A DNA stretch of 41,207 nucleotides. Origin: Clostridiaceae bacterium (lineage in GTDB: Bacteria > Bacillota > Clostridia > DSM-8532). How positions within the stretch are numbered: the stretch's first letter is position 1; every line of letters begins with the position of its first letter. The stretch lies in assembly GCA_012519655.1 (NCBI GenBank), contig JAAYPS010000113.1:1-41207 (forward strand), written 5' to 3'. This document shows positions 1 through 41,207 of the stretch, piece by piece. A program made the position numbers and the translations under genes. The notes below the pieces were generated by a model. The model was not told where the DNA came from. It saw only the letters and a program-made list of their open reading frames with translations, and searched no databases.

Positions 1-311
1 GGGGTACCTTCTCTAAGTCTTGGAAATCGAACAGGAACATTTTGTGGAGCTTCGCCTCGATTTTTACCATACATAAAAGCAGGTAAGAAATAACGTGGCT
101 CTTGTTTGGTAAAGGGAAGCTCTATATGAATGACTCCAGACCAAATTGATTCATTCAAATTTGAAATTTGCATCTGTATTTTAAAAGGGTTATCAGAACT
201 TCCATTTCCACCCTGATGTTTTATTGTTGATTGAAGGCCATGCTTATCAAGCGGTGAATAATCAGTAGTATTATCTGTTTTACTTCTTGCGGTTAAAATT
301 AGTTTCATCAT
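1..311 (-). CDS. N-terminal part of an unknown protein, cut by the window edge
   Basis: About 103 codons read leftward from an ATG at 311 and run off position 1 without a stop. A second ATG follows directly, and an AAAGGA-like ribosome site lies about 13 bases upstream. The protein begins MMKLILTARSK and has no signal peptide or membrane segment, so it looks cytoplasmic. I do not recognise the family. It lies downstream of the GH67 alpha-glucuronidase on the same strand, 180 bases away, so it could belong to a xylan or glucuronoxylan utilisation set, possibly another glycosidase. That is only a guess from position. Confidence 0.6.
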   Translation of the reverse strand, partial: MMKLILTARSKTDNTTDYSPLDKHGLQSTIKHQGGNGSSDNPFKIQMQISNLNESIWSGVIHIELPFTKQEPRYFLPAFMYGKNRGEAPQNVPVRFPRLREGT

Positions 312-491
312 ACCAATAACATATTCCTTTCTTTTTGTACACGCTTTGCCTCATGATAATTTTCTGTAAATAGATGTCTTTAACAATGTTTATTCATGAT
401 TTGGTGCTTCCAGTCGAACTCTTTCATCATAAATAAAATTTGTATAATGGAGGCATTTTAATTTCTAAGAGTAATAAATATTGGAATAATA

Positions 492-2540
492 CTAATATAT
501 TTTCCTTCCTTTCTCGTCGGGAATTCCACTTTTTCGGTAAAAATATGTATTTACAACATCACGCCATTCAATTGCATCCTTTATTTGAACATCAAGCCTA
601 TTTAAAACGTTACTAAATCTTTCTTCGTCTATGTGTGCTTTAAGGGAGAGCCATTGTTTTTTAAATTCTTTAACCTGTGCAACCCCCTCAAAATGAGAGT
701 CATATATATGCTGTATTAGTGTTTTGCCTGATTTTAGCATATATCTATATGGGACGTAATGAAAAAAGAGCAATAATTCTTCAGGGCAAGAATCAATACT
801 GTTATACATTTGCGCATTTTCTCCAATATATTTCCCGGCAAAGCCTGTTCCGGTTTCAATACTCCGATCAACTCCAATACCGAATAAGTCTGCTCTGTGA
901 TACGTGCCCCAATGTGAGTACTCATATCCATCAACATTTGGTCCATAATGATGATTAGGATTTACCATCCATCCAATTCCTAGTGGTGTTGTGTATTTTT
1001 CATATGTCTGCCATGAATTCAGGAGTATGTCGCATATAGTTTTTACTACTATATCGTTTGAAGAAAAAGTGAGGCGTACCCATTCTTCTGCAATATCTTC
1101 AGCGCTTAGGTCTGGATTATATGCAAGTCTTCCATAGCCATAAAGGTTTGCTTGTGCCAGTTGGTGTCCTGTCCAATTTAAGTCATTACCAATGTTTGAA
1201 ACAGCAGCAATACCACAATGTTCTTGTGGGTGAACCTCTCCTGCGATTATTTTTTTAATGGTTGAACCCTTTCCTTTCGAAAGAGTATCAAAATCCAATA
1301 TCTCTTTCCATTGGGGGACAAGGAAGCAAACATGTTTTTGTTGACCTGTGTATTCTTGAGTAATTTGCAGCTCCATTATTTGATTTGTATTTCTAAGCCC
1401 TCCTAATAAAGGTGATACTGGCTCTCTAACTTGAAAATCCATTGGTCCATTTTTTATTTGCAGTATAACATTATCTAAAAACTGTCCATCAAGGGGCATG
1501 AAATTATCATATGCAGCGTTGGCTCTATCTGTCTTTGTGTCACGCCAATCTTGTTTGCAATTGTACACAAAACAGCGCCATATTACCACTCCGCCATAAG
1601 GTTTTAATGCTGATGCAAGCATATTCGCTCCTTCAGCATGGTCTCTACCATATGTAAAAGGTCCTGGTCTACTTTCAGAGTCGGCCTTTACAAGAAATCC
1701 ACCGAAATCCGGTATGAAATGGTATATTTCTGTTGCAGCATCACGCCACCATTTTGCCACAGATTTATCTAAGGGGTCTGCTGTGGACAGATTTCCTAAT
1801 TCAATCGGACTTGCAAAATCTACAGACAAGAAGATTGTAATGCCATATTTTCTGAAGATATCAGCTAACCGCGCAATCTCGGGTAGATAAACCTTTGTAA
1901 TAAACCTTGTTTCATGATAGTGTACATTAACATTATTTAGTACAATTGAGTTTATTCCAACTGAAGCTAGCAGCCTGGCGTAGTCCTGAACTCTTTGTTT
2001 GTTTTTAATAAATTTATTATTCTCATAGAATATGGAGTTACCTGCATATCCTCTCTCTATGCTTCCATCAAAATTGTCCCATTGATTTATCATACGGTAC
2101 ATGTTAGAGGGATTGTCGATCATGTTCATTTTGTGGAGGGGAGTTTCCAACTGTACAAGTCTTAGAAAAGCAAACACGCCATATAGAACACCTCTGTCGT
2201 TTTTACCTGAAATGATAATATTCTGGTTATAGTATTTAATGATATATCCATCATCTTTTAGATTATTAATATCGTCATTCGATAGAGTATTAATATAACT
2301 AGATACGCCAATAATTATTCCGCTGTTATTGCTTGAAACACACTTAGGTGATATACCGAGCATTTTCTCAAGACCGAAACTTAACTCATTCAGTGCAGTA
2401 CTTAAAATAGGCAATTTACCAATAGCTGAAACATTAGAAAATGTTCCGATATATTGTTTCAACACCTCAGAATTTTCAATTTTGCGGTAAGTTAACCAGC
2501 AGTTGTATGAAGAATTTTCTCCGAATTTAGGCAAGTTCAT
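492..2540 (-). CDS. aguA: GH67 alpha-glucuronidase
   Basis: This 682-residue enzyme should remove 4-O-methylglucuronic acid from the ends of short aldouronic acids made from xylan. It has no signal peptide, so it acts in the cytoplasm after oligosaccharide uptake. The GH67 active-site set is complete: general acid Glu289 in VKADSE, and Asp368 ([11 protein letters not shown]) with Glu396 ([10 protein letters not shown]) as the paired acids that activate water. All three sit at a constant +4 offset from E285/D364/E392 as I recall them for the Geobacillus enzyme. Length is normal for the family. An AraC regulator lies 256 bases upstream on the same strand and is a plausible controller. The ribosome site directly before the ATG is weak, and a small hairpin lies between the ATG and the purine-rich stretch further up. 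Confidence 0.95.
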
Positions 2541-2550
2541 ATAATTCCAT

Positions 2551-2569
2551 GTTACTTGAAAAAAGTAAC
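2551..2569 (-). promoter_or_regulatory. Small hairpin in the GH67 leader
   Basis: GTTACTT (2551-2557) and AAGTAAC (2563-2569) form a perfect 7-bp stem with a 5-base loop, just upstream of the GH67 start at 2540. On the minus strand the best purine-rich ribosome-site candidate (AGAAGGGAGAAG) lies on the far side of the hairpin. The stem could bring it closer to the ATG or mask it. A functional role is inference. Confidence 0.35.
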
Positions 2570-2796
2570 TTCTCCCTTCTAATTACTGAAAATGTAGACA
2601 ATTTTAATTGGTATCTCAAATATCAAAGAAATAAAGAGTAGGGTTTTCTACATAATAATTTTTGATTCCCTTTTCCCTAATTGAATTCTATCATTTTGAT
2701 AACAGTTTTAAGATGAAAAAAGCAAGTATAATTTATAATTTTCATGGATTGGATTTTTAATGAAAGAAATTCTTAATCTTACCTAAAATACCCTGA

Positions 2797-3591
2797 CTAA
2801 GATTTAATAACCTCTGAGGGAGATATACCTCTGTGTTCTTTAAATACTTTGCTGAAATAGAAAACATCAGAAAAACCACATTCTGCAGCGGCCTCACTTA
2901 CGTTATACATACCGCTTGATAGCAGGTTTTCAGCTTGATTTATTCTGATATTTGTTAAATACTGCCGAAATGTCAGTCCGGTCTCTTGTTTGAATAAGGT
3001 ACCGAAATAAAGAGGACTGAGATTTGTCATTTTTGCCATCTCTTTAACAGAGAGGGGTTCATAGTAATGATCTAATACATGTTGCAAAATCATTCGTATC
3101 CGTTTGTTAGTAACATTATCGTTACTAATGTTATTAGTAAAAATAGCCTGATAACACTTGGCCAGAATCATCATAAAAGTTGCTCGGGATTTTAGTTTAT
3201 AACAGGTGTCTCGCAATAGCCAGATGGCTGTCATTTCTTGAAATAGAGTAATAATATCCTCGCGTATACCTATGTGAGATACTATATTAAAGGGTAACTT
3301 AACTTCATTACCTTTAAGATCGTAGACAAATATATTCACACAATAACAATCCATTAAGTACTCAGGATCAGAGCTGGCATATTCACTACAACCTTTTTGC
3401 ACACAAACTAAATCTCCGCCCTTTACGGAATGTCTTACACCATCAATAACATATTCTCCCTTACCTGATACAACATATGTAAAATTAATGAAAGGAGCAA
3501 TTCTGGGTTTTATCTCCCAGGAGGGTGTACATATTCTATGGTTGTAATAATGAATATCTACTATTAGCTCGTCAAAGTTATACTCATGCAT
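2797..3591 (-). CDS. AraC-family transcriptional regulator with cupin sensor domain
   Basis: This is a 264-residue one-component regulator. Residues 1 to about 150 form an AraC-type cupin sensor (the PFINFTYVVSGKG region and strands after it). Residues from about 165 to the end form the double helix-turn-helix, with the usual second-helix signature GFSDVFYFSKVFKEHRGISPSEV. It lies upstream of, and on the same strand as, the GH67 alpha-glucuronidase. It is divergent from the GntR/LacI repressor at 3916. It probably responds to a xylan-derived uronide or pentose and controls aguA and its downstream neighbour. The ligand is not visible from sequence. Confidence 0.88.
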   Translation of the reverse strand: MHEYNFDELIVDIHYYNHRICTPSWEIKPRIAPFINFTYVVSGKGEYVIDGVRHSVKGGDLVCVQKGCSEYASSDPEYLMDCYCVNIFVYDLKGNEVKLPFNIVSHIGIREDIITLFQEMTAIWLLRDTCYKLKSRATFMMILAKCYQAIFTNNISNDNVTNKRIRMILQHVLDHYYEPLSVKEMAKMTNLSPLYFGTLFKQETGLTFRQYLTNIRINQAENLLSSGMYNVSEAAAECGFSDVFYFSKVFKEHRGISPSEVIKS

Positions 3592-3734
3592 TATTATTCA
3601 CCCAAATTAAGTATAGCAGTTTCGCAGGGTAAAGACAATATGCCTATATGACACTGATTTTAACTTATTGATTTCAGTTGTATTATAAATATTATAATGA
3701 AGAATAACAATTGCACAAAATTCGATAGCGAATT

Positions 3735-3756
3735 TTTAGTTGTAATTACAACTAAA
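3735..3756. promoter_or_regulatory. 22-bp perfect palindrome, probable AraR-type operator
   Basis: A perfect dyad, TTTAGTTGTAA followed by its reverse complement, lies in the 324-base gap between the divergent AraC gene (start 3591) and the GntR/LacI-hybrid gene (start 3916). Its central TTGTAATTACAA resembles the symmetrical TTGT...ACAA operators of AraR repressors. The neighbouring repressor is of AraR architecture, so autoregulation and control of the divergent gene are likely. The rest of the gap is AT-rich with no other clear element. Confidence 0.65.
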
Positions 3757-3915
3757 TTGTATTATTATTGTAATTAATAAAAGAATGGGTCGTTAATCCA
3801 TATAACTACACAAAAATAGAAATACACACTATAGAATATTATCAAGGTTGAATAGTTTCGTAATTATTTTGCTATCAAAATCCAATAGAAAACTAATTAC
3901 AAGAGAGGTAGTAAT

Positions 3916-5010
3916 ATGACTAAATCTCCCAAATACATGGAAATAGTGAATTGGACAGAGAAACAGATCGCTGAGGGCAAATATAAACCAAATGAAAAAT
4001 TTCTTTCAGAGTCTAAACTATGTGAAACATTTGGTTGTTCGCGTCAAACAATCCGTCGTGCCTTTGACATTCTTGAACAACGTAAATTAATTACTCGTAT
4101 TCAAGGCAGTGGTACCTACATCTCTTCTCTAGATCTACATAATAGTTTGAAAAACAGTAATAATAGAATAATATCAAAAACTATTGGGTTAATCTCCACC
4201 TTTCTCGACAATTGCGTTTTTCCGGGCATCATTCGGGGAATTGAGAGTGTACTATCAGCAGAGGGTTATGCTGTTCAACTTATATCCAATAATAATTTAG
4301 TAGCAGGCGAAGCCAGAGCGTTACAGCTAATGATGAAAAGAGATTTGGATGGACTTATTGTTGAACCTACACGAAGTGCTTTACCTTGCGTAAATATAGA
4401 TTTATATCAAGAAGCAATACAAAGCGGGCTTCCACTATTATTTATAGATTCTTTCTATTCAGAGCTGTCCGTACCTTATATCGCTCTAGACGATGAAAAG
4501 GCAGGATATGTCGCAACCGAGTACCTAATTAAGAAAGGACATAGAAATATTGTTGGAATATTTCCGCACAGTAATAGGCAAGCTCATTTACGATATCTTG
4601 GTTATGTTAAAGCGCTTTCTAATTATCAAATCCCCATTCAAGAACACCTTATTTTTTGGCATTCAAAGGAAGATATGCAACAAGTAATTCATGGACATCC
4701 CCTTTATAAATGCATATTGGAAGAATGTACTGCAGTGCTCTGTTATAATGATGTTACAGCTATGATGCTAATTAGTTATATAAGTAAAAACGGAATTAAC
4801 GTACCTTCTGATATATCTGTTATTGGAATAGATAATTCCGAACTTGCAAAGTTTGGAGATCTTACAAGTATTGCGCACCCTGCAGATCAGCTTGGAGAAG
4901 CTGCAGCTAAGATGATATTATCCATGATACAAGGTTTCGAAGGTAAGACAATTTTGTTTCCTCCAAAGTTGATTGAGCGTAGTTCGGTTAGAGAGATTAT
5001 ATTAAAATAG
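3916..5010 (+). CDS. GntR/LacI-hybrid transcriptional repressor, AraR-like
   Basis: This 364-residue repressor joins a GntR winged helix-turn-helix (residues 1-70, with LCETFGCSRQTIRRAFDILE and the wing IQGSGTYIS) to a LacI/periplasmic-binding-protein effector domain (about 85-360: TIGLISTFLDN, DGLIVEPTRS, VIGIDNSELAKFGDLTSI). This fusion is the signature of AraR, which binds L-arabinose and releases arabinose and arabinan genes. A good AGAGAGG ribosome site precedes the ATG, and a perfect palindrome lies 160-180 bases upstream. No arabinose catabolic gene is in this window, so the true effector could be another sugar. Confidence 0.85.
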   Translation: MTKSPKYMEIVNWTEKQIAEGKYKPNEKFLSESKLCETFGCSRQTIRRAFDILEQRKLITRIQGSGTYISSLDLHNSLKNSNNRIISKTIGLISTFLDNCVFPGIIRGIESVLSAEGYAVQLISNNNLVAGEARALQLMMKRDLDGLIVEPTRSALPCVNIDLYQEAIQSGLPLLFIDSFYSELSVPYIALDDEKAGYVATEYLIKKGHRNIVGIFPHSNRQAHLRYLGYVKALSNYQIPIQEHLIFWHSKEDMQQVIHGHPLYKCILEECTAVLCYNDVTAMMLISYISKNGINVPSDISVIGIDNSELAKFGDLTSIAHPADQLGEAAAKMILSMIQGFEGKTILFPPKLIERSSVREIILK

Positions 5011-5116
5011 CAATAGTGCAATGAGACATTAGAAGTGTGCTGGTGTTCTCTCGTTGTTAATTGCTAAGCAAATAAATATATTTTTATAAAACAATATTAT
5101 ATTGGGGGCAATACTT

Positions 5117-6043
5117 ATGGAATCCAATTCAAAACGCGAAATGAAATTTTCAGGTAAAGACCGAAAAAGTATATACCTGTACGTATGGGAAAATGTACGT
5201 GAAGTTAAAGGAATTGTTCAGATTTTTCATGGTATGTCCGAGCATGCGTTGCGATATGAGGATTTTGCACTATTTTTAAATAAAAATGGTTTTGTAGTAT
5301 ATGCAAATGATCATCGAGGGCATGGAAAAACTGCAGATAGTATAAGTGAACTTGGTGTAATAGGTAAAGATGGTTTTAACAATATAGTAGAGGATGAGTA
5401 TATCCTCTACAAAGAAATACGAGAAAAGTACCCAGACAAACCCATTTATGTATTAGGTCATAGTTTTGGCTCATTTGTTTCACAAGATTATATTACACGT
5501 TTTGGAGATGGAATTTCTGGAGTAATTATGTCGGGGTCAGCAATGCAAAAGGGAATTGATATCACAGCCGGAAGATGCTTGGCAATTATCCAATGCAAAT
5601 TATTTGGTGAAAAAAGAAAAGCCCATTTTCTTGATAAGTTAAGTTTTGGAAATTACAATAAAAGGATCCAAAATGCAAAACATAAGTTTGCATGGTTAAG
5701 CACAGATGAAGAAACGGTTGAAAAATATGAGCAAGATCCTCTTTGTGGTGGAGTAGTTTCTATTGGTTTTTACTATTATATGCTTAAAGCATTTAAAGAC
5801 ATGTACCTGCGCAATAAACTCAATAAGATTCCACGTTCCTTACCAATGCTTATTCTATCAGGTGAAGAAGATCCGGTAGGTTACTATGGTGAAAGAGTTA
5901 AGAAGTTGTATGAACTATACAAAAATGAAGGTCTCAATGTTCAAATGAAACTATACCCTGAAATGCGACATGAAATATTAAATGAAAAAAACTCAATCAA
6001 TGTATATAGTGATATTCTTAATTGGCTTTTGTCGCACAGCTAA
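5117..6043 (+). CDS. Alpha/beta hydrolase, monoacylglycerol-lipase-like (serine aminopeptidase S33 family)
   Basis: This 308-residue cytoplasmic hydrolase has the nucleophile elbow GHSFG (Ser116), an acidic residue in SGEEDPVG and a histidine in the late RHEIL motif, which together make the usual triad. The oxyanion region reads FHGMSEHALRYEDF, and NDHRGHGKT follows; both are typical of the lysophospholipase/monoglyceride-lipase group. The start is the ATG at 5117, because TGGGGGCA lies just upstream at good spacing. A TTG five codons earlier would overlap that ribosome site. The natural substrate is unknown. A short hairpin follows the gene. Confidence 0.82.
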   Translation: MESNSKREMKFSGKDRKSIYLYVWENVREVKGIVQIFHGMSEHALRYEDFALFLNKNGFVVYANDHRGHGKTADSISELGVIGKDGFNNIVEDEYILYKEIREKYPDKPIYVLGHSFGSFVSQDYITRFGDGISGVIMSGSAMQKGIDITAGRCLAIIQCKLFGEKRKAHFLDKLSFGNYNKRIQNAKHKFAWLSTDEETVEKYEQDPLCGGVVSIGFYYYMLKAFKDMYLRNKLNKIPRSLPMLILSGEEDPVGYYGERVKKLYELYKNEGLNVQMKLYPEMRHEILNEKNSINVYSDILNWLLSHS

Positions 6044-6045
6044 AA

Positions 6046-6065
6046 GAAGATACATTAGTATCTTC
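6046..6065 (+). terminator. Short hairpin after the alpha/beta hydrolase
   Basis: GAAGATAC and GTATCTTC form a perfect 8-bp stem with a 4-base loop, starting 3 bases after the stop codon. No T-run follows, so intrinsic termination would be weak. It may instead protect the 3' end. Confidence 0.4.
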
Positions 6066-6154
6066 CAAGCTGATGTGTTTATGAGACTGGTGGTAAAGCA
6101 TTACTCAAAAATGCGGTAAATTATTTTTGATTATGCTGTTATGTTTATTAAACA

Positions 6155-7186
6155 TCATAACCTAAAAGCCATTAATAAGAAATTAAGAGGCACTGACGCA
6201 AGATTCAGACCTATAATTATATAAACTACTATTACAATGATTAAACCCGGTAAATAAGCCAAGATACCAGGTAAGACTTTACCTGTGCTTGAAGAAAGAA
6301 CGGATTTATTGGTTGTAGAAGTGTTTCTTACAAATGCCCAAATAAGCCCAGCTAAAGCAGCAGAGCAAAAAGCAACAATTACTAACCAAACCACTATTAC
6401 ACCTACTTTTTGAACAGAAGGCATAGCATTGAGCGTGTTAAAATAATCATTAACAAAGTTCTCATTTGCCTGCATAGCAGAAATCTCAGAAGGTGTAATT
6501 TTATCAGAGATATAATTTATTAATACAGCGATTGAATTGTTTACAAAGTGTGCAAACATTCCAGCATATAGCGAATTAGTACGATAAACAATAAAACCAA
6601 TAATAATTCCAAGAAGAAATGTTCCTATTAGTTTTTGAAAATCCATATGGAATAATCCGAAGAGAAAAGCCGTTATAACTATGGAAGAAGTCTTACCAAA
6701 GCGCTCAAAGCTTCGCTGAATAACCCCTCTAAACATTACTTCTTCACAAACTCCAGCTGAAACTCCTATTAATAATAGATTTACAAGTAAAGGTGTCTCA
6801 CTTATTGGAAGGGGAGGTATAATAACATTTCCAAAAATAGTATTTATCAGCCAAAGGTTAAAAAAATTAATTACTGTAACAATCCACATTGAAAAAAACA
6901 TTATTGACATTATGATAAAAAGATTTAGAAAGCTGACAGGGTTGAGTCTAAGAATTTGTTTTACATTGTATTTTCTAATTACTAGCAATAAAACAGAAGG
7001 GATTAATATGATTATGTATTCAGTGACGAGTATTCCAGTAGCAAAGTTTTTATTTTGTACATATACGCCTAAAGTCATAAGTAAAAGTCCTACTATAGAA
7101 TAAAGTAACCCCGTTTCGACCAAACTCGGAGCTTTACTTAGGCTATTGCCTATGTCGTTTTTATTAATTATTGACTCAGAATTCAT
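6155..7186 (-). CDS. CPBP-family intramembrane metalloprotease (CAAX protease and bacteriocin-processing type)
   Basis: This 343-residue membrane protein has about eight hydrophobic segments. The conserved motifs are EEVMFRG (Glu148, Glu149, Arg153), FGLFH (His180) and the AHFVNNS stretch (His213), which are the predicted active-site residues of the Abi/CPBP family. In bacteria these proteins process peptides or give immunity to self-made bacteriocins, but no peptide gene is visible nearby. The start is the ATG at 7186, which has GGGG six bases upstream. A GTG at 7195 would overlap that site. The stop codon lies inside a small inverted repeat around 6138-6161. Confidence 0.85.
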   Translation of the reverse strand: MNSESIINKNDIGNSLSKAPSLVETGLLYSIVGLLLMTLGVYVQNKNFATGILVTEYIIILIPSVLLLVIRKYNVKQILRLNPVSFLNLFIIMSIMFFSMWIVTVINFFNLWLINTIFGNVIIPPLPISETPLLVNLLLIGVSAGVCEEVMFRGVIQRSFERFGKTSSIVITAFLFGLFHMDFQKLIGTFLLGIIIGFIVYRTNSLYAGMFAHFVNNSIAVLINYISDKITPSEISAMQANENFVNDYFNTLNAMPSVQKVGVIVVWLVIVAFCSAALAGLIWAFVRNTSTTNKSVLSSSTGKVLPGILAYLPGLIIVIVVYIIIGLNLASVPLNFLLMAFRL

Positions 7187-7248
7187 TATATACACCCCAA
7201 ACTTTATTTTACATTAATGTATATTATATCACAAACATAAAGAAAGGG

Positions 7249-7306
7249 AACACAGAGGGACGGTTCTTTTGTGCTAATTAGCACAAAAGAACCGTCCCCC
7301 TGTGTT
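7249..7306. repeat. 58-bp REP-like inverted repeat
   Basis: Two 29-base arms meet at a GCTAATTAGC centre without a loop, and there is one mismatch (7256 against 7299). The arms contain GGGACGGTTCTTTTGTGC and its complement. I know this kind of sequence as a dispersed palindrome in several clostridial genomes. It sits between the stop of the NlpC/P60 gene and the start of the CPBP gene, both on the minus strand. It could act as a transcription barrier, but it has no T-run. Being dispersed is inferred from memory; only one copy is in this window. Confidence 0.75.
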
Positions 7307-7325
7307 GTTGTTAAATACGTGCAAT

Positions 7326-8372
7326 CTATCTTATTACTCGTCTTGCTGTATAATAAGTTCTACTATAATATGCCGAAGAAAGTGAGGATGTTTTAACTAC
7401 ATCTCCCGTTGAAGGAGCGTGTACAAACTTCCCGTCACCGACATATATTCCTACATGATTTACAGTTTTGCCATCAGCAGCAAAAAACACTAAATCGCCA
7501 TACTGCAAGTTGTCCTTTGACACGTATACTCCTGCCTTTGCTTGATCTCTTGATACTCTTGGTAGTGAGATTCCCAGTTTACCATAAACAGAGTATACTA
7601 ATCCTGAACAATCGTAGCTATTAGGACCTGTTGCACCCCATTGGTATGGTTTTTCCATTTCTTGCGACAGTAGAGTTTGTAGCTGCCCTGCAACATAGCT
7701 ATTACTACCACTGCGTGAGGGTAAATCATTCGATTCGATATACCGACCGCCAAAATTCTCATACATTCTTTGAAGGAAGGCTATGGCTTCTTCTTTTGAG
7801 GTGTATGCGCCAGGAACAAACATTTTATCTTCATTTCCGTTTACAACCCCGGTTTTACACAAATAGATAACCTCATTAACAGCCCATTTTGATATTGTAT
7901 TTTGATCTTTAAATATATATAGGATTTCGCTCTCAACATTACTGTTGGGTCTTGCTGCTTTTAATGTCCTATATAGCATGACAACAATTTCTTCACGTGT
8001 AGCAGTATTATTTGGCGCGAATAATCCATGTCCTATGCCATTGACGATGCCCAATTCATTTGCAACAATTACACTAGGATTTTGTGTATCACTAAATGGG
8101 TTGGAGTTTACATTAGGCAACTCTTTACCGCTAAGAGACCTATATAATTTAATAGTCAATTCAGTAAACTCTTCTCTCGTGATATAGCTAGTATAATTAT
8201 TCGTTACTTTATTTGTTAGCAGATTATAGTTATAAGCTTTTGAAATTTCAGGCTTTGCCCATTCACTTGCAGTGTTTAGGTTAATGTTCTGTTTCGCAAA
8301 GGATGGGACGGATGCAAACAGTCCTATCGATAAAATGGTTGAAATAAAGAAAATCTTATGTTTTTTAATCAT
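7326..8372 (-). CDS. Secreted SLH-domain NlpC/P60 peptidoglycan endopeptidase
   Basis: This 348-residue exported protein has a signal peptide (residues 1-27, ending near SFAKQ). Two to three S-layer homology repeats follow (about 37-80, 93-137 and 154-203) and anchor it to secondary wall polymers. The C-terminal NlpC/P60 domain (about 225-348) has catalytic Cys255 in YDCSGLV, His306 in VNHVGIY and a third polar residue near His318. It should cut stem peptides in peptidoglycan (D-glutamyl-diamino acid bonds in this family) during growth or daughter-cell separation. The gene appears monocistronic, with a REP-like palindrome after it. Confidence 0.92.
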   Translation of the reverse strand: MIKKHKIFFISTILSIGLFASVPSFAKQNINLNTASEWAKPEISKAYNYNLLTNKVTNNYTSYITREEFTELTIKLYRSLSGKELPNVNSNPFSDTQNPSVIVANELGIVNGIGHGLFAPNNTATREEIVVMLYRTLKAARPNSNVESEILYIFKDQNTISKWAVNEVIYLCKTGVVNGNEDKMFVPGAYTSKEEAIAFLQRMYENFGGRYIESNDLPSRSGSNSYVAGQLQTLLSQEMEKPYQWGATGPNSYDCSGLVYSVYGKLGISLPRVSRDQAKAGVYVSKDNLQYGDLVFFAADGKTVNHVGIYVGDGKFVHAPSTGDVVKTSSLSSAYYSRTYYTARRVIR

Positions 8373-8637
8373 ATTTATCTCCTCGTATTAAAGTAGTGGT
8401 GTCTCTTTGTTCTTAATGCAAAACGCTTCCAGAACTTACAACTTCTCGTCTACAAGGTAGTACATGTATTGTAAGCATAAAATATATTAACATAAGATTG
8501 AGTTATGTTAACTTACAAATCTCTTACATTATCATTACAACACTGAGCGTAATTGGATATATTTGGGGATAAAATGTGTTATTCATCTCAAAAACCGTAT
8601 TGCCATCTTTTTTGCCCAAATCATGACTTATATTAAA

Positions 8638-9435
8638 TTACAAATTAACAATTTCACCAGGATCAATTTTTACAGGTTGCCTATCGACACTTATCCAAAC
8701 AGGATTAGCTGAAGTATTATGAACTATTTTTCTGTTAGCACTGAACTTAAGGTTATGTAAAGACTTCATGTAATCCATTATTTCTATATTTGTTGCATAC
8801 CAAACTGAATCGTCAAAGGAAACACGTTTACTGAACTCTTCAATTAAGCACCAATTTTGTTGTCTGTTAAACTCAAAACTATGTCCCCACACATATAATA
8901 GAGTTAGTTTTTCCCAAGGAGTGGTCTTTTTGAACTCTTCCACTTTGTCAAGCAAATTTTCGTTATGATGGCATGTGGGATGCCAAGTTAAAAAATTAGA
9001 TGGCAATTCAAAGTTTCCTGTAGAATGTACCGTTCTTGAGTATTCAATTCCCAACACAGGGAGTATATTAAGCAATTCGTCATTATAATCACCGAACGGA
9101 TAAGACATTCCTCGAACAGGATAGCCCGTGAGCGACTCAAGATTTCTTCTATCATCCATTATCTCCCTAATAATCTCTTCCTTCGAAATTTGAGTAAGAA
9201 AGGGGTGAGTTAAGGTATGAACTGAGACTTCATGACCTTTATACAAGTTCTTTATTTCCGCGGATTTAACAAATTGTTCTTTATCAAAGTTACCCGAGTT
9301 TAAATGAAAAGTACCTTTAATATTATATTTGTTAAAAATGTCGATGAGCTCTCTGTCAAAAATTTGACCATCATCATAGCTCATGGTTAAAGCTTTTTTC
9401 TTTCCTTGTGGGAAACTGTAACATATTGTACTCAT
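8638..9435 (-). CDS. Polysaccharide deacetylase family protein (NodB fold)
   Basis: This is a 265-residue protein without a signal peptide. The NodB-homology domain carries SYDDGQ (metal-binding aspartate) and VHTLTHP (HxxxH), and then SYPFGDYN as the downstream motif. The late part reads LTLLYVWGHSFEF. The set fits carbohydrate esterase family 4 proteins acting on N-acetylated or O-acetylated sugars, and the cytoplasmic location suggests a small or intracellular substrate. The start is set by AAGGAGATGAT just before the ATG at 9435. An in-frame ATG at 9492 lacks a site. The substrate is not evident. Confidence 0.82.
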   Translation of the reverse strand: MSTICYSFPQGKKKALTMSYDDGQIFDRELIDIFNKYNIKGTFHLNSGNFDKEQFVKSAEIKNLYKGHEVSVHTLTHPFLTQISKEEIIREIMDDRRNLESLTGYPVRGMSYPFGDYNDELLNILPVLGIEYSRTVHSTGNFELPSNFLTWHPTCHHNENLLDKVEEFKKTTPWEKLTLLYVWGHSFEFNRQQNWCLIEEFSKRVSFDDSVWYATNIEIMDYMKSLHNLKFSANRKIVHNTSANPVWISVDRQPVKIDPGEIVNL

Positions 9436-9638
9436 AAAAATCATCTCCTTAAGCTGCATTATAGGATCTGTTGAAGTAAATGACAAGAACATTAATCTAT
9501 GGTATTTTACGATGCTAGATATTTTAGGCTAGCGCTCTAACATGGTCATTTTTGCAAAAGGTAAAGCAATTTTCAGTGTATCCATGTTCAGAATACACAT
9601 AATTAAGAATATTAAAGGCAATGAAAGATTGCATGAAA

Positions 9639-9686
9639 GTTAAACGGCCTGGCTCCGAACGAATGTTGGAACCAGACCATTTAAAC
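9639..9686 (-). repeat. Imperfect hairpin element forming the 3' end of the truncated response regulator gene
   Basis: Arms of about 20 bases (near 9640-9660 and 9665-9684) flank a GAAT turn. The mismatches at 9653/9671, 9648/9676 and 9645/9679 are all C-A on the plus strand, so they become G-U pairs in minus-strand RNA, with one bulged base. This points to selection for RNA folding on the minus strand. The element supplies the last 15 codons and stop of the upstream receiver protein. It looks like a small dispersed hairpin element that inserted into, or was left at, a truncated gene. Confidence 0.6.
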
Positions 9687-10161
9687 AGCACACAGGATAC
9701 CGAGCTGCAGTATGGAAGAGCTGCTCTATCTTTGGAGAAGTCAAATTGTTCGGTTCATCGGGGTTAATGGAAATAGGTCCGTTACGCTCGGTTATTTTTT
9801 TATCAAGAAGTCGAATAGTGTTTTCTACTTCTTCTTGAACGAAAGGTTTTAAAATATATTGGAATACTCCATATTCAAGAGCTTTACATGCAGCTTCAAA
9901 ATCTTTATAGGCGCTGATAAGGACAAATTCTATATCAGGGTCTTTCTCTCTTAAGGAAGAAATAAGTTGAATGCCAGACATTTTTGGCATTCGTATATCG
10001 GTAAAAACCACATCTGGTTTTATCTTGTGGATTTGTTCTAAAGCAACTTGAGGATCAGTAAACTTTGCAACAATTTTAAACCCTGCTGCCTCCCAGTTAA
10101 GTAATTCTTCTAATCCTGTTAAAATCCAAGGTTCATCGTCTATAAGGACAACTTTATTCAC
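9640..10161 (-). CDS. Truncated YesN-type response regulator (receiver domain only)
   Basis: The protein has 173 residues. Residues 1-120 are a complete receiver domain: acidic pair Asp8-Asp9, phospho-acceptor Asp55 in VVFTDIRMP, Ser83 and Lys105 in LKPF. The sequence style (FTDIRMPKMSGIQLI, LEYGVFQYILKPF) is that of YesN/AraC-type regulators, which normally continue to 250-540 residues with an AraC DNA-binding domain. Here that domain is missing. The last 15 residues (CLNGLVPTFVRSQAV) are encoded by a hairpin element, so the gene is probably a remnant or a receiver-only product. The GTG start at 10161 has GAGGTG upstream. No histidine kinase gene is adjacent. Confidence 0.8.
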   Translation of the reverse strand: MNKVVLIDDEPWILTGLEELLNWEAAGFKIVAKFTDPQVALEQIHKIKPDVVFTDIRMPKMSGIQLISSLREKDPDIEFVLISAYKDFEAACKALEYGVFQYILKPFVQEEVENTIRLLDKKITERNGPISINPDEPNNLTSPKIEQLFHTAARYPVCCLNGLVPTFVRSQAV

Positions 10162-10471
10162 TTATTACACCTCTATACAATAGCTGTTATTATACACAAC
10201 ATTTTTGGACAATTCGAAGAACGGATTACATAATGAATAATTTATATATTACAATTTTATGTTTACATATTTTTACCTTTATATCAATATACCTTCAGAT
10301 ACTGGAATTTGTCAAGTTTTTACGGCATATTATGTTAATCAATAGTATCAATGGATAAGAAAAAGATGGAAAATTTATTTTAAAGTGATATAATTTAAAT
10401 GCAGTAATAACTACTAAATACTAAGATAAGAAACCATTATTTGAGGTATTTAAAGAAGGGGAGGTTGTAAA
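10162..10471. other. Divergent intergenic region, response regulator and galM
   Basis: This 310-base gap is AT-rich and noncoding. A TATAAT (10389-10394) about 80 bases before galM is the best -10 candidate, but I see no convincing -35 box 17 bases upstream. AGGGGAGG before the ATG at 10472 (10458 onward) is a strong ribosome site. I see no palindrome or structured RNA. Confidence 0.4.
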
Positions 10472-11506
10472 ATGCAGGAGAGAGTATTTGGAAAAACACA
10501 AGATGGTGATGAGGTTATACTTTATACTATTGCCAACTCGAAGGGCATGAAGGCTGAAATAATAAATTATGGTGGAATAGTTGTATCTTTGTATGTTCCT
10601 GATGAGGACCAGAAGCAAATTGATGTTGTATTGGGCTGTGACAATTTAGAAGATTATCAAAATAGTCCATTTTTTGGAGCTATTGTAGGTCGTCACGCTA
10701 ATAGAATCGAAGGCGCTGTATTTGAATTGAACAAGAAAGAATACAAGCTTGTTAAAAACGATGGAAACAACCATCTTCATGGAGGGACAATTGGTTTTGA
10801 CAAAGTCATTTGGGATGTAATAGAGCATAATGAGAATACATTGAAATTGCATTATTTGAGTGTGGATGGAGAAGAAGGATATCCAGGAAACCTAGATGTT
10901 ACTGTTACTTATTCCATAACTGAAGATAATGGCTTATCAATTGAATATACAGCTAAATCTGACGCAGATACTGTAATAAATCTAACTAACCACAGTTATT
11001 TTAATCTATCAGGTCATAACTCAGGAGATATCCTCAACCATCAACTAAAAATTAATGCCGACAAGTTTACCTTTAATAATGAAGAATGCATTCCTACAGG
11101 GGAAATATTAAGCGTTGAAGGGACACCGATGGATTTTAGAGATTTTCGAACCATTGAACCTGGCATTAAGTCCGACAGTATACATATTAAAAACGGTGGT
11201 GGATATGACCACAACTTTGTGTTAAATGTAAGTGGGAAAGAACCTGAATTTGCAGCCGAGCTCTTTGATCCTTCAAGTAATCGCAGGATGAAGGTATACA
11301 CGACAAAGCCGGGAATACAATTTTATTCAGGAAACAGCATAGGCGCTCAAGTAGCTGGTAAGGATGGAGCAATTCACAGCAAATGGAGTGGACTATGTCT
11401 TGAAACACAGTTTTTCCCTAATGCAATGAAGCATAAACATTTTCCTTCTCCTATTTTAAGGGCGGGAGAATTATATCATCATATAACAATTTATAAGTTT
11501 GAATAA
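10472..11506 (+). CDS. galM: Aldose 1-epimerase (mutarotase)
   Basis: This 344-residue cytoplasmic enzyme interconverts alpha and beta anomers of sugars such as glucose, galactose or xylose. Conserved family pieces are present: GRHANRIEGAVFEL near residue 70, GGTIGFDKVIWD, the catalytic-histidine motif LTNHSYFNLSG, the sugar-contact stretch GYDHNFVL, and CLETQFFPNAMKH with the catalytic glutamate. Length is normal. The gene stands alone and is followed by an intrinsic terminator at 11653. Confidence 0.94.
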   Translation: MQERVFGKTQDGDEVILYTIANSKGMKAEIINYGGIVVSLYVPDEDQKQIDVVLGCDNLEDYQNSPFFGAIVGRHANRIEGAVFELNKKEYKLVKNDGNNHLHGGTIGFDKVIWDVIEHNENTLKLHYLSVDGEEGYPGNLDVTVTYSITEDNGLSIEYTAKSDADTVINLTNHSYFNLSGHNSGDILNHQLKINADKFTFNNEECIPTGEILSVEGTPMDFRDFRTIEPGIKSDSIHIKNGGGYDHNFVLNVSGKEPEFAAELFDPSSNRRMKVYTTKPGIQFYSGNSIGAQVAGKDGAIHSKWSGLCLETQFFPNAMKHKHFPSPILRAGELYHHITIYKFE

Positions 11507-11652
11507 ACTGTATGATAATATAAGGCACTTGTGGGAAACCAATTATAATAAATATTTGTAGGAAACCTCACGGGAATAACTTAAATATACTACAAATTGA
11601 TACAAAAATACGTACAACGAATAATGTTTGTACAAAATAACATTATTAAAAC

Positions 11653-11693
11653 AACCCGCATTAGCATGGTAAATCTATGGAAATGCGGGTTTT
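11653..11693 (+). terminator. Rho-independent terminator downstream of galM
   Basis: AACCCGCATT (11653-11662) and AATGCGGGTT (11682-11691) form a perfect 10-bp stem with a 19-base loop, ending in four T residues. It lies about 145 bases after the galM stop. Confidence 0.7.
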
Positions 11694-11974
11694 GTATCTA
11701 CCGTTATCGATTATATAATTAGCTTAAAAACATATTCCCAGTTTCTTTAACATATTTTGTTCTATATACGATACTGTAGAATCACCATTGAGCTTTTTAA
11801 ATCCTTTTGCAACTATTGGTATTTTATTGTACAATAAACAAATCGTAAACCACGAAGTAAGAAGGTTTCAGTTGAAAACCATGAAATAATACCAAATTTT
11901 GACAATCAATGGCATTCTTTATTAAAATGAGAATTGGTTGAAAGCCGTTTTTATTAATCTAAGGGGATGTATGA
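11694..11974. other. Noncoding gap before the secreted deacetylase, with a possible gene remnant
   Basis: On the minus strand, from about 11870 down to about 11725, some 46 codons are open and end in a stop. They read in part IPIVAKGFKKLNGDSTVSYI, but there is no start codon or ribosome site at the beginning. The text looks protein-like, so it may be the tail of a decayed gene. I do not recognise it. The remainder shows no element apart from the AGGGGATG ribosome site before 11975. Confidence 0.25.
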
Positions 11975-12997
11975 ATGAAAAAATACCGTTTTGCTCTTTT
12001 GACAGTATTTGCAACTGCGCTGATAAGTCTAAAGGGTAGTACTTATATAAATGTGGCAGGCGTAGATAAATCAAATGAGGTTTATTCTGTTTTTTCATCT
12101 ATTCATACCGAGCCCTCTAAGCATGGAACAGAGGTCGTTACACCAATACCATCCTCAACACCATCTTCGGGGTCTGTTTTGGCCGAGATCCCTGCCCAAG
12201 AAGTGCAAGCTACACCAACACCATCTTCCGAGTCTGTTTTGGTTGTAAGCCCCACCCCTGAACCGGAAGACACGCCAACACCATCACCAGAATCTGTTTC
12301 GACTATAAGCACTACCCCTACTCCTCAGGTGGAGGATGTACCTGAGTTCATTTATCCAATTCGGACATTTGATGATGATACCAGGATTTGCCTTACTTTT
12401 GACGATGGAGGCGACCGTAGGTCAGTAAAAAATGCCCTTGAAGTATTGAAAAAGCATGAGGTACAATGTACTTTTTTTGTAGTCGGAAAGTATTTAAAAG
12501 CTAATGAAGAATTGTGGAAGCAAGCCATTGAAGATGGTCACATAATCTGTAACCACACACAGAACCATAAATGGCTTACTGAATTAAAGAACGAAGAGGC
12601 TAAGAAAGAGATACTAGAATGGGAATCAACAGCTTCGGAAGTCCTGGGGCAAGATTATCTTGATAGAATGAAACAGGAATCTCCCTTTATACGTCTCCCA
12701 GGCGGCGCAGGAAATGAGAGTAAGAGGATTTTACGGATTGTTTCTGAGCTGGGCTATATTCCTATAGGCTGGAATATAGAAAGCTATTACGCTGTTTTAA
12801 GGCACCATAATTTAAAAACCGAACCTCTTGACCCAATTGCTGAGGAGGTTTTTGCCCACATTACAAAAAAAGCAAAAGGTGGCTCGATAGTCCTCCTTCA
12901 TTTTAATCCATATGATGTGGCCAAACTTGATGAAATCATAACCGAAATGAAAGCAAAAGAGTTGACAATGCATTTGCTTTCTGAGTGCATAGAGTAA
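11975..12997 (+). CDS. Exported polysaccharide (peptidoglycan) deacetylase with Pro/Thr-rich linker
   Basis: The protein has 340 residues. Residues 1-27 are a signal peptide or N-terminal anchor. Residues about 50-123 are a low-complexity linker of three 20-residue TPTPSS.ESV repeats, of the kind that crosses the cell wall. Residues 130-340 are a NodB domain with TFDDGG (Asp143-Asp144), HTQNH (His194, His198), FIRLPGG and the late VLLHF motif, so the CE4 catalytic set is complete. It should deacetylate N-acetylglucosamine or N-acetylmuramic residues in the wall, which commonly gives lysozyme resistance or serves sporulation. It appears monocistronic. Confidence 0.88.
   Translation: MKKYRFALLTVFATALISLKGSTYINVAGVDKSNEVYSVFSSIHTEPSKHGTEVVTPIPSSTPSSGSVLAEIPAQEVQATPTPSSESVLVVSPTPEPEDTPTPSPESVSTISTTPTPQVEDVPEFIYPIRTFDDDTRICLTFDDGGDRRSVKNALEVLKKHEVQCTFFVVGKYLKANEELWKQAIEDGHIICNHTQNHKWLTELKNEEAKKEILEWESTASEVLGQDYLDRMKQESPFIRLPGGAGNESKRILRIVSELGYIPIGWNIESYYAVLRHHNLKTEPLDPIAEEVFAHITKKAKGGSIVLLHFNPYDVAKLDEIITEMKAKELTMHLLSECIE
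12152..12331 (+). repeat. Three tandem 60-base repeats encoding the Pro/Thr linker
   Basis: Units begin near 12152, 12212 and 12272, share the core ACACCATCTTC...GTCTGTTTTGG, and encode 20-residue blocks. Copy number in such repeats can change by slippage or recombination, altering linker length without frame loss. Confidence 0.65.
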
Positions 12998-13368
12998 TTT
13001 TTCTTGTAAATTACCATAAAAAAAACTAATCATTATAATCATATTCTATCCTACACGTTATGAGTATGAGCAAAGTAACTATTAATAGTGGCTATTTGTC
13101 TATTCAATTAAGCTTGAGACCATATATTTACTGTAATTTTCAGCTGCTTATTCGAGTAGTTACATAGCTAAAGCTTTGTGCAAAAATCTCTTAAAATGGG
13201 TTAAAAATATCGAATTCATATAGTTTATGATTATAATTAAACAAATTTTGCTTTATGTAACATTTTCAATTATAATATGATTATCTTTTTTTATATCAGA
13301 TTAAAGAAGTATTGGCTTTAGTCACAAAGAATTCTTTTTATAGAGGATAAGATATTATAGGTATTAAC
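12998..13368. other. Noncoding gap, deacetylase to AraC regulator
   Basis: Just after the stop, GTAATTT and AAATTAC form a 7-bp hairpin (about 12994-13014). It is followed by A residues rather than T, so it would not terminate plus-strand transcription well. The rest is AT-rich, with no convincing promoter or operator. Confidence 0.3.
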
Positions 13369-14205
13369 ATGGAAGAAACGCTAAAAGAATATGAACAACC
13401 CTTTTATATCGCAAGACATAAGCACGACAGCACTTTTAATATGAAATCTTGCCACTACCACAATGATTTTGAAATATATTATTTGCTAGATGGGCGCAGA
13501 AACTATTTTATTCAAAATAAAGTGTATTCAGTGGTAAAAGGTGATATTGTTCTTATAAACATTCAAGACATCCATAAAACTATGGACTCTAACAATTCTG
13601 TTCATGAGAGAATTGTAATAAATTTCAAGAAAGAATTCATCGCTCCATTATTAGAAGATGAAGATGATTTATTGAGTTGTTTTTTAAGTGACCATAAAGT
13701 AATAAACCTAAATGTAACAGAGCAGAGTTTTGTGCAATCAATTCTATTAAAAATGGTAGAAGAGGATAGAAGAAAACCAAAAGGTTATCTAACATATGAA
13801 AAGATCCTCCTAACAGAGCTATTACTTTTTATTAATAGAAACATGGAAAAGTTTGATGAGCAGCAAAGATATCGTAGCAGCCTACAAAACAAAATGTCTG
13901 AGGTGGCCCTTTATTTAATCGAGAACTATAAGAAGAAAATTACACTGAAACAGGTTGCAGATGAATTTTTCATTACACCATCCCACCTGAGCAGATCATT
14001 TAAAAAAACCACAGGTTTTACTTTTATTGAGTATTTGAACAGTATTCGTATCAAGGAAGCTCAAAAGCTTTTGAAAGGAACTAGAAAAAGTGTAATGGAA
14101 ATTTCTGAATTGGCAGGCTTTGAAAGTCAGACTCACTTTGGTAGAGTATTCAAGGAAGTAACGGGTTTATCTCCGTTGCAATATAGAAAGCGTCCTGGAA
14201 TATAG
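13369..14205 (+). CDS. AraC-family transcriptional regulator with cupin domain
   Basis: This is a 278-residue one-component regulator. Residues 20-110 form a cupin sensor (CHYHNDFEIYYLLDGRRNYF, VKGDIVLINIQDIH). Residues about 175-275 form two helix-turn-helix motifs (LKQVADEFFITPSHLSRSF; ISELAGFESQTHFGRVFKEV) ending in the family signature GLSPLQYRK. It lies 295 bases upstream of the tagaturonate epimerase gene on the same strand, so hexuronate control is a reasonable guess. The effector is unknown. Confidence 0.88.
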   Translation: MEETLKEYEQPFYIARHKHDSTFNMKSCHYHNDFEIYYLLDGRRNYFIQNKVYSVVKGDIVLINIQDIHKTMDSNNSVHERIVINFKKEFIAPLLEDEDDLLSCFLSDHKVINLNVTEQSFVQSILLKMVEEDRRKPKGYLTYEKILLTELLLFINRNMEKFDEQQRYRSSLQNKMSEVALYLIENYKKKITLKQVADEFFITPSHLSRSFKKTTGFTFIEYLNSIRIKEAQKLLKGTRKSVMEISELAGFESQTHFGRVFKEVTGLSPLQYRKRPGI

Positions 14206-14418
14206 AAAAATTAGTTAAAACTTTATGTTTAGTTAATAGGACTTTTGTAAATGAATATATTGACATATAGAATTTCTGACTCAATGAATTAAATAATGGC
14301 TTTTGCGAAGTAATTATAATGATGGTTAAGTGCACAATAAGTGATGATATACTTTCTGGTATAACAACATTATGTATTGCAGTGGAATAAAATATATGCA
14401 ACTGCAAAATGCTTGAAT

Positions 14419-14434
14419 AAGAAAGCGCTTACAC
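14419..14434 (+). promoter_or_regulatory. Candidate CcpA (cre) site upstream of uxaE
   Basis: AAGAAAGCGCTTACAC matches the catabolite-responsive element consensus at all but two edge positions. It lies 67 bases before the uxaE start, which fits glucose repression of hexuronate use. No ccpA gene is in the window. Confidence 0.6.
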
Positions 14435-14456
14435 CTATAATGTATATTAGGTGTAA
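14429..14456. promoter_or_regulatory. Inverted repeat upstream of uxaE, probable operator
   Basis: TTACACCTA (14429-14437) and TAGGTGTAA (14448-14456) are perfect 9-base arms separated by 10 bases, about one helical turn between arm ends. The site overlaps the cre site by 6 bases, so a specific regulator and CcpA could compete. Confidence 0.55.
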
Positions 14457-14500
14457 ATATGAATACATAAAACATATATTAAAGTAAGGAGAGTAATTAC

Positions 14501-16030
14501 ATGAGTAAATGGAAAGACTTTTTAAAACACTTTGACTCAAAGGAAATTAAGGTTGAAACACTCAAGCAAGAAGCTGAAAAGGGATTTTCAGAGTACGGAG
14601 TTTATCCACGCTCCATTAATGAGGTTGGTAATGCAATAGTAATGATGGCTCGTGGTGATGAAGAGAAATGCCTTTTAGTTATCGGAGAAGACAGCCGTCT
14701 TGAAGATTTAGAAGGTACAATAATTGAGCAAGATGGTATAAAAATAAAGGTTTGTCCTTTGTCAAATGAAAACTGCGATGTTATAAGAGCAATTTTCCCA
14801 TATACCAATCCTCAAAGCCATAAGGGTAAAAAGATTACCATAGGTCTTGGAGATCGCTTAGGTTTAGCTTCTCCTGGGCATATTGAGACTGTCAGAGACT
14901 TGGATGTATTTCCTGTACTGGCTCAACAATCTATACGTGAATTAAATTTAACAGGCAGAACCTATGAAGATGTAATTTCTTCAGCAGCTTGGGCTGTATT
15001 TCAAGAAGGATATACAAAAGGATATGGGGCTGACGGTGACCATTTAAAAACTGCTGAGGAAGTTAAAATGTCGTTGGATGTTGGCATGACAATGATTACT
15101 CTTGACTGTTCTGAACATATTGACAATGCTGCAGCCGACGCTGATATTGCTGACCTAAAGGAGAAGTATCAAAGTTTTCCTGCTGCAGAGCGTGAAAAGT
15201 GGGAAGAAAAATATTCAAATAAAAGTTTTAAAGTAGGGGAATTCAATTTTAACATTTCAGAGGATGATTTGGTACGTATGGCATGTGTATATGGCGGTGC
15301 TATCCATCATTCAGTGGATATTTACCACAATCTTATTGCAAAATGTGACAGGTCAATAGATTTTGAAATGTCGATAGACGAAACGTTGACATCCACATCA
15401 CCGGCCTCTCATTATTTCGTAGCTGCAGAGTTAATTGATGCAGATGTAGAAATAACAAGCCTTGCTCCAAGATTTTGTGGTGAGTTCCAAAAAGGAATAG
15501 ATTACATCGGAGACTTAGAACAATTTACAGAAGAATTTTCTATACACTGTGCAATAGCAGAACATTTTGGATATAAAATAAGTGTGCATTCTGGTAGCGA
15601 TAAGTTCAAAGTTTTTCCTGTTGTTGGCGAAAAAACACATGGAAACTACCATCTAAAAACAGCTGGAACAAACTGGTTGGAAGCTGTTAGAGTAATAGCT
15701 AAACACGATCCCGATCTATATAGAAGAATGCATGCATTTGCATTAGAGCATTTAGACGAAGCAAGAAAATATTATCATATTGGAGCAAAAGAAGAAAATA
15801 TCCCTGCCCTCAATGATTTGAAAGATGAGCAGCTTAGTGAGCTTATGGATATGGATGATTCAAGACAGGTGATGCATATTACTTATGGTCTTTTACTCCA
15901 AGCCGAGGATGAAAATGGTAAATCATTGTTCAGGGACGAGTTCTATGACGTTATGTATGAATATGAAGCCGAGTATGCCGAAACATTGAAGAAGCATATT
16001 GGCAGACATTTAACAACTCTTGGACTATAG
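14501..16030 (+). CDS. uxaE: Tagaturonate epimerase (UxaE family)
   Basis: This 509-residue cytoplasmic enzyme matches the tagaturonate/fructuronate epimerase family. It interconverts D-tagaturonate and D-fructuronate, so galacturonate carbon can enter the glucuronate branch. I recognise the long metal-binding barrel with GLGDRLGLASPGHIE, GYGADGDHLKTAEEV, FEMSIDETLTSTSPASHYFVA, SIHCAIAEHFGYKISVHSGSDKF and TAGTNWLEAVRVI, where the histidines and acidic residues are likely metal ligands. The AAGGAG site before the ATG is strong. A cre site and an inverted repeat lie upstream, and a hairpin terminator follows. No other hexuronate gene is adjacent. The GH67 enzyme elsewhere in the window releases methylglucuronate. 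Confidence 0.9.
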   Translation: MSKWKDFLKHFDSKEIKVETLKQEAEKGFSEYGVYPRSINEVGNAIVMMARGDEEKCLLVIGEDSRLEDLEGTIIEQDGIKIKVCPLSNENCDVIRAIFPYTNPQSHKGKKITIGLGDRLGLASPGHIETVRDLDVFPVLAQQSIRELNLTGRTYEDVISSAAWAVFQEGYTKGYGADGDHLKTAEEVKMSLDVGMTMITLDCSEHIDNAAADADIADLKEKYQSFPAAEREKWEEKYSNKSFKVGEFNFNISEDDLVRMACVYGGAIHHSVDIYHNLIAKCDRSIDFEMSIDETLTSTSPASHYFVAAELIDADVEITSLAPRFCGEFQKGIDYIGDLEQFTEEFSIHCAIAEHFGYKISVHSGSDKFKVFPVVGEKTHGNYHLKTAGTNWLEAVRVIAKHDPDLYRRMHAFALEHLDEARKYYHIGAKEENIPALNDLKDEQLSELMDMDDSRQVMHITYGLLLQAEDENGKSLFRDEFYDVMYEYEAEYAETLKKHIGRHLTTLGL

Positions 16031-16048
16031 ATTTTAATTCAGCGTCTT

Positions 16049-16073
16049 ATAGGCAGGGCTTAGCCCTGCCTAT
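16049..16073 (+). terminator. Terminator hairpin downstream of uxaE
   Basis: ATAGGCAGGGC (16049-16059) and GCCCTGCCTAT (16063-16073) form a perfect GC-rich 11-bp stem with a TTA loop, starting 19 bases after the stop. The T-run is poor (TATTTGC), but the stem is very strong. Confidence 0.65.
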
Positions 16074-16192
16074 TTGCATGCAAATTCATATTGTATACTA
16101 ATATTTTCTATCTATGCTATAATACCCTCATAAAAGAATTTGTGGTGTAGTTTTAATATTAATACCTGTACAATGTCCTAAAGAGGAACTTA

Positions 16193-16233
16193 TGCGCGTG
16201 TAACCTTTGCTAACGCAAAAATGCACATGCGCA
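16193..16233. repeat. Two-stage hairpin upstream of the DUF1294 gene
   Basis: The outer stem is TGCGCGTGT (16193-16201) with ACATGCGCA (16225-16233), containing one G-T pair. The inner stem is TTTGC with GCAAA around a TAAC loop (16206-16219). It lies before the promoter of the next gene, so it probably ends upstream transcription or acts as a barrier. Confidence 0.4.
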
Positions 16234-16241
16234 ATTATATT

Positions 16242-16268
16242 ATGAATTAACATAATTCATGATATAAT
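16242..16268 (+). promoter_or_regulatory. Promoter with an embedded inverted repeat, DUF1294 gene
   Basis: TATAAT at 16263-16268 is a perfect -10 box, and TTATGA at 16240-16245 is a weak -35 box at 17-base spacing. The spacer is filled by ATGAATTA, three bases, and TAATTCAT (16242-16260), a perfect dyad that would suit a repressor. Confidence 0.5.
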
Positions 16269-16298
16269 GGTACTCTGAAAAGAGGTTTTAAAGAAAGT

Positions 16299-16631
16299 AT
16301 GGAAAAAGAATTAGTTTATATTTGTTGTATTTATTTAGTGTTAATTAACAGTATTGGATTCATTTTGACTGGATTTGATAAATATTGGGCTGTACATAAT
16401 AAATGGAGATTGGCTGAGAAGAAGTTCATAATTTTGGCTGTATTTGGTGCAGGATTGGGTGTGTTTATTGGTTGTCTTGTTTTTCACCATAAAATAAGAA
16501 ATCGTACATTTATGTTGGGCATTCCTGCAATATTAGTAACTGAAATAGTGCTTACGTTAGTGTTGATCTTCATGAGTGTAAGGGGTCAAATTGAATTAAG
16601 TATACCAATATTTCATATTATCAAAATATAA
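16299..16631 (+). CDS. Small membrane protein, DUF1294 family
   Basis: The protein has 110 residues and three hydrophobic segments (about 5-24, 44-62 and 72-95). It carries the DUF1294 pattern: GFDKYWAVHNKWRLAEKKF after the first segment, then a glycine-rich helix, then FHHKIRNRTF. The family function is unknown. The gene has its own promoter and ends 11 bases inside the 3' end of the convergent gene at 16621, so the two messages overlap. Confidence 0.8.
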   Translation: MEKELVYICCIYLVLINSIGFILTGFDKYWAVHNKWRLAEKKFIILAVFGAGLGVFIGCLVFHHKIRNRTFMLGIPAILVTEIVLTLVLIFMSVRGQIELSIPIFHIIKI

Positions 16632-17016
16632 TTGTTTGATGCACAGTTTGCCCAGGGAGTAGCTTGATAAAAGCTTTTTTTATTGGATAATCATAATAGC
16701 TTGCTGCAATAGTATAAAACCCCGGAGGCAAATCTTCGATTTTGAAATTCCCGTTCATATCAGATTTAGTTTTGTAAACAGGTGTATTACATTCGTAGCC
16801 GAAGAAAAGAAGAATAGCCACATCCTTTACAACATTGCGGTTTTTTTCTATATACACATTTCCAGTTATTACACTACAATAATTATCTTTGCTAATAACT
16901 ATATGAACGTTTTGAGAGTTAGTCTGAACAGGATCCATATGCACATTTTGTTCTTGGTCTAGATCCTGCGAGTTTAACTGAACATGTTCTCTTTGAGAAC
17001 ACTTAGTAGCATCCAC
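16621..17016 (-). CDS. Small protein with a carboxypeptidase-regulatory-like (prealbumin-type) domain
   Basis: The protein has 131 residues. The first 50 or so are polar and Gln/Asn-rich. Residues about 52-131 form one Ig-like beta domain (VITGNVYIEKNRNVVKDVAI, SDMNGNFKIEDLPPGFYTI, LLPGQTVHQTIIF), the pattern of carboxypeptidase regulatory-like or SpaA-type folds. No signal peptide is present, which would fit a spore-coat or other cytoplasmically assembled component. The start is the GTG at 17016 with GGAGGAG 10 bases upstream. It lies 84 bases after the 17101 gene on the same strand, so the two are probably one operon with hairpins between them. Confidence 0.65.
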   Translation of the reverse strand: MDATKCSQREHVQLNSQDLDQEQNVHMDPVQTNSQNVHIVISKDNYCSVITGNVYIEKNRNVVKDVAILLFFGYECNTPVYKTKSDMNGNFKIEDLPPGFYTIAASYYDYPIKKAFIKLLPGQTVHQTIIF

Positions 17017-17032
17017 TACAATACATCTCCTC

Positions 17033-17092
17033 CCATAGACAATATCTATATTTGTCTATGGTGTGGCATATATTTTATATGCTACACCATAG
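17033..17092 (-). promoter_or_regulatory. Two overlapping, mutually exclusive hairpins between two small genes
   Basis: Hairpin A pairs 17033-17042 with 17052-17061 (10 bp). Hairpin B pairs 17056-17071 with 17077-17092 (16 bp, one non-Watson-Crick position at 17065/17083). They share the CTATGG block at 17056-17061, so only one can form at a time. In minus-strand RNA, B is made first, and A ends directly beside the GGAGGAG ribosome site of the downstream gene. B alone may attenuate transcription after the first gene, while A could influence translation of the second. Confidence 0.55.
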
Positions 17093-17100
17093 CGTTACTT

Positions 17101-17427
17101 TTAGCAGTATTTCTTATTAGGGTCTACCTTAACAGTGGTATCATTATCCTGTATTGCTTTGTTCTTTGATACATTTTCTGCAGCACTGGCTGATACATTC
17201 CATGCATGAGAATCGCTATCGCTATCGCTGTCGTGATCTGCATTCTGTCCTTGGTACTGTTTTTGAGTTAGAGCATTGTAATTTACCTGTTTGTTAAACT
17301 GTCTTAGCTTAGTTTCTTCCCGTTCATTGAATTCAATATCTTGCTCTGCCTCCAACTCTGATTTAATTATAGCCTTCAAATCATTCTTAAGTTGGTTTTT
17401 TAATTCGTTGTAATCGAATTCAATCAT
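17101..17427 (-). CDS. Small acidic/polar protein of unknown function with Asp-Ser repeat
   Basis: The 108-residue protein begins MIEFDYNELKNQL. An amphipathic, probably coiled N-terminal half (residues 5-45) is followed by a Gln/Asn-rich part, a short DSDSDSDS run and the tail VDPNKKYC. No signal peptide or membrane segment is present. I chose the ATG at 17427, because an ATG at 17439 lies directly against the AAAGGAGG ribosome site. I do not recognise the family. Its composition and the prealbumin-type neighbour suggest a structural surface or spore-layer pair. Confidence 0.6.
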   Translation of the reverse strand: MIEFDYNELKNQLKNDLKAIIKSELEAEQDIEFNEREETKLRQFNKQVNYNALTQKQYQGQNADHDSDSDSDSHAWNVSASAAENVSKNKAIQDNDTTVKVDPNKKYC

Positions 17428-17526
17428 CTTGTACCGCATCCTCCTTTGAAATATTTATTTACTATATACTATGCAGCTAGTTCAAAAAGTGATTTACATA
17501 AGGTGAATTTTTAAGAAGTTTTTAAC

Positions 17527-17555
17527 TTGACATTATTTTCATGCTATACTATGAT
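17527..17555 (+). promoter_or_regulatory. Sigma-A promoter of the thiamine riboswitch transcript
   Basis: TTGACA (17527-17532), a 17-base spacer and TATGAT (17550-17555) form a near-consensus promoter, with transcription expected to begin about 20 bases before the aptamer. Confidence 0.8.
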
Positions 17556-17578
17556 TGTATTAATTCAATTGAATATAT

Positions 17579-17667
17579 GCCTACGGGAGCCAATGGTATA
17601 TGGCTGAGAGGGAGTTATAAACTCCGACCGTACAAACCTGATCCGGTTAATTCCGGCGTAGGGAAGG
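17579..17667 (+). promoter_or_regulatory. TPP (THI-box) riboswitch aptamer
   Basis: The conserved THI-box elements are in order: ACGGGAGCC (17583 on), GGCTGAGAG (17602-17610), the GGAGT/ACTCC hairpin (17611-17625), GACCG, ACCTGATC (17636-17643), and CCGG then GCGTAGGGAAG (to 17667). Closing helix P1 pairs CCTACG with CGTAGG. Bound thiamine pyrophosphate should favour the terminator directly downstream and shut off the ThiXYZ transporter. Confidence 0.95.
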
Positions 17668-17681
17668 GTGATTTTGGTTTC

Positions 17682-17706
17682 AACCGCCTATTCCCGGCGG
17701 TTTTTT
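17682..17706 (+). terminator. Riboswitch-controlled intrinsic terminator
   Basis: AACCGCC (17682-17688) and GGCGGTT (17696-17702) form a 7-bp stem with a 7-base loop, and the T-run reaches 17706. It starts 15 bases after the aptamer, the normal place for the expression platform. The following 200 bases before thiX contain no clear second element. Confidence 0.85.
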
Positions 17707-17915
17707 GATTGTAATAATCACATAATTCATTTCATGTGTTAAAAGCTCATAAAACCCCGCATACTACAGTTGTAATAAACCTTTCAGGTGAGGCATTTAT
17801 ACCTAGAACAAGCTTGTAGAAGTTTAGCAATGCGCCACAATTGCACAGCTAACCTAATTAATTAAAGTTGTTTCGGTAATTAAAATTGACTATAAACCAA
17901 AAGGTGTGACAATGA

Positions 17916-18698
17916 ATGAAAAAATCTATAAGTACAAATAAATCCAATTCAGAAATAGCTGATAAATTAATTTTACCAATTTCCTTTATAGTTGCAATTA
18001 TCTTGTGGGAAGGCTTGGTATATGTTTTCAAGACACCTGCCTACCTTGTTCCATCTCCAAGTGCAGTTTATGAAGCATTTATTGAGTATTTTCCAGTACT
18101 TATAAGGCATACAGCAGTGACTTGTTACGAGGTGCTTTTGGGTTTTACTGCTGCGTTGGTGCTATCAATAGTTGTTTCGCTTTTGATGGTACGAATGAAA
18201 ATTCTGTACAAAATATTATGGCCTTATATGGTTTTAAGTCAAACCATACCACTTTATGTGATTGCTCCATTATTTATGATATGGTTCGGGTTTGGAGTTT
18301 TACCTAAAATACTTATTGTAACTCTTGTGTGTTTCTTTCCAATAACTGTTGGTCTAGTGCAAGGGTTGATATCCACGGAGCCAGAATTAGATGAGCTTTT
18401 GCAGGTTATGAGAGCTACTCCATCGCAGATTTTATGGAAAGTAAGAATACCCCAAGCAATGCCTCAGTTTTTTTCAGGAGTAAAAATATCTGTGGCATAC
18501 AGTGTAACAGGAGCAGTACTTGCTGAATGGGTGGGAGCACAGGAAGGTTTAGGTATCTTTTTAACAAGAGCTATGAAAACTTATAATACTGCTGCAGTAT
18601 TTGCAGATGTATTCATTATTATTGTTCTTAGTTTGATTTTGTTTTTTGTAATTTCATTTATTGAAAAGAAAGTTATTAGAAGGAGGCATATATCATGA
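17916..18698 (+). CDS. thiX: ABC transporter permease for a thiamine precursor (ThiX type)
   Basis: This 260-residue inner-membrane permease of the SsuC/TauC/NitT class has about six helices. The EAA-type loop lies around residues 165-185 (PELDELLQVMRATPSQILWKVRIPQAMP), where the ATPase docks. The TPP riboswitch and the NMT1-type binding protein point to uptake of hydroxymethylpyrimidine or a relative. The start is the ATG at 17916 with AAGGTG nine bases before it. An overlapping ATG at 17912 opens only a 9-codon frame. The stop overlaps the next gene by 4 bases. Confidence 0.88.
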   Translation: MKKSISTNKSNSEIADKLILPISFIVAIILWEGLVYVFKTPAYLVPSPSAVYEAFIEYFPVLIRHTAVTCYEVLLGFTAALVLSIVVSLLMVRMKILYKILWPYMVLSQTIPLYVIAPLFMIWFGFGVLPKILIVTLVCFFPITVGLVQGLISTEPELDELLQVMRATPSQILWKVRIPQAMPQFFSGVKISVAYSVTGAVLAEWVGAQEGLGIFLTRAMKTYNTAAVFADVFIIIVLSLILFFVISFIEKKVIRRRHIS

Positions 18699-19681
18699 AA
18701 AAATTTAAGAATATTTTAATTTTATTTTTCATTTTCACTTTTGTAATCTGCTTAACGGGATGTGGGAAAATACAAAGCAATGAGCGAGGAATAATTGCTG
18801 TATTGGACTGGGCACCAAATACTAATCATACTGGGCTATATGTAGCATTAACAGAAGGTTATTTTAAAGATGAAGGGCTTAATGTGAAGATAATTCAACC
18901 TGAGGAAGGTACAGCCGAGCACTTAGTCGCATCCAACTCAGCTCAATTTGGAGTTAGCTATCAAGAAAATGTTACTTTTGCGCGTGCAGAGGGTATACCG
19001 ATTGTATCTTTGGCAGCAGTGATACAGCACAATTCATCAGGCTTCGCATCTTTAACAGAAAAAAACATTACTTCACCCAAGGATTTTGAAAATAAAAAAT
19101 ACGGTGGTTGGGGCTCACCCCTTGAGGAAAAAACTTTACGTTATTTAATGGAAAAGGCAGGCGCAGATCCGGATAAAATACAGATTGTTACAACGGGTGA
19201 TGCTGATTTTTTCCAGACAACAGGTACAGGTGAAATCGATTATGGTTGGATATTTGAAGGCTGGGACGGAATTGCAGCGAAACTTAGAGGTATCGAGTTG
19301 AATTATATCGACCTTGGAAAAGAAGCTGAAGTATTCGATTACTATACTCCTGTCATAATTACAAGTGAAAAGATGATCGAAGAGAATGAGCAGTTGGTAC
19401 AAAAATTTATGAGTGCTATTGAAAAAGGATACACATTCTGTATAGAAAATCCTGAAGCAGCAGCTGAAATACTACTTGAAAATGTTCCTGAACTTGACAG
19501 AGAATTGGTTATAGAAAGTCAAAAGTTTTTGGCTGAAAAATACCAGGATGATGCTCCATATTGGGGATTGCAAAAAGAGGAAGTTTGGGAAAGGTATAGT
19601 ACTTGGTTATATGAAAATGGCTTTATAGAAAATACAATTGACGTAAGGAAAGCATTCACTAATGATTATCTGACACATTGA
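18695..19681 (+). CDS. thiY: Substrate-binding lipoprotein, NMT1/THI5-like (ThiY type)
   Basis: This 328-residue lipoprotein has a hydrophobic leader and lipobox LTGC, with Cys23 as the lipid anchor, so it sits on the outer face of the membrane. The mature part is an NMT1/THI5-like binding fold: LDWAPNTNHTGLYVALTEGYF, GTAEHLVASNSAQFGVSYQEN, and the late DDAPYWGLQKEEVWERYSTWL. In bacteria this group delivers the pyrimidine precursor of thiamine to ThiX/ThiZ. AGAAGGAGG gives a strong ribosome site, and translation is coupled to thiX by overlap. Confidence 0.9.
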   Translation: MKKFKNILILFFIFTFVICLTGCGKIQSNERGIIAVLDWAPNTNHTGLYVALTEGYFKDEGLNVKIIQPEEGTAEHLVASNSAQFGVSYQENVTFARAEGIPIVSLAAVIQHNSSGFASLTEKNITSPKDFENKKYGGWGSPLEEKTLRYLMEKAGADPDKIQIVTTGDADFFQTTGTGEIDYGWIFEGWDGIAAKLRGIELNYIDLGKEAEVFDYYTPVIITSEKMIEENEQLVQKFMSAIEKGYTFCIENPEAAAEILLENVPELDRELVIESQKFLAEKYQDDAPYWGLQKEEVWERYSTWLYENGFIENTIDVRKAFTNDYLTH

Positions 19682-19881
19682 GCGGTTACATGAATATTAG
19701 CACCAATCAGCATTTCATGAAGCTAAATACTATAGGCACGCATTTTTCAATTATAGAAGACAAAAAGAGCACGATAACTATTATGTATACATATATGGAG
19801 TTTGTGATGTACGCCCAAATTATCTGGCTGAGCTTCTTATATGTGAAAAGTTCAGTTATTGCGAAGTTTACGGAGGTCAAG

Positions 19882-20637
19882 GTGGAACAGGCTGTAGAAG
19901 TAATAAATCTAAGTAAATCATATATATTAGACAAAAAAGAACTAAAGGTGCTGGAGAACATCAATCTCAAAGTTACTGCAGGAAATTTCATCTCAATTAT
20001 AGGTCCAAGCGGTTGCGGAAAAAGTACCTTATTTAGAGTAATTGCAGGATTAGAAAAAGACTATACGGGTTCTGTATATGTAAATGGTAGCGACATAGCA
20101 AATACAAAGCCATATATTGCTTACATGTTACAAAAAGATCTGTTATTACCTTGGCGAAATGTTTGGAAGAATGTTGTTTTGCCTCTTGAATTGGCAGGTA
20201 CCCTAAAAGATACAGATAATACTTTTTTAGAGAAAATGCTTGAAGAGTTTGGTCTTAAAGAATTTAAAAATGCTTATCCAGACGAATTATCAGGTGGCAT
20301 GAGGCAGCGCGTAGCGTTATTAAGAACATGGCTAATGAAAGGTTCGGTTATGCTTTTAGACGAGCCATTTGGAGCCCTTGATGCATTAACCCGCAATCAT
20401 ATGCAGGACTGGCTTACTAAGGTATGGGAAAAGCATCAAAAGACAGTGCTTTTCATAACCCACGACATTGAAGAGGCTATATATCTTTCGGATGAGATTG
20501 TTGTGATGAGTCAAAGGCCGGGTAAGTTTATAGAATCCCTAAATATTGATTTAGAAAGACCAAGAAAACGCGATATGGTATATACTCAACAATTTGTAGA
20601 ATATAAAAAGAGAATCATGTCTAAGGTACAAGAATAA
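19882..20637 (+). CDS. thiZ: ABC transporter ATPase for a thiamine precursor (ThiZ type)
   Basis: This 251-residue ATPase has all nucleotide-binding motifs: Walker A GPSGCGKST, Q-loop LQKDLLLPW, signature LSGGMRQRVAL, Walker B VMLLDEPFGALD and H-loop ITHDIEEA. It powers the ThiX/ThiY system. I place the start at the GTG at 19882, after CGGAGGTCAAG, because the family begins just before VEVINLSKSY. A longer frame back to 19678 would add 68 atypical residues. That leaves a 200-base gap after thiY, unusual in an otherwise overlapping operon. Confidence 0.88.
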   Translation: MEQAVEVINLSKSYILDKKELKVLENINLKVTAGNFISIIGPSGCGKSTLFRVIAGLEKDYTGSVYVNGSDIANTKPYIAYMLQKDLLLPWRNVWKNVVLPLELAGTLKDTDNTFLEKMLEEFGLKEFKNAYPDELSGGMRQRVALLRTWLMKGSVMLLDEPFGALDALTRNHMQDWLTKVWEKHQKTVLFITHDIEEAIYLSDEIVVMSQRPGKFIESLNIDLERPRKRDMVYTQQFVEYKKRIMSKVQE

Positions 20638-20826
20638 CGATATCTTAAGAAAAACCAAGAAATTCAAAGATATAGTGAGATAATTTAATTGGTTGACTCA
20701 ACACAATTCACATGGTCACGTGAACATACTTTACAATAGAATGAGCGTGTTATATAATCTGAGTATGAGATGATACATACATATGATGTATTAGAAAAAA
20801 GTAAGGTCAGGGGGGAGGGATTGAAA

Positions 20827-21372
20827 ATGGAAGCACCTGTTTTTTTCCCGGGAACAGTTATACCAGTTTCGTCTATCGGACTTTTACAAGGAATATTTTC
20901 AGTCACAAATGGTATAACTTTGTCACAGGTCTGTGAAATAACTGGACTGGAACCAGGCACTATACAAAACTGGATAAAAAGAGGATACGTTAATCACCCC
21001 ATTGACAGAAAGTATACAAAAGGGCATCTAACCAGAATTATTCTCATAAACATTCTAAGGGATACATTTGTTATTGAGAATGCAGCTAATTTGTTGAGTT
21101 ATGTAAATGGAGATTTGCTAGATCGTGCCGATGATATTATGGACGACAGTGAAATCTATCAGTGTTTATGTAATATTCTCATACCTGAAGATCCAAATAC
21201 ACAAGTAGATATAAACACTTTGTCCGAGAGAATTGATGAAGAACTGTTAGATTTTGTTGAACCGTATGATGGGGCAAAAGAAAAACTTAAACTTGCATTG
21301 AAAGCAATGGTTTTTGCTTGGTGGTCTTTAGAATTAAAAAGACGTGCAAACCAGTTAACAGAAAACATTTAG
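20827..21372 (+). CDS. DUF1836-domain protein, MerR-like putative DNA-binding regulator
   Basis: The protein has 181 residues. The middle part (about 40-95) has a winged-helix MerR-like pattern with TLSQVCEITGLEPGTIQNWIKRG and then NHPIDRKYTKGHLTRIILINILRD, the DUF1836 core. The second half is helical and acidic, perhaps an effector or dimer region. GGGGGGAGGG just upstream of the ATG at 20827 is a strong ribosome site. It lies 31 bases before the NfeD-flotillin pair and may regulate them. Members of this family are not well characterised. Confidence 0.78.
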   Translation: MEAPVFFPGTVIPVSSIGLLQGIFSVTNGITLSQVCEITGLEPGTIQNWIKRGYVNHPIDRKYTKGHLTRIILINILRDTFVIENAANLLSYVNGDLLDRADDIMDDSEIYQCLCNILIPEDPNTQVDINTLSERIDEELLDFVEPYDGAKEKLKLALKAMVFAWWSLELKRRANQLTENI

Positions 21373-21403
21373 GTAAAAAAATCCGTGTAATAAGGAGGTC
21401 AGC

Positions 21404-22150
21404 ATGAATTGGTGGAATGAGTTTACGCAGTTGCAAAGAATTTTCGCAACCGTTGCTATCCCAGCTACGATTATTATGTTAATTCAATTTATATTGCAAC
21501 TGCTGGGAATTGCGAACGAACAAGATGGAACAGATATTGATGGCGTTGATGGAACTGATGTTGATTCTGTTGATGGAGCTGATGTTGATTCTGTTGATGG
21601 AGCTGATATGGACACTTCAATAGATTTACCTGATGATTATGAAACAGATGTATCTGACTTAGATAGTACATTTGACGATGGCTCTTTCGACGATGACGGG
21701 ACAGATGTGGACGATGCACATGATGGATTGCGTCTATTTACTTTAAGAAGCATTATAGCTTTCTTCGCAGTAGGTGGATGGATGGGTGTTGCCGCTATTG
21801 AGTGGAACCTTTCATCAATTCTTGCAGTTATACTTGCTGTTGCAGCTGGAACTTTGGCTATGTACTTTGTAGCTTGGACAATTTATACTTTTTTAAAAAT
21901 GCAGCAAAGTGGTAGTATGAAGTACGAATACGCAGTGGGTAAAGAAGGTGTTGTATATCTTACCATCCCAGCAGGTGGACTCGGGAAAGTGAATGTTATC
22001 GTTCAGGATCGTCTTTGTGAACTTAGTGCACAAACAAATTCTGACAGAGACATAAAGACCGGAGAAAAAGTAATAGTTGTTGATTTTACTCCAGACGGAG
22101 TATTAATCGTAGAACCTAAGAATTTATCTGAAAAAAAAGAAATTGTATAG
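21404..22150 (+). CDS. NfeD-like membrane protein, flotillin partner (YuaF-like)
   Basis: The protein has 248 residues. One helix lies at about 12-34, then a strongly acidic loop (about 38-107) containing 8-residue repeats of the DVDSVDGA type, then two helices (about 112-130 and 136-162), and a C-terminal OB-fold-like NfeD domain (about 175-240, EGVVYLTIPAGGLGKVNVIV, EKVIVVDFTPDGVLIVEP). YuaF-type NfeD proteins work beside flotillin to organise ordered membrane domains. Its gene ends 12 bases before flotillin, so the two are co-translated. The long acidic repeat insert is unlike the short YuaF proteins. Confidence 0.85.
   Translation: MNWWNEFTQLQRIFATVAIPATIIMLIQFILQLLGIANEQDGTDIDGVDGTDVDSVDGADVDSVDGADMDTSIDLPDDYETDVSDLDSTFDDGSFDDDGTDVDDAHDGLRLFTLRSIIAFFAVGGWMGVAAIEWNLSSILAVILAVAAGTLAMYFVAWTIYTFLKMQQSGSMKYEYAVGKEGVVYLTIPAGGLGKVNVIVQDRLCELSAQTNSDRDIKTGEKVIVVDFTPDGVLIVEPKNLSEKKEIV
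21533..21604 (+). repeat. Three tandem 24-base repeats in the NfeD-like gene
   Basis: Units at 21533, 21557 and 21581 run head to tail. The last two are identical, and the first differs at a few bases. Each encodes D-V/I-D-S/G-V-D-G-A/T. The DxDxxDG spacing resembles calcium-binding acidic loops, though that role is inference. Confidence 0.75.
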
Positions 22151-22162
22151 GAGGTTTATTTT

Positions 22163-23593
22163 ATGCCAGGTAGTACGATACTTTTTGTTGTAATTGTGAT
22201 TCTAGCTTTTTCAACATTTCTGTTTGTAGTTTCTAGGTACAAAAGGTGTCCATCTGATCGTATCATGGTCATCTATGGTAATGTGGGCCAGGCAAAGGAT
22301 GGTTCTTCATTATCAGCAAAATGTATTCATGGTGGAGCAGGATTTATATGGCCAGTTATACAGGCATATGAGTTTTTGGACTTAACACCCATATCCATAA
22401 GTGTTGACTTAAAGAGTGCCTTAAGCCGACAGAACATACGAATTGATGTTCCATCTAGCTTTACAGTAGGTATTTCAACAGAACCAGGAGTAATGCAAAA
22501 TGCTGCAGAGCGTTTGTTGGGGCTAAAACATAACGAAATACAAGAATTAGCAAAGGATATAATATTTGGACAACTGAGACTTGTTATAGCCACAATGGAA
22601 ATTGAAGAAATAAATACCGACAGAGATAAATTCCTAGATGCGGTGTCTAGCAATGTTGAAACTGAGCTAAAAAAGATTGGACTTAGACTAATAAACGTTA
22701 ATGTGACTGATATAAGTGATGAGTCGGGATATATTGCAGCGCTTGGTAAAGAAGCAGCAGCAAAAGCTATAAACGACGCTAAAAAAACCGTTGCTGAAAA
22801 GGAAAGAGACGGTGCTATTGGTGAAGCCAATGCTCGTCGTGACCAAAGAATTCAAGTGGCTTCAGCCGATGCGGAAGCAATAAAGGGTGAGAACGAATCG
22901 GCAGCTTCGGTTGCGATGTCCAACGCAATACGCCGTGAGCATGAAGCCGAAGCTAGTAAAAGAGCCATAGCATCGGAGAAAATACAAGCAGCTAAGGCCT
23001 TACAGGAAGCATATGTTGCAGAAAAAGAAGCAGAGCTTGCCCGTGCTGCACGCGAAAAGGCTACACTTGAAGCTGATATTTTGGTTAAAGCTGAAATTGA
23101 AAAGCAAAGACTTGCTCTTGAAGCAGAAGCAAAAGCTGAACAGGCAAGACGCCTTGCAAATGGTGAAGCAGATGCAGTTTTCATGAGGATGGAAGCTGAA
23201 GCTAGGGGTATTCAGGAAATTTTGACTAAGCAAGCGCAGGGATATGCACAACTGGTTCAATCAGTTGGTGGAGATCCAGCAAATGCTGCTCAAATGATGA
23301 TTGCTGAAAAGCTGGAGAAGCTTATGCAGATTCAAGTGGATGCAATTAAAGGTATACAGATCGACAAGATTAATGTGTGGGATAGTATGAGCGATGGAAG
23401 TCCTACAACGGCTAATTTTCTTTCGGGTATGTTAAAATCCATTCCTCCGATGAATGAAATGTTTAAGATGGTGGGAATGGAGATCCCGGGATATCTTGGT
23501 AAAGATGCTCAAAAGACCGAAGCAGGCGATAGTAATGTAGCTTATGATATTAAAGTAGAAGACTCTAACAACAAAGCAGAACAGACTGTATAA
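22163..23593 (+). CDS. floT: Flotillin-like membrane scaffold protein (FloT family)
   Basis: The protein has 476 residues. Residues 1-22 are a membrane-inserted hydrophobic stretch. Residues about 30-190 form the SPFH/band-7 domain (DRIMVIYGNVG, PSSFTVGISTEPGVMQNAAERLLGL, IGLRLINVNVTDISDESGYI). A long Ala/Glu-rich coiled coil follows (about 195-355) and then a C-terminal oligomerisation region. Flotillins assemble at the cytoplasmic face and gather signalling and cell-wall proteins into membrane domains. The gene forms an operon with the NfeD-like gene and is followed by a terminator. Confidence 0.93.
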   Translation: MPGSTILFVVIVILAFSTFLFVVSRYKRCPSDRIMVIYGNVGQAKDGSSLSAKCIHGGAGFIWPVIQAYEFLDLTPISISVDLKSALSRQNIRIDVPSSFTVGISTEPGVMQNAAERLLGLKHNEIQELAKDIIFGQLRLVIATMEIEEINTDRDKFLDAVSSNVETELKKIGLRLINVNVTDISDESGYIAALGKEAAAKAINDAKKTVAEKERDGAIGEANARRDQRIQVASADAEAIKGENESAASVAMSNAIRREHEAEASKRAIASEKIQAAKALQEAYVAEKEAELARAAREKATLEADILVKAEIEKQRLALEAEAKAEQARRLANGEADAVFMRMEAEARGIQEILTKQAQGYAQLVQSVGGDPANAAQMMIAEKLEKLMQIQVDAIKGIQIDKINVWDSMSDGSPTTANFLSGMLKSIPPMNEMFKMVGMEIPGYLGKDAQKTEAGDSNVAYDIKVEDSNNKAEQTV

Positions 23594-23658
23594 CTGTATG
23601 AAAGAATAAATGAAACATTAAATAATGATGCGTTATATATACGTACGGTTTGGAAATG

Positions 23659-23691
23659 GGGAAGCTATGAAAATAGTTTCCCTACTTTTTT
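23659..23691 (+). terminator. Intrinsic terminator of the NfeD-flotillin operon
   Basis: GGGAAGCTAT (23659-23668) and ATAGTTTCCC (23673-23682) form a 10-bp stem with one G-T pair and a 4-base loop, followed by TAC and six T residues. Confidence 0.8.
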
Positions 23692-23722
23692 ATATAACAT
23701 TTAGGAGTATCGTTGCAATGGG

Positions 23723-23796
23723 TATGCATTACCTAAAATGACCATTTTTATATAAGCAACGAATATGTATTATCTAATATGACCATTTCTACTTAA
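23723..23796. repeat. Two direct repeats with 41-base period in the gap after flotillin
   Basis: A 33-base block (23723-23755) recurs at 23764-23796 with 27 matches, including a shared ATGACCATTT core. A few bases before each copy are also similar (GCAA). A broken hairpin follows around 23819-23864 (TTCGTAGC against GCTACCGAA). Both copies lie within the 429-base gap before the ferredoxin gene, which otherwise shows no gene. They may be paired binding sites or remnants. Confidence 0.5.
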
Positions 23797-24022
23797 AGAG
23801 AGAATATAACGAATAAAGATTGATTACGAATATATTTCGTAGCCATAGCTACCGAATCCAATCATATTTTCTATTATCATTGAGTTACAAATTAAAATTA
23901 ATATTTTGTAAGACAAAAATAACTATTCGCAGATATACTAAAAATTGAACAGAGGATAATAACCCGTAAGAAATAGTGTGATGTATGAATAGTAACAGTC
24001 AACGAAAGGAGAGAAAGAAATA

Positions 24023-24769
24023 GTGAAAAGAAATATAGTAAGTATAGACCAAGAAAAATGTATCGGTTGTGGGCTATGTATTAACGCTTGCCATGAAGGT
24101 GCTATTGAATTAGTTAATGGAAAAGCAGTTCTTATAGATGACGAATACTGTGATGGATTAGGTAACTGTTTACCAGCATGTCCTGTGGGAGCAATTGAAA
24201 TCACTGAAAGGGAAGCAGCTCCATATAACAAGGAACTTGTAGATAAGAAAAAGGAAGAAAGTAAGCAGAAAAGCTCGTGTAATACAAGCGCAGGAGCAGG
24301 AGGTTGCCCCGGTAAGCGCGCCATGAAAATTGAGAGAAACAAGGCAAATAGTCAACCAGCCAGGAAGCAAGCGGATGACGTAAGCAACACTGATGTGCCT
24401 TCTGAACTCAACCAGTGGCCGGTGCAATTAAGCCTTATAAATCCAAATGCATCATACCTTGATGGTGCCGATCTTCTAATTGCAGCTGACTGTTGTGCTT
24501 ATGCGTATGGTAATTTTCATAAGGAGTTTATTTCAGGGAAGATCACAGTAATTGGGTGCCCAAAACTTGATGACAATGATTATTATATAGAAAAATTGAC
24601 ACAAATTTTACAGCATAAAGATATAAAGAGCATTACAGTAACCAGAATGGAAGTTCCATGCTGTGGAGGAACTGTACATGCCGCTAAAACAGCAATGCTT
24701 AATGCTCAAAAAATAGTTCCATACCGTGAAGTCATTATAAGTACGGATGGAACAATAGTTAGTGGTTAA
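24023..24769 (+). CDS. Ferredoxin-like protein with two Fe-S motifs, clostridial type
   Basis: The protein has 248 residues. The N-terminus holds a classical 4Fe-4S motif (Cys13, Cys16, Cys19, Cys23 in CIGCGLCINAC) and a variant second motif (Cys43, Cys49, Cys53-Pro). A charged linker with extra cysteines (SSCNTSAGAGGCPGK) leads to a C-terminal domain with DCCAYAYGNFHKEF and EVPCCGGTVHAA, likely additional metal or electron-transfer sites. It is a cytoplasmic electron carrier or redox sensor. The start is GTG 24023 with AAAGGAGAG upstream. The stop overlaps the DeoR gene end by 4 bases in convergent orientation. Confidence 0.82.
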   Translation: MKRNIVSIDQEKCIGCGLCINACHEGAIELVNGKAVLIDDEYCDGLGNCLPACPVGAIEITEREAAPYNKELVDKKKEESKQKSSCNTSAGAGGCPGKRAMKIERNKANSQPARKQADDVSNTDVPSELNQWPVQLSLINPNASYLDGADLLIAADCCAYAYGNFHKEFISGKITVIGCPKLDDNDYYIEKLTQILQHKDIKSITVTRMEVPCCGGTVHAAKTAMLNAQKIVPYREVIISTDGTIVSG

Positions 24770-25530
24770 AGAACCTTTACGCCTGATTTGATTGCTTCTT
24801 GTGCAATCTGATCAGGCAACTTATCATCACTTATTAATATATTCAAATCAGATAACTGACCAAATGTAAATGCAAGTACTTTATTAACTTTGCTTGAATC
24901 AACCAACATAATAACTTTCTTAGCTTTCTTAATCACGGCTTTTTTAAGTTCGCATTCAAAAAAGTTCGAAACAGTAAAACCATTTTCAAGACTGAACCCC
25001 GATGCTGCAATAAAGGCTGTATCAATATTTATTATGTCAAGTATTGATGTCGCAGTAGGCCCCGTGGCCGAGAGACTATTATGGTTTAGTTGCCCGCCTG
25101 TTTGATATATTGTAATTTTCTCTTTTTTAGTAAGCTCCATTGCAATATTTATTCCACTTGTCAAAATAGAATAGTGATCGTCAGGGATTAACCTTGAAAA
25201 ATACATCATGGTACTACCTGCATCAAGAAAAATTGAACGACCATCATCAAGAAACTTCTTAGCTTTTTCAGCAATAGCCATTTTTTCTTCAACATTCTCA
25301 GCAGCGCGTAATGTATACTCATCTTCCTCGCCATAAATGGAAGCCAATTTCTTTATATTTACAGCGCCACCGTATGTTCTTATTAACATTCCATCGTTTT
25401 CAAGTAGTGTTAGATCACGTCTTAAAGTCATTGTGGAGACTTCTGGGAAAACATCTTTCAGTTCTGAAATCTGTAATTCGCCTTTATCATTTAATATACT
25501 AAGGATTTTTTCCTGTCTTTCATTATACAA
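24766..25530 (-). CDS. DeoR-family transcriptional repressor
   Basis: The protein has 254 residues. The N-terminal winged helix-turn-helix (residues 1-57) carries the family signature VSTMTLRRDLTLLENDGMLIRTYGGAV. The C-terminal DeoRC sensor domain (about 75-235) carries SIFLDAGSTMMYFSRLIP and TSGINIAMEL, and binds sugar phosphates in this family. The gene is divergent from the eight-gene sugar operon at 25935, with 404 bases between them holding candidate operators. It is therefore the likely repressor of that operon, with a phosphorylated pathway intermediate as inducer. Confidence 0.88.
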   Translation of the reverse strand: MYNERQEKILSILNDKGELQISELKDVFPEVSTMTLRRDLTLLENDGMLIRTYGGAVNIKKLASIYGEEDEYTLRAAENVEEKMAIAEKAKKFLDDGRSIFLDAGSTMMYFSRLIPDDHYSILTSGINIAMELTKKEKITIYQTGGQLNHNSLSATGPTATSILDIINIDTAFIAASGFSLENGFTVSNFFECELKKAVIKKAKKVIMLVDSSKVNKVLAFTFGQLSDLNILISDDKLPDQIAQEAIKSGVKVL

Positions 25531-25673
25531 GACCTTTCACTCCTTATTTAAATTTAACATATACCATCTTAACTTATCTTAACTTATTTAAAAAAAAAGC
25601 ACAATAAGTTTTTATTTTTATGTTCCATTAAATCATAAATAATGTTATAATAAAACATATTGATAACAAAAGT

Positions 25674-25830
25674 GAACATTTTGTTCTTTTCAACAAAGTC
25701 TAAAATATTTGTTTGGCATAACTAAAACAAGGGTTTTGTAGTGTTCACAAATGAGAAGACGATTGGTTTATATACTTATAATAGAAACGAATAATGATTA
25801 ATATATTTTCTTCATTTATGTGAAGAAAAT
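25674..25830. promoter_or_regulatory. Operator-like elements in the divergent DeoR / deoxysugar-operon region
   Basis: Elements seen in order are: a dyad GAACA-TTT-TGTTC (25674-25686); AGTGAACA (25671-25678) matched as an inverted copy TGTTCACA (25742-25749); a direct repeat TTGGTT(T)ATATACTTA at 25763 and 25830; and between those copies a perfect hairpin ATTTTCTTCA / TGAAGAAAAT (25805-25814, 25821-25830). The two inverted GTGAACA half-sites 71 bases apart would suit a looping DeoR repressor. Confidence 0.5.
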
Positions 25831-25849
25831 TGGTTATATACTTAACTTA

Positions 25850-25878
25850 TTGTGAAAGAATGAGTATGAACCTATTAT
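25850..25878 (+). promoter_or_regulatory. Candidate promoter of the deoxysugar operon
   Basis: TTGTGA (25850-25855), a 17-base spacer and TATTAT (25873-25878) lie directly after the second direct repeat and about 57 bases before the first gene. Confidence 0.5.
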
Positions 25879-25934
25879 AAGTTCAATTATTATATGAAAA
25901 AAAGCTAATAATATTATTATAGGAGGATTTCAAA

Positions 25935-27200
25935 ATGATGACCAAAGCAGTTCGCTTGTATGGAAAAAATGATTTAAGACTCGAAGAATTTGAGCTTCCC
26001 AAGATTAAGGATGATGAGATATTAGCTCAAATCGTATCAGATAGTATATGTATGTCATCTTACAAAGCAGCGATTCAAGGAGCAGATCATAAAAGAGTTC
26101 CTAATGATGTAAGTGAAAATCCCATTATCTTAGGACATGAATTCTGTGGGGTAATTCTTGAGGTAGGTAGTAAGTGGAAAGATAAGTTCCAACCTGGAAT
26201 GAAATTTTCTATACAACCAGCTTTAAATTTAAAAGACAACCCATTTGCAGCTCCAGGATATTCTTATAGTTATATTGGTGGAAGTTCCACACATATTATA
26301 ATACCTAATGAAGTAATGGAACAGGGCTGTTTGCTGGAGTACAAGGGTGATGCGTTCTTCCATGGTTCGCTTTCCGAACCCATGTCTTGTGTTATAGGTG
26401 CATTTCATGCAAACTATCATACTGAAAGTGGAAGTTATGTGCACAACATGGGCATTAAAGAAGGTGGTAACATGGCCATCTTAGCAGGTGTAGGTCCAAT
26501 GGGGCTTGGCGCTATTGATTATGTTCTTCACACTGACAGGAGACCTTCACGTCTTGTTGTAACAGATATTGACGAGGAACGACTTGCAAGAGCAGCAACA
26601 CTCTATACCATAGAGGAAGCAAAGAAAAATGGTATTGAATTAATTTATCTAAATACTGGCTCGGTTTCTGATCCAGTAAAAAGTTTAATGGATCTTACCG
26701 ATGGTAAAGGGTATGATGATGTTTTCGTTTATGTTCCTGTAAAGTCGGTTGTTGAACAAGGGGATAAAATATTAGCAAAAGACGGATGTCTTAACTTCTT
26801 TGCAGGTCCTACCGATCCTGCCTTTACAGCCGAATTGAATTTTTATAATGTTCATTACAGTTCAACACATATAGTGGGAACTAGCGGTGGAAATACAGAT
26901 GATATGATAGAATCATTGGATATGATGGCTAATGGAAAAATCAATCCAGCTGCAATGATTACCCATATTGGTGGGCTTGATAGTGTTGTTGATACAACAT
27001 TGAATTTGCCCAATATCCCAGGTGGGAAGAAATTGGTATATACGAATATTTCAATGGAGCTTACAGCAATAAGTGATTTTGCGAAAAAAGCCGACGAGAA
27101 TCCTATGTTCGCGGAACTTGCAAAAATTGTTGAAAAAAACAATGGGTTATGGAGTCTTGAAGCTGAGAATTATCTTTTAGAGAATGCTGAAAAAATATAG
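25935..27200 (+). CDS. Zinc-type medium-chain dehydrogenase, L-sorbose-1-phosphate-reductase-like (SorE family)
   Basis: This 421-residue cytoplasmic dehydrogenase has a GroES-like N-terminal domain with probable catalytic zinc ligands Cys39 (SICMSS), His68 and Glu69 (GHEFCG). A Rossmann domain follows with AILAGVGPMGLGAIDY as the nucleotide-binding glycine loop. The structural-zinc four-cysteine lobe is absent. Overall it resembles the L-sorbose-1-phosphate reductase family, which reduces a ketose 1-phosphate at C2 to a hexitol phosphate with NAD(P)H. It is first in the eight-gene operon. With isomerase and kinase downstream, the likely substrate is a 6-deoxyketose 1-phosphate. Confidence 0.8.
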   Translation: MMTKAVRLYGKNDLRLEEFELPKIKDDEILAQIVSDSICMSSYKAAIQGADHKRVPNDVSENPIILGHEFCGVILEVGSKWKDKFQPGMKFSIQPALNLKDNPFAAPGYSYSYIGGSSTHIIIPNEVMEQGCLLEYKGDAFFHGSLSEPMSCVIGAFHANYHTESGSYVHNMGIKEGGNMAILAGVGPMGLGAIDYVLHTDRRPSRLVVTDIDEERLARAATLYTIEEAKKNGIELIYLNTGSVSDPVKSLMDLTDGKGYDDVFVYVPVKSVVEQGDKILAKDGCLNFFAGPTDPAFTAELNFYNVHYSSTHIVGTSGGNTDDMIESLDMMANGKINPAAMITHIGGLDSVVDTTLNLPNIPGGKKLVYTNISMELTAISDFAKKADENPMFAELAKIVEKNNGLWSLEAENYLLENAEKI

Positions 27201-27269
27201 ATTATACATTATTTAATCTATAGTAATAGATTTTGAAAAGGTAAAAATAGATAAAGAGAGGCGAATAAT

Positions 27270-28658
27270 ATGGCAACCCCCGTTATAATGCCCAGGCAGG
27301 GCAATTCAGTTGAAAGCTGCATTATTACAGAATGGTTTGTGAAAAAAGGGCAGGAAGTTGCAGAAGGCGATGTGCTATTTTCATATGAAACCGACAAGGC
27401 AGCTTTTGAAGAAGAATCCAAAGTCAGTGGTACTGTGCTTGAACTTTTTTTCGAAGAAGGCGACGATGTACCTGTCTTGACAAATGTTTGTGTAATAGGA
27501 GAGCAAGGTGAAGATATTACACCTTTCGTTCCTGAGGGAGCGCAGATTGATAACACCGAACAACAGGAAGGTGCAAATGCTTCATCAGACAGTGCTGAAA
27601 ACCAAACTGTCAAAGAGATTGAAGTACCCGATACTATTGAACCTCAGCACGAGCAGATAGCTTTAAAGACTGACGGAGAAATATTTATTTCACCAAGAGC
27701 TAGAAATCTTGCTGAAAAAATTGGGGCAGATATCCGCTATGCGGATCCTACCGGTCCTAACCAAAGAATTATTGAACGTGATATAAGGAAACTACAGCAA
27801 GAAGGTCTTCTCGTTACCCCGGGTGCAAAGGAAGCTTACAAAAACTTAGATCAGTCAATTAAAGGACTTGGTTTAGGTGGACGCATAACAACGTCAGATC
27901 TTAATAAGAGTGTTGTGGCCGAGAGTAAACCTGTTGAAGTAGCTAGTGGAGTTAAAGATGAGGTAGAGTATGAAGAAGTTAAACTTTCTAATATTCGCAA
28001 GGTTATAGCAAGAACTATGCACTCATCCTTGTCTGAGATGGCTCAGTTAACATTAAACACTTCATTCGATGCAACCGAAATAATAAACTTACGTAAGAAA
28101 CTTAAAGCCAACGCAGAAAAAATGGGGCTTACAAATATAACCCTAAACGATATATTGTTATATGCCGTAAGTCGTGTGTTGCTTATGCATAAAGCAATAA
28201 ATGCACATTTTACAGGTGAAACCATCAGATATTTCTCAAATGTTCATATGGGTGTTGCTGTGGACACAGAACGTGGGCTAATGGTTCCTACATTGTTTAA
28301 TGCTAACAAAAAATCTCTTAATGATATAGCAATTGAAACTAAAGAACTTGCACAGGCTTGCCAGAAAGGTACGATAAATCCTGATTATTTACAGGGTGGT
28401 ACTTTTACAGTTACTAACTTGGGTGCACTAGGTATTGAATCATTCACACCAGTTATCAATCCTCCCCAAACTGCTATTCTGGGTGTCAATACAACTGAAC
28501 AAAGAATAAGAGAAGTAGACGGTACAATACAATCATATACAGCCATGTCGCTGTCGCTTACTTTTGATCACAGAGCAGTTGATGGTGCTCCTGCAGCAAG
28601 GTTTTTGAAGGATTTAACTCAAGCGCTTGAGAACTTTAATGTTCTTCTTGCAAAATAG
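27270..28658 (+). CDS. Dihydrolipoyl acyltransferase (E2) of a 2-oxoacid/acetoin dehydrogenase-type complex
   Basis: The protein has 462 residues. Domains in order: one lipoyl domain (1-80, lipoyl-lysine Lys43 in ETDKAA), an acidic linker, a peripheral subunit-binding domain (about 138-175, SPRARNLAEKIG), what looks like a second degenerate one (about 182-213, TPGAKEAY then GLGGRITTSDLN), and a catalytic acyltransferase domain (about 230-462) with DHRAVDG (His434, Asp438). It moves an acyl group from the E1-TPP adduct via lipoate to CoA. The acyl group is not fixed by sequence; the operon suggests acetyl. Two E3/E1-binding domains after one lipoyl domain is unusual. Confidence 0.88.
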   Translation: MATPVIMPRQGNSVESCIITEWFVKKGQEVAEGDVLFSYETDKAAFEEESKVSGTVLELFFEEGDDVPVLTNVCVIGEQGEDITPFVPEGAQIDNTEQQEGANASSDSAENQTVKEIEVPDTIEPQHEQIALKTDGEIFISPRARNLAEKIGADIRYADPTGPNQRIIERDIRKLQQEGLLVTPGAKEAYKNLDQSIKGLGLGGRITTSDLNKSVVAESKPVEVASGVKDEVEYEEVKLSNIRKVIARTMHSSLSEMAQLTLNTSFDATEIINLRKKLKANAEKMGLTNITLNDILLYAVSRVLLMHKAINAHFTGETIRYFSNVHMGVAVDTERGLMVPTLFNANKKSLNDIAIETKELAQACQKGTINPDYLQGGTFTVTNLGALGIESFTPVINPPQTAILGVNTTEQRIREVDGTIQSYTAMSLSLTFDHRAVDGAPAARFLKDLTQALENFNVLLAK

Positions 28659-28683
28659 GTAAAATGGTAAGGAAGTGAATTTT

Positions 28684-30048
28684 GTGGTTTATGATTTGAT
28701 AGTTATTGGCGGAGGCCCGGGAGGGTATCTTGCTTCTGAGCGCGCTGGGCAAGCAGGCTTGTCGGTATTGCTTATAGAAAAGAGGGCTTTAGGTGGAGTT
28801 TGCCTAAATGAAGGATGCATTCCATCAAAAGCGCTGCTAAACTCGGCTAAAATTGCCGATTATGCGAAAGATGGAAAGAAATATGGAGTTGTTGCAAAAG
28901 ATGTAGCAATTGACCATAAAGCAGTTGTTAAAAGAAAAAATAAGGTCGTGAGGACTTTAGTTGCTGGCGTGTCAATGAAAATGAAAAAAAACAATGTAAC
29001 TGTAATAAGCGATGAAGCAGTTATTCAAGGACGCAGTTCAGAAGGTTTTGTCGTAAGGACCGGAGATGTTGAAAACATTGGGAAAAGGCTTTTAATTGCA
29101 ACGGGTTCAGTTCCGTCCATGCCGCCTATTACAGGGTTGCATGAAGGATACAAGAATGGGTTTGTTCTAACAAACAGAGAAATTCTTGATCTCACAGAAG
29201 TTCCTGAGAAGCTGGTAATTATAGGCGGGGGAGTTATTGGGCTTGAAATGGCTTCATATTTTAACTCTGCAGGTAGTAAAGTAACTGTAATAGAGATGCT
29301 AGACCATATTGCAGGCCCCACCGACAGTGAAATTAGCTCCATTCTTCTAAATAGTTATAAGAAAAAGGGTGTTGATTTTAAGCTTTCTGCAAAAGTTACA
29401 GAAATCACCGATAGTGAAGTTCTTTTTGAAACATCGGAAGGCAAACAGTCTGTATCTGCTGATAAAGTACTTGCCAGTATTGGTAGAAGACCATTTACAG
29501 AAGGTCTTGGCCTTGAAAAAATCGGCGTTGAAACTCTGCGAGGTGGAGTAAAAACCGATGAATATCTAAGGACAAATATCCCTGGAGTTTACGCAGTAGG
29601 TGATGTAAATGGAGTTTCTTTGCTGGCCCATACTGCTTATCGTGAAGCAGAGGTTTGTGTTAACCATATTCTTGGCAATAAAGATATAATGCGTTATAAT
29701 GCGATACCTTCGGTTATATATACAAACCCTGAAGTAGCATGTGTTGGCGAAACAGAACAAACTGCTAAGGAAAAAGGGCTGGATGTAGAAATAGTAAAAC
29801 TTCCTCTTGCATATAGTGGACGGTATGTAGCCGAGAACTCTGATATGAGCGGTATCATTAAAGTTATTATGCATAAGAAGTATAGAACGATTCTGGGAGT
29901 TCATATGATTGGTAGTTATGCTTCTGAAATAATTTATGGAGCAGCCATGATGATAGAAAGCGAAATGCGTGTAGAGGATGTCCGTGAAATAGTGTTCCCG
30001 CATCCAACTGTTGGAGAAGCATTAAGAGAGATAATGTGGGAATTATAG
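28684..30048 (+). CDS. lpdA: Dihydrolipoamide dehydrogenase (E3)
   Basis: This 454-residue flavoprotein reoxidises the dihydrolipoyl arm of E2 with NAD+. Features are FAD-binding GGGPGG (9-14), the redox-active disulfide Cys40/Cys45 in GGVCLNEGCIPSK, the NAD-binding VIIGGGVIGLEMAS, a second FAD motif (GVYAVGDVNG), and the C-terminal HPTVGE catalytic pair (His440, Glu445). The start is GTG 28684, because a GTG at 28675 lies inside the AAGGAAG ribosome site. It sits between E2 and E1, as expected for a dedicated complex. Confidence 0.93.
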   Translation: MVYDLIVIGGGPGGYLASERAGQAGLSVLLIEKRALGGVCLNEGCIPSKALLNSAKIADYAKDGKKYGVVAKDVAIDHKAVVKRKNKVVRTLVAGVSMKMKKNNVTVISDEAVIQGRSSEGFVVRTGDVENIGKRLLIATGSVPSMPPITGLHEGYKNGFVLTNREILDLTEVPEKLVIIGGGVIGLEMASYFNSAGSKVTVIEMLDHIAGPTDSEISSILLNSYKKKGVDFKLSAKVTEITDSEVLFETSEGKQSVSADKVLASIGRRPFTEGLGLEKIGVETLRGGVKTDEYLRTNIPGVYAVGDVNGVSLLAHTAYREAEVCVNHILGNKDIMRYNAIPSVIYTNPEVACVGETEQTAKEKGLDVEIVKLPLAYSGRYVAENSDMSGIIKVIMHKKYRTILGVHMIGSYASEIIYGAAMMIESEMRVEDVREIVFPHPTVGEALREIMWEL

Positions 30049-30141
30049 TTTTTACACTTTATTAATTAAAACGTAATAAATTTACCGTTTGATAAATTTA
30101 AGGAGCAACAAGAATGTTAATTATGGAAGGAGATTGGGAAA

Positions 30142-32616
30142 ATGCCTAAATCACAATATGTTGATCCAGTTGAAATAAGAAAAAAGGGAGCAATAACCTT
30201 TAAAGATATCCCGGTTAATCAATATGATAAGACCATTGAGGAAGAAAAGAAAAACTTCTCTACCGAGGATTTGCTCAGAATTTATAGAGATATGGCCATT
30301 ATTCGTGAATTTGAAACCATGATGAATGATATTAAAACAATGGGAGAATATAATGGTGTGCCATATAACCATCCAGGACCTGCCCATTTGTCCATAGGTC
30401 AGGAAGCTGCTGCTGTTGGACAGGCATACCTTTTAGACATTGATGATTTTATATTCGGCTCTCACAGAAGTCATGGCGAAATCCTTGCGAAAGGTCTTTC
30501 TGCAATTAACAAGCTTCCTGATGAAGAACTTATGAAAATAATGAAGGACTTTCGCGATGGCATAATATTAAACATTGTAGAAAAAAGAAACACAAGTGGA
30601 AATGTTAAAGAACTTGCTATAGACTTTCTAATTTATGGCGCAATGGCAGAAATATTTGCTCGTGAAACTGGCTTTCAAGCCGGGTTAGGTGGCTCAATGC
30701 ATGCTTTCTTTACACCGTTTGGTATTTATCCTAACAATGCCATTGTTGGTGGTTCAGCCGATATAGCAGTAGGTGCAGCATTATATAAGAAAGTAAACAG
30801 GAAAAAGGGAATTGTAATTGCAAATATTGGCGATGGGGCTCTTGGTTGTGGTCCGGTCTGGGAGGCATTATGTCTGTCTGCTATGGATCAATATAAAAAA
30901 CTATGGGAGGGCGAGTATAAGGGCGGTCTTCCATTCATTATGAATATTTTTAACAATCACTACGGAATGGGTGGTCAAACCCGCGGAGAAACAATGGGTT
31001 ATGATTTACTTGCTCGTATCGGTGCCGGTGTAAATCCAGAGCAGATGCATGCTGAAAGAATTGATGGGTATAACCCACTAGCAGTGATAGATGCGATTGG
31101 CAGAAAGAAAAAGCTCCTCCTTAAGCAAAAAGATGGTCCTGTTTTCTTGGATACTGTAACTTATCGTTATTCAGGACATTCACCATCAGACGCTTCAAGC
31201 TACAGAAGTAAGGAAGAAATTGATACATGGATGGAGCATGATCCGATTATTACATTCCGTAAGCAGCTTGTAGACGCCGCTGTGGCACCTGACAGCGCTT
31301 TTGACGAAATAATAGAAAATGCACGCTCACTTGTTACAAAAACATTGAAGCTTGCAATAGATGATTCGGTATCTCCAAGAATGGATTTAAACAAAGATAC
31401 ACAGGCCATCGCAAAACTAATGTTCTCAAACCAAAGGATAGAAAAGATGGAAGAGCGTGAATGCGAAGTCCTGATGCCTAAAGAAGAAAATCCACAGTGG
31501 AAGAGAGTTCAAAAGAAAGAACGTTTTGGTCTTGATAAAGACGGAAAACCCGTTTCTAAAAATAGGGTATACCAGCTTAGAGATGGACTTTTTGAAGCAA
31601 TTATTGATAAATTCTACACAGATCCTACATTGGTTGCATATGGAGAGGAAAACAGAGATTGGGGAGGCGCTTTTGCTGTTTACCGTGGCTTAACAGAATC
31701 ATTACCTTATCAACGTTTGTTCAACTCACCCATATCAGAAGGTGCAATTGTTGGTTCAGCCGTTGGCTACGCACTTTGTGGAGGTCGTCCTATAATAGAA
31801 CTTATGTACGCCGACTTTTTGGGTCGTGCAGGAGATGAGGTATTCAATCAGCTGGCGAAATGGCAGGCAATGAGTGCAGGACAACTGAAAATGCCCGTTG
31901 TTCTTCGTATTTCTGTAGGTTCAAAATACGGTGCTCAGCATTCACAAGACTGGACATCTTTAGTTGCCCATATTCCAGGACTAAAATGTGTTTTCCCAGT
32001 CACCCCATATGACGCAAAGGGCCTGATGAATAGCGCTTTATCTGGTACTGACCCTGTAATATTCTTTGAAAGTCAGAGAATATACGATGTAGGTGAACTG
32101 TTCCACAAAGAAGGAGTACCTGAAGGATATTATGAAATACCCATAGGCGAGCCTGATATTAAGAGGGATGGAAAGGATATTACAATCCTTACAATTGGTG
32201 CAACTTTATATCGTGCTCTTGATGCTGCAAAGATACTTGAGGAGAAATATGGATTGTCAGCAGAGATTATTGATGCCAGAAGTATTGTGCCGTTTAATTA
32301 TGAAAAAGTTATTGAGTCTGTTAAGAAGACAGGTCGCATATTGTTAACAAGTGATGCATGTGAAAGAGGCTCGCACTTAAAGGATATGGCTCAAACCATT
32401 AGCGAACTTGCTTTTGATTACCTTGATGCTCCTCCAGTTGTTGTTGGTTCAAAGAATTGGATAACACCAGCTCATGAACTCGAAGAATTCTTCTTCCCAC
32501 AACCTGAATGGATTATTGATGCTATCCATGAGAAGATTCTTCCATTGCCCGGTCATGTTCCTACAACTAATTTTACAAACCAGGAACTGTTGAGAATTAA
32601 TAAACTGGGTGTGTGA
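30142..32616 (+). CDS. Fused E1 alpha-beta TPP-dependent dehydrogenase component
   Basis: The protein has 824 residues. Residues about 1-430 are E1-alpha: [18 protein letters not shown], the TPP/Mg motif GDGA (230-233) with Asn271-Asn272, and [15 protein letters not shown]. Residues about 475-824 are E1-beta ([62 protein letters not shown]). The alpha half has an insertion of about 45 residues (around 120-165) between the AKG and [10 protein letters not shown] motifs, where acetoin- and pyruvate-type E1 are continuous. The enzyme should decarboxylate a 2-oxoacid or cleave an alpha-hydroxyketone onto lipoate. No biosynthetic gene for such a 2-oxoacid is in the operon, so acyloin-type cleavage is my preferred reading. 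Confidence 0.88.
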
Positions 32617-32643
32617 CAATAGTGTGATGAAAGGAGAATCTAA

Positions 32644-33426
32644 ATGAGTAACTGTAAAACATTACAAGGTAAAGTAGCGGTTGTTACCGGAGCGGCGCAA
32701 GGTCTTGGTGAAGCGTTGGCTAAAAGGCTGGACGAAGAAGGCTGCAAGGTGATAGTTGCAGATATCAACTATGCAAAAGCTGTAGAAGTTGCACAATCGT
32801 TATCCAACGCAATCCCCTTCGAAGTAGATGTAACAAATGAGGAACAAGTTGAGGCATTAATGCAAAAAGCCGTTGAGACATATGGGACATTGGATATACT
32901 TGTATCAAATGCAGCTGTGTTGATAGCCATGCCAACAACAGAGTTTCCATTAGACAAGTGGAAGATTATGATGGACGTTAACATTACCGGATATTTTCTC
33001 TGCGCCCGTGCTGCAGCAAGAATTATGGCTAAAAACAAAAGTGGTTCGATTATCCAAATAAATAGTAAGTCAGGTAAAAAAGGCTCGTACAAAAATGCAG
33101 CATATGCTACAGCTAAGTTTGCTGGGATAGGATTCACCCAAAGCCTGGCTCTTGAATTAGCCGAATGTGGTGTAAGAGTCAATGCTATTTGCCCAGGCAA
33201 CCTGTTGGATTCGCCTTTGTGGGTTAACAGTTTGTATAAGCAATATGCTAAAAATCAGGGAATTACTGAGGAAGAAGTACGACAAAAGTATTTGAACCAA
33301 GTTCCTATGAAACGTGGATGTGCTTATGAAGATGTAGCAAACGTTATGGTATTTTTGGCCTCTGATCAGTCAAGTTATATGACTGGGCAGGCAATTAATG
33401 TAACAGGTGGACAGGAAATGAGATAA
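32644..33426 (+). CDS. Short-chain dehydrogenase, sorbitol-6-phosphate 2-dehydrogenase-like (SrlD family)
   Basis: This 260-residue NAD(H) enzyme has the cofactor loop TGAAQGLG (15-22), NAA near 89-91, and the catalytic set Ser141, Tyr154 and Lys158 (YATAK). The sequence around the active site (IIQINSKSGKKGSYKNAAY) and the tail (YMTGQAINVTGGQEM) closely resemble SrlD, which oxidises C2 of D-glucitol 6-phosphate to fructose 6-phosphate. In this operon it would oxidise a deoxyhexitol phosphate made by the SorE-like enzyme. It follows the E1 gene by 27 bases with GAAAGGAG. An extended hairpin follows the gene. Confidence 0.87.
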   Translation: MSNCKTLQGKVAVVTGAAQGLGEALAKRLDEEGCKVIVADINYAKAVEVAQSLSNAIPFEVDVTNEEQVEALMQKAVETYGTLDILVSNAAVLIAMPTTEFPLDKWKIMMDVNITGYFLCARAAARIMAKNKSGSIIQINSKSGKKGSYKNAAYATAKFAGIGFTQSLALELAECGVRVNAICPGNLLDSPLWVNSLYKQYAKNQGITEEEVRQKYLNQVPMKRGCAYEDVANVMVFLASDQSSYMTGQAINVTGGQEMR

Positions 33427-33437
33427 GAACTCAGTTA

Positions 33438-33488
33438 AATATACTGCACCATGTGGACAACTATTTTATTTCACTGGTGCAGTGTATT
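33438..33488 (+). terminator. Intercistronic hairpin after the SDR gene
   Basis: A 14-bp stem (33438-33451 with 33475-33488, one G-T pair) closes a 23-base loop, 12 bases after the SDR stop. No T-run follows, so it is more likely an mRNA processing or partial-termination site that lowers expression of the downstream PHP, kinase and isomerase genes. Confidence 0.5.
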
Positions 33489-33516
33489 TCATAAATTCGA
33501 ACGAAGCACTAGGATG

Positions 33517-33610
33517 TGTGAACAAACAAATGTACATTACTTGTAGCAATTATCGTAAAATGACGCAAAAGTCTACACTGTGTGAACCAATAAATGTACA
33601 TTACTTGTGG
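33517..33610 (+). repeat. 30-base direct repeat before the PHP-domain gene
   Basis: A block at 33517-33546 and one at 33581-33610 agree at 27 of 30 positions, with the shared core AATGTACATTACTTGT. The spacing is 64 bases. The second copy ends in the GGGAGG ribosome site of the PHP gene, so the repeat arose by duplication of its leader or is used as paired binding sites. Confidence 0.7.
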
Positions 33611-33620
33611 GAGGATAAGA

Positions 33621-34898
33621 ATGCACAACTTGATAGAACAATTGAACCATCCTGTGAAGGAAACACGTATAGATTCATTAAAAAAATTATACCAGCTCTA
33701 TCTTAAAGGGGACATTAGTAAAGAACCCGTTGATTACGAATATGTAAACAATCATATTCATACCACATACTCATTTTCACCATACTCACCAACCAAGGCA
33801 TTGTGGATGGCCTTTATGTCAGGACTAAAGACAGCAGGCATAATGGATCATGATTCTGTTGGTGGGAATTTTGAATTTATTGAAGCTGGGAAAATCATTA
33901 ATATGGCTACGACTGTAGGCATGGAATGTAGGGTTGATATGTCAGAGACCAAATTATCTGATAAACGCATTAATAATCCCGATCAAAAGGGGATTGCGTA
34001 TGTAGCACTACATGGAATACCCCATACTCAGTTGGATACAATAAGTGGCTTTATTAAACCATACCAAGAACAGCGCAATATAAGAAATAGAGCCATGGTT
34101 GATAATATCAATAAACTCATGTCTGAATATGGAATATCGATAGATTTTGACAAGGACGTTTTACCCATTTCACTTGTAGATGATGGAGGAACAATAACTG
34201 AAAGGCACATATTATTTGCACTTTCAAAGAAAATAATTGAGAAAGTGGAAAAAGGAGAGCCAATCGTTAAGTTTCTTAAAGAAGAGCTACACATTTCTAT
34301 TTCGCAAAAGATCGAAGAGTTCCTTCTAAATGAGGACAACATTCATTATGCATATGACCTACTCGGTGTATTAAAAAGCCATTTAGTAGAGAAATTCTAT
34401 ATACCAGCCACCACTGAATGTCCACATGTAAGTGAATTTATTGATATTTGTAATAAAACAGGTGCAATATCAGCCTATGCATATCTTGGTGATGTGGGTG
34501 ATTCTGTAACTGGAGATAAAAAAACTCAGAAATTTGAAGATGATTATATCGAATTACTATTTGAAGAGATCCATAGACTGGGTTTTAGAGCAGTTACATA
34601 TATGCCTTCAAGAAATACAAAGGCTCAGCTTAGAAAACTTAAATTATTATGTGATAAATATGACTTATTTCAAATTAGTGGTGAAGATATTAACTCACCC
34701 AGGCAAAAGTTTATCTGTGAAGCTCTTAAAGATCCGGAATTTAAGAATCTCACAGATGCCACATGGGCATTAATTGGTCATGAAATAGCGGCAACCAGTG
34801 ATCTGGATAAGGCTATGTTTTCTAAAGAATCTGATGAAATTTTCATGGATTTGAGTGAGCGTATACAGTATTATAAGAATATAGGAATGAAAGCCTAA
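33621..34898 (+). CDS. PHP-domain protein, putative metal-dependent phosphoesterase
   Basis: The protein has 425 residues. The PHP active-site motifs are visible: His45-x-His47 (NNHIHTTYSFSP), Asp76-His77-Asp78 (MDHDSVGG), Glu102 (GMECR), and later GEDINSPR and GHEIAA. An insert of helices separates the two halves. PHP proteins hydrolyse phosphate esters, including histidinol phosphate in HisK, or act in nuclease/polymerase proofreading; this one has no polymerase region. In the operon it could remove phosphate from the tetrose phosphate or another intermediate, but that is a guess. The start is ATG 33621 after GGGAGGATAAGA. An ATG at 33594 lies ahead of that site. Confidence 0.75.
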   Translation: MHNLIEQLNHPVKETRIDSLKKLYQLYLKGDISKEPVDYEYVNNHIHTTYSFSPYSPTKALWMAFMSGLKTAGIMDHDSVGGNFEFIEAGKIINMATTVGMECRVDMSETKLSDKRINNPDQKGIAYVALHGIPHTQLDTISGFIKPYQEQRNIRNRAMVDNINKLMSEYGISIDFDKDVLPISLVDDGGTITERHILFALSKKIIEKVEKGEPIVKFLKEELHISISQKIEEFLLNEDNIHYAYDLLGVLKSHLVEKFYIPATTECPHVSEFIDICNKTGAISAYAYLGDVGDSVTGDKKTQKFEDDYIELLFEEIHRLGFRAVTYMPSRNTKAQLRKLKLLCDKYDLFQISGEDINSPRQKFICEALKDPEFKNLTDATWALIGHEIAATSDLDKAMFSKESDEIFMDLSERIQYYKNIGMKA

Positions 34899-34987
34899 AT
34901 TAGAGTTTTAGGAAACTGAAAGGTTTGCAACAGGGAATTATTTTATCAGAAACCTTACAATAATCATTGTATGAGGAGGGAATTAGA

Positions 34988-36466
34988 GTGAAGCATGTTC
35001 TGGCATTTGATTATGGGGCCAGTAGTGGTAGAGCCATCTTGGGCAGCTACGACGGAGAAAGACTTACCTTAAAAGAAATCCATCGCTTTTCTAATGATCC
35101 TGTTATGGTGGGTGGTAGTCTACATTGGGATATATTAAGACTCTATCATGAACTAAAACAAGGCATATTAAAAGCAAAAAAAGAAACGGGCATAAGTATT
35201 GATAGTATTGGGATAGACACCTGGGGTGTGGATTTTGGTCTTTTGGATAAAAACGATGTATTACTTGGAAATCCATATCACTATAGAGATTCCTATACCG
35301 ACGGTATGATTGAAGAAGCTTTGAGGGTAGTCAGCCGCGAAAGAATTTATAAGGATACAGGCATTGCATTTCAAAAGTTTAACACACTGTATCAACTACT
35401 TGCATTGGTGAAAAATAAATCAACATTGCTTGAAAATGCCGAAACCTTGCTTTTTACACCTGACCTTTTAAACTTTTTTTTAACAGGTAATAAAAGCTGT
35501 GAATTTACTATTGCATCAACCTCACAAATGCTTTTGGCAGGCCGTGGAACTTGGGCCTATGATTTACTAAATGAGCTGGGTATACCCATTCAGATTCTGC
35601 CAGAGATTATTGATTCTTGTAATTTTGTCGGAAAACTTAGAAAATCTGTACAAGATGAACTTGGAATAAATGAAATACCAGTGATAGCAGTTGCAAGCCA
35701 TGATACAGGGTCAGCTGTTATTTCTGCTCCACTTGAAGATAGCAACGATGCATATATAAGTAGTGGAACCTGGTCTCTATTGGGTACCGAAAGAGAAAAG
35801 CCTGTAATCAATGAAAAAACACTAAAATACAATTACACAAATGAGGGTGGCATCAATAGAACTGTTCGCCTTCTTGTGAATATTATGGGACTTTGGGTAT
35901 ATCAAGAATGCAGAAGAGCTTGGAGAAAACAAGGTATAGAGATAAGCTATGATGAAATGGATGCCATGGCAGAAGCTGCGAAACCCTTCCAATCATTCAT
36001 TGACGTGGATGATGAAACTTTTTATAGTCCTGGTAACATGCCTGAAAAAGTGGTTGAATTCTGTAAAAAAACAGGGCAGAGTGCGCCTGCAGACAAAGGA
36101 AGTATTATAAGAATTGTAATGGAGAGCCTTGCCCTGAAATACAGAAGTTCAGTGGAAGGTTTAGAAGAAATAGTGGGTAATAGAGTTCCAGCTCTTCACA
36201 TCGTGGGTGGAGGATGTAAGAATACTATACTTAGCCAGTATACTGCCGACGTATTAAATCGTCCTGTTACAGCAGGTCCAATAGAGGCTACAGCTATTGG
36301 TAATGTTATGTCACAACTTATTGCATTAAAAGAAATAGAGGATGTAAAGCAGGCTAGAGAAGTAGTAAAAAGGTCATTTCCGACAGAAGAGTATCAGCCT
36401 GAAAACCCTGATTTGTGGGAAGATGCTTATGGTAGATATATGGGAATTATATCTGCTCTTGAATAA
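34988..36466 (+). CDS. Rhamnulokinase-family sugar kinase (FGGY)
   Basis: This 492-residue FGGY kinase has the N-terminal phosphate loop AFDYGASSGRAILG (Asp8, Gly10), GIDTWGVDFGLLD, the catalytic-aspartate motif ASHDTGSAV, and the ATP-site GGGCKN. The GASSGR form is closer to RhaB (L-rhamnulose 1-kinase) than to FucK. It should phosphorylate C1 of L-fuculose or L-rhamnulose. The start is GTG 34988 with GAGGAGGG just upstream. It is directly before the L-fucose isomerase gene; no rhamnose isomerase or aldolase gene is in the window. Confidence 0.88.
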   Translation: MKHVLAFDYGASSGRAILGSYDGERLTLKEIHRFSNDPVMVGGSLHWDILRLYHELKQGILKAKKETGISIDSIGIDTWGVDFGLLDKNDVLLGNPYHYRDSYTDGMIEEALRVVSRERIYKDTGIAFQKFNTLYQLLALVKNKSTLLENAETLLFTPDLLNFFLTGNKSCEFTIASTSQMLLAGRGTWAYDLLNELGIPIQILPEIIDSCNFVGKLRKSVQDELGINEIPVIAVASHDTGSAVISAPLEDSNDAYISSGTWSLLGTEREKPVINEKTLKYNYTNEGGINRTVRLLVNIMGLWVYQECRRAWRKQGIEISYDEMDAMAEAAKPFQSFIDVDDETFYSPGNMPEKVVEFCKKTGQSAPADKGSIIRIVMESLALKYRSSVEGLEEIVGNRVPALHIVGGGCKNTILSQYTADVLNRPVTAGPIEATAIGNVMSQLIALKEIEDVKQAREVVKRSFPTEEYQPENPDLWEDAYGRYMGIISALE

Positions 36467-36551
36467 TATTTAGTGACGAATTTAGGATTGTAATCTTTAA
36501 AATTATATGAAATATAAGAATAATACTATTAAATCCAGGAGGGTTTTGATT

Positions 36552-38345
36552 ATGACAGAACAGAAAAATGAAAACAGACTTATTGGCAGATTGCCTAAAA
36601 TAGGAATTAGACCTGTTATTGACGGCAGAATGCGCGGGGTAAGAGAATCACTTGAAGAGCCTACTATGAATATGGCAAAAGCTTGTGCCAAACTATTAGA
36701 AGAGAATTTGAGATATCCAAATGGTTCACCAGTTGAATGCGTAATAGCCGATACTACGATTGGTGGAGTTGCTGAGGCTGCTCGTTGTGCTGATAAATTT
36801 CAAAAAGAAGGAGTAGCTGTAACTATTACTGTAACACGCTGTTGGTGTTATGGTTCAGAAACCATGGATATGGATCCTAATACAATAAAAGCTGTTTGGG
36901 GATTTAATGGAACCGAGCGTCCAGGAGCTGTATACTTAGCAGCAGTATTGGCAGCACATAATCAAAAAGGCCTACCGGCATTTGGTATTTACGGAAGAGA
37001 CGTTCAGGATGCCACCGATCAGACTATACCTGAAGACGTTAAAGAAAAACTTTTGCGTTTTGCAAAAGCAGCAATTGCAGTTGCCATGATCAGAGGTAAA
37101 TCGTATCTATCCATGGGAACAGTTTCAATGGGTATTGCAGGCTCCATGATGGATTCTGACTTTTTTGAAGATTACCTTGGTATGAGAGTTGAATATATAG
37201 ACTTATCTGAGTATATACGTCGAATTGATGAAGAAATTTACGATAAAGAGGAATATCAAAGAGCCTTAAAGTGGGTTAAAGAGAATTGCAAAGAAGGATC
37301 GGACATTAATGAAGTTAAAAAATCCAGAGAAAAGCTGGACGAAGATTGGGAATTCTGCGTAAAAATGACGTTGATAGCCAAGGATTTAATGGTTGGCAAT
37401 CCGAAACTCAAAGAGTTAGGATATGGCGAGGAAGCTAATGGGCATAATGCAATTTTATCAGGTTTCCAAGGACAGAGACAATGGACTGATCACTTCCCCA
37501 ATGCCGATTTTACCGAGGCAATTTTAAACAGCTCTTTTGACTGGACTGGAGTTAGACAACCTTATCTCGTTGCAACCGAGAATGATAATTTAAATGGTGT
37601 ATCAATGCTATTTGGTCACTTATTAACTAATACTGCTCAAGTATTTGCCGATGTTCGCACTTACTGGAGCCCTGAAGCTGTAGAACGTGTTACAGGATAC
37701 ACACCTACCGGATATGGAGAAAATGGTTTTATACACCTTATAAATTCAGGTGCTGCTGCACTTGATGGTAGCGGACAGCAAACTAAGGACGGACAGCCAG
37801 TAATAAAACCATGGTGGGAAATAACCGAAGATGAAGCACAGAAGTGTTTGGATGCAACAAAGTGGCGTCCTGCTAATACTGGATACTTCCGAGGTGGCGG
37901 TTTCTCATCAAACTTTATGAGTAAAGGTGGAATGCCTATAACCTTGACCAGGTTAAATCTTGTGAAAGGATTAGGACCTGTTCTACAGATTGCAGAGGGA
38001 TATACTGTTGAACTTCCTGACAATGTTCATGAAATATTAAACAAAAGAACTGACCCGACATGGCCTACAACCTACTTTGCTCCAAGAACTACAGGTAAAG
38101 GCGCTTTTAAGGACGTTTATTCTGTTATGGCCAATTGGGGAGCAAATCATGGTGCATTTAGCTATGGACATATTGGTGCAGATCTAATAACATTAGCATC
38201 AATGCTAAGAATTCCAGTTAATATGCATAATGTTGAAGATGATAAAATATACAGACCAAGTGCATGGACAGCATTTGGAACTAAGGATTTAGAAGGTTCA
38301 GATTTCAGAGCATGCAAAACATTTGGACCGCTATATAAAAAATAA
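36552..38345 (+). CDS. fucI: L-fucose isomerase (also D-arabinose isomerase type)
   Basis: This 597-residue cytoplasmic manganese-dependent isomerase converts L-fucose to L-fuculose (and D-arabinose to D-ribulose in many homologues). The Glu in [10 protein letters not shown] and the Asp in [10 protein letters not shown] are 24 residues apart, exactly as Glu337/Asp361 of the E. coli enzyme, and [13 protein letters not shown] carries the third metal ligand. Length is normal (E. coli 591). The start is ATG 36552 after CAGGAGGG; a longer frame from 36507 has no ribosome site. It is last in the operon, followed by a terminator. Confidence 0.95.
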
Positions 38346-38451
38346 AGTGCCAAACAGGCATGAAACTTGATAATAACACGATTAGTATATATAATAGTAA
38401 GCAATAACTATTAAAGTGTGTTAATTATATTTAAGAGATTTAACAAATAGC

Positions 38452-38493
38452 CATCCAGTATTAACTGCAAAGTTAATATTGGATGCTTTTGTT
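38452..38493 (+). terminator. Intrinsic terminator of the deoxysugar operon
   Basis: A 15-bp stem (38452-38466 with 38471-38485, one G-T pair) with a GCAA loop is followed by CTTTTGTTT. It lies about 105 bases after fucI and before the AraC-type regulator, closing the operon. Confidence 0.85.
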
Positions 38494-38552
38494 TCAAGAC
38501 TATTACTGCTAAATATTTACACAGTGATTTTACGCATCGGTGGAGGATAGAC

Positions 38553-40910
38553 ATGAATCGATTTATTGGATCGAAAACTCTACGTAAAATTTTCATATAT
38601 GTTGTAACAACGGCTTTAATTATGGTACTTAGCATATCTAGTATTCTATACACAGATTATGAAAAGATTGGTCTGAAAACAGTCAACGACTATAATATCC
38701 GTTATCTTGGTCAAGTCAGCTATCATATTTCTTTTATGCTTGATTCTGTTTTTGAATACAGTGTTATGCAATATTCTGATCCAGATATCCAAAAGTTCAT
38801 GCATACAACAGAAACAGGGGATGTTGCTTACTTTAATTATATTAGAAGCATCGGTAGATTACAAAATACACTCCTTGTTTCTCCTATGATTCACTCCGTT
38901 GTACTTTATAATGTACATACCGATAGAGCATATTCAACCTCCCCAGTCGAGGGTAAGCAGGATGAACAACTGAATGACATATTCAAAAAAAGAAAAAATG
39001 TTGATATCCTAAAACCTATACCACGCATCATAAATAATGATGTTTATATCCGCGATAGAGCCTCTTAAAATGAAAGAATAAAACTGTTTACATTCTTTAT
39101 TGCCGATGGAATAACCCAAAGTAAACCTGAAAGTGCTTTAGCTGTAAATATGAGTACAGAATGGCTTTTTGACAATTTGAACTTGAGTACTACAAGTTTT
39201 AATGAAGATGAATCCAAATTGATGATTATTGATGAAAATGGAATAGTTGTTGCTGATGGCAGCGACTCGACAAGAGAGTTTGAAAAGCTGGAACAGATTT
39301 ATATTGATGAGATAGAAAGATTTAAAGAGCAAGGCGGTTCATTTATTGTTGAATTGCCTGATGATAAGAAGGTTGTGACCTGTTTTCCCATGCCAAATTC
39401 AAATTGGATTTTGGTTAATGAACAGCCTTATGACACAGTATTTTACTATATTAATCAAGCAAGAAGCAGAACAATTTTTGCGGTAGCAATATTTATTATA
39501 ATAACTATTATTGCAGCTTTTATCAGCTCGAAGAGCATTTATAATCCAATAAATAATATGGTTTATCAGATTAAACGCTCACTATCAAGAAATGTAGCTG
39601 CATCCAGCTCAGATAATGATTTTGCTTATATACAGAAAGCCTTTGATATAAGTATAAAGCACATAAATGAGCTGGAAGAATATAAGGAAAGTACCCGTGA
39701 TTTACTCAAAGAGTATACAATTAAAATGCTCATAGAAGATAATAATTCGCATATGCCCAATATTCCCGAGGGGACATTTGATGATATTGCTGTTTTGTCC
39801 CATAAAGGAGAAATGATTATTGTTTTACTAAAAATAGATCAATATGCAAAATTCATAGCGAAAGGAAATGATTATAGAAAATCTATCTTATTTATGATTA
39901 TAAACCGAATAGAAGAAGAACTGTCGGATAGATATGTGTTTGATATTATCACAATGGGTAATGGCGAAATTACGCTTTTTATTAATATCAGTGAAAATTT
40001 ACGCCGAAAAAGCATTATAGAAATTAAATCAATTATCTCAAGCATCCAGGAATATATTATTAGCGTAGCCGAAACATCTTTTAGCGCATTTATAAGCGAG
40101 CCGGTTAAGAGTCAAAAGTCTCTGTCCTCATGCTACATGGAGTTGAAAAAAGTTGTTAAATACCGCATTATGTATAGCTCAAAATGCATTTTAGATGAAG
40201 ATAGCATTAAATCAAAAATGACAGAAGTAGTTCATGAGTATCCTGAGAGTATTGAAGAAAATATTAATAAAAATCTCAAGACTGGGAATTTAGAGAACAC
40301 CTTGGCGGAATTTAGGTTATTTATGGACTATGTACAGGCTATGGATGTAGATAATTTCCTTATGAGCCTTTCCAGACTTGCGATTTCTATTAACAAAACC
40401 GTTAATCAAATTAATATTAATAGGATTGGAGAGATTAGTTTAAATTTCAATGAATTTTTCATCGCTATATCTAGCGCTGAAACAATTGATGATATTAAAA
40501 GTGAGTTCTGTAATTTAATTGTTTTAATAAACGAACAACAAGAAGAAACAACTCAAACAAGGAATCATCATATAGCACAGCTTATTATTGAATACATAGA
40601 ACAGAATTACAATGATAAGAGTTTAAATTTGAAGGAACTAGCATCTAATTTCAAAATTTCCTATGGATATATGCTGCTTATTTTTAAAGAAAGCCAGAAT
40701 CAATCTCTGCCAGAATACTTGAATATGGTTAGATTGAAAAAAGCCGCAGAACTTCTGTGTACAACTGGAGACAGTGTTTCAAAGATAATGAATAATGTTG
40801 GTTATGACAATGAAAGCAATTTCTACCGTTTGTTCAAAAAACACTTTGGAGCAACGCCGAGGCAGTACCGTATCAATAGAACAGCAGCACAAAAATCAAA
40901 TAGTACATAA
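38553..40910 (+). pseudogene. Membrane-anchored AraC-family sensor-regulator interrupted by one in-frame stop
   Basis: One reading frame of 786 codons runs from ATG 38553 to the stop at 40908-40910, except for TAA at codon 172 (39066-39068). Reading through gives ...RDRAS, stop, NERIKLFTFF, with no shift. Domains: transmembrane helix (about 10-33), extracellular sensor (about 35-305), second helix (about 307-326), cytoplasmic linker, and a C-terminal AraC DNA-binding pair (LKELASNFKISYGYMLLIFK; IMNNVGYDNESNFYRLFKKH, GATPRQYR). Such proteins usually lie next to LplB-type sugar transporters and control them; the transporter starts at 41061. If the stop is real, products would be a 171-residue membrane stub and a possible 586-residue fragment from ATG 39150. 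It could also be a sequencing error or a read-through. Confidence 0.8.
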
Positions 40911-41060
40911 ATCTTAAAATTTAATAGTATTGATATACATAATTATAGAAATATAGCAGTATGCAATCTTAGCCGTTTTGAGTATGATTTTATTGTGGTA
41001 AAGCTACAAGTTAAAACTACAATGTGCACCACAGAAAAAATTAGAAAGATAGGCGGTTAT

Positions 41061-41207
41061 ATGCTGAATAAACAAACTAATATTTTCAAACTCAAGATGA
41101 ATAGATTGCCAAGCTATAAGAAGAAAAAAACAATAGCTATTACCATAATGGCTATTCCTGCTCTTATTTGTCTTTTTGTATTTAACTATATGCCAATGTT
41201 TGGATTA
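41061..41207 (+). CDS. ABC transporter permease, LplB/aldouronate type (N-terminal part)
   Basis: Forty-nine codons are present before the window ends. A basic N-terminus (residues 1-26) precedes the first transmembrane helix ending LICLFVFNYMPMFGL, the hallmark start of LplB-type permeases for complex sugars, such as aldouronate or oligosaccharide importers. The ribosome site is modest (AGGCGG, six bases upstream). It is preceded by a large AraC-type regulator, the usual partner. The rest of the transporter lies beyond the window. Confidence 0.75.
   Translation, partial: MLNKQTNIFKLKMNRLPSYKKKKTIAITIMAIPALICLFVFNYMPMFGL

Follow-up and report, generated by a model that had tools for sequence, protein, structure and literature searches.

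A truncated response-regulator gene and the probable relic of an IS150-type transposase gene end at a deletion junction in a Clostridiaceae genome

MITEs and REP/REPIN hairpins are short, mostly intergenic, imperfectly palindromic sequences that are linked to mobile elements. The present study deals with a hairpin of another kind, formed by the last codons of the transposase gene (orfB) of IS3-family insertion sequences of the IS150 type; the original paper on IS150 is that of Schwartz et al. from 1988. We found no description of such a codon-embedded hairpin among the literature matches listed, nor in passages of PMC6211511, PMC9208149 and PMC5771124, and its novelty is uncertain.

The locus that we analysed lies in a stretch of 41,207 nucleotides from a Clostridiaceae bacterium, referred to below as the window. 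In an initial annotation, a YesN-type response-regulator gene of this window had been read as cut short by a small mobile hairpin element that supplied its C-terminus. We consider it probable that a deletion has instead removed about 6 kb from this locus, so that codon 160 of the regulator now abuts the terminal codons of a decayed, oppositely oriented IS150-type transposase gene, and that the hairpin of this gene end is, as we infer, a likely antisense terminator.

The truncated regulator and the genes missing beside it

The open reading frame at 9640-10161 on the minus strand has a GTG start and encodes 173 amino acids, in which hmmscan finds Response_reg (residues 4-116, nucleotides 9814-10152, E 4.4e-27) as the sole Pfam domain. 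The receiver is thus intact, and the AraC-type output domain is absent from the protein by the same search, both as had been proposed. Our orthologue search covered 61 genomes, namely the source genome (G000) and 60 relatives, and close orthologues were found in two genomes of the same genus, G003 and G001, with 72% and 66% identity over residues 1-160, while the next best match reached 49%. Far from being equally short, these orthologues are full-length proteins of 397 and 380 amino acids, in which Pfam recognizes both the receiver and an AraC-type HTH. A codon comparison showed that the homology of the window gene to both of them stops after codon 160, at the edge of the hairpin, so the reading of a truncated YesN-type regulator with its break point at that edge is borne out by the alignment. 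The surviving 160 codons, comprising the receiver and the linker, occupy 9682-10161 on the minus strand.

The gene order in G003 and G001 indicates how much has been lost. In both genomes, a deacetylase gene is followed by genes for a probable binding protein, two BPD_transp_1 permeases, a histidine kinase (on the opposite strand), the regulator, and an aldose epimerase. The Pfam assignments of this cluster were made on the G003 genes, and the probable binding protein, which has no Pfam family, was named by reading. The window retains the polysaccharide deacetylase at one flank of the deletion (8638-9492, minus strand, its real start probably being near 9435), the N-terminal 160 codons of the regulator and, on the epimerase side, the conserved aldose 1-epimerase gene (10472-11506, plus strand), the two flanking genes being assigned by Pfam and synteny. 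About 220 nt in the window correspond to about 6.2-6.3 kb at the same place in G003 and G001, so that about 6 kb are missing. The gene was therefore not merely interrupted by an insertion, as had been supposed, since the locus has lost the C-terminal part of its coding sequence along with four adjacent genes. Elsewhere in G000, no sequence matches the lost part of the regulator at more than 42% identity, which offers no clear candidate for a leftover AraC domain, a check proposed at the outset, and none matches the probable binding protein at more than 26%.

These comparisons suggest that a two-component and ABC-transport cluster lost everything from regulator codon 160 to the deacetylase side. 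The junction itself is placed at 9681-9684 by synteny and by the codon comparison with the two orthologues; there, codon 160 of the regulator (TTA, minus strand) is the complement of the presumed stop codon of the transposase gene (TAA, plus strand, 9682-9684). The junction could also be a misassembly, a point that we counted against our preferred explanation. G003 and G001 share a terminator-like stem of the CCGTATGAA type behind the binding-protein gene (L045, about 925-960, and L046, about 1625-1665). The window hairpin was considered as a homologue of these terminators and ruled out, the stems being unrelated in sequence.

The fate of the regulator stub can be weighed from its sequence. 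All of its 160 remaining codons are open, its pN/pS values are 0.20 and 0.26 relative to the two orthologues (the G003 deacetylase rows were left out of this comparison), and the acidic pair, the phospho-acceptor Asp and the Lys characteristic of receivers appear, by reading, to be present. On these grounds the stub might be a selected receiver-only protein, acting as a phosphate sink or partner, but we regard this as quite unlikely: the locus no longer contains the kinase gene, and purifying selection before the deletion accounts for the pN/pS values. In addition, the window has more unique changes in the regulator comparison (29, versus 6 and 15 in the orthologues), although the same tendency is seen in two adjacent genes (32 versus 19 and 24, and 27 versus 13 and 9). 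Because synonymous sites are saturated, the timing of the constraint is lost, and recent loss and maintained function are inseparable by these values. Loss of function is the better bet because both the kinase gene at the locus and the output domain are gone; what remains is most likely a receiver fragment without function, a truncated and probably dead gene beside an IS relic.

Two further features of the window were noted. At 17573-17681 on the plus strand lies a TPP riboswitch (Rfam RF00059, 73 bits), upstream of genes for a BPD_transp_1 permease, an NMT1/THI5-like protein and an ATPase-like ORF, which together look like a thiamine-precursor importer. At 38553-40910, also on the plus strand, two consecutive ORFs of 171 aa (no Pfam family) and 586 aa (AraC-type HTH) have the appearance of a single membrane-sensor regulator divided near 39069-39150, perhaps by a frameshift.

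The hairpin at the junction and its counterparts in intact IS elements

The hairpin occupies 9640-9684 and pairs best on the minus strand. For the RNA of 9620-9710, the predicted folding energy of the minus strand is -35.1 kcal/mol (z -6.39, with 0 of 200 shuffles as good), compared with -18.9 kcal/mol for the plus strand, which 15 of 200 shuffles equal. The stem contains one bulge and three U-G pairs, in all of which the U is in the 5' arm and the G in the 3' arm, so the mismatches are G-U pairs in minus-strand RNA, as had been noticed at the outset. It folds much better on the minus strand because these three pairs are C-A on the plus strand. The last codons and the stop of the regulator frame do fall inside the inverted repeat, but their number is 14 (codons 160-173) and not 15, and the repeat had initially been drawn 1-2 nt too wide.

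Read on the plus strand, the same 9640-9684 segment gives LNGLAPNECWNQTI followed by the stop codon at 9682-9684, which we presume to be what remains of an IS3-family (IS150-type) transposase gene, namely its 15 C-terminal codons, written LNGLAPNECWNQTI* with its stop. When an intact orfB protein was used as a query, its best tblastn match within 8301-10500 was the hairpin (residues 203-216, 57% identity, E 0.33, which is weak alone), in the position and register of intact elements. The hairpin core is identical to E. coli IS150 at 25 of 33 nt, ungapped. A possible further remnant, NERLHE at 9620-9637 on the plus strand, was seen in another frame by reading the translation, and an HMM search gave a non-significant i-Evalue of 3.9 on the stretch that includes it.

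The relation to intact elements emerged from a model, R1, made from six hairpins found by similarity with the window hairpin included, whose matches are leads only. The pair count of the alignment at this stage (A2) was weak, as 39 of 500 shuffles reached its percentage of paired positions and 15-23 of 500 its other measures. Similar hairpins with the same U-G pair are present in related genomes, and R1 matched 33 of the 291 class genomes, in several cases more than once per genome. Five equal-score matches in the genome G194 are the 3' end of orfB of an IS3-family element (NCBIfam transpos_IS3, E 5.8e-68), in which the codons for GLTPIEYRNQT form the hairpin. A hairpin lies at the same place in the last orfB codons of E. 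coli IS150, ISKpn8 and ISEnfa3, which were found by protein similarity. Three equal-score copies of a related hairpin were also observed in each of two other genomes, G203 and G168 (L107-L112), with IS right-end sequence about 22 nt away in both copies that were checked (L107 and L110); these copies are probably related IS elements.

We then compared the last codons of 25 IS3-family orfB genes with 300 synonymous recodings of each. The antisense fold beats all or all but one of the recodings in 10 of the 25 gene ends, including L141, for which none of 300 recodings folds as well in antisense when it is taken in the right frame. The other 15 are without a hairpin in that register: 15-30 of 300 recodings fold as well for L145-L147, and more for the others. 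The antisense fold is better than the sense fold in all ten elements, by 0.8 to 10.2 kcal/mol, and a T-rich stretch follows the stem on the antisense strand in most of them. The sense fold, too, surpasses most of its recodings (0-24 of 300 being as good), so selection could be acting on a hairpin that forms in both directions or on a palindrome in the DNA. The arms of the ten are of different types (GGTCTGA, AAGCTG, ATGGACT, AAGCAGCC, GGCGGCAC and AAGATGA), and four of the elements are identical at 39-45 of 48 positions and thus not independent. In their ungapped alignment (A3), in which L141 was shifted by one base beforehand, 12 of 16 pairs are changed on both sides (28 cells), a result that none of 500 shuffles reached, with counts that are inflated because the ten had been chosen from the 25 for folding.

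A second model, R2, was trained on these ten folding elements with the window left out. It matches 9640-9687 of the minus strand ungapped over all 48 positions (39 bits), with E 1.9e-9 in the window and 1.3e-7 in G000, scores that are inflated because a hairpin matches with both arms at once. On 43 control loci (163 kb) it gave no match at E up to 10. R2 was also run on the window and 33 loci, of which 16 were hairpin loci, 2 synteny loci and 15 IS3-gene loci; it matched 15 of the 16 hairpin loci (L073 was missed) and, among the IS3-gene loci, L148 alone, at 14.3 bits. A further 23 loci, mostly IS-bearing, were searched as well. It is important to note that this test is independent in training and not in discovery, as the trail to the ten elements began with the window hairpin.

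The initial proposal of a small mobile hairpin was correct, most likely, in its mobile-element origin. Insertion of a small autonomous hairpin element, or of a MITE/REP-like one, into the gene is nevertheless highly improbable, even though similar solitary hairpins occur in four genomes of the same family (G021, G026, G028 and G031). The same hairpin is coding sequence in intact IS elements, the loss of about 6 kb is more than an insertion, and the suggested search for further copies in G000 returned no second one, the next R2 match being at chance level (E 0.68). Sets of identical solitary copies flanked by target-site duplications were not seen either. The hairpin is thus probably not free-standing and mobile in itself; it more likely derives from the end of an oppositely oriented transposase gene.

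A general repeat search of the window gave no report of the hairpin, Rfam at its gathering cut-offs found nothing there, and no tRNA was found. An attC or REP-type site was among the readings set aside, this one by eye only. The 48-nt hairpin had no blastn match (E <=1) in plasmids or phages, in a search insensitive enough to miss the IS150-type ends in plasmid records, and an exact degenerate hairpin pattern, likewise insensitive, found nothing in viral contigs. A close autonomous IS copy was not found in G000, whose only IS3-type match is 34% identical. There is no IS right end (terminal inverted repeat) beside the hairpin, because regulator sequence takes over directly at the presumed stop codon of the transposase gene. 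The right-end motif of the G194 element is absent from the window (7 mismatches, 427 of 500 shuffles as good), in a test that also misses intact E. coli IS150 and the G028 element. With neither end of an IS recognizable at the locus, no flanks are left in which to compare a target-site duplication. The window relic is, for want of a right end, at best a fragment and not an element.

Solitary hairpins and the possible role as terminators

The 15 hairpin loci matched by R2, drawn from the R1 matches, include 14 solitary hairpins; the remaining one, L099, is the end of an AraC-type gene. For eleven of the 14, an ORF of at least 90 aa ends on the same strand 19-99 nt upstream, the exceptions being L043, L089 and L098, while on the other strand a gene end is found within 100 nt in three (L041, L057 and L071). 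Sequence like the IS right end of the G194 element stands 11-22 nt beyond five of them (L042, L043, L098, L101 and L102), with 0-10 of 500 shuffles as good. Residues of the transposase end are recognizable in six relics (L042, L089, L094, L098, L101 and L102), at E <=0.012 in all and <0.003 in five. Several relics have T-rich tails, and the tracts of L041 and L071 are better than that of the window, where a terminator scan that needs 5 T in 8 called none directly after the stem and the tract is weak.

Two observations were made along with these. In the locus L099 (1513-1545, genome G233), a gene whose product resembles AraC-type regulators also closes with such a hairpin and with the peptide GLTPTQYRNQT, which is similar to that of IS150 transposases; either two GxTPxxYR endings have converged by chance, or an IS relic has supplied the end of the gene. 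At 5060-5078 of L043, the contig end of G031:C535 reads CTGTCTCTTATACACATCT, presumably a transposase-based library adapter left in the assembly.

The positions of the solitary hairpins also bear on whether the window hairpin could be an ordinary terminator of the host with only an accidental likeness to IS150 ends. It is in favour of this reading that similar hairpins occupy terminator positions, that the protein-level evidence for the window copy is weak (E 0.33), and that a strict hairpin pattern found 4 sites in 2 of 291 genomes (one in G000 and three in G021), compared with 7 sites in 7 genomes for the mirrored control; such a pattern alone proves nothing, as it is not enriched over that control. 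We consider this reading unlikely, given the genome-wide E-value of the match to R2, which was trained without the window, and the fact that five of the 14 relics are followed by IS right-end sequence and six match the transposase end.

Taking the pairing strand and the positions of the relics together, it is plausible that the hairpin serves in the IS as an antisense intrinsic terminator. In an intact element, it would stop transcription that enters from the right end of the element. The simplest reading is a terminator that faces into the element from its right end and is sometimes kept by the host, where termination itself is an inference. In the window, the hairpin faces the transcript of the regulator, to which it gives the last 14 codons and the stop, and it could still end this transcript despite the weak T-tract.

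The break and the edge of the hairpin are no more than about 3 nt apart, which ties the hairpin to the deletion. Two orders of events fit. In one, the IS had inserted into the cluster and was involved in the loss; the missing IS right end argues against an IS-adjacent deletion of the textbook kind. In the other, the relic had been in place beforehand, ending transcription of the binding-protein operon that is now lost, and an unrelated deletion, of which the IS was not the cause, stopped at its edge. We give this second order slightly less than an even chance. G003 and G001 have a terminator-like hairpin at the corresponding position, with the binding-protein gene on one side and the deacetylase gene on the other. 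This hairpin, the downstream position of 11 of the 14 solitary relics and the strand, since the binding-protein operon is on the minus strand, are all consistent with the second order. Against it, the G003 and G001 stems are unrelated in sequence to that of the window, and it makes a break point so close to the hairpin a coincidence, unless hairpins favour breakpoints. The deletion scar with an abutting transposase gene end, our preferred explanation, is compatible with either order.

The locus itself is a case of ordinary gene decay beside an IS relic, and the IS-end hairpin is the more interesting part. We tentatively propose, with a confidence that falls a little short of even, that the last codons of IS150-type transposase genes hold an intrinsic terminator on the opposite strand, which is kept at the nucleotide level by compensatory and partly synonymous changes. 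In elements that died convergently behind host genes, this hairpin would survive through its use by the host as the terminator of the gene in front, making dead ISs a recurring source of terminators, of which the window would be an example at the edge of a deletion that reduced a regulator to a receiver stub. If this is true, the structure at the coding end of a widespread transposase, which forms better in antisense, would suggest how such elements shield themselves from transcription that enters from their neighbours, and would help to explain the position of solitary hairpins of this type behind host genes. The hairpin is also a searchable signature for IS relics that are too decayed for protein similarity.

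Comparison with known systems

The regulator stub resembles the YesN-type REC-AraC regulators in its receiver and linker, which are orthologous to the full-length genes of G003 and G001, but it is without the AraC output domain and the kinase gene is absent from its locus. The hairpin shares with MITEs and REP/REPIN sequences its short length, mostly intergenic occurrence, imperfectly palindromic form and link to mobile elements. It differs from them in that the window copy has no terminal repeats of its own, is not multi-copy here, and corresponds to the 3' end of a coding sequence and not to the end of an element.

With intrinsic (Rho-independent) terminators it has in common a stable GC-rich hairpin, and several relics are T-rich-tailed and located just downstream of genes. 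In the IS, by contrast, the hairpin is embedded in coding sequence and pairs best on the opposite strand, and the T-tract of the window copy is weak and uncalled. The hairpin also resembles that of the IS150 subgroup, represented by E. coli IS150, ISKpn8 and ISEnfa3, in which the last orfB codons, of the form G.(T/S)P..YR, are a hairpin at the same place that folds better in antisense. The window keeps only about 15 diverged codons of what is presumably such an element, with no right end, recognizable upstream orfB or close autonomous copy found in the genome.
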